Of a stretch of 51,547 nucleotides of DNA, positions 1 through 51,547 are shown piece by piece. This stretch comes from Klebsiella pneumoniae (GTDB lineage Bacteria > Pseudomonadota > Gammaproteobacteria > Pseudomonadales > CAMAPQ01), in NCBI GenBank assembly GCA_945860125.1, contig CAMAPQ010000009.1, positions 1 through 51,547 of the forward strand. Reading direction: 5' to 3'. A program made the position numbers and the translations under genes. The notes beneath the pieces were generated by a model. The model did not search any database, was not told the origin of the DNA, and saw only the letters and a list, made by a program, of their open reading frames with translations. The number at the start of each line of letters is the position of its first letter. Within the stretch, counting starts at the first letter, position 1.

Positions 1-33
1 GTATTGGCAGTAATCAAGGCGTGTAGGTTTCAT
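1..33 (-). CDS. Transposase, N-terminal fragment (runs off left edge)
   Basis: The ATG at 33 opens MKPTRLDYCQY, which continues beyond the window. From memory this opening resembles DDE transposases of IS4/IS701-like elements that start with MKPTR and DYCQYLL. Only eleven residues are visible, so the assignment rests mostly on its position just inside a repeated terminal motif (128-144). Sequence to the left of the window would settle it. Confidence 0.35.
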   Translation of the reverse strand, partial: MKPTRLDYCQY

Positions 34-144
34 GGACTCTATTTTACTAAAATTAAAGCCCATTCAGATAGATCATAACCATATGAAATTTAAATATTTT
101 TTCATCCCACACTCAAAAAAATATCACTTTTTGCGTAAGTCCTA
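1..144 (-). mobile_element. End of an insertion sequence entering from the left edge
   Basis: Read on the minus strand, the sequence begins at 144 with TAGGACTTACGCAAAAA. The same motif recurs at 11151-11196 (twice, inverted), in shortened form at 14720-14737, and at 50973-50988. About 95 bases further in, an ATG at position 33 opens a frame that runs off the window. The layout of terminal repeat, short leader and start codon is that of an IS end. The element family cannot be settled from 144 bases. Confidence 0.5.
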
Positions 145-408
145 AATAATAAAGAAAATAATGCTCAAGATATTAAGATAAAGCTCATCACTCATCATAA
201 AAGTGATGAGCACATACCAAGGCCCTGAGAAAATCATGGTGGTCATTAAAAACCAATGATAAATGCTCCAGTCAGGGCTGCTATAGAAGCCAGAAAAATA
301 CAAGCTAGCATGAGCAACTAACATGCTTGCGAGAAGCAACAAAATATTAATAACCAATGATTTTCGCACTGATCGCCACTGATTATTTAAGAAAGCATCA
401 ACTTTCAT
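142..408 (-). CDS. Small hypothetical membrane protein, probably 3'-truncated by an IS
   Basis: This 88-residue protein has a short basic N-terminus (LNNQWRSVRKS) followed by about three hydrophobic segments (near residues 18-40, 50-68 and 74-88). No family was recognised. Its TAG stop codon is the first three bases of the 17-base IS terminal repeat at 128-144, and the last segment ends abruptly in FFII. I infer that the insertion cut off the original C-terminus, so this may be a remnant rather than an intact gene. It lies just downstream of the protease gene on the same strand. Confidence 0.5.
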   Translation of the reverse strand: MKVDAFLNNQWRSVRKSLVINILLLLASMLVAHASLYFSGFYSSPDWSIYHWFLMTTMIFSGPWYVLITFMMSDELYLNILSIIFFII

Positions 409-444
409 GCTTCTTTATCCTTTAAATATTTACGCAAGTTCTGC

Positions 445-2196
445 TTAATGCTTTTTGGAATAAATTAACTTTCTCTTTTTTTGTATAAGTAGAAAAATCA
501 ATCCACCTAAGCTTAGCGTGCCTAACGCACCACCACCACCACCACCGTCTTGAGAGAAATCATCTACAGGTATGGCGGCATTACCTGTTGTCGTTGTACT
601 GCCCCCCGTTACTTTAAAAGAAGCTAGCCATAATTTACTCTCGGCAGCTTCTGCAGCGGAAGCATAACTACCATAAGCATAAATAACCTGATGATCACCT
701 GAGCTTAATGTCGTACTCTTTGCAGGCCAAGTTTTATTTGTTCGTGCCGCATCGCCAATGTAATAATCAATCAACTCGTTATCAACATAAACAGCTAATA
801 CTTCATCATCGCTCATAGCAGATAATATCTGATAGCTTAATGTGCCACCCCCGCTGACATACGTTGTGAGTAACGATGAACCGCCCCCATATACAGCGCC
901 CGGCTTTAATGTTGATGAAAAATCAACAATTTTAGTCTTGTCTAATGCCCAAGCACTATTTCCACCTGAATACCAAACATGGCTATTATCATCAAAAGCT
1001 GAAGACAAAGTACTATCTGCCTGAACGGTATCGCCAGATAGGCCAAAAGAAATATCATTCAAACTGGAATCAATAAGCATCGTGGCACTATAAGAGCTTG
1101 CAGAACCACTCTTTAAAGAAATCACAAATGTGCAAGAATCTTGGGCAGCTAAAGAAGTAGGACAACTTTCACTTAAAGTAAATGCACTTGAGGCACTACC
1201 AGACAAGCTAAAGGTGCTCAAAGTGGCTGCCGTGGTTAAACTGTTATTTTTCAAGGTAATAGTGCGAGATAGCGTTTTTCCAGTGCCAGCCAAGCCAAAA
1301 TAATTATACAAACTTGGCACAGACTGCCCAGAAATAGAAAGTCCATTAATAACAGCTGTAATCCAGGATGAAAAATAGGCAACATTGCTATAAACGCCAT
1401 ACTTGCCAGCTTCAGCGCAACCATCACCCCAACTGACAACACCTAATTGCACCCACTGTGATCCATTGGCATAAACCAAAGGTCCACCGCTATCGCCCTG
1501 ACAAGAATCTTTACCGCCATTAGGTGCAATTCCTGCGCAAAGCTGCGATGAATCAGGGGAGCTTGATGAGGCACCTAAACTTGTGCAAGCAGAGCCTGAA
1601 ATTAAATTAAGATCGACCTCCCTCAGCGTCGTGGGTAGCGTACTAGCACCTGCTTCTTGTACACCCCAACCCAATGCCTGAACAAAGCCTGAGCCCGCAG
1701 ACGTGACATGACTTGCTGTTCCAAGCGAAATAGTTGCTGCACTAATAGAGCTTTCTAACTCTAATAACGCCAAATCATTCTTAAACGTTTGCCCATTAAA
1801 ATCAGGATGAATAATCACATTTTTAATAGTACGAACATAATCAGTATTTGTTGTCGTACGAACAAGGTTATTCACAACAACTTCATATTCTTCATCAGGG
1901 TCACTATCTGCAAAACAATGGGCAGCACTTAAAACCCAGCGCGAATCAATTAAAGAACCGCCACAAAAATGGCCATTTGAATTGCCTTTTACGCGAATGG
2001 AAACCATCCATGAATAAGCCGTGTCTGAAGCATCGCCATTGATGATACGAGATGAAATAGCACGCGAATTTACTGAATCGGCCTGTACCGTCAAACTGGC
2101 CAACACACCTGAAATCAATAAAGCAGGCAATAAAAAAAGCCTAAAAGGTAGACTAGCACCTGTTTTTTTTAAAAAGGCTATCTTTAACGGCATCAT
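445..2196 (-). CDS. Secreted trypsin-like serine protease with GlyGly-CTERM sorting tail
   Basis: This is an S1-family (chymotrypsin fold) endopeptidase. After a signal peptide (about 1-40) comes an activation-type N-terminus (RIINGDAS). The catalytic triad is complete: His93 in SAAHC, Asp141 in NDLALL and Ser236 in CQGDSGGP. Asp230, six residues before the serine, predicts trypsin-like cleavage after Lys/Arg. The protease domain ends near 285. A beta-sandwich-like domain (about 300-395) and a second Gly/Ser-rich beta domain (about 410-545) follow. The C-terminus is six glycines, a hydrophobic helix and a basic end (QKKRK), the GlyGly-CTERM signal that rhombosortase cleaves before type II secretion and surface attachment. 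The ATG at 2196 follows a GGGG ribosome site; an in-frame TTG lies 12 bases upstream. No rhombosortase is in this window. Confidence 0.9.
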   Translation of the reverse strand: MMPLKIAFLKKTGASLPFRLFLLPALLISGVLASLTVQADSVNSRAISSRIINGDASDTAYSWMVSIRVKGNSNGHFCGGSLIDSRWVLSAAHCFADSDPDEEYEVVVNNLVRTTTNTDYVRTIKNVIIHPDFNGQTFKNDLALLELESSISAATISLGTASHVTSAGSGFVQALGWGVQEAGASTLPTTLREVDLNLISGSACTSLGASSSSPDSSQLCAGIAPNGGKDSCQGDSGGPLVYANGSQWVQLGVVSWGDGCAEAGKYGVYSNVAYFSSWITAVINGLSISGQSVPSLYNYFGLAGTGKTLSRTITLKNNSLTTAATLSTFSLSGSASSAFTLSESCPTSLAAQDSCTFVISLKSGSASSYSATMLIDSSLNDISFGLSGDTVQADSTLSSAFDDNSHVWYSGGNSAWALDKTKIVDFSSTLKPGAVYGGGSSLLTTYVSGGGTLSYQILSAMSDDEVLAVYVDNELIDYYIGDAARTNKTWPAKSTTLSSGDHQVIYAYGSYASAAEAAESKLWLASFKVTGGSTTTTGNAAIPVDDFSQDGGGGGGALGTLSLGGLIFLLIQKKRKLIYSKKH

Positions 2197-2417
2197 ATTT
2201 TTCCCCAACGATTTAATCTTCTATTAATTTAAGTATGGAAGCACTTTAGATAATTCTCACGATATACAACCTATTTTTTATTTTAAGTGTTTTTAAGTCT
2301 TTGATTTGTTACTATCGCATTGTAACGATGGATTGTACTATGTACATTTGCCTGTAATTCCAAGAAGTATTAGAAGCGAGAATTGGAATAAGATTGATCA
2401 GGGAAGATATTGCCAAT
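2197..2417. promoter_or_regulatory. Divergent intergenic region, protease / yfiR-like gene
   Basis: This AT-rich stretch lies between two outward-facing genes and must hold both promoters. I could not assign -35/-10 elements with confidence. Confidence 0.3.
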
Positions 2418-3008
2418 ATGACACCAAAACACCGCCACCATCCTTTTTATATTGTCATAACATTATTTTTATTACTAATAAGTAATAGCCCTGCCCCTAG
2501 CTTTGCTGATGAAAAAAAAGAGCAACTTAATAAAGCGCTAGAACAAAAAGTTAAAGCAGCCTATTTTTATCGTTTTTTACAACTTACAAATTGGCCACAA
2601 ACGGCATTTGAAAATAATACCAGCGCGATACGCGCCTGTTTTGTTGGAAGCAATCCGTATATTGCTGTATGGAAAAAAATTGAGAATCATGCTATCGCTG
2701 AACACACCATTTTAGTTTTACTTAAGAGTAAAGAAGAAACGCTCTCTTCCTGTCATGCTATTGTTTTTTTCTCGCCAGAATTTGGGCCTGAACACACAAA
2801 AGATTACTGGGTTAATACGCTATCTGCCATTCATTTACTACCGATCCTAACGGTAGGAGAAGGCTCAACTTTTGTCTATGCAGGTGGTTTATTAGGCTTT
2901 CAAATAGCTGCAGGAAAAGTTCGTTTTATTTCTAATAAAAGCCAAGCTGAAGCGGTAGGTATTAATCTGAGCGCTAATCTTCTTGCCCATGCTCTTGAGG
3001 TGAAATAA
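2418..3008 (+). CDS. YfiR-family (DUF4154) periplasmic regulator
   Basis: A signal peptide of about 30 residues (MTPKHRHHPF, hydrophobic core, then PSFA before DEKK) precedes a YfiR/DUF4154 domain. The family hallmark is the opening AAYFYRFLQLTNWP followed by a two-layer fold with paired cysteines. In Pseudomonas, YfiR is a periplasmic repressor of the diguanylate cyclase YfiN and links envelope redox state to c-di-GMP. The next gene, only 4 bases away, is a membrane c-di-GMP enzyme, so the same control is likely here. I chose ATG 2418, which has GGGAAG upstream and removes a non-hydrophobic lead; a TTG start at 2394 is possible. Confidence 0.8.
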   Translation: MTPKHRHHPFYIVITLFLLLISNSPAPSFADEKKEQLNKALEQKVKAAYFYRFLQLTNWPQTAFENNTSAIRACFVGSNPYIAVWKKIENHAIAEHTILVLLKSKEETLSSCHAIVFFSPEFGPEHTKDYWVNTLSAIHLLPILTVGEGSTFVYAGGLLGFQIAAGKVRFISNKSQAEAVGINLSANLLAHALEVK

Positions 3009-3012
3009 TTTT

Positions 3013-5496
3013 ATGCCTTTATTCAGGCTACACCATTTACCGATTCAAAAAAAATTAACGCTTACACTTTCAGCCGCGAGCTTATTCGGGCTTTTCTTAA
3101 TTCTATTTGCCATCTTGACTTATGAAGTCAACACTTTCAAACCTAGAATACTCAATAGTCTTGAAGCGGAAGGTAAAATAATTAGTACTGCGATTTATCA
3201 CTCTTTGATGTTTAATGATGAAATTGCGGCAACTGAAGCACTGAAAACGATTAAAGCAATGCCTCAAATTTCTTATGCTGTTGTTTATAATCTTGATGGA
3301 TCTTATTTCGCAAGTTACCAAAAAAAAAATCATATTAACAAAGAAAAAAAAATACAAAACCCACTCATAACAACTAGCCGATATGTCAGCTTTACTAAAA
3401 AAGAACTACTGCTGGTTTTACCTATTATTCATCAAGAAGAAACTTTAGGTTTTATATACCTTTGCCGCGACCTGCCTAGCTTTGCGCAGAGACTGCCACA
3501 GTATAGTATTGTTATTTTCACTGGTGGAATTGTTCTGATTATTTCTGCTTTTATTTTAACGGTTGGTTTACGTAGGTTGATTACAACACCGGTACTTAAT
3601 CTTGCCTCTGTGGCACGGCAAGTAATAGAAAAGCGTGATTACACTCTGCGTGTAAAATCAGAACGTAAAGATGAAATTGGCAAACTGGCCGACGTCTTTA
3701 ACGATATGCTAAGCACCACTTCAGCAGAGCTAGAAGCACATAAAGAAATTGCAAAAGCATTGAGAGACAGTGAAGCAAAACTCACTCAGTTTCTCGATCA
3801 TTTACCCATTGGGGTGCTCGTTGTTGATGAAAATGGTAAAGCACTTTATATCAATAACTATGCAGAAAAATTATTAGGTTTCACCCATGTATATCATGCC
3901 TCGTTACAGCATCCTGCTGCTTGGCATGCCGTTGTTATTGGTACTAATAAAACTTATCCTCAAGAAACTTTTCCCGTATCAATAGCTTTAAAAGGCAAGG
4001 AAACAAAAGCGGATAATATTGAAATAGAATATGAGAATCATAGAATAACCATTGAAATGACGGCATCGCCTATTTATGATCAAGATAAATTTATTCAATA
4101 TGCAATTATTACTATTATAGATATTTCTGAGCGCTTACAAGCTCAAGCTGACATTCGCTTTCTTGCTAATCACGACCCACTAACAAACCTTGCTAATCGC
4201 CGTTCTTTTCATTCATTTTTAGAGACAGCACTTAATGATGCAAAGAAAAATAACTTAATAGTTGGCTTGCTATTTATTGATCTTGATCAGTTTAAAAGCA
4301 TTAATGATTCTTTAGGTCATGACATTGCTGATGAGCTACTAAGAATAATGGGCAAACGTTTAAAAGACTCCACTCGCCAAGCAGATATTGTTGCAAGATT
4401 AGGCGGAGATGAATTTGCCGTTATCTTAACTCACTTAAAAAATAGTGCGAAAGTAATGGATGCTGCAAATCACATTCAACATATTTTAAGTAAGCCTTAT
4501 GCTTTAGGCAATAAAGAAATTTATGCAACAGCAAGCATTGGTGTGAGTCTTTTTCCAGCGCACTCACAAGAAGCTGCTGACTTAATTCGTTTTGCTGATA
4601 CGGCAATGTATGCTGTTAAAAAAAGTGGTCGTAATAATGCGATGCTTTACAATGATGAAATGGCAAAACTCGTCTTTGGCCGTATTGAAATAATTTCAGA
4701 ATTACGCCAAGCAATTGAGCGCAAAGAGTTTGAACTTTATTATCAGCCAAAACTCAACATTAAAACCAGAGAACTCGTGGGTGCTGAAGCATTGATTCGT
4801 TGGAATCATCCACAACAAGGCTTAATGCATCCAGCAGATTTTATACCGTTTGCTGAAGATTCAGGCCTCATTACAGAAATTAGTATCTGGTCAATAAGAG
4901 ATGCTTGCTTACAACTAAAAAAATGGCATGAAAAAGGTTTCCTGCTACTGTCTATTGCACTGAACCTCTCAGCGATACAATTTAGAGATCAAAAACTTGC
5001 AGCTAATATTATAAAGATTATTTTAGATACAGGGCTTGATCCTAAATATATCGAATTTGAAATTACAGAAAGCCTATTTTTAGATAATAGAGCAACCGCT
5101 TCAGCAACTTTATGTGAACTACAAAAAGCAGGCATTCAAATTTCTATTGATGATTTCGGCACAGGTTACTCAAGCTTGGCCTATCTGCGTAGGCTGCCTA
5201 TCAATACGTTGAAAATTGATCAAACTTTTATATCAAACTTAATAAATGACAATGATAATACCGCCATTATAACAGCTATTTTAGCATTAGGACGTAGCCT
5301 TAATTTAAAGGTGATTGCTGAAGGCGTGCATACAGAAGAAGAAGCGTTTTTTTTAGAACAACAAGGCTGTGATGAAATGCAGGGCTACTTGATTAGTCGC
5401 CCCTTGAATGCACATGGTTTTGAGCAATACGTTTATACACATCATTTAAAGAGCATTTCTAATGTTTATAACCATCCTGAGCCACACGTGCTGTAA
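3013..5496 (+). CDS. Membrane GGDEF/EAL c-di-GMP enzyme with HAMP and PAS (YfiN-like)
   Basis: Domains in order: a TM near 17-38, a periplasmic sensor (about 40-155), a second TM (165-188), HAMP (about 188-242, ending KDEIGKLADVFNDML), PAS (about 253-380), GGDEF (about 385-550) and EAL (about 560-815). The cyclase site is intact (GGDEF at 464-468), with an RQAD inhibitory site five residues before it. The phosphodiesterase core is also intact (EAL at 592-594, then EITES, DDFGTGYSSL and KIDQTF). Both activities are therefore possible. The HAMP-plus-periplasmic layout and the upstream YfiR-type gene suggest that YfiR controls it. Unlike classical YfiN, it carries PAS and EAL domains. Its 3' end overlaps the convergent GT39 gene by 38 bases. 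Confidence 0.9.
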   Translation: MPLFRLHHLPIQKKLTLTLSAASLFGLFLILFAILTYEVNTFKPRILNSLEAEGKIISTAIYHSLMFNDEIAATEALKTIKAMPQISYAVVYNLDGSYFASYQKKNHINKEKKIQNPLITTSRYVSFTKKELLLVLPIIHQEETLGFIYLCRDLPSFAQRLPQYSIVIFTGGIVLIISAFILTVGLRRLITTPVLNLASVARQVIEKRDYTLRVKSERKDEIGKLADVFNDMLSTTSAELEAHKEIAKALRDSEAKLTQFLDHLPIGVLVVDENGKALYINNYAEKLLGFTHVYHASLQHPAAWHAVVIGTNKTYPQETFPVSIALKGKETKADNIEIEYENHRITIEMTASPIYDQDKFIQYAIITIIDISERLQAQADIRFLANHDPLTNLANRRSFHSFLETALNDAKKNNLIVGLLFIDLDQFKSINDSLGHDIADELLRIMGKRLKDSTRQADIVARLGGDEFAVILTHLKNSAKVMDAANHIQHILSKPYALGNKEIYATASIGVSLFPAHSQEAADLIRFADTAMYAVKKSGRNNAMLYNDEMAKLVFGRIEIISELRQAIERKEFELYYQPKLNIKTRELVGAEALIRWNHPQQGLMHPADFIPFAEDSGLITEISIWSIRDACLQLKKWHEKGFLLLSIALNLSAIQFRDQKLAANIIKIILDTGLDPKYIEFEITESLFLDNRATASATLCELQKAGIQISIDDFGTGYSSLAYLRRLPINTLKIDQTFISNLINDNDNTAIITAILALGRSLNLKVIAEGVHTEEEAFFLEQQGCDEMQGYLISRPLNAHGFEQYVYTHHLKSISNVYNHPEPHVL

Positions 5497-7237
5497 AAGT
5501 TTTAGCATGTGCACAATCAGGCTTGGAAATAGAGGATAACCCCCGCACAAGCACCCAATTCTCACCATGCGCGCGCCCAACGTCTATACGCTCACTGGCT
5601 TGATTAAAATTATCCGCTGCAACTTCAGCACTCATTAATAAAAATCGATTCTTCTCATCTTTGCCCTGCCAACACTGAGCCGCATGTACTTGCTGCTTAA
5701 TTAAAGCGTGATAACCAAAATGGGTCATTTTAAAAGTTGAGAATAGAACAAATTGCTCACGAAAATTAATCATTCCTATTTCAGTCTGCAGGTTGCTATG
5801 CTTTTCAATATTATGTAAAACGCGAAGAGGCGTTCTTATTTCATTAAAGTGCGGATATAAAAAAATCGGCAATATGAACCACACACTCAACAAGATACTG
5901 CATAGAAAAAACCAACCACGCCTCACTCTAAAATAAAATAACAAGCCCAAAAAAAGCATTAAAAAACTAGCGCCAAAATAGATCAGGCGCGCTTGAAAAC
6001 CGGCTGAAAAAACACTTAAATCAATAACGCCTGCAATGCTTGCAATAACCCCTGCTTCTATTATTACAAAAATAAAAACACCAAGAACAAAAGCGACTTT
6101 TTGAAAGTTAAAGTTTAGTCTTAGCGTTACCAAAAAAGGCGCCATAAGTAAACTTAAAGCCGGCAGCGTAGGCAACATATACACACCACGCTTTCCTTTA
6201 GAAATACTAAAAAAAATGATCGCAAAAGCAATCCAAGCAAATAATAGAAAAAAACGTGGATTTGGTTTAAACCAAAGTCTTTTCTTTAATAGTTGTACAC
6301 ATAAAGGAAAGGCTAAAACTAAAGGAAACCACGCCCAAGGCAAAACAGTTAAAATATAAAACCAAAAAGGCTTCAAATGATGCCAACTGCTTGCGTAACG
6401 CTGAACGGTTTGTCTTAATAAAATATTATCCCGATAATTAGCATAAACCCCGCCTAAATCTGTTGCGGTGAGCGCCATAGGAATTAACCAACTCATAATG
6501 GGGAGCAACAAAAAAAACCAACCAAACCAACTTTTTTTTGTACCATAGCTCAACGAAAGAGGTTTAATAATAATTGATTGCGCACAATTAATCGGTTGTG
6601 AACTCGTTACTGTTTTAGCGTAGGCTCTTCGTTGAACAGCATTAAATAGTGCAGCAGCAGGCAATAAAAGAACAGGTAAAAAGCCTACCCCTTTTGTAAT
6701 AATGCCAATACCCATTGAAAAAAAAGAGAGATAATAGAAAGTCCACTGCGGCCCTAACAGCAAATGTCTAAGTAACCCATATAATCCCAAGGTTACCCAA
6801 AAACAAAGTAAGGCATCAATCTGTGCTAATTTAGACTGCATGGTAAATTGCAAAGAAGCCAACAGAGCAAAAGCAGCATATAACCCTACTGTTTTATTCC
6901 ATAATCTTCGCCCAAGATCATAAACTAAAAAAACAGAACCTAAGCTTGCCAATAATGAGGGAATTAGAAACGCACGAATCTCATGCGTTAGAAAATATAA
7001 TATGGCTTGCAACCAGATAAAAATAGGCGGTTTATCAGGATAAAGCTCGCCCCCTCGCTGCGGAAAAAGCCATTGCCCACTCTCAACCATTTCTTTGGCA
7101 ATTAGAACAAAACGCGGCTCATCAGCAGGCCAAGGATCACGTAGACCGATACCAGATGCAATAATTACTAACGCTAATAACAACAGTAACGTTATATCTT
7201 TGTGACGGAAAAATATTGACGAATATAGTTTATTCAT
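5459..7237 (-). CDS. ArnT-like (GT39 family) membrane glycosyltransferase
   Basis: This 592-residue polytopic protein has about a dozen hydrophobic segments. The first periplasmic loop carries the GT-C signature DPWPADEPRF and later YPDKPPIF, as in ArnT and related PMT_2 enzymes. These enzymes move a sugar from a polyprenyl-phosphate carrier to an acceptor such as lipid A or a protein on the periplasmic face. A soluble C-terminal part (about 480-592) follows the membrane domain. The gene overlaps the upstream LAB_N gene by 4 bases and ends a three-gene unit whose first member is a GT2 that would charge the carrier. The sugar and acceptor are unknown; without other arn genes nearby, aminoarabinose is not implied. 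Confidence 0.85.
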   Translation of the reverse strand: MNKLYSSIFFRHKDITLLLLLALVIIASGIGLRDPWPADEPRFVLIAKEMVESGQWLFPQRGGELYPDKPPIFIWLQAILYFLTHEIRAFLIPSLLASLGSVFLVYDLGRRLWNKTVGLYAAFALLASLQFTMQSKLAQIDALLCFWVTLGLYGLLRHLLLGPQWTFYYLSFFSMGIGIITKGVGFLPVLLLPAAALFNAVQRRAYAKTVTSSQPINCAQSIIIKPLSLSYGTKKSWFGWFFLLLPIMSWLIPMALTATDLGGVYANYRDNILLRQTVQRYASSWHHLKPFWFYILTVLPWAWFPLVLAFPLCVQLLKKRLWFKPNPRFFLLFAWIAFAIIFFSISKGKRGVYMLPTLPALSLLMAPFLVTLRLNFNFQKVAFVLGVFIFVIIEAGVIASIAGVIDLSVFSAGFQARLIYFGASFLMLFLGLLFYFRVRRGWFFLCSILLSVWFILPIFLYPHFNEIRTPLRVLHNIEKHSNLQTEIGMINFREQFVLFSTFKMTHFGYHALIKQQVHAAQCWQGKDEKNRFLLMSAEVAADNFNQASERIDVGRAHGENWVLVRGLSSISKPDCAHAKTFTARVAQDGYKH

Positions 7238-7536
7238 TTCTTATGAGAAAAAATAAGCTGTAAATTACGGGTATAAATGATAAAGCCCAATGACTGACCC
7301 ACAATAAAAACAGGATCTTTACGATGAATAGCGTAAGCAAGTACCACCAAACTTCCCACTAAACTCAACCACCAAAAAGCAACAGGGACCGTACTTTGCT
7401 TTTTTTTCTCACTGGCTAACCACTGCACTAAAAACCGAGCAGAAAAAACACCCTGCCCTAAAAAGCCTATAATTAACCAGGTTATTTCAACACCTGTTAA
7501 ATTTGCAATACCTAAAAAACTCAATAATTCACTCAT
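7234..7536 (-). CDS. LAB_N-domain small membrane protein
   Basis: This 100-residue protein matches the lipid-A-disaccharide-synthase N-terminal-like domain (LAB_N). It has three hydrophobic helices and the conserved stretches GQGVFSARFLVQW, VPVAFWWLSLVGS and GQSLGFIIYTRNL. The family is often found beside GT2 and GT39 genes. A role in flipping or presenting the polyprenyl-phosphate sugar is a common suggestion, not established here. It overlaps both neighbours by 4 bases, indicating translational coupling. Confidence 0.85.
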   Translation of the reverse strand: MSELLSFLGIANLTGVEITWLIIGFLGQGVFSARFLVQWLASEKKKQSTVPVAFWWLSLVGSLVVLAYAIHRKDPVFIVGQSLGFIIYTRNLQLIFSHKK

Positions 7537-8276
7537 GGCAACTCATCTTTAATCACAACAGGATTACAACATCGTCTGATTAACCACATAACACCAAGCA
7601 AATCAATAATACCCACCCACAAGCGATTACCTATTCCATAATTAGAAATGCCTTTTTCTCTTGCGCGATGATTAACAGGTTGATTAACAACTTTACCGCC
7701 TGCACGATTTATCAACGCGGGTAAAAAGCGATGCATGTGGTTAAAAACAGGCAACAAAAGAAATGCCTCACGGCTAAAAAGTTTTAAGCCACAACCGGTA
7801 TCAGGCGTGTGATCTTTTAACGCGCGGCTTCTGACATAATTAGCGATACGCGAAGAAAAAAGGCGAACCCAATGATCTTCCCGTTTAATTCGCTGACCTG
7901 CCACCATCCATAAAGTGGGATCCGAAGATTCTCTTTGTAACCGCTCAACCATTTTAGGAATATCACAAGGATCATTCTGACCATCGCCATCAAGCGTTAC
8001 AACCCAAGGGTAACGCGCATGCCTTACACCTGACACAACACCCGCGCTTTGGCCCATCGAAATAGCATGGCGCAGTAAAACAAGCTCAGGCACACTTTTT
8101 TTAAGTGCGCGAAGAACAGGCAAAGAGTCGTCATTACTCCCATCATCAACAATAATTACTTCAAATTCAAACTGTGTTTTAGGCAGTGCGTCAACGATCT
8201 GTGTAATTAAAAGCCTCAAATTTTCCGACTCATTTCGTGCAGGAATCACCACACTCAACTGAAATAGCTCGCTCAC
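7533..8276 (-). CDS. Family 2 glycosyltransferase, dolichol-phosphate-mannose-synthase type
   Basis: The GT-A fold is shown by VVIPARNESENL, VDDGSNDDS and the metal-binding DGDGQNDP. These belong to the DPM1/ArnC group, which transfers a sugar from a nucleotide donor to undecaprenyl phosphate on the cytoplasmic side. At 247 residues it lacks the paired C-terminal transmembrane helices of ArnC/GtrB, with only one short hydrophobic patch near the end (LWVGIIDLLGVMWLI). It is the first gene of the GT2-LAB_N-GT39 unit and probably supplies the lipid-linked donor for the GT39 protein. Confidence 0.88.
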   Translation of the reverse strand: MSELFQLSVVIPARNESENLRLLITQIVDALPKTQFEFEVIIVDDGSNDDSLPVLRALKKSVPELVLLRHAISMGQSAGVVSGVRHARYPWVVTLDGDGQNDPCDIPKMVERLQRESSDPTLWMVAGQRIKREDHWVRLFSSRIANYVRSRALKDHTPDTGCGLKLFSREAFLLLPVFNHMHRFLPALINRAGGKVVNQPVNHRAREKGISNYGIGNRLWVGIIDLLGVMWLIRRCCNPVVIKDELP

Positions 8277-8422
8277 AGATTAATCTCCAACAAAACAAAG
8301 GAACGACATTTTACGCGAAGCTGATAGTAAGCTCTACCATAATTTTTTGATGTCAATTAGCAACTAAAGTTGATTGCTAGGATAGCGCCTAAACAAGGAT
8401 TTTTTCGAACGTGAAAAGAAGT

Positions 8423-10447
8423 CTATTTACCGCAAAAAACTCTATTTCTACCGGCATTTTTAGCTTTATATAAAGCTTCATCTGCTTGTTGCACTAATTG
8501 TACTTGCTCAACCTCACGGTGAGGTTCAATAATTGATACGCCAATACTGACACTGACGGAAGGATTTTCAAGATTTTTCCTATTTTCAATTTGTAGCTTT
8601 TCGATTTCAAGCCTGATTCTTTCTGCTAAAGTACAAGCCGTCTCTCTACCTGTTTCAGAAAATACAGCAACAAACTCTTCTCCACCATAACGAGCAGAAT
8701 AACCTTCCGCTTGATTAGACACAGATTGAATCACTTGCGCGACTCTTACTAAACATTCATCACCACGAACATGACCATACGTATCGTTATATAGCTTGAA
8801 ATGATCCACATCAATCATTAATAAAGCTAATGGTGTGCTGCGCCGTAACGAACGACGCCACTGCATATCGATAAATTCAGTCAAACCTAATCGGTTACCT
8901 AAGCCAGTTAATGTATCCATTTTGACCTGACTTTCTAAAATCAGTTGATATCGTCTTAATTTAAGATGTGTTTCAATACGCGCCAATAACACCAGAAGCG
9001 AAACAGGCTTCGTAATATAATCAACCGCGCCAAGCTTAAAGCCATAAAGCTCTTCTTCTTTTGTACCATTTGCTGTTAAAAAAATGAGAGGGATCTGGTT
9101 CGTCTCTTTATCCCTTTTTAAAGCTTGGCAAACGGCATACCCATTAAGAAAAGGCATATTAACATCCATTAAAATAAGATCAGGGTAAGGCGGAAGGCTT
9201 GCAACCCTCAACGCCTCTTTCCCATCACGCACAATTAAAAGATTATAATCTTTACCTAAAAAACCGGCGACCATTTTAGCGCTGGTTAAAGCATCTTCTG
9301 CGATTAAAATCGTAGGTTTTTTCAAGAAAAGCTTTTCCTGCTCATCGGCAGAATCAATGCTATAAGACGGAAGAAAAGAACCAATCACTTTTAATGTTTC
9401 TCGAGCAGAAGGGAAATCGTAGACTTCAACATCTTTATAAAGCTGCAACAAAACATCCTGGCGCACGACGCCCTTAAATTGCCCAATAAAATAATCGAGA
9501 TAATCTTCTGCCTGTGCTGAATTTTTATTAACAAGCGTTTCAATACAATAAAAAAGTTTTTCTCTTGTTTCAAACTCAAGACAATACGGATTCAACTGCT
9601 TTTTATAAGCAGGGCAAGATTGCAAGAAAAAATCAATAGCAATAGCGATATAACCTAATCGATCAACTAGAAAATAAAGCTCTTCTTCTACTTCTTTTTT
9701 ACCAAATAAAATTGTTTCTTCAACGGATTGGCAAGCATCGGCAATAGTATGACAAAATATATTGCGACTCGTACCCTTAAGTGCATTTAATACGCCTTTT
9801 AAATCAACCCACTTTTTTTCATTTAAAAGATTAATAATATTAATTTTCGATTGAAGGCAATCTTGTTTATAAAAATTTAATAAATTAATCAAAAAATAAA
9901 AATTATTATCAATGCGAGATAACACTTCCCGCAAATCAATTTCAGGTAATTTTTTTTCAAGCTCAATAATATTAAAAGCTTGCTTAGCATCACTCTCAAC
10001 GCTGAGAATTCTACTTTTTTCAAAAACTCCTTCAATAATAGGTGCTATTTTTTTTAATTTTTCAACTGAGAAAGGCTTCTCTAGAAAACCGACAAAGTGA
10101 CGAAGACTTTCTGCGACTGACTTAGGATACTCAGAAACCATGCTATGCGTTGATCCTGAAATACCAATGATGCAAGGCAATTTAAAATGATGAGCATCAT
10201 AATAATCAACAACAATGCCCGCCACTTCAAAGCCATTATAGTCTGGCAAACCTAAATCCATGAAAATAATGTCATAAATTCTGCTTTTGCAATAAGAAAT
10301 TGCTCTCTCACCATTATCGGCAACTTCAGCCGTCACACCCCAAATAGATTTCACTAAACTACACAATATTTGGCTGCTAACTAAGCTATCTTCAATGATG
10401 AGAAAAGAGCGTTCCTTGCCACTATAACTTTTATCGTTAATTGTCAT
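8423..10447 (-). CDS. REC - Hpt-like - REC - GGDEF response regulator
   Basis: This 674-residue soluble protein begins with a receiver (about 14-130, phospho-acceptor Asp64 in IFMDLGLP). A helical Hpt-like region follows (about 165-260), where the usual His of the HxxKG motif is replaced: ALNALKGTSRNIF has Asn where phosphotransfer His is expected. A second receiver (about 378-495, LILMDVNMPF) and a C-terminal GGDEF domain with active GGEEF at 588-592 complete it. The residues five before GGEEF are QAEG, so the RxxD feedback site is missing. I expect a diguanylate cyclase controlled by two receiver inputs. The cognate kinase is not adjacent; the hybrid kinase at 47817-50927 is one distant candidate. 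Confidence 0.88.
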   Translation of the reverse strand: MTINDKSYSGKERSFLIIEDSLVSSQILCSLVKSIWGVTAEVADNGERAISYCKSRIYDIIFMDLGLPDYNGFEVAGIVVDYYDAHHFKLPCIIGISGSTHSMVSEYPKSVAESLRHFVGFLEKPFSVEKLKKIAPIIEGVFEKSRILSVESDAKQAFNIIELEKKLPEIDLREVLSRIDNNFYFLINLLNFYKQDCLQSKINIINLLNEKKWVDLKGVLNALKGTSRNIFCHTIADACQSVEETILFGKKEVEEELYFLVDRLGYIAIAIDFFLQSCPAYKKQLNPYCLEFETREKLFYCIETLVNKNSAQAEDYLDYFIGQFKGVVRQDVLLQLYKDVEVYDFPSARETLKVIGSFLPSYSIDSADEQEKLFLKKPTILIAEDALTSAKMVAGFLGKDYNLLIVRDGKEALRVASLPPYPDLILMDVNMPFLNGYAVCQALKRDKETNQIPLIFLTANGTKEEELYGFKLGAVDYITKPVSLLVLLARIETHLKLRRYQLILESQVKMDTLTGLGNRLGLTEFIDMQWRRSLRRSTPLALLMIDVDHFKLYNDTYGHVRGDECLVRVAQVIQSVSNQAEGYSARYGGEEFVAVFSETGRETACTLAERIRLEIEKLQIENRKNLENPSVSVSIGVSIIEPHREVEQVQLVQQADEALYKAKNAGRNRVFCGK

Positions 10448-10545
10448 ATTATTACAATTCTTTATGCGGGATCTTTATAATAGAGTTTTCGTTCAGTTCT
10501 TAATTAAAACTATAGCAGCTCTAGGGATCGTTCACTTTAAACACA

Positions 10546-11151
10546 ATGAAAACTCGACAACGTATTTTAAAAACAGCGCTAACCTTATTTAATAAAATGG
10601 GCGAGTCAAATATTTCAACGGTAGATATTGCAACGGAAATGAGTATCAGCCCCGGCAATCTTTATTATCATTTTAGAAATAAAGATGAAATCATTTTGTC
10701 ACTCGTTAGCGAGCTTGAGGAGCACCTCAAGGAGATCTTAGAAGCGCTAGCGCTGTCTCTTGTTGATCTACTTGAGGATGATACGATATTGACGGCGCTC
10801 TTAGAGCTAACTTGGCGCTTCCGCACGCTGTATCGTGATACACACTCAATTACATCACGCAATAAAGAAGCTTTAAAAAGATTATCAAGACTCATGCAAA
10901 ATAAGGAAATTGTGTTTACACACCTTCTCCAAAAATATAACGAAGAGGAGATTCTCCTCATCCCACCCACTTACATTGAGTGCGTTGCACAGCAACTACT
11001 TATTTTATCTTGCGGCTGGTTTTTCTGGTTAAATTACGACCAAACTCAAGAAGCAACTGAAGATCAACTACAAAAAGCCTGCAAACAAATAAGGGCTGTT
11101 CTGTTACCTTGGCTTAATGATGAAAACTGGAACCAAACACAAAAAATATAA
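10546..11151 (+). CDS. TetR/AcrR-family transcriptional regulator
   Basis: The N-terminal helix-turn-helix is clear: TRQRILKTALTLFNKMG, STVDIATEMSISPGNLYYHF and RNKDEI at residues 3-50. The long helical C-terminal domain would bind an unknown ligand. At 201 residues the length is normal. The downstream neighbour is convergent and the upstream neighbour is divergent, so the target operon is not obvious from context; autoregulation through the 98-base divergent gap is possible. Confidence 0.88.
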   Translation: MKTRQRILKTALTLFNKMGESNISTVDIATEMSISPGNLYYHFRNKDEIILSLVSELEEHLKEILEALALSLVDLLEDDTILTALLELTWRFRTLYRDTHSITSRNKEALKRLSRLMQNKEIVFTHLLQKYNEEEILLIPPTYIECVAQQLLILSCGWFFWLNYDQTQEATEDQLQKACKQIRAVLLPWLNDENWNQTQKI

Positions 11152-11196
11152 ATTAGGACTTACGCAAAACGCCTCGGTTTTGCGTAAGTCCTAATT
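11151..11196. terminator. Perfect 20-bp inverted repeat made of two IS terminal repeats
   Basis: Arms 11151-11170 and 11177-11196 are exact reverse complements around a 6-base loop (GCCTCG). Each arm contains TAGGACTTACGCAAAA, the motif at the IS ends. It sits exactly between two convergent stop codons, so it can serve as a terminator for both. It looks like an internally deleted element reused as a terminator. Confidence 0.7.
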
Positions 11197-11198
11197 TA

Positions 11199-11981
11199 TT
11201 ATTTTAGGCCGTAACGAGCAAGAATCGTTTTCATTTCGCCAGAAGCCTTCAATGCTCTCATGCCTTCATCCCAAATCTGCACATATTTTTTTGAAGTTTC
11301 ACGCACAGGCGAGCAGGCAATATAAATATCCGTAATACCGCCAATCGAGCTCAACATTTCAACTTTATCATCAAGCTTTAGCTGAGCAAGCGTTGCGTTC
11401 ATCACAATCTTGCTTTCAATAATGGCATTAATTCGGCCAGCAATGAGCTTTTTAATATTGGTCTGTAATGGTTTATCGCCCACGGCATACTGCGCAAAAC
11501 CCGCCCCTTTATGTAATACTAAAAAATCATCTATTTCTTGGCCATAAGAATAACTAGAGACTAAACCAACCTGCAATGTAAGCAATGAATCAAGATTTTT
11601 ATATTCAACAGGTACACTTTTTAAACTAAAAACGCCCTGTTGATCACGAATAATCGGCTCTTCTGGAAAGATAAAACCTGGCGCATCTTCTTTATAAGCA
11701 CCAATGACGCAATCAGCTTTACCTTTTTCAACTTCCGCTAAACTTCGCTCCCAAGGTGTTATTTTATAATCAATAACAATATTTTTCTTCTTAAAAATCT
11801 CTTTTAAAAAATCAATACCAAAACCCTGTAGCTCACTTTTAGAGTTCGCATTAATCGGAAACCATTCATCGGCAAGTAAAGTTAAAGTTTCAGCAGAAGC
11901 AGCGGGCTGCTTGAGTAATAATAATAAAGAGAAGATTAAACCTGCGAATACTTTACTTAAGCTAAAAGAAGAAAATCTCAT
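11199..11981 (-). CDS. Periplasmic solute-binding protein (SBP family 3 type)
   Basis: A signal peptide (MRFSSFSLSKVFAGLIFS, cleaved near PAASA) is followed by a family 3 extracellular binding fold. Typical strands are LTLLADEWFPIN, GFGIDFLKEIFK and ADCVIGAYKED. Such proteins bind amino acids or other small polar ligands. No ABC permease or ATPase is nearby, so it may be an orphan or a sensor partner; members of this group often stand alone beside c-di-GMP genes. I chose the ATG at 11981 because GAGGG lies about 7 bases upstream; the ATG at 11999 has no ribosome site. Confidence 0.82.
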   Translation of the reverse strand: MRFSSFSLSKVFAGLIFSLLLLLKQPAASAETLTLLADEWFPINANSKSELQGFGIDFLKEIFKKKNIVIDYKITPWERSLAEVEKGKADCVIGAYKEDAPGFIFPEEPIIRDQQGVFSLKSVPVEYKNLDSLLTLQVGLVSSYSYGQEIDDFLVLHKGAGFAQYAVGDKPLQTNIKKLIAGRINAIIESKIVMNATLAQLKLDDKVEMLSSIGGITDIYIACSPVRETSKKYVQIWDEGMRALKASGEMKTILARYGLK

Positions 11982-12117
11982 CCCTCCACCCTCATACAAA
12001 ATTAGTAACGTTGTGAGCTATTATAGCATTTACTTTTATTTTTATTTTTTGATGGCCGCTATCAATTCATTAAACCCACTGATAAAATAGGGTTTTAATT
12101 ATTTGGAACCTGTAGCT

Positions 12118-12372
12118 ATGCGCGCACACCGTTACCATAAACTTTTTCTTTCGCGAACGTCTTACCTTACGCTTTTATTAATATCAGCTCTTTTCTTATC
12201 TGCCTGCCAAAATATGGGCGTTAAATCATGGGAAAAAGCAACGTTAGCCAAACCAGAAATGCAGCTAGATAGCCATAAAACTGATAACGCTTTTGATGAG
12301 CATATTTATTTCAGCAAAGAATCAGCCAGCGGCGGACGTGGTTTTGGCGGAGGTGGCTGCGGATGCAACTAA
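12118..12372 (+). CDS. DUF4266 small lipoprotein with Gly-Cys tail
   Basis: This 84-residue lipoprotein has its lipobox at LSACQN and the family features VKSWEKATLA, H...HIYFSKE and the C-terminal FGGGGCGCN. DUF4266 proteins are regularly encoded with a DUF3570 outer-membrane protein and ApbE, as here, implying a shared envelope redox or metal function that is not defined. The last bases overlap the start of the DUF3570 gene by 10, suggesting coupling. The two tail cysteines could bind metal or be modified. I chose ATG 12118 over TTG 12103. Confidence 0.85.
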   Translation: MRAHRYHKLFLSRTSYLTLLLISALFLSACQNMGVKSWEKATLAKPEMQLDSHKTDNAFDEHIYFSKESASGGRGFGGGGCGCN

Positions 12373-13679
12373 ATAAAACAGAAGAAAACACATTAAAAAA
12401 CAGGTTGAGAAAAGCCACTCAGATTCTACTGGGTGCAACTATTAGCTCAACGCTAAGCGCAACAGTAATGCCTATTTTGAGTTATGCATCTGAAACGCCG
12501 CTACTGATTGATAGCGCGCTTTTACTCTACTCAGAATCAGATAACCGCGTGCAAGCTTTTGAGCCAACACTACAGTTGCAAAAAGTGTATGGCGATAGAA
12601 AAGCAATGAGCTTAAAAATTGTATTGGATAGTTTGACGGGGGCAACACCAACCGGTGCACTGCCACAAGATACCATACAAACTTTTACACGACCTTCAGG
12701 AAATGGCAGCTATGCTGTAGCACCCTACGCTACCCCCTTAGATGACACCTTTAAAGATACACGCGCCGAAATTAATGCAGGCTTAACACAACCACTCTCA
12801 CGCTTTAATACGCTAAGTTTAGGCGGCCATCTTTCAAGAGAATATGATTTTGATTCATTAGGCGCAAGTGCGAGTGTTGCTCATGATTTTAATGAACGTA
12901 ATACAACATTTAATATTGGCCTAAATTTGGAACAGGATCAGTTTAGACCAGAAGGCGGTATCCCCATTCCTTTTGGTGCAGTTCAGCCTGTAGGAAGCAC
13001 TCAACCAAGGGGTGATAAGAGCGATACTAAACTGGTTATTGATTTTCTAGCCGGCATTACACAAGTGATGAGCCATAATTGGTTAACGCAGCTGAATTAT
13101 TCTATTAGCCAGTCCTCAGGTTATTTAACGGATCCTTTTAAGTATCTTTCTTTATTGGAAGATGGTAGTTACAACCTTGCCTCGAACAATGCTTATCGCT
13201 TTGAAAGCCGACCAGACTCTCGCAATAAGCAAAGCTTATTTTGGGAAAATAAATATCATCTATTTGGCGATACAGTTACCGCTTCTTATCGTTATTTTTG
13301 GGATGATTGGAATGTTAAAGCACACACGTTTGACTTTCGTTATCGCTGGAATATGAACGCTAAAAACTATATTGAACCTCACTTCAGATTTTACACGCAA
13401 ACAGAGGCTGACTTTTATAAAGCCTATTTATTGCAATCTGATATTCAAAATAATATACAAGAAGCGAGTGCGGATTATCGCCTTGCGCCATTTGACGCAA
13501 CAACGTTTGGCATTAAATATGGCCATATCATAGGAAAAGATGCGCAGTGGAATGTGCGCATTGAACAGTACCAGCAACAAGGTAGCTTGGATAATATTCC
13601 AACTGCTTTGCAAAAATATGAAATTTATCCTGATATGACGGCAACCATTTTACAATTTGGTTACTCTATGTCCTGGTAA
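12363..13679 (+). CDS. DUF3570 outer-membrane beta-barrel protein
   Basis: This 438-residue protein has an extended signal peptide (about 1-43) and alternating amphipathic strands to a C-terminal GYSMSW, typical of an outer-membrane barrel. Family features seen include DTRAEINAGLTQPLSR, SREYDFDSLGASAS and SRNKQSLFWENKYH. DUF3570 is of unknown biochemical role. It sits between DUF4266 and ApbE genes, an association that suggests it is the outer-membrane part of a three-component envelope system. Confidence 0.87.
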   Translation: MQLNKTEENTLKNRLRKATQILLGATISSTLSATVMPILSYASETPLLIDSALLLYSESDNRVQAFEPTLQLQKVYGDRKAMSLKIVLDSLTGATPTGALPQDTIQTFTRPSGNGSYAVAPYATPLDDTFKDTRAEINAGLTQPLSRFNTLSLGGHLSREYDFDSLGASASVAHDFNERNTTFNIGLNLEQDQFRPEGGIPIPFGAVQPVGSTQPRGDKSDTKLVIDFLAGITQVMSHNWLTQLNYSISQSSGYLTDPFKYLSLLEDGSYNLASNNAYRFESRPDSRNKQSLFWENKYHLFGDTVTASYRYFWDDWNVKAHTFDFRYRWNMNAKNYIEPHFRFYTQTEADFYKAYLLQSDIQNNIQEASADYRLAPFDATTFGIKYGHIIGKDAQWNVRIEQYQQQGSLDNIPTALQKYEIYPDMTATILQFGYSMSW

Positions 13680-13745
13680 TTTTCTTTGAATATTACAGCG
13701 CCTGTGCTCAGCGGTAAAAAGTCATGCCCCTTAAATTGCTAACTT

Positions 13746-13816
13746 TATACCCTTTGCACTTGAAACCTCGGCATGGTTGGGGCACGCTCACTGTGATTCC
13801 AATTACTTTGGGTACA
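13746..13816 (+). repeat. Internally deleted copy of the TATACCC/GGGTATA small element
   Basis: About 71 bases begin TATACCCTTTGCACTTGAAA and end CCAATTACTTTGGGTAC, the same ends as the full copies at 15664, 32843 and 45380, with most of the middle missing. It lies between the DUF3570 and ApbE genes. Confidence 0.7.
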
Positions 13817-13839
13817 TTTAAGAGGCGCGATTTTTTACT

Positions 13840-14715
13840 ATGAAACAGAGCAGTATTAATGCTCATCCTGGGGAAAAACCACCTCTTTTTTCAGCCGCTT
13901 TTATGTCCATGGCAAGCCCTTGCCAAGTCGATATCAACATACAGAATAAAAAACAAGCCGAACAACTCATTAGCCTTATTCAAAAAGAAGCATGGCGAAT
14001 AGAACAAAAATTCAGTCGTTTTAGACAAGACAATCTTATTTATCTTATTAATCAGGGAAAAACCGTACAGCTAGACGATGAAATTGAAAAAATTCTACAT
14101 TATGCAGAAAATTGCTATCAATTAAGCGATGGCCTTTTTGACATTACAACTGGCACACTAAAAAAAATATGGCGATTTAATGATACTTTTCAATTTCCCT
14201 CTGTAGACGAAATTAACGATGCAAAAAAATGCGTCGGCTGGGAAAAAGTAATATGGCATCCCCCTTTTTTTCAGCTACCGCCTAAAATGGAAATTGATTT
14301 TGGTGGTCTTGTTAAAGAATATGCCGTTGATAAATGCGCCCAGTTGCTAATGGAACATTTTCCTGACGATTTTTTAATTAACTTCGGCGGTGATTTATTT
14401 ATTAAAGGTAAACATACCATCGGCATTGAAAACCCACATCTTTTAAATCATGCAGCAAGCGCTATTACAGCTAATACAGGTGGCATTGCAACCAGCGGCA
14501 CATCAAGACAGTATATAGATAGAGAAGGAAAGCGTTACAGCCATATTATTAACCCCAAAACAGGATACCCTGTTGAAGAGGCACCTAAGTCTGTCACAGT
14601 ATTTGCTGAAACCTGCATAGAAGCTGGCTTTTATGCAACCCTTGCCTTATTACAGGGCAAGAATGCACAAAAGTTTTGTGACGAAAACGAGATTAAGGCT
14701 TGGTGTATTTTTTAA
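13840..14715 (+). CDS. FAD:protein FMN transferase (ApbE family)
   Basis: ApbE enzymes attach FMN covalently to a Thr/Ser of a target protein, using FAD and Mg2+. Seen here are FMSMASPCQVDI, DGLFDITTGTL, EIDFGGLVKEYAVDKC, NFGGDLF and the family signature HIINPKTGYPV. There is no signal peptide or lipobox, so it may act in the cytoplasm or depend on another start. The 291-residue length is slightly short for the family. It follows DUF4266 and DUF3570, and no obvious flavinylation substrate is in the window. Confidence 0.9.
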   Translation: MKQSSINAHPGEKPPLFSAAFMSMASPCQVDINIQNKKQAEQLISLIQKEAWRIEQKFSRFRQDNLIYLINQGKTVQLDDEIEKILHYAENCYQLSDGLFDITTGTLKKIWRFNDTFQFPSVDEINDAKKCVGWEKVIWHPPFFQLPPKMEIDFGGLVKEYAVDKCAQLLMEHFPDDFLINFGGDLFIKGKHTIGIENPHLLNHAASAITANTGGIATSGTSRQYIDREGKRYSHIINPKTGYPVEEAPKSVTVFAETCIEAGFYATLALLQGKNAQKFCDENEIKAWCIF

Positions 14716-14719
14716 TACG

Positions 14720-14737
14720 AGGACTTACGTAAGTCCT
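14720..14737. repeat. 18-bp palindrome related to the IS terminal repeat
   Basis: AGGACTTACGTAAGTCCT is a perfect palindrome. Its halves match the first nine bases of the IS terminal motif after the initial T. It lies between the convergent apbE and galU stop codons and is probably another collapsed element. Confidence 0.6.
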
Positions 14738-14744
14738 AAATATG

Positions 14745-15587
14745 TTAATCCTGCCCATTCACTTTATAATCATGCTCATAAAAATAATTAGTTGCTTGCA
14801 CAAAACCATCAACATTACCACAGTCAAATCGCTTACCCTTAAACTGATAAGCCATGACACAACCTTCAACTGATTGACGTTTTAAAGCATCGGTAATTTG
14901 TAACTCACCATTTTTACCTGGCGGGGTATTGCGTAAAATATCAAAAATATCAGGCGTTAATATATATCGCCCAATAATTGCAAGATTGCTAGGTGCTTCT
15001 CCTGGTTTTGGCTTTTCAATCATGTCAGTGACTTGATATAAACCTTCTTTTAAAGGCGTGCCTGCAATCACACCATAACGACCAATATCAGCTTCAGGCA
15101 CACACTCAACTGCAACAATACTGCATCTAAATTGTTTATAAAGCCGAACCATTTGCGCTAATACACCTTCATGCCCTGGCTCTGACACACATAAATCATC
15201 TGCCAAAATCACAGCAAAAGCTTCAGGGCCAATAATATTGGCACCCGTTAAAATGGCATGCCCCAACCCCTTCATTTCAGTTTGCCTGGTATAGGAGAAG
15301 TTACATCGATTAATAATATCGCGAATGCCCGTAAGATACTTTTCCTTTCCCGTGCCAGCAATTTGATGCTCAAGCTCATAACTAATATCAAAATGATCCT
15401 CTATTGCGCGCTTTCCACGACCCGTTACAAAAGCAATATCAAAAAGCCCCGCTTCCATGGCTTCCTCAATACCATACTGAACCAGCGGTTTATTCACCAC
15501 AGGCAGCATTTCTTTTGGCATTGATTTAGTTGCAGGCAAGAAACGTGTACCGTAACCAGCGACAGGAAAAAGGCATTTTCGAATCAT
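14745..15587 (-). CDS. galU: UTP-glucose-1-phosphate uridylyltransferase
   Basis: GalU makes UDP-glucose from UTP and glucose-1-phosphate for surface polysaccharides and osmoprotectants. The nucleotide-binding loop GYGTRFLPATKSMPKEMLP is near the N-terminus, followed by VNKPLVQYGIEEA, ILADDLCV and EKPKPGEAPSNLAI. The 280-residue length is normal. I chose the ATG at 15587, which follows AGGTGG at good spacing; a GTG nine bases upstream lies inside that ribosome site. Confidence 0.95.
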   Translation of the reverse strand: MIRKCLFPVAGYGTRFLPATKSMPKEMLPVVNKPLVQYGIEEAMEAGLFDIAFVTGRGKRAIEDHFDISYELEHQIAGTGKEKYLTGIRDIINRCNFSYTRQTEMKGLGHAILTGANIIGPEAFAVILADDLCVSEPGHEGVLAQMVRLYKQFRCSIVAVECVPEADIGRYGVIAGTPLKEGLYQVTDMIEKPKPGEAPSNLAIIGRYILTPDIFDILRNTPPGKNGELQITDALKRQSVEGCVMAYQFKGKRFDCGNVDGFVQATNYFYEHDYKVNGQD

Positions 15588-15663
15588 ATCTACCACCTAA
15601 AAATTAAAAGCTTAAACAAACAGAAAAATGTCAAACGACGCAAGGTAGTCCATACTCAAACAA

Positions 15664-15790
15664 TATACCCAAAGTAATTGGAATCACGGTGAGGCGGCAA
15701 GAGCGTGAACCCCATGAGCATAGATAAACTATGTGATTGGGGTAAATGAGCGCTGCCAACAATGCCGTGGTTTCAAGTACGAAGGGTATA
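15664..15790 (-). repeat. Full copy of a 127-bp MITE-like element
   Basis: It runs from TATACCCAAAGTAATTGGA to AAGTACGAAGGGTATA. The two ends form imperfect terminal inverted repeats of about 26 bases, and there is an internal palindrome around CATAG...CTATG. It matches copies at 32843 and (inverted) 45380. Strand is given relative to the 45380 copy. It lies upstream of the coiled-coil gene. Confidence 0.8.
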
Positions 15791-15871
15791 TCAATCTTTA
15801 TAATAGCCAATTCTATTTCTTGGAGCATGAAAAAGATCAGAAAAGGCGGGTGTGGCTCAAGGTAAATAAAC

Positions 15872-17899
15872 ATGGTAACGCTTACTTTTTGGCACTGGGT
15901 TGGAATTATACAGCTGTTCACTTTACTGGCAAGCAGTAATATTTTCTTCTATTTATATCATCGTAAATTGAAAAAAAAGTGCGCTCAAAGATTAGCACTA
16001 GCAGAAAGCGCCATAAAAAAAGCCTCAGACTTAAAAGAAAAATTAGCTCAAATTAAAGCGAACATCCTTGCAAAAACAGAAGAACCCATCTCACAAGAAA
16101 ATCCACAAATAGAAGAAATGGGGCTTACTTTATCTAGCACAGATGACCCTTTAACCTTTCTTGATAAGCTACAAAAAGAAGCAGAGTTACGCTTACAGGA
16201 TTTAGGTATTTATTCAACAGACTTTGATCCTTCATTAGATGCACAACAGCAAACAGCATTACTCAGATATCACTTTGCAGAAGCAGAAAAAAAAGTTTTT
16301 GCAGTTGAGAATGATCCTATTCTCATCTGGGAAATAATAGATGGCGCATTACATACATTAATACATAAATCACCCGAACAAGAATCTGGCACTAATTTAA
16401 ATGAAAGTATGACAAATCAACTAATGGAAGATAACGCCACACTTAATAAAGAATTAGAAGAAGAAAAAGAAAAATTTAAAAAAGCAGCTGATTATTGGAA
16501 AAGCAAACTTAAAGAAATTAAAAAAGGTTATCCACTACTGCTAGAAAACTTAAAAGAAAATAATGAAGAATCATTAATGAGCGATCTAAATAATTTATAT
16601 AGCGCTTATATAGAAACAGGTTATTTACTTGATCAAAATAGCATGGAGCTCACCCATGATAGCGACTTAGAAACAATCCAAAAAGAACAGAAAAAAGTAC
16701 CGCTTGATGAGGAAAAATCAGAAGAAAAAAACAAGAAACATTTTAGTTATGAGGAAGTTGGTACACTTAATAATATTATTAATGCCCAAATGAGCGAAAT
16801 TAAAGAGCTAAGAGATGAGTTTAATAAAAATGAAAAACTTAGCTCAATTAAAGCAGATTTAGAGAAAAAACTTATCCGTTTTGAAAGCAAAATAAAAGAA
16901 ACCGAATCTTGCATTTTGATGCTAGAGAAAAAAATAAAAGAAGACCAAGATGAAAACTATGTAGAAAAAACAAAAGAAAGAAAAGACAAACTAAAAGGAG
17001 AATTACGTAGCAAAGAATTAATAAGCCTCATGAAAAAAGAGCACCAATTAATGATTAATCAAAGCTTGCCAAATAAAAATAAACACGATCTTATTATTTC
17101 AACAGATAGACTTGTAAATTACATGATTGAAATGGGCTCTTATCTGGGCGTTAGTGAAAACCGAATCGATTCATCAAGCTTAATTAGTAAAGTGATTGAT
17201 CAATCATCAAAAGAAGCGGCCGCATTGAAAAAAGACAGTCTCTTTGCACAATCGAAGGAAACGGCCAAACCTGTTCTTGAAAGCGCAGCTACTGAAGTAA
17301 ATAAATTAAAATTAGTTGTTTATAAACAAAGAACTGTAATTAATAAGTTGGTAGAACGTATTCAGCATCTTGAAAAACATGAAGATAAAATTCAGTTTAT
17401 TGAAGAATATGAAGCCAACGTAAAACAACTCGATAGTATTCTAAAAGAAAATAATACGTGTATTGAAATGCTTGAAAAAGAGCTAGATGGTGCTAATAAC
17501 AATATTAATACACTTGAAAATGAATTAACGTATTTAAAACAGCAACTCGAAATGGCAGAAAATGAACGCTCAGAAAAAGAAGCAGAAAATCAAAAACAAA
17601 ACGAAGCTTTACTAATGAAAAATGCCAATAAAAATAATGCAGAGGCAAATAATATAGAGGAAAAAATTGAAACCCTAGAAACACCAATACCAATATTAAC
17701 TGTAAAAGATACGCCTACTAACAAAGAATTTAATCAGTTTGGTTTACAAAGCGAACCAGACACAGAAGAGCAAATTGATTTTGACTCCCCCTATAGTAAT
17801 GTCGGCGGCATGGATATAGATATCGAACAATCAACACAAGAGCTTGATGATATGCTGAAAGATATATATAAAAATGAGCCTGCCTCTAAAAAAAGATAA
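15872..17899 (+). CDS. Large membrane-anchored coiled-coil protein, function unknown
   Basis: No family was recognised in this 675-residue protein. A single N-terminal membrane helix (about residues 7-28, ending FYLYHRKLKKK) is followed by an extremely Lys/Glu-rich cytoplasmic region. Heptad-like coiled coils are clearest at about 180-225, 290-370 and 470-580, and the tail is acidic (DIDIEQSTQELDDMLKD). The layout suggests a long membrane-tethered rod, such as a structural, septal or scaffold protein. The ATG at 15872 has AAGG nine bases upstream. The promoter region contains a MITE-like element at 15664-15790. The Lys/Glu richness makes chance matches to other coiled coils likely, so homology searches need masking. 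Confidence 0.7.
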   Translation: MVTLTFWHWVGIIQLFTLLASSNIFFYLYHRKLKKKCAQRLALAESAIKKASDLKEKLAQIKANILAKTEEPISQENPQIEEMGLTLSSTDDPLTFLDKLQKEAELRLQDLGIYSTDFDPSLDAQQQTALLRYHFAEAEKKVFAVENDPILIWEIIDGALHTLIHKSPEQESGTNLNESMTNQLMEDNATLNKELEEEKEKFKKAADYWKSKLKEIKKGYPLLLENLKENNEESLMSDLNNLYSAYIETGYLLDQNSMELTHDSDLETIQKEQKKVPLDEEKSEEKNKKHFSYEEVGTLNNIINAQMSEIKELRDEFNKNEKLSSIKADLEKKLIRFESKIKETESCILMLEKKIKEDQDENYVEKTKERKDKLKGELRSKELISLMKKEHQLMINQSLPNKNKHDLIISTDRLVNYMIEMGSYLGVSENRIDSSSLISKVIDQSSKEAAALKKDSLFAQSKETAKPVLESAATEVNKLKLVVYKQRTVINKLVERIQHLEKHEDKIQFIEEYEANVKQLDSILKENNTCIEMLEKELDGANNNINTLENELTYLKQQLEMAENERSEKEAENQKQNEALLMKNANKNNAEANNIEEKIETLETPIPILTVKDTPTNKEFNQFGLQSEPDTEEQIDFDSPYSNVGGMDIDIEQSTQELDDMLKDIYKNEPASKKR

Positions 17900-17914
17900 T
17901 AAAAAAATAACCGC

Positions 17915-18727
17915 TTAAGACCCACTCATTTCCCACCAAAGCGGGCAATGATCGCTGGGACGCTCCATACTACGAATATCATAATCAATACCCACACTGT
18001 GCGTTGCATCAATCAAATTTTCTGAAACCAAAATTAAATCAATGCGCAACCCTCTTCTTGGTGCTGCTTCAAAAGCACGACTTCGATAATCAAACCAACT
18101 GAGTTTTTTTTCATCTGTTGTATGTTTAAGATAACTATCTACCAAACCTACATTTAAAAGGGCTTGTAACCACTCACGCTCCTCAGGCAAAAAGCTACAC
18201 TTTCCATCTCTTAGCCATCTTTTTGCATTATCTTCACCAATACCAATATCACTCTCATGAAGCGCAACATTCATATCGCCCATTAAAACTAAAGAGGAAT
18301 CACAGGCCAGTTTAGCTTTAACAAAATCAGTAATATTGCGATAAAATAATTTTTTATTCGGGAATTTTATCGGATGGCCACGACTCTCACCTTGAGGAAA
18401 ATAACCATTACAAACCCATATAGAACGGGCACCCAACATCACTTCACAAGCAATAAACCTTTTCTGTGCCGCTTCCTCTTCTGCCTCAAAACCCTTTACC
18501 ACGTTAACCACAGGAAGCTTAGAAAGCAGCGCAACGCCGTAGTGTGCTTTTTGACCAAAATAACTAATGTTATAACCAAATCGCTCAAGATCGCTCAGGG
18601 GAAACTGAGGATCATCCACCTTTGTTTCTTGTAACCCAATAATGTCCGGTTGATGACGATCAATAATTGCTTCGAGCTGATGAAGTCTTGCTCTTAAGCC
18701 ATTAATATTGAAAGATATAATCTTCAC
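17915..18727 (-). CDS. xthA: Exodeoxyribonuclease III
   Basis: This AP endonuclease and 3'-5' exonuclease repairs abasic and oxidised DNA ends. Motifs of the EEP fold are complete: NINGLRARL, GLQETKVDD (metal Glu), GDMNVA (Asp/Asn), RIDLILVS and SDHCPLWWE (catalytic Asp-His). The 270-residue length is normal. Its start overlaps the upstream ydcF-like gene by 26 bases, so it is probably co-transcribed with it and perhaps with the hvf genes further upstream. That would put a repair enzyme for oxidative damage behind a copper-binding peptide operon. Confidence 0.94.
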   Translation of the reverse strand: MKIISFNINGLRARLHQLEAIIDRHQPDIIGLQETKVDDPQFPLSDLERFGYNISYFGQKAHYGVALLSKLPVVNVVKGFEAEEEAAQKRFIACEVMLGARSIWVCNGYFPQGESRGHPIKFPNKKLFYRNITDFVKAKLACDSSLVLMGDMNVALHESDIGIGEDNAKRWLRDGKCSFLPEEREWLQALLNVGLVDSYLKHTTDEKKLSWFDYRSRAFEAAPRRGLRIDLILVSENLIDATHSVGIDYDIRSMERPSDHCPLWWEMSGS

Positions 18728-19646
18728 TCACCACGCCCCTTTTCTTCCTTTTTTGTACCATCTCATTTTTAATATCGCTCATTTTAAGCTCTTCAAAATC
18801 AACACCGCTCACTCTTAAATTCCAGCGATAGGCAAACAAGCCTAAATACTCATGCAATGAAATTCTGATGAGCCTAAAAGAATCAATCGTTGGCAGTGAT
18901 TTTTGTACTGGCTCCTGAAGCGGAATTCTCGTTAAAGAAAAGTCTGTAGGCGCAGGAATAACTTCTATACCTTGCTGCTCAAAACAATAAAGCGCCCGCC
19001 TCATGTGATAAGCACTGGTTACCAAAACAACTGTTTTGATGCCCTTCTCCTTGAGTAACTTAACCGAGTTTGTTGCATTTTCCCAAGTATTAATACTTTC
19101 AGACTCACGCCAAGTAACATGGCCACCAAACTCATTAACAAAATTAGCCATCATTGCAGATTCTGGTTTTTCACGCTTAACGGCAATACCACCGCTGACT
19201 AATAACGGAAGATCTAATCGTTTCTGTAGCCAAATGGTATAAAGTAGACGAGGAATAGCATCTCTGGTTACACCATCTTCGCCATATTCTGGCTGCTTAT
19301 AGGCTTTCCCCCCCCCTAAAGTGACAATAGCAACTGATTTATTTTTCGCATAAGCTTCACGAATGGAATCAAATTCTGCCTGCTTGAGCGGTGGAATATC
19401 TTCAAGTGATGAAATAAGAAACTCTGCCATCCATCCATTTGAAAAAAGCAAACAAACTAAAGAAGTTGCAATGACACCTTTCGAAAAGCGTTTGAACCGC
19501 GAAAAATAATAAAAAAGATAGCCAAAAGCTATAAACAATATAAATAAGGTAGGGGATAAAAATAACGCTTTCAAAAAATAGTAAAACTGCACAAAGAACT
19601 CGCTAGACTTTATTTTAAGGTCTTCAGACAAAAACGATACAACCAA
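18702..19646 (-). CDS. YdcF/ElyC-type (DUF218) membrane protein
   Basis: Two N-terminal membrane helices (about 25-50 and 55-75) precede a DUF218 domain marked by VTLGGGKAY, LLVSGGI, ESINTWENA and VTSAYHMRRA. E. coli ElyC of this family supports peptidoglycan assembly at low temperature; the biochemical reaction is not defined. The frame opens at a TTG (19646) inside the end of the DoxX-type gene, and no in-frame ATG lies upstream of the hydrophobic region. Overlaps on both sides place it in the hvf transcription unit. Confidence 0.82.
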   Translation of the reverse strand: MVVSFLSEDLKIKSSEFFVQFYYFLKALFLSPTLFILFIAFGYLFYYFSRFKRFSKGVIATSLVCLLFSNGWMAEFLISSLEDIPPLKQAEFDSIREAYAKNKSVAIVTLGGGKAYKQPEYGEDGVTRDAIPRLLYTIWLQKRLDLPLLVSGGIAVKREKPESAMMANFVNEFGGHVTWRESESINTWENATNSVKLLKEKGIKTVVLVTSAYHMRRALYCFEQQGIEVIPAPTDFSLTRIPLQEPVQKSLPTIDSFRLIRISLHEYLGLFAYRWNLRVSGVDFEELKMSDIKNEMVQKRKKRGVVSEDYIFQY

Positions 19647-20230
19647 TCATCCAAACTAACAAAACGACCACCACCTGAACTTATTAATACGAGTAACATG
19701 ATTAAATATGTTACAGCGAACTCAATACCGTTATTTAAAATAACAAAATTGCCGCTACTCGTAAGCCATTCATAATTACCATGCGCCTGAAGAATTTCTT
19801 TGGCTTTTTCTAGTTTTTCCGCTGAAGCAATAACACGTTCATTTGCAAAAAAAGCAGGATCAGGATTTGAAACTGCTAACCAACCGAATGGCCCATGTAC
19901 CGTTGTGATAGCAACAAGCATAGTCACCAATAGTGGAATAGCAATAAAACGAACACCTAAACCAACCACCAGAAGAAAGCTACCAAATAGTTCTGTCAAG
20001 GTAGCAAGCCATGCCATGATTACAGGGAAAGGCAAGCCTAAGCCATCAGGACTCCCAAACCAATCAATAATAGCATCAATTGATTCATATTTATGATATC
20101 CCGCAAAAAAGAAGATCGGCGCTAAATATAGCCTTAAAGCCAGAATGCCAATAAAATCCATTTTTTTTAAAAGACTTACTAAAAAATTAACAAACCTAAA
20201 TCCTTGCCGAAAATACGCTTTCACTGTCAT
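19610..20230 (-). CDS. hvfX: DoxX-family membrane protein, HvfX-like
   Basis: This 206-residue protein has four or five hydrophobic segments and DoxX features (LALRLYLAPIFFFAGYHK and LATLTELFGSFLLVVGLG). A periplasmic-type insertion lies between helices (about 110-165), and it ends GGGRFVSLDDWL. DoxX proteins of this kind are the fourth member of Hvf-type copper-binding peptide operons, where a role in maturation or export is suspected but unproven. I chose ATG 20230, 22 bases after the hvfC stop with AAGAGAG upstream; an earlier GTG lies inside hvfC. Confidence 0.85.
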   Translation of the reverse strand: MTVKAYFRQGFRFVNFLVSLLKKMDFIGILALRLYLAPIFFFAGYHKYESIDAIIDWFGSPDGLGLPFPVIMAWLATLTELFGSFLLVVGLGVRFIAIPLLVTMLVAITTVHGPFGWLAVSNPDPAFFANERVIASAEKLEKAKEILQAHGNYEWLTSSGNFVILNNGIEFAVTYLIMLLVLISSGGGRFVSLDDWLYRFCLKTLK

Positions 20231-20252
20231 AAAAATATTGGCTCTCTTATAA

Positions 20253-21032
20253 TCAAAGATGAAAAAATAAAACACCTCGGCTAATCATATCTTCAAATAA
20301 AACTTTGCCATGAGAAATAAAGTCAGTATTCAAAGTAAGATTAAGCTCACTAGCAATAATATCTAGGCTAGACTCGGCTGAAATTCCAGTATTTTGCTCA
20401 AATAAAGTTAACAATCTTGCTGTAACCTGGTTAATCTCTAAGCACTCAACTTGGTCATCTCTATTTCGGTAAACTAAAAGATGCGTTAATTCAGACTGAG
20501 CAGGAATGATACCACTTGAAATACGGTGTACAGGATAGCGATACACTAAAACCCAAGCTAAGGGAGATAAATAAAGCGGGCAAGATAACAAATCAGGGGT
20601 ACTTAACTCAAGCAGCATAGGGTCACAAGCAGTAGCAGGAAAATCTTCTTCACTAATGTCAATAGCAAGCTCTACCCACTCAAAATGTGCTAAATCAAGC
20701 ATAAAGGGAGGATCATTCTCGCCATTCCTCTCATTTTGTAAATACTTAAGAAACTCAATGCCTATTTCACAAAAATAAGGCGATGTAGAAACATGTCGAT
20801 GAATAAAATCACGAATCATCTCATGCCAAATAGCTTCAGACGTAATACTTCTTAAAATAGGAAAGCCATTTGAAATAAAGTCTTCAATGTTATTATAAAT
20901 TAAACGCTGATAAATTTTCATTCGCAATTCAGCGACGCTCTGAGGTATAGCGTAATTTTCAGGATGACGTATATTCTGCGTAAATTTTTTTTGCACTTCC
21001 TGAAAAGGATAAGAAATCAGACACTCTGCCAT
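20253..21032 (-). CDS. hvfC: DUF2063 RiPP-maturation partner, HvfC-like
   Basis: This 259-residue protein of the DUF2063 family has the characteristic start (FQEVQKKFTQNIRHP), then RMKIYQRLIYNNIEDFIS, GFPILRSI and the acidic helix FEWVELAIDIS. DUF2063 proteins act with the adjacent MNIO (DUF692) enzyme, probably by binding and presenting the precursor peptide. The ATG is immediately next to the hvfB stop codon, indicating coupling. The C-terminal half (LLVYRNRDDQVECLEIN) resembles a small peptide-binding winged-helix module; I infer that from its order and size only. Confidence 0.9.
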   Translation of the reverse strand: MAECLISYPFQEVQKKFTQNIRHPENYAIPQSVAELRMKIYQRLIYNNIEDFISNGFPILRSITSEAIWHEMIRDFIHRHVSTSPYFCEIGIEFLKYLQNERNGENDPPFMLDLAHFEWVELAIDISEEDFPATACDPMLLELSTPDLLSCPLYLSPLAWVLVYRYPVHRISSGIIPAQSELTHLLVYRNRDDQVECLEINQVTARLLTLFEQNTGISAESSLDIIASELNLTLNTDFISHGKVLFEDMISRGVLFFHL

Positions 21033-21932
21033 TTATCCTCCTACAGCAAGATTATAATCAGCAGAATTCTTTTTTGATTTTAGTACGGAAGATGAAGCGT
21101 CTCGGTTTACCATCCCCTGAATCATTTTTATTTTTTCTACTTCTTTTAGCAGAACATCAAAAGGCGGCAAATTAAAATCTCTTTCAAGCAAAGTAGGATA
21201 GACGCCATGAAACTGATAAGTGTATCGTAACAAATCCCATACAGGGTTAATAACATCAGCACCATGAGAATCAATAATTAAATTTTCTGCTTCATTCGCA
21301 TGACCAGCAATATGTATATAAACAATACGATCAGTAGGTATTTTACGTATAAATTCCAACGCATCATACTGATGATTTATACTATTTACATAAATATTAT
21401 TAACATCTAAAAGCAAAAAGCAGTCTGCTTCTTCAAGAATAGCATTTAGAAAAGTTATTTCATCCATTTCTTGGCCAGGCGCGCAATAATAAGAAACATT
21501 TTCGATTGCTATTTTACGCCCTAAAAAATCCTGCACTTGCCGTAGCCTAGCAGCAACATACTTAACTGAATCATCCGTAAAAGGAATAGGCATGAGATCA
21601 TAAAGGTGGCCATGATCGCCGCAATAGCTTAGATGCTCAGAGTAAATTCCTATGGAATAACGATTTAAAAAGAGCTTCAATTCAGCCAAAAAATCAAAAT
21701 CTAACAAGTGGGGAGCACCAATAGATAAAGATAAGCCATGCGCAACAATTGGGTATTTCTCAGCAATTGCAGATAACTCCCTACGAGATTTACCACCCAT
21801 CCTGATCCAGTTCTCAGGCGCAAGCTCTAAAAAATCAACAGGTGCTTTATCAGATAAAGCAAACGAGCTCATAAGAGCTCGCCGCAAACCCAAGCCAGCA
21901 CCATGAACGGCAGATAAATCATGCAGTATCAT
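21033..21932 (-). CDS. hvfB: MNIO-family (DUF692) multinuclear iron oxidase, HvfB-like
   Basis: MNIO enzymes use two or three iron ions and O2 to convert precursor cysteines to oxazolone/thioamide or related groups. The TIM-barrel motifs are complete: GAGLGLR, ELAPENW, His65 in VAHGLSLSIG, Glu99-His100 in YSEHLSY, Glu144-Asn145 in AIENVSYY, Asp176 in LLLDVNNIYVN, His207/His211 in IHIAGH, Asp221/His223 in DSHG and Glu250 in LLERDF. The 299-residue length is typical. The ATG follows TGAGG eight bases upstream. The precursor gene is 28 bases upstream and the DUF2063 partner directly abuts downstream. Confidence 0.95.
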   Translation of the reverse strand: MILHDLSAVHGAGLGLRRALMSSFALSDKAPVDFLELAPENWIRMGGKSRRELSAIAEKYPIVAHGLSLSIGAPHLLDFDFLAELKLFLNRYSIGIYSEHLSYCGDHGHLYDLMPIPFTDDSVKYVAARLRQVQDFLGRKIAIENVSYYCAPGQEMDEITFLNAILEEADCFLLLDVNNIYVNSINHQYDALEFIRKIPTDRIVYIHIAGHANEAENLIIDSHGADVINPVWDLLRYTYQFHGVYPTLLERDFNLPPFDVLLKEVEKIKMIQGMVNRDASSSVLKSKKNSADYNLAVGG

Positions 21933-21960
21933 AGTAATGCCTCAGCTCATACTCGCAAAA

Positions 21961-22302
21961 TTACTTCGCTTCAGCAGGTGCTTTGTCTTTATGAGCACCA
22001 CACTTGCCTTCACCACACTTGCCATCTTTTTTCTTGCCTTCACCACACTTGCCTTCTTTCATTTTGCCTTCACCACACTTACCTTCTTTCATTTTGCCTT
22101 CACCACACTTACCTTCCATGCCTTTTTCACCGCACTTGCCCTCGGCTGCTTTAGTGTCATCTGCAGCAACTTGGAATGAACCTTTAACTTCTTTGGCAGC
22201 AAAAGGATTGCCGTGATCTTGTTGCGCCTGCACACTTACAGAAGAAAGAGCTGAAACAACCAATGCTGCGCCTAAAGTACCTATCATTGCTTTCTTAGAC
22301 AT
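21961..22302 (-). CDS. hvfA: Cys-rich copper-binding RiPP precursor with EGKCG repeats, HvfA-like
   Basis: The 113 residues comprise a Sec signal peptide (1-26, ending VSVQA), a spacer (27-53) and a core of six cysteines at 57, 66, 76, 86, 96 and 101. Five lie in EGKCG and one in DGKCG, separated by short EGKMK-like links. HvfA-type precursors carry EGKCG motifs that the MNIO maturase converts to thiooxazole or oxazolone-thioamide groups that bind Cu(I). With hvfB, hvfC and hvfX downstream, the assignment is firm at system level. The ATG follows TAGGAGA at good spacing. The DNA under the core is a 30-base tandem repeat. A C-terminal AHKDKAPAEAK follower is present. Confidence 0.93.
   Translation of the reverse strand: MSKKAMIGTLGAALVVSALSSVSVQAQQDHGNPFAAKEVKGSFQVAADDTKAAEGKCGEKGMEGKCGEGKMKEGKCGEGKMKEGKCGEGKKKDGKCGEGKCGAHKDKAPAEAK
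22006..22122. repeat. 30-bp tandem repeat inside the hvfA core
   Basis: Units start at 22006, 22036, 22066 and 22096 (partial), each opening GCCTTCACCACACTT. Each unit encodes a ten-residue block with one EGKCG cysteine. Copies 22036 and 22066 differ by one base, implying recent duplication and a copy number that may vary between strains. Confidence 0.9.
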
Positions 22303-22811
22303 TGAAATCTCCTAAACATAGATTTATTAAAAATAAATTAAACTCTCAATCCAACACTTAACCATGCCAAAAAGCTGGCGGTATCAACCTCAAAGCTGAT
22401 ACTACAACTTTGAAACAACAACCAAGCTAATAATATTGACTTAACCTACCCAAAAAAGTTCAAGCATTTTCAAACAATCAATATTTGATACCAACCATAA
22501 AACAACTATTCCACGGACTAAGCGCCAGTGTAACATCATGAATATAATGATGAGCCACCCATTTAAATACTAGATAAATAACCATAAAAAGCAAATAAAG
22601 GCACAGCAAAATCAAGTTTATTTTTTGTGAAGTAGATCGTAGTTTTTTTGACCTATAAAAATAACAATGCAACCACCACGACAAAAAATCTATTTTTTAA
22701 TCTACTCAACATTTAAAAAAAACCATCAAATATATTAATATTTAATATTGAGGCAAAAAAGCGCAATTAATTTAGCAGCCAGATAAAACGAGCAAAATAA
22801 GAGAGGACAAA
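22303..22811. other. 509-base AT-rich intergenic region between divergent genes
   Basis: The stretch holds the hvf promoter and that of the lipoprotein gene at 22812. One small frame (22478-22684, minus) has a TTG start, no ribosome site and one hydrophobic segment; I do not call it a gene. No repeat or RNA element was recognised. Confidence 0.5.
22326..22354 (-). promoter_or_regulatory. Possible sigma-70 promoter of the hvf operon
   Basis: Read on the minus strand, TTGGAT and TTTAAT are separated by 17 bases and lie 24-52 bases before the hvfA ATG. This is a pattern match only, in AT-rich DNA. An ECF-sigma-type promoter, common for such operons, was not recognised. Confidence 0.3.
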
Positions 22812-24425
22812 ATGATTAACTATTATTTAATATCACAAAATTTATACCGAGCAAAAAAAACAAAACTTTTATTCCTATCACTTTTCTATGTATTCAATCT
22901 TTTAATATTAAATGCATGTGGCAATAGCAATTCATCTAAAACATCTGAAGATGTAAACCAAGAAAATGCCATTAATATCACAGGCAAAAATGTCTCTGGT
23001 AATTTGCTTTCTATTATTAAAACAGCAGGCGGAACAGTAGAGGGCTCGGGTATTAATTGTGGCACAACCTGCTCAGGTTATTATAAAGGACAAGAAAATG
23101 TAACGCTTATAGCAACACCAGAATCAGGCTTTATTTTTAATGGTTGGGAAGGTGATTGTGCAGGCATGGGAAGTTGTGAAGTTCAAGTTAACATACCAAA
23201 AGAAGTACGTGCTTCCTTTACAGCAATAAATACAGCAGACTTATGTATAGGGCTTATAACAGATAAAAGTGAAAAAATTATTCAGCCTGTGACACAACCC
23301 AATATCAAAGAGAGTTACATTGATCCTACTTTTGGAACACGTATTACACGCATAACGCAAAGCGAATCAAGCCGTCCTATAAAACCAATGTACAGTACCA
23401 TACAAGCGTGGAATAGCGATGAATCATATTTTATATTATATGAAGTGGGAAAAGGACACCGTCTATATAGCGGAAAAAATTATGATTTCATTTCCTACCT
23501 TGATATTAGCCCGAGTGATATTGAAGGCGTTTACTGGCATTTTTCAGATCCTAATACACTTACTTATATTGATAATAATGAGAAAAAAGTCATTCAATAT
23601 CATATTTCCATAAAAACTAAAAATACTATTATTGACCTCAAAAACACCTGCAACTCAAATATTGTAAGCGGTGGCGATATACAAATGAGTTCATGGGATA
23701 GCAATAATATTGGCTTTAGATGTAACGGGAAAAGTGGAAAAATAGCAGGCTATATTGATATCAATCAAAAGACTACTCATGTTTTTAGCAGTAAGGACAA
23801 AAACTACAGTGAATTTATTGCACCCATGCCTTCAGCAAGTGGAAAATATTTTTATATGCAAGGTGATATACTTGATAAAAACTTAAACTTAGTGAGAAAA
23901 CTTGATCTGTCTAACGCACTAGAGCACGCTAACTTAGGAAAAGATCATTTAGGGGAAGATGTCTATCTCACCGCCATATTTGATCCGGGCGCTAAAGGAT
24001 GCGAAGTGGGTAGCGTTGTGATGCACAACTTGGCAAGCGGTGCCTGCGATGTCCTTGCAGGACCCAGCACTGGTCTGCCCTATCCACCACCGAACACACA
24101 TATTTCTGCTCAGGCTTATAAAAATACTGGCTGGGTTGCTGTCTCCACAATTGGTGAAGGTGATAATCTACCCTCAGCCAATGCCCAGAAAAAACTACCT
24201 ACAACTATTGGAGAGATTTATCTTGTGAATACCGATCCTTCACAAACCCGTTTTTGCCGCGTAGCTCACCATAGAACATGGGGAAAATCAGGCAATAACG
24301 GCTATTGGGCTGAACCGCATCCTGCCATAAGCCCGACAGGAACACGAATACTATTTAGTAGTGATTTTCATAACACAGGCAGAACGGATACTTACGTTGT
24401 TGAACTGCCGAGCTTTGCAAAATAA
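22812..24425 (+). CDS. Lipoprotein with InlB-type B-repeat and WD40/TolB-like propeller
   Basis: This 537-residue lipoprotein has its lipobox near residue 36 (LILNACGNS). Residues about 68-138 form one bacterial B-repeat (GGTVEGSGINCGTTC, ENVTLIATPESGFIFNGWEGDC, ending VRASFTA). From about 150 onward are repeated blades of a beta-propeller (DESYFILYEV, YWHFSDPNTLTYID, HPAISPTGTRILFSSDF), like oligogalacturonate-lyase/TolB-type propellers. No catalytic residues are recognised; a surface binding role is plausible. The upstream hvf operon is divergent. A strong terminator follows at 24472-24506. Confidence 0.75.
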   Translation: MINYYLISQNLYRAKKTKLLFLSLFYVFNLLILNACGNSNSSKTSEDVNQENAINITGKNVSGNLLSIIKTAGGTVEGSGINCGTTCSGYYKGQENVTLIATPESGFIFNGWEGDCAGMGSCEVQVNIPKEVRASFTAINTADLCIGLITDKSEKIIQPVTQPNIKESYIDPTFGTRITRITQSESSRPIKPMYSTIQAWNSDESYFILYEVGKGHRLYSGKNYDFISYLDISPSDIEGVYWHFSDPNTLTYIDNNEKKVIQYHISIKTKNTIIDLKNTCNSNIVSGGDIQMSSWDSNNIGFRCNGKSGKIAGYIDINQKTTHVFSSKDKNYSEFIAPMPSASGKYFYMQGDILDKNLNLVRKLDLSNALEHANLGKDHLGEDVYLTAIFDPGAKGCEVGSVVMHNLASGACDVLAGPSTGLPYPPPNTHISAQAYKNTGWVAVSTIGEGDNLPSANAQKKLPTTIGEIYLVNTDPSQTRFCRVAHHRTWGKSGNNGYWAEPHPAISPTGTRILFSSDFHNTGRTDTYVVELPSFAK

Positions 24426-24471
24426 CATACCGCCTAGTTACCACCTATTTTGGTAGCATTTTTTAAGACGG

Positions 24472-24506
24472 ATAAAGTGGGCGTATTTTTAATGCGCCCA
24501 CTTTAT
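24472..24506. terminator. Bidirectional rho-independent terminator
   Basis: Arms ATAAAGTGGGCG and CGCCCACTTTAT form a 12-bp stem with an 11-base loop, followed by TTTTT on the plus strand. It serves the convergent lipoprotein and phasin genes; the phasin stop codon lies inside the right arm. Confidence 0.9.
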
Positions 24507-24946
24507 TTTTTCATTCCACTTTTTATTGCCATTATTTCATCATTAAGACGTATTAACTCAGCTTTTAAAGCTTCTACCTCTGAGCGCGTAGGAATGCCCA
24601 AACGAGCCAGCGCATGAGAAACACGCTCATCAAAAGCTTTCTCAATCTTCTCCCAAGAGTGCGTTGCACGCTCCTTTACACCTTCAACTTTATCTTTACA
24701 CTGGTTCCACTGCTTATCAATCTGTTCTTTAGTAAGCGTTTCAATATGCTCGCCATCTTTTACTAGGGTTTCAAAAAGTTTATTACCTTCCTGCTCAGCT
24801 TTAGCATAAGCACCCAACCCCGCCAACCAAATCTGACTTGCAGAATTTTTGATTTTTTGAGCAACTTGATCAGAAAAACTTCGCTGCTTTCTGCTTTGCG
24901 CTTTATCCTCTTCTATCGTTCCTGGATGATTGTCATCTTCCTGCAT
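24503..24946 (-). CDS. Phasin-family granule-associated protein
   Basis: This 147-residue cytoplasmic, mostly helical protein matches the polyhydroxyalkanoate granule-associated (PhaF/PhaI) phasin group: VAQKIKNSASQIWLAGLGAY, AKAEQEGNKLFETLVKDGE and a C-terminal coiled coil (SEVEALKAELIRLNDEIMA). Phasins coat PHA granules. No PHA synthase or depolymerase is in the window; a second phasin-like gene is at 39303. I chose the ATG at 24946, preceded by AGGGGAGG; a longer start at 24964 would place this site inside the coding region. Confidence 0.87.
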   Translation of the reverse strand: MQEDDNHPGTIEEDKAQSRKQRSFSDQVAQKIKNSASQIWLAGLGAYAKAEQEGNKLFETLVKDGEHIETLTKEQIDKQWNQCKDKVEGVKERATHSWEKIEKAFDERVSHALARLGIPTRSEVEALKAELIRLNDEIMAIKSGMKK

Positions 24947-25067
24947 ACAGCCTCCCCTATTCATTCACATTTAAAAGCTAAATCTTGGCATTGATCAGCC
25001 TAGAAGGCGTAGCTAGAATAATCACCCTAACTTCATCTGTTAGGTTAGGAGCTGGCTTATAAACAAA

Positions 25068-25103
25068 AAAGCCGCCGAACCCAATATAGGTTCGGCGGCT
25101 TTT
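25068..25103. terminator. GC-rich bidirectional terminator hairpin
   Basis: GCCGCCGAACC pairs with GGTTCGGCGGC across a 7-base loop, flanked by A-runs on the left and T-runs on the right. On the minus strand it ends the arm carrying the small lipoprotein and repeat-protein genes. Confidence 0.9.
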
Positions 25104-25167
25104 AATCAACTAATCTTCAGCAAATCTTTAATAAAGAAAAAAACTCACTGAAAAAATAGTCTATTTT

Positions 25168-25302
25168 TTAGACGTTCACACACACAAAACCACATTTACT
25201 TTTATTATCACGGTCCAAACCGCCAACACCAGCATCACAACCTACCAAGCCAAGGGTAGAAACAGCAAGTACAACAGCAACAATTTTATATATTTTTTTC
25301 AT
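25168..25302 (-). CDS. 44-residue small lipoprotein
   Basis: Frame: MKKIYKIVAVVLAVS start, lipobox LVGC at 19-22, mature DAGVGGLDRDN, then a tail with two more cysteines (SKCGFVCVNV). GGAGAG lies 8 bases before the ATG. The signal sequence, ribosome site and following terminator make it a convincing gene despite its size. No family was recognised. It lies 60 bases downstream of the secreted repeat protein at 25363 and may be co-transcribed. Confidence 0.75.
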   Translation of the reverse strand: MKKIYKIVAVVLAVSTLGLVGCDAGVGGLDRDNKSKCGFVCVNV

Positions 25303-25362
25303 GTCTATTCTCTCCAAATTTATTTAAATCAATTCAACAAAACCAGCTATAGAAGAAGCAAT

Positions 25363-25866
25363 TTATGGTGCACCAGAAGGTATCAAGCCAGTAATTGCAT
25401 CAAAAACACTCTGACCATCAGCACCCAAAGCAGTTTTAAGCAAACTACCCGCTGCAAAATCAGTAGCAAGCGTTGTCGTTGGACCTCCAGCACCTTGCTG
25501 AGCAACACCAATGCCGGCGCCTGGGCTACAGGTACTTGCACCAAAAGAACCTATCGCTACTTTGCCGCAAGCAGAGCCGCCAGCAAGCGCGACGTTAACA
25601 ACTGAGATCTCATCAAATAAACCACTAACGGTTACTTTTGAATTAATATTGCCAGCTTTCGTTGTGCCATGAAAAGAACCAATACTAGTTTCCACTTCAG
25701 ATGTCGCTAACGCTGCACCTAAGTTAATAACCATACCCTTTACTTCAACGGTTGAATTAATATCGCCTGCGACATCTGTTGTTGAAGTAAGTGCAGATAC
25801 TGTGAAAGGCGCTGAGATTAACGCCGCAGTAATAGCTAAAGATAACATTTTCATTTTCATTTTCAT
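25363..25866 (-). CDS. Secreted repeat protein A of the putative fibre locus
   Basis: This 167-residue protein has a signal peptide (MKMKMKMLSLAITAAL, cleaved near TVSA). The mature part appears to hold two related units of about 38-42 residues. The first opens GDINSTVEVKGMVINLGAAL and ends VETSIGSF; the second opens GNINSKVTVSG and ends CGKVAIGSFGASTC. A Gly/Ala/Thr-rich C-terminal region follows. The pattern matches two other proteins here (26312 and 27976), making a three-member family. Alternating polar/hydrophobic strands with fixed IGS turns suggest a beta-solenoid or amyloid-like subunit; this is inference. GGAAGG lies just before the ATG. Confidence 0.7.
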   Translation of the reverse strand: MKMKMKMLSLAITAALISAPFTVSALTSTTDVAGDINSTVEVKGMVINLGAALATSEVETSIGSFHGTTKAGNINSKVTVSGLFDEISVVNVALAGGSACGKVAIGSFGASTCSPGAGIGVAQQGAGGPTTTLATDFAAGSLLKTALGADGQSVFDAITGLIPSGAP

Positions 25867-26311
25867 TTCCTTCCTTATACATTTTTGATTTTTATACTAC
25901 CTGATTTTTATATCTTCCCTACCCTATTACAACACAACTCAGCATCCGTGCTTAAGTTAACTTTTAACACAATTAAACTACAAAAAAAATGTTTTTTTCA
26001 TAAAAAAATCATTTATATATATGGATATAAAACCACTGTTTTTTTAAATACCTATTATACAAAATAACCGCTCATTTATCAGACAAAAAAAGTACAAACT
26101 AAATACTAACCATATTAAATTGATTAAAAATAAAAAGATTAAAAAGTAAGCAAGAATAAAGTATAAAAGGGGAAAAATATCCAATATTACCTATATTAAA
26201 TATAAGATATGATTTTTTAATTTTTGTAGCGGCATTTTTTTGAGATAAAATAAAGACGTGAAAATATATACGTTATTTTTATATAATCTAAAAAATTGAG
26301 AATATTCTCAA
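25867..26311. other. 445-base very AT-rich spacer
   Basis: The stretch lies upstream of repeat protein A and downstream of repeat protein B on the minus strand. It must contain the promoter of A. No RNA, repeat or convincing frame was seen; the 60-residue plus-strand frame at 25885 is low-complexity and lacks a ribosome site. Confidence 0.5.
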
Positions 26312-26689
26312 CTACCTATTATCAATGTAACTTTTACATGTGCCAGGGCCTATAGAGCCAATAGATACTTTTGCACAAATACCCTCATTACCACCTTCAC
26401 TTAGCGCTGTATTTAATACGCTAACACCAGTTTTAATACCATTAACTGAAATATCAGTCGTATAATTTCCATTTATTTTTAAATCATTATGAGCTGAACC
26501 AATACTTACTTCAGTTTCTATAGCACTTGCCTGCCCTAAGACAGCACCAAGATTAATAACTATACCTTGAACATCAATATTTGAATTAAGGTCGCCACCC
26601 AAATTAAAGCTTTCAGAAAAAGAAATCATAGAAAAAGAAAGCGCACTAAAAAATACTCCCAAAATAAATATTTTTTTTTTAATTCTCAT
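26312..26689 (-). CDS. Secreted repeat protein B of the putative fibre locus
   Basis: This 125-residue protein has a signal peptide (MRIKKKIFILGVFFSALS, cleaved near SFSES). Two units match those of protein A: GDLNSNIDVQGIVINLGAVL ending EVSIGSAH, then TTDISVNGIKTGVSVLN ending CAKVSIGSIGPGTC. It lacks A's long C-terminal extension and ends shortly after the second unit. GGTGG lies 6 bases before the ATG. The two cysteines in the second unit, conserved across all three paralogues, could form a disulfide. Function is inferred only from the neighbourhood. Confidence 0.7.
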   Translation of the reverse strand: MRIKKKIFILGVFFSALSFSMISFSESFNLGGDLNSNIDVQGIVINLGAVLGQASAIETEVSIGSAHNDLKINGNYTTDISVNGIKTGVSVLNTALSEGGNEGICAKVSIGSIGPGTCKSYIDNR

Positions 26690-26789
26690 TTTTTACCACC
26701 AAACATGATATGTATTTATATTGGTTTTATTTAAGATAAATCCAGCCTATGATGTAATTCCAAAAAGCATATAGGGCTGCTTTCTTTTA

Positions 26790-27551
26790 CTAATTAAACC
26801 ATCCTTTTTTCTTTTTAATCGAGATACCTGTCGAACATACCACAAGACTAATTCTTCTATTTAATGTTCTTGCAGAATCATCTGCATTTTCAGCCCTAGG
26901 CGTCATTTCACCTTTTCCCGCACCTACTGTACGCTCAGGCAATACTTCATTCTTATTTAGGTAACGCTCAACGTTATAAGCACGATGCTCAGATAGTAAT
27001 TGATTATACTCAACAGGACCTGAATCATCAGCATGCCCTATAACCTCAATTCGAGTTTCAGGATATTCAGCTAATTTTTTAGTTAAACGATCTAATACTG
27101 GATAAAAAGAAGGCTCAACATGGGTCATATCAAATGGAAACCCTCGTACATTTGGCATCTCTATCCAAACAGTTTCTTTTCGTCTATGAATAAATAAATG
27201 TTCACGATGAAAGTCTTTTCTTAATTCTTGCTCAAGCTTATCAAGATAAGCCCAATCAATATTTTTTCCTTCCGCACAAAAAGGCACTGGTTTATTCTTT
27301 AAATCACCTGATTCAGACTTATTCTTAGTTAATGGATTAGCGCCCACCGTTACATTATAAAAAGTAGCGATCAAACCTTCAGACTTGAAATTACGATCTT
27401 TATCAATATCACCGGAGTAGGGATCAGTATATCTAGGGCCCTGACAACCAGAAGTAAAAAGAGATGACACAAAAAATAAGCTCACAAAACAAAAACGCCT
27501 AGGAAACGGCATAAATGCAACTTTAACGTGCCTAGAAGATGATGAAATCAT
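26790..27551 (-). CDS. OmpA-domain lipoprotein
   Basis: This 253-residue lipoprotein has its lipobox at about 33-36 (TSGC). The C-terminal OmpA-like peptidoglycan-binding domain (about 145-240) shows TRIEVIGHADDSG, EYNQLLSEHRAYNVERYL, RTVGAGKGEM and LNRRISLVV. The N-terminal half is a divergent domain without a recognised family. It would tether an outer-membrane complex to the cell wall, as CsgE/F-like or Pal-like partners do in other export systems. It heads the leftward arm and is divergent from the CsgG-like arm. AGGA lies 8 bases upstream of the ATG. Confidence 0.85.
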   Translation of the reverse strand: MISSSSRHVKVAFMPFPRRFCFVSLFFVSSLFTSGCQGPRYTDPYSGDIDKDRNFKSEGLIATFYNVTVGANPLTKNKSESGDLKNKPVPFCAEGKNIDWAYLDKLEQELRKDFHREHLFIHRRKETVWIEMPNVRGFPFDMTHVEPSFYPVLDRLTKKLAEYPETRIEVIGHADDSGPVEYNQLLSEHRAYNVERYLNKNEVLPERTVGAGKGEMTPRAENADDSARTLNRRISLVVCSTGISIKKKKGWFN

Positions 27552-27975
27552 TTATTTTTCCTATATACAGATCTTTTTTTCATATTTTATAAACGTATCC
27601 TTGTTATCTTTGCTCAGCTTATTGTGAAAAGACTAAAGCCTTAAATCATAAGCTTGGGATAGCATCTGCTGTATTTTTAACCTTATTATTTTAATAACAG
27701 ACTGAAGACATTAAGCATAAGCTAGCAAACTTTACCAACCTTAATCAAGCATTTAAAGCTATCGCAATGTTTTTTTTTACAATTGATATACATAAGCATT
27801 TAAAAAAAACAAAACGTTAACACTTTAATCGTAAAAATCGGGGTTAAATTGAGTTTTATCGACTTTTTTGGTAAAAAATGCATTATGCTGATTGAAATTG
27901 GGATAATAAGTGAAGTACATTATCTCTTGTAAGGATAAACAAACAATAAGATTAAGATAATTACAGGGTGTGAAT
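27552..27975. promoter_or_regulatory. 424-base divergent control region of the putative fibre locus
   Basis: The region separates the OmpA-type lipoprotein (left) from the repeat-protein/CsgG-like arm (right) and must hold both promoters. It is AT-rich. No operator could be defined by eye. Confidence 0.4.
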
Positions 27976-28299
27976 ATGATTGACATAAACAACTTTCCCG
28001 GCTTTGCCCGCTTTTTGGTTTCTCTCATTACTTTTTCATCTTTATTCGTGCTTCCAGCTTATGCCGCACCTAATCTTACTGGTGATGTTGATATTGTTGT
28101 GAGCACACAAGAAATAATTAATATTGCAACAGATGACGCCTCAATTGCAGAAGTTATTTTAGGCTCATTTATTGATGGTAAGGCTACTGACTTTCAAGCG
28201 ACTGTAACAACTCAATCAGTGACAAACTCAGCCTCTGGCGGTGCTTGCTCTCAGGTAATCATAGGCTCGGTGGGACCAACCACATGTCTTGGCAATTAA
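27976..28299 (+). CDS. Secreted repeat protein C of the putative fibre locus
   Basis: This 107-residue protein has a signal peptide (GFARFLVSLITFSSLFVL, cleaved near AYA). It contains two short units: GDVDIVVSTQEIINIA ending VILGSF, then ATVTTQSVTNSASGGAC ending VIIGSVGPTTC. The closing motif V-x-I-G-S-x-G-P-x-T-C is shared with protein B and, less exactly, protein A. It is the most compact member. I chose ATG 27976, with AGGG at 7 bases, over the GTG six bases upstream. It is the first gene of the rightward arm leading to the CsgG-like protein. Confidence 0.7.
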   Translation: MIDINNFPGFARFLVSLITFSSLFVLPAYAAPNLTGDVDIVVSTQEIINIATDDASIAEVILGSFIDGKATDFQATVTTQSVTNSASGGACSQVIIGSVGPTTCLGN

Positions 28300-28380
28300 C
28301 TAAGTAAGCACTTTAAACGACATCAGCTGAATTTGTGGGCGTTTTTATAAAAAAATGAAGACAAAAAAAAGGGACACTCA

Positions 28381-28764
28381 ATGAAAAAAGTGACTCAATA
28401 CGCTCATTTACTACTTGCTGCTGTATTATTTACAGCAAGCAAGCCTGCCTTGGCAGGAAGTGGCATAAACCCTAAAAGCAATGCTTATTCGGGAGGCTAC
28501 TCTTATACACCAGTTAAAGGACGCGTTCAGATTTATAAGTATAAAGCGCTAGATGCAAGGCTACCCAGAACAGATAAATATAAAAGCATTGTAAGCAGTG
28601 GCAACACTGACTATATGCGTTTTAGTGGTGACTCACTGCCTACTCTTGGTGATTGCTCGATTAATATTGGAAATATTTTTTCAAATAATAACGATAAATT
28701 TAGTAAAAAAGAAACGATGGTCATTATCGATGGTGATGTACTCAATGTTAGTAAATGCGATTAA
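28381..28764 (+). CDS. Small secreted protein, HfaA-like (tentative)
   Basis: A signal peptide (MKKVTQYAHLLLAAVLF, ending KPALA) is followed by a 102-residue mature protein: SNAYSGGYSYTP near its start, a basic middle and a C-terminal stretch INIGN...ETMVIIDGDVLNVSKC. From memory, the Asn/Gly/Tyr-rich start and the IGN...V-I-D-G ending recall HfaA, the small amyloid-like holdfast-anchor protein of Caulobacter. Similarity is weak. The gene directly precedes and overlaps a CsgG/HfaB-like gene, the same order as hfaA-hfaB, which strengthens the idea. Confidence 0.55.
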   Translation: MKKVTQYAHLLLAAVLFTASKPALAGSGINPKSNAYSGGYSYTPVKGRVQIYKYKALDARLPRTDKYKSIVSSGNTDYMRFSGDSLPTLGDCSINIGNIFSNNNDKFSKKETMVIIDGDVLNVSKCD

Positions 28765-30334
28765 AATAATTAAAAATATTTTCGTGGTAACCCTTATTAT
28801 TACCACCCTATCAACCTCAACTGGATGCGCTCGCTTTTTATTTGGTGACAAGGCATTATCACGTAACCCAGCAGAAAAACCAGTTGTGAATATTACGACA
28901 TTTTCTGACTCGCTTGAATGCATGGATGAAATGCTAATTCAGTTTGAAGTACCCGTTATTACTGTCACAGCTCAAGACATTCCAAATAGATCGACTGACG
29001 TGGGTATTACAAATGGCGCAAAGGAAATGCTGATTACCTCCATGTCAAAACTCTCAGAAAGAAGTGAACGTATTCGCTTTGTATCTTTTGGTTCAGATCT
29101 TCGTGATGTCGTCCTTCTACAGCAAGCTCACTCGAAAAAAGATACTTTTTCAGTACCAGACTTCTTTATAAGAGGCGGGATTACTCAATATGATCGCAAT
29201 GTTATTTCATCGCGTATTGGTACAGGTCTTAATCATGAAGACTGGAACACTACGATTTCCGGTGGACAGGGTATTTCATTTGCTGGGCTTGATCTCAACG
29301 CTGGTCTTGTTAGAAACCTGCAAATGCTATCTGGCGTTACGTCAAACAATGTGCTCGCGATTTACGATAAAGGCATGGGAACAGAAGTTGGTGCCCGCTT
29401 AAATTCAGTCGGTACATTTTTTGACTTTGGTTTAGATAAACAAGATGGCCTTGGCCAAGCTGTGCGCAACATGATCGACTTAGGCGCAATTGAAATTGTT
29501 GGTAAATTATACGATATCCCTTACCTGACCTGCTTACCGGTTAAATATGATGATCCTTATGTGACTAAACTTATACTTAAAGAATATAAGAGGTATCGCG
29601 ATAATTACTCCAAATTAATCAGAACGGTACAAGCCAGACTAAAACAAAATAATTATTATCGTGGCGAACTTACAGGTAAGCTCGACCAGAATACTTACCT
29701 TTCCATTGAATACTTTAGGCATCTTACAAAACTTCCTGCCACAGGCGGAGAAGTCATTGATTTCCCTCTTTATAAGGCGCTACTTTATGGAAAAAAATAC
29801 GACTGGGAATATGATGCTATTGGCTCAAAAGATACGCTAAATACTGCGATATCCCACAACAATGAAGCGCTTACCTTTGATAAATATGATGACTCCTATC
29901 CAAAATTAAACACAAAAAATCCAGGCTCAGCAGTGAGCCCGCCACCGCCTAATAAACTACTGAACACCAATAAAACGAGATCAAGCTTTACTGAGAAAGC
30001 TGAAGAAACAGCACCAACTCGTACTCAACGACCTAATGAATATAGAGGGCAAAATAAAGAACCAGCGCCAGAGATTCCAGCGCCCCTTGAAATAGAAATT
30101 ATCGATCAAAACGGCCAAAGACCAAACGCTTACTACGGAAGTGGAGTTGGAATGGATGGAAATAATACAGATGGCGCCAACCCCCAAAGAGGGACAAATA
30201 GTTCATCTAGACCCTATAGAGAAGGCGCATATGAAGCACAACAAAGACAACAAAACCAAAATCCAACAGGCGGCGCTCAACAGACAACGCCATACAAAAA
30301 ATCTATCTGGGATACTCAGTCTCCATACTACTAG
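28745..30334 (+). CDS. CsgG/HfaB-like secretion-pore lipoprotein with peptidoglycan-binding domain
   Basis: Signal peptide and lipobox (TSTGCARF) are followed by a CsgG-type region (about 40-255): ITTFSDSLECMDEM, FFIRGGITQYDRN, a beta-hairpin rich segment and NMIDLGAIEIVGKLYDIPY. CsgG-family lipoproteins form nine-fold outer-membrane pores that export curli or holdfast-anchor subunits. Next comes a peptidoglycan_binding_1-like segment (about 280-345: VQARLKQNNYYRGELTG, KLDQNTYLSIEYFRH) and a long Pro/Asn/Gln-rich tail. I chose ATG 28745, which gives a proper lipoprotein signal and a 20-base overlap with the upstream gene; the longest frame starts at 28598 but its first 49 residues lie in another gene. 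Confidence 0.8.
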   Translation: MLVNAIKIIKNIFVVTLIITTLSTSTGCARFLFGDKALSRNPAEKPVVNITTFSDSLECMDEMLIQFEVPVITVTAQDIPNRSTDVGITNGAKEMLITSMSKLSERSERIRFVSFGSDLRDVVLLQQAHSKKDTFSVPDFFIRGGITQYDRNVISSRIGTGLNHEDWNTTISGGQGISFAGLDLNAGLVRNLQMLSGVTSNNVLAIYDKGMGTEVGARLNSVGTFFDFGLDKQDGLGQAVRNMIDLGAIEIVGKLYDIPYLTCLPVKYDDPYVTKLILKEYKRYRDNYSKLIRTVQARLKQNNYYRGELTGKLDQNTYLSIEYFRHLTKLPATGGEVIDFPLYKALLYGKKYDWEYDAIGSKDTLNTAISHNNEALTFDKYDDSYPKLNTKNPGSAVSPPPPNKLLNTNKTRSSFTEKAEETAPTRTQRPNEYRGQNKEPAPEIPAPLEIEIIDQNGQRPNAYYGSGVGMDGNNTDGANPQRGTNSSSRPYREGAYEAQQRQQNQNPTGGAQQTTPYKKSIWDTQSPYY

Positions 30335-30368
30335 GCCAACCTAACCACCACCCTAACGCGGCAAATTA

Positions 30369-30427
30369 GCGTGTTATGACTCCTTACCAAAGATAAAAAC
30401 AGTATTGGCAAGGAGTCAATAACGCGC
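30369..30427. terminator. Long hairpin between convergent genes
   Basis: GCGTGTTAT-GACTCCTT-CCAA pairs with TTGG-AAGGAGTC-ATAACGCGC, about 21 paired bases with a bulge and a mismatch and a 14-base loop. There is no T-run after it, so it may act as an RNA-stabilising or bidirectional stop element between the CsgG-like and pyrC genes. Confidence 0.55.
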
Positions 30428-30470
30428 AGTTAATTATACCGAAACATCATCTGTGCTCTCCGTCAAAAAA

Positions 30471-31808
30471 CTACACAAAAATCAAACGCTGCCCCGCTGA
30501 ACAATGAGAATTGTCTAGGCCTTTTTCATAAACACGCACGCCATTTACCCATGTTTTTAATATGGAAGAGCGGAATTTTTTACCCTCAAAAGGTGACCAA
30601 CCACATTTTGATAAACAAGTTTCCCTATCGATGATTTGGCTCAAATGAAGATCAACTAAGACAAGATCAGCGAAATAACCCTCACGAATATAACCCCGCT
30701 CCATAATGCCAAATCGATCAGCAACGGCATGACTCGTCTTCTGAACAATTTTTTCTAACGAGAGCTTTTGATCATGATATAGCTCAAACAAAGCAAGTAA
30801 CGCATGCTGAACCAAAGGCAAACCAGAAGGCGCTTTAAAATAGGATTGGTTTTTTTCAGCTAACGTATGAGGCGCATGATCCGTTGCAATAATATCAATT
30901 AAATCATTCTGGACGGCCTGAATTAAAGCATCGCGATCACTTGCCTCTTTGATAGAAGGATTACACTTAATTAACATCCCTTTCTGCGCATAATCCTGCC
31001 GTGAAAAAATAAGATGATGCACGCAGACTTCAGCAGTAATCAGTTTATTAAAAATAGGGCCTGCTTCAAAAAGGCTTAATTCATCTTGGGTTGTCAGATG
31101 TAACACATGTAGACGCTTTTGATATTTTCTAGCAAGACCTACCGCCATCGTACTAGATAATAAACAAGCCTGACGACTACGAATATCTGCATGAAAGTGA
31201 ATGGGTACTTCTTCACCATAAAGCGTGCGAAATGCATGCTCTTGCGCTTGAATAGTTGGGCTATGCTCACAATGGGTTGCAATTAGCAAAGGACAATATT
31301 CAAAAATCTTCTCTAAAGCTTCGGGCTTATCTACTAGCAGATTTCCCGTAGACGCACCCATAAAGACTTTAACGCCACACGCTTCCCCAACTTTTAACTG
31401 ACTAATTTCTTCCCAATTATCATTGGTTGCACCAAAGTAAAAACCATAATTTGCATTTAAATTTCGAGTAGCAGCCATTTGATATTTTTCTTGTAATGCA
31501 ATACGTGTGACTATTGCAGGATTCGTATTTGGCATATCCATAAAGCTGGTAATACCACCTGCTATTGCAGCTTGGGATTCACTTTTTAAATCCCCTTTAT
31601 GCGTTAATCCTGGCTCACGAAAATGGACTTGATCATCAATCATGCCCGGCAACAAATAACATCCCTTGGCATCGATCACTTCAATATTATTTTTAGGCTG
31701 AATATCTGCGGCTATTTTCTCTATTCTGCCGGAGAGAATCTCCACATCACAGGTTTTAATCATCCCTTCATTTACAATCTGGGCATTTTTGATTAAACAA
31801 TGTACCAT
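30471..31808 (-). CDS. pyrC: Dihydroorotase, class I type
   Basis: This enzyme catalyses the third step of pyrimidine synthesis, carbamoyl-aspartate to dihydroorotate. The amidohydrolase barrel shows GMIDDQVHFREPGLTHKGD near residues 55-73, then GGITSFMDMPNTNP, FMGASTGNLLVD, THCEHS, HVLHLTTQDE and ATDHAPHT. The first His of the usual D-x-H-x-H motif is Gln here, which I recall as a feature of a DHOase subgroup also seen in Bacteroidetes. The other metal ligands (His in VHFR, THCEH, LHLTT, TDHAPH) remain. Length 445 fits the subgroup. It is monocistronic, facing away from the QueD-like gene. Confidence 0.9.
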   Translation of the reverse strand: MVHCLIKNAQIVNEGMIKTCDVEILSGRIEKIAADIQPKNNIEVIDAKGCYLLPGMIDDQVHFREPGLTHKGDLKSESQAAIAGGITSFMDMPNTNPAIVTRIALQEKYQMAATRNLNANYGFYFGATNDNWEEISQLKVGEACGVKVFMGASTGNLLVDKPEALEKIFEYCPLLIATHCEHSPTIQAQEHAFRTLYGEEVPIHFHADIRSRQACLLSSTMAVGLARKYQKRLHVLHLTTQDELSLFEAGPIFNKLITAEVCVHHLIFSRQDYAQKGMLIKCNPSIKEASDRDALIQAVQNDLIDIIATDHAPHTLAEKNQSYFKAPSGLPLVQHALLALFELYHDQKLSLEKIVQKTSHAVADRFGIMERGYIREGYFADLVLVDLHLSQIIDRETCLSKCGWSPFEGKKFRSSILKTWVNGVRVYEKGLDNSHCSAGQRLIFV

Positions 31809-31920
31809 TTGCGTCTCCCGCTTATAAATTAAGTAACAGAAATATTTTTAATCCCTTTCCATGCGTATATTATAACGATTACCCAATTTATTTCATGCAT
31901 CATTAAAATAGGCACTTATT

Positions 31921-32796
31921 ATGACAACGTTATTTGTAAAACATCTGACAGTCATTGACTTTAGTTATCTGCACACTACGCTCGGAATAGTGGGCGAGAG
32001 TTTAATAGTTGATATCGCCATCAAAGGCGCATTAGATGACCAAGGAATGATTCTTGACTTTGGCGATGCCAAAAAAATATTAAAAAAGAAAATTGATGCA
32101 AGTATTGATCATACGCTGGTTATACCGACACTTTCACCTTATCTAGAAATAAGCACACATAAAGAACAAACAATGCTTAGTTTTGATTTTGGTCGCCACA
32201 CGTTAAATCTTACGTCACCGAATACAAGCCTTTTTCAAATCACGGAACAAGAAATAACGCCTGAAACAATTGAAAAAACACTAGAAACGTTACTCATCCC
32301 TTTACTACCAGAATATGCAAGCAGTTTAAGCATAAGAGCTTACCCTGAAACAACTCAAGGCGCTTACTACCATTACACGCATGGCTTAAAAAAACATTAC
32401 GGTAACTGCCAACGCATTGCACATGGTCACCGTTCACGCATTGAAATTTGGCAAAATAATCAACGTGCTTTTCATTTTGAACAAGAATGGAGTCGTTTAC
32501 TAAATGCGCGTTTTTTAGGTTCACAAGAAAATATCACTCAGATATTAAAAAGAAGTTCAGAATCTTATTTTCAATTTTCCTATCAAGCACCTCAAGGCTT
32601 TTTTGAATTAACGCTGCCGGAATCTAGCTGTTACCTAATGGAAACAGAAACAACTGTTGAGTTTATTGCTGAACATATCGCTCAAAAATTAAGCGAACGT
32701 TATCCTCAAGATTATATCGAAGTTCAAGCTTATGAAGGTGTCAATAAAGGCGCAATAGCAATCACAGAGAGCAATCTTGCTACATATCCAGATTAA
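31921..32796 (+). CDS. Tandem PTPS-like protein (6-carboxytetrahydropterin synthase family)
   Basis: The 291 residues hold two T-fold halves. The N-terminal half (1-125) opens LFVKHLTVIDFSYL and has GMILDFGDAKKILKK and DHTLVIP, as in the QueD/PTPS core, but lacks the zinc-binding histidines. The C-terminal half carries HYGNCQRIAHGHRSRIEIW, the catalytic Cys and HGH zinc motif. QueD makes carboxy-tetrahydropterin for queuosine. A fused version of about 280-300 residues occurs in several gammaproteobacteria; its exact substrate is not known to me. It is monocistronic, and a MITE-like element follows at 32843. Confidence 0.8.
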   Translation: MTTLFVKHLTVIDFSYLHTTLGIVGESLIVDIAIKGALDDQGMILDFGDAKKILKKKIDASIDHTLVIPTLSPYLEISTHKEQTMLSFDFGRHTLNLTSPNTSLFQITEQEITPETIEKTLETLLIPLLPEYASSLSIRAYPETTQGAYYHYTHGLKKHYGNCQRIAHGHRSRIEIWQNNQRAFHFEQEWSRLLNARFLGSQENITQILKRSSESYFQFSYQAPQGFFELTLPESSCYLMETETTVEFIAEHIAQKLSERYPQDYIEVQAYEGVNKGAIAITESNLATYPD

Positions 32797-32842
32797 CCTA
32801 TCTAAAATGCAGCAATACCATTGATGCTGAAAATGAATGGCA

Positions 32843-32946
32843 TATACCCAAAGCAATTGGAATCACGGTAAGGCGGCAGATAAACGATGTGATTGGGGTG
32901 AATGAGCGCTGCCAACAGTGCCGTGGTTTCAAGTACAAAGGGTATA
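32843..32946 (-). repeat. Shortened (104-bp) copy of the MITE-like element
   Basis: Same ends as the 15664 copy (TATACCCAAAGCAATTGGA to AAGTACAAAGGGTATA), with about 23 bases missing from the middle. It lies in the 251-base gap before the beta-barrel gene at 33048. Confidence 0.8.
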
Positions 32947-33047
32947 GCGATAAAAAATAAATCATGCTAAGTTTCGCCTGTATTAATGCTTGTTACATTA
33001 TCAGAGGTGTAACGCTGTGCATCTATTCGATATAGAAGGATATTTCC

Positions 33048-33749
33048 ATGAAACGCTCAAGCTCTCATCTATTGGTTGTTAGCTATTTAATTGTTACTTT
33101 ACTGGGAATTCAATCGCCACCGGCACAAGCTTCTTCAGCAATTGGCTTTGAAGCAGGCTCTATGGGTTTAGGGGTTGTTGCATACCAACCGATTAGAGAT
33201 AACTTAAATCTTCGCTTATTCTGGCAAGGCCTATCTTTAAATGCTGATATTAATACTGATTCAGTTGCTTATGAGGCAGAAGCCAAACTTAATCAGTTTG
33301 GTATATCAGGCGAATGGCACCCTATTCATAACGGGTTTTTTATTAACTCAGGGCTGATTCGCACACAAAATAAAATTTTGCTTGATAGTGAAACTTCAAA
33401 CTCATTTCAAGTGGGAAATGATCAATATATAGGTAACATCGCCCTATCAGGTAGCGTGATTTTTGCGCCTTTAAGCCCTTTTTTTAGTGTCGGCTGGAAT
33501 TCTGCCGCACTTAATCATCATGGATTTAGCTTTAATGCTGAAATAGGCTTTTTCTGGCAAGACTCTCCTGAAATTACGCTGCAAGGTAGCGGTACAGCCA
33601 TTAAAACTGGTGATACGCTTGCTATAGATGTAAGCAATCACCCCACCTTTCAAAAAAGCCTTAAAGAAGAACAGACTTCGCTTGAAGAGGAAACCAAAAA
33701 CTTCAAACTATTTCCAGTGCTGAATCTAGGTTTCAGCTACCAGTTTTAA
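33048..33749 (+). CDS. Predicted outer-membrane beta-barrel protein
   Basis: This 233-residue protein has a signal peptide ending AQASS and amphipathic strands throughout: AIGFEAGSMGLGVVAYQ, NLRLFWQGLSLNADIN, FGISGEWHPIHNGFFIN and FNAEIGFFW. It ends LGFSYQF, and a terminal Phe is typical of BAM-assembled barrels. No named family was recognised. It sits 33 bases upstream of the autotransporter gene and is probably co-transcribed with it and lptD/surA. Confidence 0.72.
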   Translation: MKRSSSHLLVVSYLIVTLLGIQSPPAQASSAIGFEAGSMGLGVVAYQPIRDNLNLRLFWQGLSLNADINTDSVAYEAEAKLNQFGISGEWHPIHNGFFINSGLIRTQNKILLDSETSNSFQVGNDQYIGNIALSGSVIFAPLSPFFSVGWNSAALNHHGFSFNAEIGFFWQDSPEITLQGSGTAIKTGDTLAIDVSNHPTFQKSLKEEQTSLEEETKNFKLFPVLNLGFSYQF

Positions 33750-33782
33750 TCGTCTTCTTAGAGCAATACAAGGAGGAAGAAC

Positions 33783-35423
33783 ATGGCACAACGCAAAATG
33801 ATGCCCAATGCATTAAAGAAAGTAGCTTGGTTTGCTTTTTTAACTTTAGTTATAAGTGCACGCGCCTTTGCACTGGAAGCTAATATTACATGTCCAGATC
33901 TTGACAATCTGTCAAGCTGTATTGTGTCACCCAGCAATAGTTTTAGCACCGAAGGTATCGTTGAAACACTCAATAGTATTAACGAGTGTAAAACCAATGA
34001 ACAACAAACAGAAGTAACCTGTAGCACCACGCAAGGCATTCCTTTTTCGTGCTCAAGTCTTTCGGAAAATACTGCAAGCTGTCGACTACCAGATAATACG
34101 CAAATTAATTGCGCCAATATCAGCGATGAATCAGCAACCTGCTTACTGGCTTCAGATGACACACTAAAAGATAAACTTACCGAAGGTATTCAAACGCCAG
34201 CCTGGCGAGATATGGCTATTATCCTCGCAATGATTTGCCCCACGCGCAAACTAACCCCTGATTTACAAGCAGAATGCGATAGGCTTATTTCTCAGGCTTT
34301 AAATGGCGAATCACTCAGCGATCTACTAAACCAGATCACTCCCATGGGTGCCGCCTCTAGCGTAGATGCAACACGTCTTGCTGATGAAGCACATCGTCGG
34401 TATATACGACAAAGAATTATGAGTTTAAGAAAAGAAAAAGTAACGCCTTATCAATCGGTTAATCATGCATCTTCTTTCTTTTCTTTACTCTCCTCTGTAG
34501 CAGATAATAGTATTGAACCAAGCACTGCTTACGATCAGCCTACTTTCTCAAGAGTGGGTAGCTTTTTTAATGGTGCGGTTTTATCTGGTGATAAAGCCAA
34601 TTCAAACGATGAACTCGGCTCAGATTGGACTACCGCTAGTTTTACAGGGGGTATTGATTACCGTTTAACTAACCAATTTATTTATGGCTCCGCTTTTGGC
34701 TATCAACAAACCACGATTGAGCTTGTACAAAACCGTTATCAAATGGATCAAACAGGCTATAGCGCAAGCTTATATGGGTCATGGTTTAATAAAGAGGGTT
34801 TTTATTTAGAATCGGTCCTATCTTACAGTGGCTACCGTTTTAATCAGGATAGAAATATTAGTTATAACTTAGGCTCTCTCAATGTATCGCAACTAGCAAC
34901 GTCCCGTTATTTTTCTGATAAAACCTCTCTTACTTTAGGTAGTGGAGTTCAAAAAGAATATCGCGCTTTGTCTATTGACTGCTATCTTCTAGGCGAACTA
35001 AGCCAGTCAACCGTTGATGGATATGAGGAAAAAATTACCAGCAATAATAACAATGGCGCAGGTTGGGCATTGCATTATAACGATCAAAGTCAAGACTCAA
35101 AAAGGTTATCCTTAGGCACTCAAATCAGTTATGCGCTATCCCAACGCTGGGGTGTTTTACAGCCAACAGCACGTATTGAGTTTTTACATGAGCTTGAAAC
35201 AGACAAAAGAAATATTTCAGGTTATTTCTCTGGCAATACGATCAACCCCCTTTCTTTTTCCCTGAGCACGAACGCAATTGATCAAAACTATTTCCAAACA
35301 GGTGTTGGTGCTTCTATGGTATTTACAGCCAATCAGTCCGCTTTTATATTTTTAGAATCTCTCCTAGGACATCAAACATTTAGTCAAACCTACTTAAACG
35401 CCGGTTGGCGCTGGGAGCTATGA
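33783..35423 (+). CDS. Autotransporter-type protein with Cys-rich short passenger
   Basis: A signal peptide (ends ARAFA) precedes a short, Cys-rich region (residues about 30-125) with eight regularly spaced cysteines. Two near-copies of C-x2-[LI]-S-[ED]-x2-A-[ST]-C are visible. A helical linker (about 135-235: AIILAMICPTRK, ADEAHRRYIRQRIMSLRK) leads to a C-terminal autotransporter barrel (about 260-546: YGSAFGYQQTTI, GYSASLYGSWFN and final NAGWRWEL). The passenger is far smaller than in typical adhesins. The even cysteine number suggests disulfides. Its stop overlaps the lptD start (ATGA), so expression is coupled to LPS-export machinery. GGAGG is present upstream of the ATG. Confidence 0.8.
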   Translation: MAQRKMMPNALKKVAWFAFLTLVISARAFALEANITCPDLDNLSSCIVSPSNSFSTEGIVETLNSINECKTNEQQTEVTCSTTQGIPFSCSSLSENTASCRLPDNTQINCANISDESATCLLASDDTLKDKLTEGIQTPAWRDMAIILAMICPTRKLTPDLQAECDRLISQALNGESLSDLLNQITPMGAASSVDATRLADEAHRRYIRQRIMSLRKEKVTPYQSVNHASSFFSLLSSVADNSIEPSTAYDQPTFSRVGSFFNGAVLSGDKANSNDELGSDWTTASFTGGIDYRLTNQFIYGSAFGYQQTTIELVQNRYQMDQTGYSASLYGSWFNKEGFYLESVLSYSGYRFNQDRNISYNLGSLNVSQLATSRYFSDKTSLTLGSGVQKEYRALSIDCYLLGELSQSTVDGYEEKITSNNNNGAGWALHYNDQSQDSKRLSLGTQISYALSQRWGVLQPTARIEFLHELETDKRNISGYFSGNTINPLSFSLSTNAIDQNYFQTGVGASMVFTANQSAFIFLESLLGHQTFSQTYLNAGWRWEL

Positions 35424-37723
35424 AGCGCTTTACTTTTATTTTTACGGCATTTTTCAGTATCAGCACTTTTGATCGTGCTTTTGCTGATACGCCTGTTTCT
35501 AGCATAGATAATGAACTAGATTGGGCTGCTTCTCCTGCTCCTAATAATTCATATGCTTATGAGTGTGAAGGTGCTTATATTGAGCCAGAAAGAGAAAATA
35601 TTGATTCAACACCAAAAAAAGACACTTATATTTATGGCTCAGCTAACACATACAACTATTCCCCTAAAGGATTTAGTGAGCTTCAAGGCAACGTTATTTT
35701 TCAACAAGACGATGGTCAATTTCAAAGCGATAATGCCTTATTTGATGAAGATAAAAGCCAAATCAAACTCGACGGCAATATCATTCTCAGGGAGAAAGGA
35801 TTATTACTAAAAGCGCAATCAGGCGAACTTAATTTACAAAAAAAAGAGTACCGTCTTAAAAACGCAAAATATGTTTTACATGGCCCAGGCTTAAGAGGTG
35901 AAGCGAAAGAAATTAGTATGGTTGCTAACCATCAAATTTATCTTAGACAAGCAACCTTCACGACTTGCCCACCCCGCTCTAATGATTGGTCATTTACCGG
36001 CACAAAAATCATTATTAATCGCGAAGAAGGTTGGGGCACGATAAATAATAGTGTTTTTCGTATTAAAGAAGTTCCTGTTGGGTATCTACCCTATTTTAAT
36101 TTTCCGATTGATAGCAGAAGAAAAACAGGAATACTTTACCCTACGATTACTGATCTAGGACAGCCAGATATTTCGATCCCTTTTTATTGGAATATTGCCC
36201 CACAATATGACGCTACATTTACACCTCGCTTTATTGACCAACGAGGCGTTTTAGCAACATCACGCTTTCGCTATCTTTCCAAAAATAAAGGAGAAGGCGA
36301 TTTTATTTTTGAAGAAATAAACAAGGATAAGCTATTTAATTCAAAATCAAGATCACATGGTATTTGGCATCATAAAATTGATGAAGGAAAATTCAGTGCC
36401 AATGCTGATTTAAACTATTTATCAGACAATAATTTTTTCATCGATTTTGAAGATGACTTACAATTAAACAGCCAAACTTATGTTGATCGCGCTGCGTCTT
36501 TTAATTGGAATGATGATCGCGTGCAAGCAGGTATGATTTTTCAATCATACCAAATTATTGATTCAACCGTTACACCTGAAAATCACTCTTACAGACGCAT
36601 GCCTGAAAGTTTTTTACAATTACAAAAAGAAGTGTTTCATCGATTTACTTGGGAAAATCTATGGCAGCATGTTTATTTTGCACAGCCTGATGCCTTAAGC
36701 GTGCCCTATGCTAATCGTCTTCACTGGCAATCAAGTTTAAGTTATCCTTGGTATCAAATTTGGGGATTTATTGAGCCTAAAATTACTGCACATATCTCTG
36801 AGTATTATTTTTTGGGTAACCATGAGGGGCTCAGCGATACAGAAAAAAGAGTTTTGCCTAGTTTTAGCTTAAATAGCGGTTTATTTTTTGATAAACATTA
36901 TGAAGAAAAGAAATTAACACAAACACTTGAACCTAGAATATTTTTCTCCTACGTTCCTTTTCGCGATCAAAGTACTTTACCTAATTTTGAAAGCTCTGAA
37001 TTTACCCTTAGCATGGAACAGTTGATACGAGAAAATCGCTTTAGCGGATTTGACCGCATTGGCGACGCAAAACAAGTTTCTTTAATGCTATGGAGTCGAT
37101 TTATCAGCGATCAGACGGGGGAAGAAAAAGCGCTTATTAGGGCAGGTGAAGCTTTTTATCTTGAAGATCCACAAGTACAGATTAATCCAGGCAATACCCG
37201 ACATTATTCAACCAGCCCTTTTTTATTAGATGGACAATTTGCTTGGCCACAACATACCACCATAAAAATGGCGGTAGAATATAATCATCGTGAAGAATTG
37301 ATACAAAGCGGCGCAACAGAAATTCAGTTCCATAAAAATTTAAACCGTATTTTAAATTTAGGCTATCGTTACCGACGTGAGACAATTGAAACAGATAAAA
37401 TAGACCAGATTCAGTTTTCATTTAGCCAAAGCATTCACCCTAAATGGCGTGTTTTAAGCGCTATTCAATATGATAGAGAGGGTGAATCTAGTCTTGGCAA
37501 TATTCTTGGCCTTAATTATGAGAGCTGTTGCTGGTTACTACAGATGCTGTATACGCAAAATATCAGACCAAAAACAGAGGTTTTTTCTGAAGACTTTAGT
37601 TATAAATACTCTTTTATCATTGAGTTTGTTTTTAAAGGTTTAGGTAATCTTGGCAATAAATCCGAAAGAATATTTGGTAATAGCATACCTGGTTACAACA
37701 AGTTTCATTATTTTGAAAACTAG
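35420..37723 (+). CDS. lptD: LPS-assembly protein LptD
   Basis: This outer-membrane translocon inserts LPS in the outer leaflet together with LptE. After a signal peptide (cleaved near RAFA) and linker comes an LptA-like OstA domain (about 75-200: FSELQGNVIFQQDDGQ, SGELNLQKKEYRLKNAKYVL), then the large barrel (RKTGILYPTITDLGQPDIS, YYWNIAP-like strands). Conserved Cys pairs are present: one in TTCPP, and adjacent CC in YESCCWLLQ. Length 767 is normal. The chosen ATG overlaps the preceding stop by 4 bases; the longer TTG start at 35405 would lie inside the autotransporter. surA follows 9 bases later, as in many gammaproteobacteria. Confidence 0.95.
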   Translation: MKRFTFIFTAFFSISTFDRAFADTPVSSIDNELDWAASPAPNNSYAYECEGAYIEPERENIDSTPKKDTYIYGSANTYNYSPKGFSELQGNVIFQQDDGQFQSDNALFDEDKSQIKLDGNIILREKGLLLKAQSGELNLQKKEYRLKNAKYVLHGPGLRGEAKEISMVANHQIYLRQATFTTCPPRSNDWSFTGTKIIINREEGWGTINNSVFRIKEVPVGYLPYFNFPIDSRRKTGILYPTITDLGQPDISIPFYWNIAPQYDATFTPRFIDQRGVLATSRFRYLSKNKGEGDFIFEEINKDKLFNSKSRSHGIWHHKIDEGKFSANADLNYLSDNNFFIDFEDDLQLNSQTYVDRAASFNWNDDRVQAGMIFQSYQIIDSTVTPENHSYRRMPESFLQLQKEVFHRFTWENLWQHVYFAQPDALSVPYANRLHWQSSLSYPWYQIWGFIEPKITAHISEYYFLGNHEGLSDTEKRVLPSFSLNSGLFFDKHYEEKKLTQTLEPRIFFSYVPFRDQSTLPNFESSEFTLSMEQLIRENRFSGFDRIGDAKQVSLMLWSRFISDQTGEEKALIRAGEAFYLEDPQVQINPGNTRHYSTSPFLLDGQFAWPQHTTIKMAVEYNHREELIQSGATEIQFHKNLNRILNLGYRYRRETIETDKIDQIQFSFSQSIHPKWRVLSAIQYDREGESSLGNILGLNYESCCWLLQMLYTQNIRPKTEVFSEDFSYKYSFIIEFVFKGLGNLGNKSERIFGNSIPGYNKFHYFEN

Positions 37724-37732
37724 AGGCACATC

Positions 37733-39031
37733 GTGAAAAAAATTGTTCTGTATTCATTTTTACTACTATTAATCTCACCTTTTACTTTTGGCAAAACGCA
37801 AGTCGATACGCTGGATAAAATTGTTGCGATTGTTAATGACAACATTATTTTACAAAGCGAAATTGATCAAAGAATGGCGCAAGTTCTTAAAAGCTTAAAA
37901 GAAGAAATAAGTTCTTTACCACCTCAATCAATTATTTATTCGCAAGTTTTAGAACGTATGCTTTTGGAGGAAATACAGCTTCAGCTTGCAAAAACTGCAG
38001 GAATTCGTGTCTCTGACGAAAATGTTAATCGTACAATTCAAAAAATTGCCTCTTCAAATAAAATGACGCTTGATCAATTTCATCAATCCTTTAAAAACAC
38101 GAAAGAGTTTGAAGTTTTTTATCAGCAAATAAAAAAGGAATTACTAATAAATGAATTACAACAAAAACAAGTTGGGAAACGTATTCATATTTCAGAACAA
38201 GATATTCAAAATTTTTTAAACTCAGCTGTTGCGCATAATGTTATTTCTTCTGAATATCATCTAGGACATATCCTCATTCCCTTACCAGAATCACCAGATA
38301 GCAAAACCCTAGAGCAGGCAAAAAAAATTGCTGAGAAAGTTCATGATGAACTCAAAAAAGGGACAGGCTTTAAAGAAGCCGCTATTGCTTTTTCGGGTGA
38401 TCAATATGCACTAGAGGGCGGAGACTTAGGATGGCGAGAAGGAAACCAGCTCCCTACACTATTTGAAGGAAAAGTCAGCGTAATGAATACAGGGGAAGTC
38501 TCTGAGCCTTTTCGTAGCCCCAGCGGATTTCATATTATTAAGCTAATAGCAAAAAAAGGTGGCAATGAAAAAATTATTAATCAAACTCACGTCCAACATA
38601 TTCTAATAAAACAAAATGAAATTAGATCACAGCAAGCTTGTGAGGATTTAATTAAAGAAATATATAAGCGCACTCAAAAAGGTGAAGACTTTGCTGAATT
38701 GGCTAGAATTTACTCTGACGATCCAGGTAGCGCAAATCGTGGCGGAGATCTTGAATGGGTATCACCCAATCAAATGGTGCCAGAGTTTGATGCTGTCATG
38801 AAAACAACGCAAGCTAATCAAATAAGCCCGCCTTTTCAATCTACTTTTGGATGGCATATTTTAAAAGTAGTAGAAAGAAGAAACCAAGACTTAAGCTTGG
38901 CATTAAGACAAGAGCAAGCACAGCAGTTTATCTTCAAAAAGAAGTTTGATGAAGAACTTAACCTATGGCTTAGGGAGATTAAAGGCGAAGCTTTTATTGA
39001 GATAAAAAACACGCCAAACAATAAAGAATAA
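37733..39031 (+). CDS. surA: Periplasmic chaperone and peptidyl-prolyl isomerase SurA
   Basis: SurA escorts outer-membrane proteins, notably LptD, to the BAM complex. A signal peptide (MKKIVLYSFLLLLIS, cleaved near TFG) is followed by the N-terminal chaperone domain (LDKIVAIVNDNIILQSEID) and two parvulin domains (about 172-275 and 285-385) with EYHLGHILIPLPE, GGDLGWREGNQLP, HVQHILIK and GGDLEWVSPNQMVPEFD. A short C-terminal helix completes the chaperone core. Length 432 is normal. The usual pdxA-ksgA follow-on genes are absent here. Confidence 0.96.
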   Translation: MKKIVLYSFLLLLISPFTFGKTQVDTLDKIVAIVNDNIILQSEIDQRMAQVLKSLKEEISSLPPQSIIYSQVLERMLLEEIQLQLAKTAGIRVSDENVNRTIQKIASSNKMTLDQFHQSFKNTKEFEVFYQQIKKELLINELQQKQVGKRIHISEQDIQNFLNSAVAHNVISSEYHLGHILIPLPESPDSKTLEQAKKIAEKVHDELKKGTGFKEAAIAFSGDQYALEGGDLGWREGNQLPTLFEGKVSVMNTGEVSEPFRSPSGFHIIKLIAKKGGNEKIINQTHVQHILIKQNEIRSQQACEDLIKEIYKRTQKGEDFAELARIYSDDPGSANRGGDLEWVSPNQMVPEFDAVMKTTQANQISPPFQSTFGWHILKVVERRNQDLSLALRQEQAQQFIFKKKFDEELNLWLREIKGEAFIEIKNTPNNKE

Positions 39032-39302
39032 TCATAAAAAAATTAGTCACAATATTCTAATTTTTTTAATTAATATTACCAACGTAACGTAAAGGGTAGC
39101 CCAGAAACATACGTGAACGAGAGACAAACAAAGTCAAATATAGGCTGTTTTTTCTTTGGTGTAACAAGGTTCGTGTATTTGGTTGATCGATGCAGCTAGT
39201 GCATACCACTTTGGGGGGACACTGAAGTAATGCTGTTGTTACGCCTTTGTTTTCTAGACGTTTTTTAATTTTAAATTAGTGCTAATAGCGAGAGAAAAAG
39301 TT
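39032..39302. other. Intergenic region upstream of the phasin-like gene
   Basis: 271 bases containing the phasin promoter, with a surA-distal AT-rich stretch at 39040-39075. No hairpin followed by a T-run was seen after surA. Confidence 0.4.
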
Positions 39303-39710
39303 ATGACAGATATCAAGGAAAAAGTAAAAGAGCAGTTGGACCAAGCAAACCAATCAATCGAACAGATTACAAAAGCAGGCCGCGGCTTAGTAATTAAACT
39401 GTCTGACGGTACCAATAAACAGTTCAATGAACTTGTTAAAGTGGGCCAACAGCAAGAAGAAGAAGGTAAATCACTCGCTTCTCAAGTGCGCGCTGCATGG
39501 GATGGCCAGTTCACAAATAAGGAATATCTAGGCAAATTGAAACTTGCAACACTAGGTCTTGTTACCAAAACGAAAGATGGCGCACAAAAAATGTTTGAAG
39601 AACTTGTTCAATTGGGCGAAAACCAAAAGGGCGAGCCAGCTGCAGCTGCAGCTGTTAAAAAGCCAGTTATTAAGGCTGCTGCTCCTAAGAAATCAGAAGT
39701 AGCTGCCTAG
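39303..39710 (+). CDS. Phasin-like protein with Ala/Lys-rich tail
   Basis: This 135-residue helical protein has two related stretches, GLVIKLSDGTNKQFNELVKVG and GLVTKTKDGAQKMFEELVQLG, an apparent internal duplication of a phasin helix. The tail is rich in Ala, Lys and Pro (AAAAAVKKPVIKAAAPKK), like the DNA-binding histone-like tail of PhaF but shorter. It may coat PHA granules or link them to the nucleoid. The ATG at 39303 has GAGAG upstream; the longer frame from 39279 has no ribosome site. A strong hairpin follows at 39728. Confidence 0.78.
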   Translation: MTDIKEKVKEQLDQANQSIEQITKAGRGLVIKLSDGTNKQFNELVKVGQQQEEEGKSLASQVRAAWDGQFTNKEYLGKLKLATLGLVTKTKDGAQKMFEELVQLGENQKGEPAAAAAVKKPVIKAAAPKKSEVAA

Positions 39711-39727
39711 CACTTTCTGAATGAGAT

Positions 39728-39763
39728 CTCGCTGTAATAGCTTTAGTTATTTATTACAGCGAG
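39728..39763. terminator. 12-bp hairpin after the phasin-like gene
   Basis: CTCGCTGTAATA pairs with TATTACAGCGAG across a 12-base loop. No T-run follows directly; the next hairpin downstream may complete termination. Confidence 0.6.
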
Positions 39764-39788
39764 TGAAAGCGAGTGACAAGGTGCTGGT

Positions 39789-39838
39789 AAGTAGGTTCTG
39801 CCACAGATAACCTTCTAGGGCAGGCCTACTTATTTTTA
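39789..39838 (+). terminator. Rho-independent terminator
   Basis: AAGTAGG and CTGCC pair with GGCAG and CCTACTT, and ATTTTTATTTTC follows. It lies between the convergent phasin and ihfA genes. A further small hairpin (CTTCCCA...TGGGAAG) follows at 39842-39865, next to the ihfA stop. Confidence 0.75.
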
Positions 39839-39866
39839 TTTTCTTCCCAGGCTTTCGCTTGGGAAG

Positions 39867-40184
39867 TTATAGCTCCCCCTGCTCCAGAGTTCCATCTTCT
39901 AATTTTTCTATCCCTTCTTTAAGCTTTTGCCCTGGCTTAAATGTTACGACTCGCCTAGAAGCAATCTGCACCGCCTCTCCTGTTTTAGGATTGCGCCCTG
40001 GACGCTGACTTTTATTTCTTAAATCAAAATTACCAAATCCAGATAACTTAATATTCTCATTATTTTCTAAGGCCGTGCACAACTCCTCAAAAAAAACCTC
40101 TACAATCTGCTTCGCTGTGCGCTTATTAAGCCCAACATCATTAATTAATCTTTCTGAAATATCCGCTTTTGTTAGCGCCGCCAT
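39867..40184 (-). CDS. ihfA: Integration host factor, alpha subunit
   Basis: This 105-residue DNA-bending protein of the HU/IHF family pairs with IHF-beta. Seen: [59 protein letters not shown] (the beta-arm with the intercalating Pro) and [14 protein letters not shown]. It overlaps the pheT end by 13 bases, the usual gammaproteobacterial order pheS-pheT-ihfA. Confidence 0.97.
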
Positions 40185-42601
40185 TCTTTGTCCCTCAAAA
40201 CAGCATCAAATTGCTTTGTAACTTGATCGATCACAACATCAATGACCTGATTAATTTCATCCTCTATAAGGGTGCGAGATGGATGCTGTAATGTCAAGGA
40301 AACGGCCAAACTTTTTTTACTACTTTCTAGATGCTCACCTTCATAAGCATCAAAGAGCGTTACATCTTGGCACAAAGCACCCATCCCTTGCTTAATCACC
40401 CCTAAAATAGACTGAGCAGAAATGGCACGATCAATAACAAATGCCAAATCACGCGTAACAGTCGGAAATTTTGAAACTTCTTTAAATAAAGGTTTTTTTC
40501 CTTTAAAAATTTTTTCAAGGCAACACTCAAATAAAAAAACGTTTCCGGTTAAATCTAACTTTTTTAATAAATCAGGATGCAGAGCACCCAGCCAGCCTAT
40601 AGACTCTTCTGCCAAGAAAATTTCTGCTGACTGCCCAGGATGTAACGCTTTATGTTGCGCTTGCTTAAAGGTAATTTGATCTGTAATTTTCAAAAGCGCA
40701 AAAAAACCCTCTAAATCTCCTTTAATATCAAAATAATCAGCTTCTTTTACGGTAGGAGACCATCCTTTTTTAAAAAGCTGCTCAGTTATCATGCCGGCTA
40801 TAAAGGGTTGCTGCATCAAATTTTGTTGTCTCAGCTCACCAACACTAACGGTATTTTGCGGAAAAAAACAAACACCCAATTCGATAAAACGTATTCTAGC
40901 CTGCTGACGGTTAATATTATTTTGTAATGCCTTAAGCAAGCCCGCCCATAAAGTAGTTCGCATAACAGATAAGTCCTGAGAAATAGGATTTATCAATTTT
41001 AAAAAAGGCGCATCAGATATAAGCGCCAACAATTCAGGGTCAACAAAACTATAATTAATTGCCTCGTAATACTCTCTGCCAACAAAGTAATCTCTTACTT
41101 CTAGCAAGGAAATATCCTGCTCCTTTTGTCTGAGTGGTTTAATAACGCTCGCTCGGGGGAAAATAGGCTCTACATAATCATAACCATCAATACGGACAAT
41201 TTCTTCAATTAAGTCCTCTTCTCGCTCTATATCAAAACGATGAGAAGGCACTGTAACGCACCACGATAATTGAGTCTTTTGAAACGTAAAACCTAAACCA
41301 ATTAAAATAGCCTCAATAGTTTCAGACTCATATTTTTTCCCAATCACCCGCGTTATGCGGTTCTGCCTTAATGTAATTGACTTCTCAGCTTGAGCATTCA
41401 TTATTGCTTTATCAGCAAGCTCAACTTGTACAAGTGAAGCTTGCCCGCCACATACTTCTAAAATTAATTGTGTTGCCCTCTCTAGTGCTGTACTGACGCC
41501 AGAAGGGTCTACACCTCGCTCAAACCGATGACTTGCATCAGTATGCATTCCATACTGGCGTGCTTTGCCAGCGATATAGTGAGGCGCAAAATAAGCGCAC
41601 TCTAGAAAAATATTGCAGGTATCGTCTGTCACAGAAGAAGCATAGCCACCCATTATGCCTGCCATTGCTATAGGATTTTTGGCATCAGCAATAATCAAAG
41701 TATTTGGCTTTAAATCAAGCTGTTTTTGATCTAATAAAACAAGTGACTCATTTTCTTTTGCCCAACGAACTACTATTTTTTCATCAATAGCGGCAAGATT
41801 AAAAGCATGCAATGGCTGACCTAATTCAAGCATCACAAAATTAGTAATATCTACCACAGGATGCACCGACCTTAAACCTGAACGCCTAAGTTTTTCTAAC
41901 ATCCAGAAAGGTGTTTTAGCACAGAGATTAAGACCTTTTATTACTCGCCCACAATAAATAGGACAAGCTTCTTTTGCTTCAACTATTATAGGCAACTGCT
42001 CTACTAATGATGCAACGATCGGCTTAATTTCAACAGGAGTTAAAGAAAAGCCGGTATTAATAGCGATTTCACGAGATAAACCTTTAACACTCAAACAATC
42101 ACCACGATTAGGGGTAATATTTAAAACGAGCGATTGATCTTCCAGATCAAACAATTTAACGATACAAGCACCATTAGTCACTGAAGCCTCTAAAATTAAT
42201 ACGCCCTCTGCTTTTTCAGCCATACCAAGCTCTTCTGCCGAACAAAACATGCCTTGCGAAGGCTCACCGCGCAAGTAAGTATGCTCAATTTTTTTACCAG
42301 AAGGCAATGTTGCGCCCAATAAAGCAACGGGCACTTTATCTTGCTTATTAACATTTTGTGCTGCCGTTACAATTTGGAGCAACACAGCCTGCCCAACATC
42401 AACCTGACAAACTCGAAGCTTGTCAGCCTGAGGATGTTTTTCAATCGAAATAATTTCACCTACCACAAAGTGGGAAGAAGTAATGCCCGCCGGTACTAAT
42501 GCTTCAACTTCCAAACCTGCCATCGTTAACTTTTTTGAAAGAAGACTTACGTCAATACTTTTACTTAACCATTCATTCAGCCAACTAATACTAACTTGCA
42601 T
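40172..42601 (-). CDS. pheT: Phenylalanyl-tRNA synthetase, beta subunit
   Basis: The 809-residue beta chain of the alpha2-beta2 enzyme. Domain order: EMAP-II-like tRNA-binding domain (about 40-150, [20 protein letters not shown]), B3/B4 editing domain (about 205-390, with [10 protein letters not shown]), B5 (about 400-475), catalytic-like core (about 480-690) and C-terminal anticodon-binding FDX domain (about 710-805, [11 protein letters not shown]). Length is normal. It starts 12 bases after pheS and overlaps ihfA. Confidence 0.97.
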
Positions 42602-42613
42602 AAATGCCCCTTA

Positions 42614-43761
<1,148 letters not shown>

Positions 43762-43869
43762 AATAGTTACTCTATTCCCATCGTAATTATATTTTTAGTA
43801 TCAGTAGCGGCTGCCATTATTTATAGCTGCCGCCTAACAACAAGAAATAATTAAGCTGGAAATGGAATT

Positions 43870-43890
43870 AGTAGGTGCCAAGCACCTACT
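43870..43890. terminator. 9-bp hairpin after rplT
   Basis: AGTAGGTGC and GCACCTACT form a perfect stem with a 3-base loop just downstream of the rplT stop. There is no T-run, so it may be a processing or pause site instead of a full terminator. Confidence 0.5.
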
Positions 43891-43901
43891 TCCCATAGTA
43901 T

Positions 43902-44264
43902 CTATACAGACTCTAAAGCTGCCTTAGCTTTCTCAACTAATACAGCAAATGAAGCATCATCATGCAATGCTAAATCAGCTAAAACACGACGATCCATTTC
44001 TATAGCTGCTCTTTTCAAGCCGTTCATAAACACGCTGTAAGACAAGCCATGAATACGAGCAGCAGCATTGATACGCACAATCCATAAACTTCTGAAATCA
44101 CGTTTTTTTGCTCGTCGATCACGGTAAGCATATTGATGGGCTTTAATAACCGCCTGCTTAGCAACACGATAAACTCGACTTCTCGCACCGTAATAACCTT
44201 TCGCCAACTTTAAAACTTTTTTATGACGTCGACCAGCAACGACACCACGCTTAACTCTTGCCAC
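43902..44264 (-). CDS. rplT: 50S ribosomal protein L20
   Basis: The 120-residue L20 is recognisable from [37 protein letters not shown] and [16 protein letters not shown]. It is needed early in large-subunit assembly. In enterics it also represses rpmI-rplT translation. It lies 67 bases downstream of rpmI in the conserved infC-rpmI-rplT order. Confidence 0.98.
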
Positions 44265-44331
44265 TACCTTCTCCTACTGAAAACCAAAAATTAGTTGAAC
44301 ACTGCAAATTTAAAAAATACTGAACATAACA

Positions 44332-44529
44332 CTAAAGAGAGTTCGGAAGCATTCTATGAATATGCCGCATATCTTCCGCTCTAACCAAAAGCTTTCCACG
44401 CAACTGGCGGATTCTCTTAGCAGATTTCTTGGTGAGAATATGGTTTTTAAAAGCTTGCTTTCTTTTGAAACCAGAGGCGGTTGGTTTAAAACGCTTAGCA
44501 GCCCCTCGTTTGGTTTTAATTTTGGACAT
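44332..44529 (-). CDS. rpmI: 50S ribosomal protein L35
   Basis: The 65-residue basic protein has the L35 pattern [37 protein letters not shown] and HIHRMLPNS. It lies between infC and rplT. Confidence 0.97.
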
Positions 44530-44584
44530 CTTGATACCTTAAATTTAGACTGTACAACGTAATGATAAATCCCTTTACTCTTCT

Positions 44585-44607
44585 ACAAGCGCGCTTTTAA
44601 CGCTTGT
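44585..44607. promoter_or_regulatory. Hairpin in the infC-rpmI gap
   Basis: ACAAGCG and CGCTTGT form a 7-bp stem upstream of rpmI. By position it could belong to a ribosomal-protein L20 control site as in enterics, but the sequence alone does not show this. Confidence 0.3.
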
Positions 44608-44692
44608 TACTTTTGGCTGGATGCTTAAACACGATAAGAAAAACTTCATCTGGCAATAGCAATTTTATCATCCTTTCCCAGCACAAAAATCT

Positions 44693-44714
44693 GCAAAAAC
44701 CCTTGCGGGTTATT
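44693..44714 (-). terminator. Weak terminator-like hairpin at the infC stop
   Basis: Minus strand AACCC-GCAA-GGGTTTTTG: a 5-bp stem then T-run, just past the infC stop. It is probably partial, allowing read-through to rpmI. Confidence 0.4.
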
Positions 44715-45336
44715 TTCTTTTCTTAGGCTGATACACTTGAAGCATCTGCTTACCATCTCTTGTATCTTGCTCTAGCGTGCCATACTCAGACAAGTCAGCC
44801 TCAACTCTCTTGAGGAGCACTTCTGCTAACTCTTGATGAGAAGACTCTCGCCCTTTAAATTTCAGGGTTACCTTTGCTTTATCGCCATCTTCTAGAAAGC
44901 GCTTTAAGGCCCTAATTTTGACTTGGTAATCAGCCTCTTCAGTTGCAGGTCGGATTTTAATCTCTTTTAACTGCACTTGCTTCTGTTTCTTTCTTGAATC
45001 AGCACGTTTCTTCTTTTCCTCGAAAAGAAACTTACCATAATTCATAATCCTACAAACAGGAGGCGTAGCATCAGCTGCAATCTCAACCAAGTCAAGCCCA
45101 GCTTCAACCGCAAGCTGAATAGCTTCCCTTGCTGACATTAAGCCAACTTGATCACCATTCACATTAATTAAACGAAGCTCTTTATGCTTAATATCGTCAT
45201 TAACTTTATTTTTCTTGGTCGACTTATCACGACCCTGAGATTCCTTTTGAGCCTCCCCATCACGAGCACCCTGAGGTGATTTAACAGGTTGATCTTTATT
45301 TACCTTAAACTCAGGCTTAGTAAATTCTTTGCTAAT
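44710..45336 (-). CDS. infC: Translation initiation factor IF-3, starting at AUU, with N-terminal extension
   Basis: The frame opens at ATT 45336, preceded by GGAGG at 6 bases. Rare AUU starts are the classical autoregulatory feature of infC. From this start the protein has 208 residues: a charged extension (SKEFTKPEFKVNKDQ..., about 45 residues), then the IF3 N-domain (VNDDIKHKELRLINVNGDQ, AREAIQLAVEAGLDLVEIA, CRIMNYGKF) and C-domain (LKEIKIRPATEEADYQVK, KVTLKFKGRESSHQELA). IF3 checks start-codon pairing and prevents early subunit joining. If only ATG/GTG/TTG starts are allowed, the frame begins at GTG 45162 and loses the opening strand of the fold. Confidence 0.92.
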   Translation of the reverse strand: MSKEFTKPEFKVNKDQPVKSPQGARDGEAQKESQGRDKSTKKNKVNDDIKHKELRLINVNGDQVGLMSAREAIQLAVEAGLDLVEIAADATPPVCRIMNYGKFLFEEKKKRADSRKKQKQVQLKEIKIRPATEEADYQVKIRALKRFLEDGDKAKVTLKFKGRESSHQELAEVLLKRVEADLSEYGTLEQDTRDGKQMLQVYQPKKRK

Positions 45337-45347
45337 GACAAACCTCC
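45334..45347 (-). promoter_or_regulatory. Ribosome site and AUU start of infC
   Basis: Minus strand GGAGG-TTTGTC-ATT. The full-strength ribosome site directly before ATT, in frame with IF3, fixes this as the start. Confidence 0.85.
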
Positions 45348-45379
45348 AACTAATAACTTTTCAAATAATTCAACGCCAA

Positions 45380-45507
45380 TATACCCTTCGTACTTGAAAA
45401 CACGGCCTTGTTGGCTGCGATCATTCACCCCAAGCACATAGTTTGTCTATGCTCATGGGGCTCTCTCTCTTGCCGTCTCCTCGGTGATTCCAATTACTTT
45501 GGGTATA
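45380..45507 (+). repeat. Full 128-bp MITE-like element between thrS and infC
   Basis: From TATACCCTTCGTACTTGAAA to CCAATTACTTTGGGTATA; inverted relative to the 15664 copy and highly similar over the whole length. It lies between thrS and infC, which are nearly adjacent in E. coli, so an insertion into a conserved operon is likely. Confidence 0.85.
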
Positions 45508-45527
45508 GAACACCTAAACACAAAAAA

Positions 45528-47471
45528 CTAACTAGCCCAAGTAAAATTACCACGTAGAGCAATGGCAGATTCTAGCAACAGGCAAAATTGATCCAGCGAC
45601 TGAGAACCTAAATCTTGGCCAATCAAGGTGCGCACAGAAACAAAAGGACGATCCACATCGGAAGACTTCTCTACTTCTCTATCACCCACTACCAACAAAT
45701 AAGGAATACGCTGAAGTGTATGCTCACGAATTTTAAAGCCTATTTTCTCATTCCTCAAGTCTAATTGAACTCTATAACGCAACCCCTTCAAAACAGACGC
45801 TACCTGAGAACAAGAGGCATCATGCCTATCTGTAATACTCATTACAACAACTTGCACAGGGGAAAGCCAAGGGGGAAGCTTTCCCGCAAAATGCTCAATT
45901 AACACACCAATAAAACGCTCAAAGGAACCTAATACCGCACGATGCAACATAACAGGCGTTTTTCTCGTATTATCTTCAGCCACATATTCCGCACCTAAAC
46001 GTTCAGGCATTGAAAAATCAACCTGTATTGTTCCGCACTGCCAAATACGCCCCAAACAATCCTGCAAAGAAAATTCGATCTTAGGCCCATAAAAAGCCCC
46101 TTCCCCCGGCAACAGACCAAAAGCAAGACCTCGACTCTCTAAAGCAGTCGCCAATGCTTTTTCTGCCTTATCCCAAATTTCTTCACTACCAACACGTAAC
46201 TCAGGCCGCGTTGACAATTTAATGATGATTTCAGAAAAACCAAAGTCTGCATAAACTTTATAAACCAGATCAATAAACTGTATAACTTCTAGCTGAATCT
46301 GATCTTCAGCGCAGAAAATATGAGCATCATCTTGCGTAAAATTACGAACGCGCATGAGACCATGCAAAGATCCAGAAACCTCATTACGATGACAAGAACC
46401 AAACTCAGCCAAACGCAATGGTAGCTCGCGATAAGAATGTAACCCCTGGCGAAACACCTGAACATGACAAGGGCAGTTCATTGGTTTTATTGCAAACTCG
46501 CGCTCTTCCGAAAGCGTGGTAAACATATTCTCTCTAAATTTTTCCCAGTGGCCAGAGCGCTCCCACAAACTACGATCGACAATCTGGGGAGTACGGATCT
46601 CTTGATAGTCATGATCAAGCAAGATATCTCTCATATAAGACTCTAAAACCTGATAAATAACCCAACCTTTAGGATGCCAAAAAACCATGCCAGGAGCTTC
46701 TTCCTGAATATGGAATAAATCGAGCTGTTTGGCTATTTTACGATGATCACGCTTTTGTGCTTCTTCAATACGTAATAAATAGGCTTTTAACTCTTTGGCA
46801 TTTAACCAAGCCGTACCATAAATTCGCTGTAACATTTCATTTTGTGAATCGCCACGCCAATAAGCGCCCGCCAACCTCGTTAATTTAAAAGCCTTTAAAA
46901 AACGAGTATTAGGCACATGAGGGCCACGACACATATCAATATATTCTTCATGATAATACAACTTGATCTCTTCACCTTCTGAAATACCATCAAGAATCTG
47001 TAACTTATAAGGCTCATCTCGATCAGTAAAGACAGTGACTGCCTCTGCTTTTAACACCGCTCTTATCGTTACATCATATTCTTTATTAATCAGTTCAAGC
47101 ATACGCGCTTCAATAGCAACTAAATCATCAGGCGAGAAAGATCGTTCAAAAGAAATATCGTAATAAAAGCCGTCATCGACAACAGGACCGATCGCCATTT
47201 TTGCAGAAGGATATAACTGTTTAATTGCATGGCCCACCAAATGGGCGCATGAGTGGCGAATAATTTCTAAAGCGGCAGGGTTTTGAATCGTCAATAATTC
47301 AACAGAAGCATCTTCCTTAATGGGAAGTGACGCATCACGCATTAAACCATTAACACGGCATGCTACGGTCGCCTTAAGCAAACCAGGACCAATTGATCGG
47401 GCAACATCCAATGCTGACACAGGATGATTAAACTGCTTAATACTGCCATCAGGCAAAGTAATATGAGGCAT
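45528..47471 (-). CDS. thrS: Threonyl-tRNA synthetase
   Basis: 647 residues: TGS domain (1-60, [19 protein letters not shown]), editing domain (about 70-225) with the [10 protein letters not shown] zinc-type motif, class II core (about 240-535, with [23 protein letters not shown] and [13 protein letters not shown]) and C-terminal anticodon-binding domain (about 540-640). Length is normal. It heads the run with infC, rpmI, rplT and pheST on the minus strand. tRNA-Val lies upstream. Confidence 0.97.
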
Positions 47472-47557
47472 AGTTAATTAATTAATTTGTCCATTTTGGC
47501 TAGTATTGCGGCTAAAAATCTTAGTCAATTATTTTTGAGCAGCACTGAAAACCCACT

Positions 47558-47590
47558 TAAAAAAGAAAAGCAAATGAGCTTAGAAAGCTC
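47558..47590 (-). terminator. Possible terminator after tRNA-Val
   Basis: Minus strand GAGCTT-TCT-AAGCTC forms a 6-bp stem followed by the T-rich ATTTGCTTTTCTTTTTT. It could end the tRNA transcript before thrS. Confidence 0.5.
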
Positions 47591-47632
47591 AAGCCTGAGC
47601 TTAATCTTAGCTAAAAAAACAGGTTAAGGATA

Positions 47633-47709
47633 TGGTAGACACGAGTGGACTCGAACCACCGACCCCCACCATGTCAAGGTGGTGCTCTAACCAACTGAGC
47701 TACGCGTCT
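47633..47709 (-). tRNA. tRNA-Val, anticodon GAC
   Basis: On the minus strand a full 77-base cloverleaf: acceptor AGACGCG paired with CGTGTCT (one G-U), D arm GCTC...GAGC, anticodon stem CCACC/GGTGG with loop TTGACAT (anticodon GAC, reading GUC/GUU), T arm GTGG-TTCGAGT-CCAC, and encoded CCA end. Confidence 0.95.
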
Positions 47710-47816
47710 ATAAAATGAACCATAAAAACAAAAAATAATACAAACTCTAGATGCGAGGCAATTATAAACACGCTTCAACGTAACAACAAGAAAAAAATTG
47801 AGAATGTAGCGTTTCC

Positions 47817-50800
47817 TTATGCACGATTTTTAGTAACCAACTGCGATAACTGCGCATGACTGGCTTCAAATACTTGCTGAAAATTAAAAAGCGCAGTTTG
47901 ATTAATTAAAACACGCAAATCACAAACTTCTTCTGCCTCAATGTACTTCTCTAATTTACCCGCTTCTACCGCCAAAGCTTTTGCCCCCATTATGGCAGCC
48001 AAACCTTTAACGGTGTGTAGAGTCCTCTTAGCACTTGGCCCATCTTGAGCTTGTATTTGATTATGCAAGCTTACTAAAAGATCACTTATTTCAGGTTGAA
48101 AATTAGAATACATCCGCTGAAAAATAGCCACTTTACCACCAAAGCGTTTTAATATTACTTGGAACTCCTCAATGAGCATCTCAGTGTTACTTGGCAAAGT
48201 TTCTAACAGCACTGGCTGCGAATAAACAGACTTACGCTTTACTAAACTAAGGATATCAGGAATAAGCTGATCCATATCAATTGGCTTGCCTGCATGACCA
48301 TTCATGCCAGCAGCAAAACAAGCTTCTTTATCGGATGACGAGACATTGGCTGTCATTGCAAGAATAGGTAAATGATCAAAACGCTGATCAGCGCGAATAC
48401 GGCGAGCAGCTTCTAAACCATCAATATCAGGCATTTGCATATCCATAATCACAAGATCATAAGTTTTATTGCCGTTTAATACTTTAGAAACACCTTCCAC
48501 CCCTCCTTCTGCCAACTCAACCTCAGCACCCTCACTACTTAGCAACTCAAAAGCGACTTCACGATTAATGGCATTATCTTCTACGACCAACAAACATAAA
48601 CCTGCCAGTAATTGCTGACTAATTAACTCAGATGACCAATCATTTTCATTAGACAATGTGCCGGTGAGTACTTGTACCATACTATTAAAGAAGCATTGAG
48701 GTGTAACCGGCTTAGTTAATAAATCCTGATAGAAAACTTTTGTATTATGCTGCTGCACAAGTCTTTCTCGCTCGAAGGCTGTAACCATGATAATCACTAA
48801 GGGATTAGTTTGCAGATTGATACCAAGCATTAATTCAGCCGCACCAATTCCATCTAGCTGTGGCATACACCAATCCATTAAGACCAAGTGATAATGCTGA
48901 TTCTGACTATTGGTAATACGAACCATGTCTACAGCATCATGACCGCCATTAGCAATATCGGCGTGCCAACCTAACGATCTAACGGTATAAGCTAATAGCT
49001 GCGCAGAAACAATATTATCATCGACGATTAATATTCGAGGCTTGAATGCTAACTTATGGTCAATATCGATGAGCGCTACTCCATTGGGGCAGTCAAAACA
49101 AAGATCAAACCAAAAGCGAGCACCACAACCTAACTCACTTTCTAAACAAAGCGTTCCACCCATTAAATCTACTAAACGCTTACTAATAACAAGCCCCAAA
49201 CCCGTACCGCCAAACTGGCGACTAGTTGAAGCCTCCGCCTGAACAAACCCATCAAAAATACGCGCAATTTGCTCTTTGCTAATCCCCATACCTGTATCAG
49301 ATACAGCAATCTGCAAAGTAACCTTGCTAGCTGCTTGCGCTTGCAATTTCATACTAACTACCACCTGACCTTGCGCTGTAAATTTCAACGCATTCCCGCC
49401 AAGATTAATGAGTATTTGTTTTAAACGTAAACTATCGCCCACGAGCGTTGCAGGTATTTTAGGATCAATATCAAATAACACTTCTATATTTTTATCGGCT
49501 TGATTGCCAGAGAGAATGACAGCTAAATCTTGCAATAAACGCTCAACTTCAAACGTATGAATATCCAGCTCCATTTTGCCTGCATTTATTTTGGAAAAAT
49601 CTAAAATATCATTAAGCAAACTAAGTAATGATTTAGCAGCAGATTGCGCCTTAGAAAGATAATCCCGCTGACGATGATTTAATTCTGTTTGCTGTGTCAG
49701 TTGCAGCATGCCAAGAATTGCATTCATCGGCGTACGAATTTCATGGCTCATATTGGCTAAAAAAGCAGACTTAGCCTCACTTGCTGCCTCTGCTATCTTC
49801 GCAACAACACTTAACTTCTCACTAAGCGCAACTAACTCAGCAGTACGATCAATAACCTGACGTTCTAAATTAGAATTAAGCTCCATAATTTTAGCTTCAG
49901 CCTGCTTTTTACGCCGACGACTCACGCCAACTGAAATGACTAAAAAAGTTAATAACAACGTTATAACAAAACCAGTAAATAAAACTAACAAAGGCGAAAG
50001 CTGATTTAAACGCTGAACAAATAAAGGATAAACATTCAACTCTAACTGCCATTTACGACCAAATTCTTCCAACACCACATTATGCCCAGATATAAGCTCA
50101 GCACTATGCGCAGCTGGCAAATTAAAAAAAGTCGATTTGCTTTTCTCTTCAGTAATATCGGTTAAGGATAAATGCATGGCTTTTTGATCAAAAAATAAAT
50201 TAGCTAATACTTCTCTGATTAATAAAGGCGCATAACTCCAACCAAATGCCAAACTTTTACGAGCTTCAACCGTGATAGGTGTAATGGCATTAGCATAGAT
50301 AGGTAAAAGCATTAAAAAGGCTTGCCGAGACTCACCTGTAGCCTGCACCAAAGTAATAGGGCCTGTTAGCGTTGCGTTGCCGGTGTTTATTGCCGCTTCT
50401 GCGGCGCTTCGCCGATTTTGTTCAGAAGCGATATCCAAACCAACTGCCGCCAAATTACGTGCAACAGGCTCAATATATTGAATGATATAACGCTCCCCCT
50501 CATGAGGCGTTAGCGCACGAATAGAAAAATCTGGCTTTCCATCCTGCCTTGCTTGCTCAACAAAAGCAGCCTCCTGTTGTTGTGGGACACGACGAATAAA
50601 GCCAATACCCCGCGCACCAGGAAACTCCTTCTCGATATCACGAGACAGCATATAAGCCAAGAATTTTTCACGGGTTATATCCTGCTCACCTACAGTTAAT
50701 ACTGCGCCACGCGCACCGCGCAACCCATTTTCATAAAGATTAAGATGCTGTTGAATATCAAGCCTAATACGCTCAGCAGCCTCAATAGTTGCTACGTGAA

Positions 50801-50927
50801 CTCTTTTTTTATTGATTACATCTACCTGCCAAGAAAATAGCACGCTAGCCATCACACCCAAACTTAAAGTGAGGAATCCCATTGCGCGTAGACTGGAAAA
50901 AGAAAACTTTATATTCATGCTTTTCAT
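47817..50927 (-). CDS. CHASE-domain hybrid sensor histidine kinase with two receivers and Hpt
   Basis: This 1036-residue four-domain phosphorelay protein begins with a TM (about 14-33). An extracytoplasmic CHASE domain follows (about 50-270, ENGLRGARGAVLT, FPGARGIGFIRRVP), then a second TM (about 315-340) and coiled coil. HisKA has His395 in MSHEIRTPMNAI; the ATPase domain has NLGGNALKFT, DTGMGI and GGTGLGL. Receiver 1 has Asp685, receiver 2 has Asp829, and the C-terminal Hpt has His971 in LHTVKGLAA. All phosphotransfer residues are present, so an internal relay to an external regulator is expected. No regulator is adjacent. An IS end lies about 46 bases upstream of the ATG and may have replaced the original promoter. 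No clear ribosome site was seen at either of two close ATGs. Confidence 0.92.
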   Translation of the reverse strand: MKSMNIKFSFSSLRAMGFLTLSLGVMASVLFSWQVDVINKKRVHVATIEAAERIRLDIQQHLNLYENGLRGARGAVLTVGEQDITREKFLAYMLSRDIEKEFPGARGIGFIRRVPQQQEAAFVEQARQDGKPDFSIRALTPHEGERYIIQYIEPVARNLAAVGLDIASEQNRRSAAEAAINTGNATLTGPITLVQATGESRQAFLMLLPIYANAITPITVEARKSLAFGWSYAPLLIREVLANLFFDQKAMHLSLTDITEEKSKSTFFNLPAAHSAELISGHNVVLEEFGRKWQLELNVYPLFVQRLNQLSPLLVLFTGFVITLLLTFLVISVGVSRRRKKQAEAKIMELNSNLERQVIDRTAELVALSEKLSVVAKIAEAASEAKSAFLANMSHEIRTPMNAILGMLQLTQQTELNHRQRDYLSKAQSAAKSLLSLLNDILDFSKINAGKMELDIHTFEVERLLQDLAVILSGNQADKNIEVLFDIDPKIPATLVGDSLRLKQILINLGGNALKFTAQGQVVVSMKLQAQAASKVTLQIAVSDTGMGISKEQIARIFDGFVQAEASTSRQFGGTGLGLVISKRLVDLMGGTLCLESELGCGARFWFDLCFDCPNGVALIDIDHKLAFKPRILIVDDNIVSAQLLAYTVRSLGWHADIANGGHDAVDMVRITNSQNQHYHLVLMDWCMPQLDGIGAAELMLGINLQTNPLVIIMVTAFERERLVQQHNTKVFYQDLLTKPVTPQCFFNSMVQVLTGTLSNENDWSSELISQQLLAGLCLLVVEDNAINREVAFELLSSEGAEVELAEGGVEGVSKVLNGNKTYDLVIMDMQMPDIDGLEAARRIRADQRFDHLPILAMTANVSSSDKEACFAAGMNGHAGKPIDMDQLIPDILSLVKRKSVYSQPVLLETLPSNTEMLIEEFQVILKRFGGKVAIFQRMYSNFQPEISDLLVSLHNQIQAQDGPSAKRTLHTVKGLAAIMGAKALAVEAGKLEKYIEAEEVCDLRVLINQTALFNFQQVFEASHAQLSQLVTKNRA

Positions 50928-50972
50928 TTTTAATTTTTAACAACTTTTTAATGATAGGTCACTTTTCAAGTA

Positions 50973-50988
50973 TAGGACTTACGCAAAA
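50973..50988 (+). repeat. IS terminal repeat copy upstream of the hybrid kinase
   Basis: TAGGACTTACGCAAAA, identical to the motif at 128-144 and in the 11151-11196 hairpin. It reads into the right-hand part of the window, where a transposase fragment begins 262 bases later. Confidence 0.65.
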
Positions 50989-50999
50989 TTGCTCCAGCC

Positions 51000-51261
51000 G
51001 ACATTCCGGATAGTGGCAAAATTTTTGAGCATTATTGTTTTGTTTATTTTTTGATCTATTTTTCATGATTCAGAACTCATTTTGATGCATTTATCAGCTC
51101 CGCTTTAAATGACAGAGTGTCATAGAGAATCTCAGCGATCATAAATGGGATTAATATGAAATCAAAATAGGCGAGTGAAAGCGCAAAAATAGCAAATTTA
51201 AGTCTTTTTCTTGTAATAAAAAATAATTAAAAAGACTTAATTGGCCACTATGCGGAATGAC
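51000..51261. repeat. 18-bp inverted repeat flanking a non-coding stretch
   Basis: GACATTCCGGATAGTGGC (51000-51017) and GCCACTATGCGGAATGAC (51244-51261) are inverted with two mismatches. Between them no gene was seen, but TTAAGTCTTTTT (51198-51209) and AAAAAGACTTAA (51229-51240) form a perfect 12-bp hairpin. The block looks like debris of mobile elements. Confidence 0.6.
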
Positions 51262-51547
51262 GGTACTAAGGTACTTTCATTACGAAAAGGCTGGGGGAAA
51301 AAACGAATTGCGATTGTTCATGAGCGAGAAGATTTAACAGATGCGCCGCGTTTTTTAATTACCAACGCGAAGAATTGGAGTGGCGGAAAAATGATTCAGG
51401 AGTGGTCTTACCGATGGCCGTGCGAATTTTTTCATGAGTTTATAAAGGGGCAAGTAGGGCTTGAGAAAGCGCAGGTACGCAACGAAAAGGCGGTCAGAAA
51501 GCACCTTTGTTTAAGTTGTTTATCGCAGTCAATTCTTCAAATTCTGC
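51250..51547 (+). pseudogene. Transposase C-terminal fragment (runs off right edge)
   Basis: An open frame of 99 codons with no stop before the edge encodes FLITNAKNWSGGKMIQEWSY, RWPCEFFHEFIKGQVGLEKA and QVRNEKAVRKHLCLS. This is the closing part of a DDE (IS4-like) transposase: the WSYRW..E.FHEF..Q.GLE..QVR block carries the catalytic Glu. A TAA stop in the same frame at 51238-51240 shows the N-terminal and middle catalytic parts are missing, so it is a relic unless the start lies in another frame. Whether it belongs to the same element as the terminal repeat at 50973 is unclear. Confidence 0.75.

Follow-up and report, generated by a model that had tools for sequence, protein, structure and literature searches.

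A complete hvfABCX-type operon with single-cysteine, methionine-alternating repeats that probably encodes an exported copper(I)-binding peptide

Four adjoining genes, encoding a precursor peptide, an MNIO maturase, a DUF2063 partner and a DoxX-like protein, run from 22302 to 19610 on the minus strand of the window, by which we mean the whole 51,547-nucleotide stretch analysed (Table 1). The four consecutive Hvf-type genes announced in a preliminary description of this DNA are all present, and their products score above the curated NCBIfam cut-offs for the HvfA-family domain, HvfB, HvfC and HvfX. Pfam domains agree with this naming (PF05114, PF09836 with PF22106, and PF07681), and the gene order is the standard one, the same as in relatives. 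The genes are closely spaced: hvfA and hvfB are separated by 28 bp, the TAA stop of hvfB directly abuts the ATG of hvfC, which is preceded by AGGAGG, and hvfC and hvfX overlap or nearly overlap, depending on the start chosen for hvfX (the alternative, GTG at 20275, overlaps hvfC). No frameshift or internal stop was seen across the four open reading frames. Gene content, order, family membership, conserved residues and motif count are direct observations at this locus, which very probably is a complete hvfABCX (captophorin/Buf_EGKCG) operon making an exported Cu(I)-binding peptide.

Table 1. Features of the hvf locus in the window
Feature	Position	Strand	Details and basis
hvfA-like precursor (captophorin/oxazolin type)	21961..22302	-	113 aa; NF050137; motif positions, shuffle test, leader block common to relatives
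Tandem DNA repeat coding GKCGEGKMKE units	21996..22116	-	30 bp x 3.8 copies, 94% matches; Tandem Repeats Finder
hvfB-like MNIO maturase	21033..21932	-	299 aa; NF003818, PF05114, PDB 3bww, invariant residues
hvfC-like partner, DUF2063 + C-terminal RRE/NGO1945_C domain	20253..21032	-	259 aa; NF050145, PF09836, PF22106, PDB 3dee
hvfX-like DoxX membrane protein	19610..20230	-	206 aa from ATG 20230; NF050144, PF07681
Upstream intergenic region of hvfA	22303..22811	-	AGGAGA ribosome-binding site just before hvfA

All six Cys of the precursor (residues 57, 66, 76, 86, 96 and 101) lie inside [ED]GKCG motifs, five of them EGKCG and one DGKCG. When the mature part was shuffled 200,000 times, more than two such motifs never arose, and two arose in only 10 cases. 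The precursor scored 44.1 bits against both the HvfA domain model NF050137 (cut-off 19.5) and the stricter HvfA equivalog NF050188 (cut-off 95). The search against HvfA families suggested earlier as a check therefore succeeded for the domain but not for the equivalog, and we filed the precursor with the wider HvfA family rather than with the H. influenzae-type equivalog. A putative Sec signal covers residues 1-26, with KK in the n-region, a hydrophobic core and a VQA/QQ cleavage site judged by eye. It is followed by a leader block at residues 32-46 (NPFAAKEVKGSFQVA). The leader pattern NPF..x..L..GY is common to relatives, with PF present in 37 of 39 precursors, this one included, and the same leader occurs in L010, from the same order, and in L036, a BD1-7 clade bacterium, so that the window probably belongs to the broad Pseudomonadales as GTDB defines them. 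Since the block comes after the point where the signal is predicted to be cut, the mature peptide would retain it; the block may contribute to RRE binding. A text search for NPF in part of the family literature found no description of this block. An AlphaFold model of the precursor, made unaligned, was of very low confidence (pLDDT 47); a beta-helix idea has been published for 17-residue repeats.

Could the EGKCG open reading frame be a chance or low-complexity repeat rather than an MNIO substrate? The repeat does arise from a 30-bp tandem duplication. However, the frame matches the curated HvfA domain model, shares a conserved signal peptide and NPF leader with relatives, stands first in the cluster, and has a motif count far above that of the shuffles. 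We give this explanation almost no credence.

The maturase scored 418.5 bits against NF003818 (cut-off 360) and 345 bits against PF05114, and it matches PDB 3bww (E 6e-80), an MNIO reported to be 72% identical to H. influenzae HvfB (PMC13419390). Residue conservation was read by aligning 58 MNIOs found in relatives. The window protein keeps all invariant His, Asp, Glu and Asn positions (H65, H100, E144, D176, N178, N179, H207, H211, D221, H223, E250 and D252), in agreement with the earlier claim that all metal ligands are present. Replacing N175, D242 or H244 with Ala inactivates H. influenzae HvfB (PMC13419390); by motif and by alignment with 3bww, these residues are the probable equivalents of N178, D221 and H223 here. 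R17, R18 and D252 are conserved across the 58 MNIOs, and F253 adjoins D252 in an ERDF motif. In FonB, R15/R16 and D249/F250 set Glu-Gly-Lys-Cys-Gly selectivity and supply the base (PMC13097082). By motif, R17/R18 and D252/F253 correspond to these residues, and HvfB has the Arg-Arg pair, Asp base and Phe that characterize the captophorin MNIO. Other assignments of the maturase were rejected: it fell below the equivalog cut-offs for bufferin BufB (273.4 bits, cut-off 310) and methanobactin MbnB (38.1 bits, cut-off 325), and below the ChrH and ApyH maturase cut-offs.

The DUF2063 partner and DoxX-like protein of the preliminary description likewise matched the HvfC and HvfX models. HvfC (PME1) scored 263 bits against NF050145 (cut-off 142), carries PF09836 and PF22106, the required combination of DUF2063 and RRE, and matches a solved relative, PDB 3dee (E 3e-9). 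HvfX scored 213 bits against NF050144 (cut-off 80) and also matches PF07681; it was modelled as a bundle of membrane helices (pLDDT 81). Among 14 aligned HvfX proteins, the conserved polar residues include R33, K47, E80, R94, H112 and N166 and there is no conserved Cys, which would argue against a disulfide-relay role. A Foldseek search with the HvfX model gave no significant match. The best VIA match, the assembly factor NACHO/TMEM35A, has a Z score of 11.9, too low for helical bundles, and we therefore drew no function from it.

What would such an operon make? In the close homologues oxazolin, fontiphorin, gonophorin and bulbicupramide, each Cys becomes a 5-thiooxazole, with a change of -4 Da, binding Cu(I). 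The ring is proven and copper is bound in fontiphorin, oxazolin and gonophorin (PMC13097082); HvfB, which needs its partner HvfC, makes the six 5-thiooxazoles of oxazolin (PMC13419390); and in Microbulbifer the six Cys of MmrA lose 24 H in all, giving a product that binds Cu(I) (PMC12538549). An earlier oxazolone/thioamide assignment of the heterocycle has been revised to 5-thiooxazole (PMC13097082, PMC13419390). Because the chemistry is solved for these homologues, the expectation that precursor Cys in this family become copper-binding heterocycles is well founded. Moreover, FonBC accepts DGKCG, the one variant motif in the window precursor (PMC13097082). By analogy with the characterized homologues, the Cys chemistry and copper binding very likely hold here as well.

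We propose that the RRE domain of HvfC would bind the unmodified HvfA precursor, comprising the signal peptide and the NPF...F/Y leader block, and activate HvfB. With a mixed-valent diiron site and O2, HvfB would convert each EGKCG or DGKCG Cys into a 5-thiooxazole, with loss of 4 H per Cys at up to six Cys per peptide. The modified peptide would then leave through Sec, with the signal cut after VQA, and in the periplasm or at the cell surface it would bind several Cu(I) and buffer or sequester copper. HvfX would be an accessory membrane protein of DoxX fold.

A close parallel in gene content is hvfABCX/oxazolin of nontypeable Haemophilus influenzae (PMC13419390), which has four genes of the same families, a signal peptide and six EGKCG-type Cys. 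However, H. influenzae HvfA has three AEGKCGEGKCG pairs (PMC13419390), whereas the Cys of the window precursor are mostly single and spaced 9-10 residues apart, with Met at three of the vacant pair positions; the score is also below the HvfA equivalog cut-off. The captophorins fontiphorin (Fontimonas thermophila) and gonophorin (Neisseria gonorrhoeae) share the MNIO, the DUF2063/RRE partner, the EGKCG precursor and the selectivity residues, but the fon cluster has no DoxX gene and FonA has seven modified Cys (PMC13097082). The mmrABC/bulbicupramide system of Microbulbifer shares EGKCG repeats with five to eight Cys, a conserved leader and a variable core; it differs in its two-Cys cassettes and in having no hvfX reported in the cluster (PMC12538549). 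Bufferins (DUF2282 Buf1 and Buf2 with 6 or 12 Cys) are also exported copper-binding RiPPs with MNIO, DUF2063 and DoxX proteins, but their precursors belong to other families (PMC12452194), and the window MNIO falls short of the BufB equivalog.

The layout of the precursor repeat sets it apart. The preliminary description was right about the six-Cys EGKCG-type repeat and, as judged by eye, the signal peptide, but each repeat unit has 10 residues and a single Cys instead of the usual EGKCGEGKCG pair. The Cys are spaced 9, 10, 10, 10 and 5 residues apart, and only 2 of 6 have a partner five residues away, which departs from the paired cassette that is usual but not strictly required. We compared pairing over 64 precursors, the window precursor counted in: 45 are fully paired, and in four, among them this one, no more than a third of the Cys are paired. 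Mostly unpaired Cys were also seen in the precursors of L003, L007 and L042, the last a Methylomonas MAG whose precursor has 20 Met in its core. In three units of the window precursor, a Met stands exactly five residues after the Cys, giving the order C-M-C-M-C-M-C-K-C-C, and no other precursor among the 64 has as many such Met. Two of the three Met units come from the 30-bp tandem duplication, and they therefore do not represent three independent events.

FonA substrate with one repeat was not modified, whereas substrate with two repeats was (PMC13097082); since most Cys here have no neighbour at five residues, full modification of the window peptide is not certain. One improbable but specific idea is that the alternating Cys and Met form a mixed ligand set, in which isolated 5-thiooxazoles ten residues apart, with a Met thioether midway, would create defined Cu(I) sites. 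For paired EGKCG peptides, a disordered copper network has been proposed.

The physiological role is harder to assign than the chemistry. The preliminary description left a choice between a chalkophore-like and a buffering peptide, and published data lean toward copper sequestration, detoxification or buffering over acquisition. A chalkophore would be a modified peptide secreted to acquire scarce copper, as methanobactin is, and both the Cu(I)-binding heterocycles and the export signal would suit it. However, no TonB-dependent receptor, exporter, aminotransferase or protease gene lies near the operon, and pathways of the HvfA family are reported to be induced by excess copper, gold or oxidative stress, not by starvation. 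We consider acquisition very improbable. Buffering, the half of the earlier proposal that these data favour, is probably the role of the peptide, by analogy with its relatives.

The same reports of induction by gold and oxidative stress raise another alternative, that the intact operon makes a product for another metal or for oxidative or thiol stress, with copper binding incidental. The Microbulbifer mmr operon is not copper-induced and gives only slight copper protection in E. coli (PMC12538549), so that even in close relatives the physiological role can only be called putative, and the DoxX family has been linked to oxidative or sulphur stress. Nevertheless, all characterized products of the HvfA family bind copper, and we regard this alternative as unlikely next to copper buffering. 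Upstream of hvfA, promoter-like sites are about as many as chance predicts (13 against 11.2 expected), no copper-responsive operator was identified and no RNA element matched in Rfam; an alignment of three upstream sequences shares little beyond the ribosome-binding site. The assembly contains two copper-type P-type ATPases above cut-off and no match to CueR; this last result and the lack of an identified operator count against the main reading. A search for pMMO/AMO, which would represent a large copper demand, gave no match, but its control gave none either.

Several neighbouring genes were also noted. An ElyC-like DUF218 gene (18702-19646, minus strand) has a TTG start inside hvfX and may be co-transcribed with the hvf genes; it has no match in any relative locus, and we therefore treated it as a neighbour and not as part of the operon. 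It is followed by an exonuclease III-like gene (17915-18727). Upstream of hvfA lies a divergent lipoprotein-like gene with an InlB B-repeat (Flg_new_2) domain (22812-24425, plus strand). Farther away on the plus strand, a DUF4266 lipoprotein ending in GGGCGCN (12103-12372), a DUF3570 protein (12363-13679) and an ApbE FMN transferase (13840-14715) form a set linked to protein flavinylation through ApbE, and 15872-17899 encodes a 675-aa single-TM protein with a long coiled coil and no confident Pfam family. Three small secreted proteins (25363-25866 and 26312-26689, minus strand; 27970-28299, plus strand) have motifs such as LGAVLG and IGS.G..TC in common and no Pfam match. They flank an OmpA-like lipoprotein (26790-27551) and a large CsgG-like/peptidoglycan-binding protein (28598-30334), likenesses recognized by eye, and the group resembles a surface-fibre type locus.

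How common is this system? Of 293 genomes sampled in the host's order, 126 (63 of 118 genera) have an HvfA-domain match, which shows how routine this copper-binding RiPP is there, and 26 of 56 genomes in the search of relatives have HvfB above cut-off. One published survey counts about 2,000 Buf_EGKCG precursors, and a second one counts over 24,000 MNIO-partner loci. The MNIO encoded by hvfB is the only one found in the 97%-complete assembly, and no second EGKCG precursor was found there; none of the viral contigs searched carries the MNIO. The closest HvfB proteins found share only about 56-62% identity with the window protein, and no other member of the host's bacterial family is among the genomes sampled. 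The earlier suggestion that the locus had probably not been studied in its host is plausible, although the system as such is very common and has been studied thoroughly.

The operon is thus an ordinary example of that system and leaves the picture of the family unchanged; it adds one more complete locus, from a bacterial family not otherwise represented in the sampled genomes. If the mixed-ligand idea were true, this HvfBC would be able to modify isolated Cys, whereas FonBC left a single-repeat substrate unmodified. The single-Cys, Met-alternating repeats are a natural variant with which to test how the maturase and copper binding depend on Cys spacing.

Follow-up and report, generated by a model that had tools for sequence, protein, structure and literature searches.

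A putative CsgG-type export locus with its own paired-repeat subunits and a small companion protein

Introduction

For the secretion of surface polymers by CsgG-type proteins, the model so far has been the curli pore CsgG, with the holdfast-anchor protein HfaB kept apart. The task of HfaB in Caulobacter is to position HfaA and HfaD, and these two proteins anchor the polysaccharide (PMC6707917). Surveys had in addition noted CsgG paralogues that were left without explanation (PMC3521004). Here we describe a locus at positions 25168-30334 of a stretch of 51,547 nucleotides (contig CAMAPQ010000009.1; hereafter the window), which an initial annotation had proposed to be an undescribed export system. 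We found no description of the gene set in Pfam, NCBIfam or the open-access literature, and within the reach of these sources the proposal of novelty is supported. On balance, it seems probable, though well short of certain, that the locus encodes a CsgG-type system for export and assembly, which has subunits and an accessory protein of its own and builds a fibre or adhesive layer on the cell surface, held by peptidoglycan; in this reading, we infer that the CsgG-like protein acts as a pore, that the subunits are secreted and that fibres form.

Results

Layout of the locus

The locus consists of two divergent arms with seven ORFs, all of which code for exported proteins. ORF calls on both arms agree with the gene positions given in the initial annotation, and its OmpA-type lipoprotein is confirmed by a PF00691 match. 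The features are as follows.

25067..25103, minus strand: strong terminator-like hairpin (17 pairs, 9 GC) that closes the minus arm after the 44-aa ORF
25168..25302, minus strand: putative 44-aa lipoprotein with an LVGC lipobox and an RBS-like GGAGAG before the ATG
25363..25866, minus strand: subunit S1, with signal peptide, two repeats and a C-terminal extension of ~50 aa
26312..26689, minus strand: subunit S2, with signal peptide, two repeats and a C-terminal Cys pair; 41% identity to S1
26790..27551, minus strand: OmpA-type peptidoglycan-anchor lipoprotein, 253 aa (PF00691, E 4.4e-14)
27970..28299, plus strand: subunit S3, with signal peptide, two repeats of ~36 aa and a C-terminal Cys pair; start at GTG 27970 or ATG 27976
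28381..28764, plus strand: small secreted companion, 127 aa, with the C-terminal motif C-S-x-x-IG...VxIxGDxxN
28745..30334, plus strand: CsgG/HfaB-like lipoprotein, 529 aa, a putative pore with a CsgG fold by model

The start of the CsgG-like gene (28745) overlaps the stop codon of the companion gene (28764). The 44-aa ORF is the least certain gene of the locus, since its codon score is neutral. A promoter scan of the locus gave no excess over shuffled sequences.

Three related subunits with paired repeats

The three small proteins had been described as paralogues built of paired repeats, and both parts of this description hold above chance. Compared with shuffled sequences, the local alignment of S1 and S2 reached z=22, while S3 aligned with S1 and S2 at z=6.8 and z=7.1, respectively. 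When the first half of each protein was aligned with its second half, we obtained z=5.4 for S1, 3.6 for S2 and 5.3 for S3, the score being reached by 0, 2 and 0 of 300 shuffles; this half-to-half signal is absent in the companion and in the N-terminal half of the OmpA-type protein. A subunit profile built from the subunits of related loci only, run on the 102 ORFs of the window, matched exactly S3 (7e-8), S1 (0.0013) and S2 (0.022), and the same three alone were matched once the closest relative had been left out (S3 0.0048, S1 0.012, S2 0.052). In one related locus (L116), S3 has 44% identity to the product of 8101-8556, and the homologue of S1 lies at 8501-8932 (34% identity, E 7e-9).

As had also been claimed, the subunits are unlike curli repeats: the Pfam curlin model matched neither S1-S3 nor any of 29 relatives, and hhalign of the subunit profile against CsgA returned nothing. 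The FapC model was touched by just one of the 29 subunit stretches (E 0.04). Against the PDB, the subunit profile produced a weak, non-significant match to 9xfv, annotated 'bacteria pilus (like)' (E 0.99). Where repeat proteins matched unrelated Pfam families, we put this down to low-complexity noise. The AF2 model of S3, computed from 29 sequences, has a pLDDT of 37, so that no predicted fold stands behind the fibre reading.

A CsgG fold joined to a peptidoglycan-binding-like domain

The CsgG-like protein comprises a signal peptide with C28, a CsgG-fold domain (~49-272), a PG_binding_1-like domain (~285-350) and a low-confidence tail (354-529). Its AF2 model has a pLDDT of 80-97 across most of residues 100-350. 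The initial annotation had staked its proposal on a CsgG-like fold, and this fold is indeed predicted: all of the best 25 Foldseek hits of the model are CsgG (E 1e-5), and the VIA comparison gave Z 10.7 to CsgG over 186 residues, along with Z 8.8 to the SleB N-domain. Profile comparison agrees, as hhalign aligned the family profile with E. coli CsgG over 186 columns at a score of 45.1 (15.5 +/- 3.0 for shuffled CsgG). A direct sequence search against solved structures found no CsgG, which was recovered by fold comparison only. The closest curated model is HfaB (E 1e-4), in keeping with the CsgG/HfaB-like label given earlier. The protein falls short of both curated cut-offs, that of the HfaB equivalog by far (21.5 vs 300 bits) and that of the CsgG Pfam model at 11.2 vs 20.8 bits. 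Among 53 CsgG-like homologues, 16 are matched by the CsgG Pfam model with E values of 0.1 or lower, 3e-4 being the best, and 23 have the PG-binding domain. The two membrane hairpins of the putative pore are only suggested: the loop 153-172 is of low confidence, and the increase in beta-strand alternation seen over residues 160-184 and 215-229 is not confined to them.

A CsgG fold need not imply export. It is seen in many non-exporting lipoproteins and is common to PelC, TraT, LptE and TolB, none of them pores. The locus might thus encode a periplasmic or outer-membrane lipoprotein hub, in which the CsgG-like protein is a scaffold and the small proteins are its periplasmic partners. The PG-binding domains of the pore protein and the OmpA-type protein face the periplasm, as such a hub would have them, and a second CsgG-family gene of the same genome sits in a lipoprotein operon (C29, L121), which we take to be of the DUF4810/DUF799 type. 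Nevertheless, we regard a hub without export as clearly unlikely: repeat subunits that have multiplied and diverge fast, and whose arrays exceed 10 units in other phyla, are what one expects of polymers at the surface rather than of periplasmic partners, and the CsgG match by profile takes in the first membrane-hairpin region too. The C29/L121 gene was also considered as the real CsgG partner of the locus and rejected, because it belongs to a different operon.

The companion and the question of curli

The 127-aa companion, which had not been singled out before, turned out to be among the most diagnostic parts of the locus. Residues C92, G97, G118 and D119 are invariant in its alignment (A8). 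Of 398 Pseudomonadota genomes, 11 match the companion profile, 8 of them outside the query alignment. A CsgG-like match was obtained in 18 genomes, which include all of these 11, and in every one of the 11 the companion homologue lies directly upstream of the CsgG-like gene on the same strand. In the wider set of loci, a companion-type gene likewise precedes the CsgG-like gene, the two being separated by a median of 38 nt. Profile comparison of the window-type with the DLDDGI-type companions gave no demonstrated homology.

An accessory gene placed immediately before the pore gene recalls csgF-csgG, and together with the shared pore family it could point to a genuine curli or Hfa system, too diverged to be recognised. 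We consider this highly improbable. Neither CsgE nor CsgF has a match in the genome (96.8% complete; the E. coli control for CsgE was positive), and there is no profile similarity between subunit and CsgA or between companion and either accessory protein: hhalign of the companion alignment (A7) with CsgF covered 6 columns at a probability of 0.2%, and CsgF and CsgE were both rejected as its homologues. In NCBIfam, no match named HfaA or HfaD was found for the subunits or the companion, the presence of those models in the library being unconfirmed. Judged by sequence, the locus is very probably neither curli nor Hfa, given the missing CsgE and CsgF, the subunits unlike CsgA and the missed HfaB and CsgG cut-offs.

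Related loci in other genomes

The genes of the locus were expected to co-occur elsewhere, and they do: seven further Pseudomonadota loci repeat the module, which is made up of one or more subunits, a small protein, the CsgG-like protein and the OmpA-type protein. Six of the seven match the companion profile; in the seventh, the place of the companion is taken by a small secreted protein unrelated to it. Searching with the single window CsgG-like protein gave no match, and a family alignment was needed to find related loci. For five window proteins, the product of the divergent OmpA gene included, orthologues lie together in another locus from the same order; in L116, the OmpA homologue (E 8.6e-24) is again divergent from the CsgG arm. 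Across 89 loci, an OmpA gene is present in 21, nearly all from Pseudomonadota. Most loci have secreted tandem-repeat proteins with 2 to >10 repeats near the CsgG-like gene. The repeats of the window type and the Desulfobacterota type show weak profile similarity, a resemblance only, and by profile the window-type subunits and companions are only weakly tied to those of the Desulfobacterota type. The module is present in Methylotuvimicrobium buryatense 5G, where the locus L084/L017 has two subunit genes together with genes for the companion, the CsgG-like protein and an OmpA-type protein.

A gene for a TpsB transporter lies directly beside the module in L116 and L031, and L116 has a TpsA adhesin gene as well. 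This favours a holdfast-like anchor, a complex by which the outer membrane would hold on to a polysaccharide or to an adhesin of the two-partner-secreted kind, the small subunits serving as an extracellular plug or cap and forming no fibre. HfaB as the closest curated model and the anchoring role of HfaA and HfaD in Caulobacter point the same way, and two repeats per subunit are short for a fibre. However, the HfaB cut-off is missed widely, no polysaccharide genes were noticed among the window ORFs adjoining the locus, and the window has no Tps genes, as is true of most loci. Such an anchor therefore appears rather unlikely.

Discussion

For the preferred reading, an export and assembly system, we propose the following way in which the parts might work together. 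S1, S2 and S3, which have signal peptides, would be taken across the inner membrane by Sec, remaining unfolded. By analogy with CsgG, the modelled lipoprotein might form an oligomeric outer-membrane ring that passes the subunits out. The companion, genetically linked to the pore gene, may act there as a gate or nucleator, as does CsgF encoded beside csgG, with which it has no sequence homology. The PG-binding-like domain of the pore and the OmpA lipoprotein would attach the whole complex to the cell wall. Outside the cell, the two-repeat subunits could assemble by stacking, giving a fibre or an adhesive coat rich in beta structure, as suggested by their repeats, small size and paralogue multiplication and by the longer arrays that a similar repeat forms in other phyla.

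More broadly, these loci might represent a branch of its own within CsgG-dependent secretion, set apart by its subunit family, its accessory protein and pores anchored to peptidoglycan, that extends across Pseudomonadota, Desulfobacterota, Nitrospirota, Campylobacterota, Planctomycetota and Elusimicrobiota and builds a previously unknown class of extracellular fibres. We put this forward tentatively, as a possibility that falls a little short of an even chance. With this locus, one large group of the unexplained CsgG paralogues gains a conserved set of partners, namely subunits with repeats, a companion of diagnostic value and anchors to the cell wall. If true, a widespread class of surface polymers would be added, possibly relevant to the biofilms of methanotrophs, sulfate reducers and relatives of nitrifiers, together with a new source of CsgG-type nanopores. 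Since the module is present in the tractable M. buryatense 5G, secretion and fibre formation are directly testable.

Among known systems, the Fap functional amyloid (FapA-F) resembles the locus in its small secreted repeat subunits, which possibly are able to form amyloid; the Fap pore differs from the CsgG-type pore. The C29/L121 operon of the same genome shares a CsgG-family lipoprotein with the locus but has other partner genes, a full-length CsgG Pfam match (E 4e-33) and no repeat subunits. Curli, or type VIII secretion (CsgG; CsgA, CsgB; CsgE, CsgF), is similar in its CsgG-fold lipoprotein, its small Sec-exported repeat subunits and the small accessory gene that immediately precedes the gene of the pore. 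However, the present locus lacks CsgE, CsgF and the curlin repeat, its companion is unrelated, its repeat unit is ~36-47 aa long and ends in IGS/GSV, and it has an extra PG-binding domain on the pore as well as an OmpA anchor. With the Caulobacter holdfast anchor HfaABD, it shares the logic of anchoring and an HfaB-like homologue of CsgG for which the export of surface subunits has been proposed (PMC6707917), whereas it scores far below the HfaB cut-off, has other subunits along with PG-binding and OmpA parts, and is widespread outside the stalked Alphaproteobacteria. On the preferred reading, the locus is related to the curli and holdfast-anchor machineries through the pore only.

Locus organization

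Reading of the open reading frames resolves positions 25168-30334 into two divergent arms, in agreement with the initial annotation, which had described a CsgG-like pore, an OmpA lipoprotein and three paired-repeat secreted proteins:

27551-26790, minus: OmpA lipoprotein
26689-26312, minus: subunit S2
25866-25363, minus: subunit S1
25302-25168, minus: putative 44-aa lipoprotein
25103-25067, end of the minus arm: strong terminator-like hairpin
27970-28299, plus: subunit S3
28381-28764, plus: secreted companion, 127 aa
28745-30334, plus: CsgG-like lipoprotein, 529 aa

The 3' end of the companion gene overlaps the start of the CsgG-like gene. The neighbours of the locus are a phasin-like gene and, on the opposite strand, an unrelated metabolic gene. 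Between S2 and S1 lies an AT-rich gap of 445 nt (25867-26311) with no convincing gene, which may hold an S1 promoter. A 537-aa lipoprotein-like protein (22812-24425, plus) has an InlB B-repeat domain (PF18998, E 1.7e-9) and likely also a beta-propeller. By appearance, 19610-22302 (minus) is presumably a bufferin-like cluster, in which we take a Cys-rich precursor with KCGEGKM repeats (21961-22302) to be followed by DUF692-like, DUF2063-like and DoxX-like genes.

The CsgG-like protein

Against the Pfam CsgG model the 529-aa lipoprotein scores 11.2 bits, below the cut-off of 20.8. Its AF2 model drew on 53 homologues and is of good quality across much of the CsgG-like and peptidoglycan-binding parts. 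The CsgG-like fold is borne out by Foldseek, where ranks 1-25 in the PDB are all CsgG chains, and by VIA (Z 10.7 over 186 residues, model 49-272, against CsgG of the CsgF-CsgG complex). Residues 280-351 match the SleB peptidoglycan-binding domain (VIA Z 8.8). Lipoproteins other than CsgG that share its broad fold score below these values. Alignment of the family with E. coli K-12 CsgG by hhalign covers 186 columns with a score of 45.1, against 15.5 ± 3.0 for shuffled CsgG. PG_binding_1 is present in many homologues and DUF4384 lies at the C-terminal end of some. The tail (354-529) is modelled with low confidence and is not conserved; the closest homologue (52% identity) has only 363 aa.

Repeat subunits

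The three subunits are paralogous: S1 and S2 share 41% identity, and S3 is akin to both (z about 7 against shuffled sequences). In each, the first half is related to the second (z 5.4, 3.6 and 5.3 for S1, S2 and S3; controls near 0), so that the paired repeats are upheld as well. The unit is roughly x-x-G-[DN]-x-N-x-x-V-x-V-x-x-x-V-x-N-x-A...x-I-G-S, and a cysteine pair closes the last one (C...IGSxGxxxC). Among the 102 window ORFs, a profile built from relatives without window sequences matches only S3 (7e-8), S1 (0.0013) and S2 (0.022); without the closest relative it still finds these three alone, with weaker values. Pfam and NCBIfam hold no fitting family for S1-S3, and AF2 gave no usable fold for S3. 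The subunit profile has a non-significant match (E 0.99) to PDB 9xfv, solved as 'bacteria pilus (like)', with similar GS/VxxxN spacing.

Conservation of the module

A locus in another family of the same order, L116, has orthologues of five window proteins: CsgG-like (52% identity), S3 (44%), companion (39%), OmpA (27%) and one gene matched by both S1 (34%) and S2 (30%). There, too, the OmpA gene points away from the other arm. The tree joins the window to L116 (100/100), and the pair falls in a clade of ten rows (97/84); deeper joins are unsure because of long branches. The order subunit(s), companion, CsgG-like gene recurs in L013 and L014 (one genus), L031 (Thiotrichales) and L117.

Of 398 Pseudomonadota genomes, 18 have a match to the CsgG-like profile. 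The companion profile, searched on its own, finds 11 of the 398, all within those 18, and by coordinates the companion gene immediately precedes the CsgG-like match, on its strand, in every one; eight of the 11 are outside the query alignment (inside are the window's own genome, G741 and G912). The hypergeometric estimate for ten foreign matches all falling within 17 of 397 genomes is < 1e-12, with adjacency not yet counted. We read seven of these loci from end to end. They have subunits with two or three repeats, a small protein, the CsgG-like gene and, downstream, an OmpA gene, and a small 'CWQ' protein occurs in most; the companion profile matches the first-named small protein in six, that of L170 being unmatched. 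The spread is patchy, with a clear match in the own genome and only three others of 294 in the window's order.

Several other genes occur near such loci. The window's autotransporter (33783-35423, plus; PF03797, E 7.7e-35) is possibly a functional partner: in Methylococcaceae (L068, L075, L084) and in a Chromatiaceae MAG (L046) its homologues lie no more than a few kb from the CsgG-like locus. The module is adjoined by two-partner secretion genes in L116 (569-6333; a TpsB transporter and a 1354-aa TpsA adhesin) and in L031 (9718-11526; a TpsB transporter). Caspase-like (Peptidase_C14) proteins recur beside it in Pseudomonadota (L014:6071-7801 by Pfam match; L168:1037-2866 by appearance).

A scan of named genomes lists at least 80 loci with a CsgG-like gene in Desulfobacterota (Desulfobulbaceae and others), Methylococcaceae, Nitrospirota, Campylobacterota, Planctomycetota and Elusimicrobiota. 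Here the gene is preceded by a different small secreted protein (DLDDGI...NSVVLGAGS...GDIYII), directly upstream in 69 of 74 cases counted among the listed loci (median gap 38 nt), and most listed loci have secreted tandem-repeat proteins nearby (units of ~37 aa ending MGSV). Since these loci have the CsgG-like protein in common with the window type and a gene order that runs parallel to it, we infer a phylum-spanning family. The MGSV-type repeats align in register with the window-type units with weak profile scores, and comparison demonstrates no homology between the two companion types; therefore, only the window-type module is claimed with confidence as a conserved unit. Beside the CsgG-like gene, a GNKKIM... 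LPP20-like secreted protein is found in at least 42 Desulfobacterota/Nitrospirota loci (L032-L110, e.g. L041:2976-3713) and a DUF2807 protein in at least 34 (within L032-L110).

Proposed function and relation to known systems

The proteins of the locus have signal peptides and bring together a CsgG fold, peptidoglycan-binding-type domains and repeat subunits in strict linkage. It is tempting to propose that the CsgG-like protein forms a ring and pore through which the subunits would be exported, that the companion may gate the pore or nucleate assembly, and that the subunits would build a fibre or an adhesive coat, which the peptidoglycan-binding domain of the pore and OmpA would hold in place. 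As a whole, this mechanism is somewhat favoured. The locus might instead anchor another surface polymer, as the two relatives with two-partner secretion genes beside the module could suggest; we regard this as rather unlikely. That it is a lipoprotein scaffold exporting nothing seems improbable. The fibre/adhesin export reading of the initial annotation withstood both tests named for it, the predicted CsgG fold and co-occurrence in other genomes.

The window's own genome (2.58 Mb, 96.8% complete) has a second CsgG-family gene (L121, contig C29:9500-23000) in an operon of small lipoproteins, presumably of DUF4810/DUF799 type. It has no match to CsgE or CsgF; the companions resemble neither and the subunits do not resemble CsgA, so that the locus is not curli. 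Nor is it Hfa: HfaB is the nearest named family to the CsgG-like protein, and its model scores 21.5 bits against a cut-off of 300. Surface localization of HfaA and HfaD in Caulobacter depends on HfaB, their presumed translocon (PMC6707917), and a curli survey reported many CsgG matches outside curli operons (PMC3521004). Our search of the open-access literature turned up no account of this set of genes. The locus is a variant of CsgG-type export, undescribed as far as these papers, Pfam and NCBIfam reach, with export as its predicted function.
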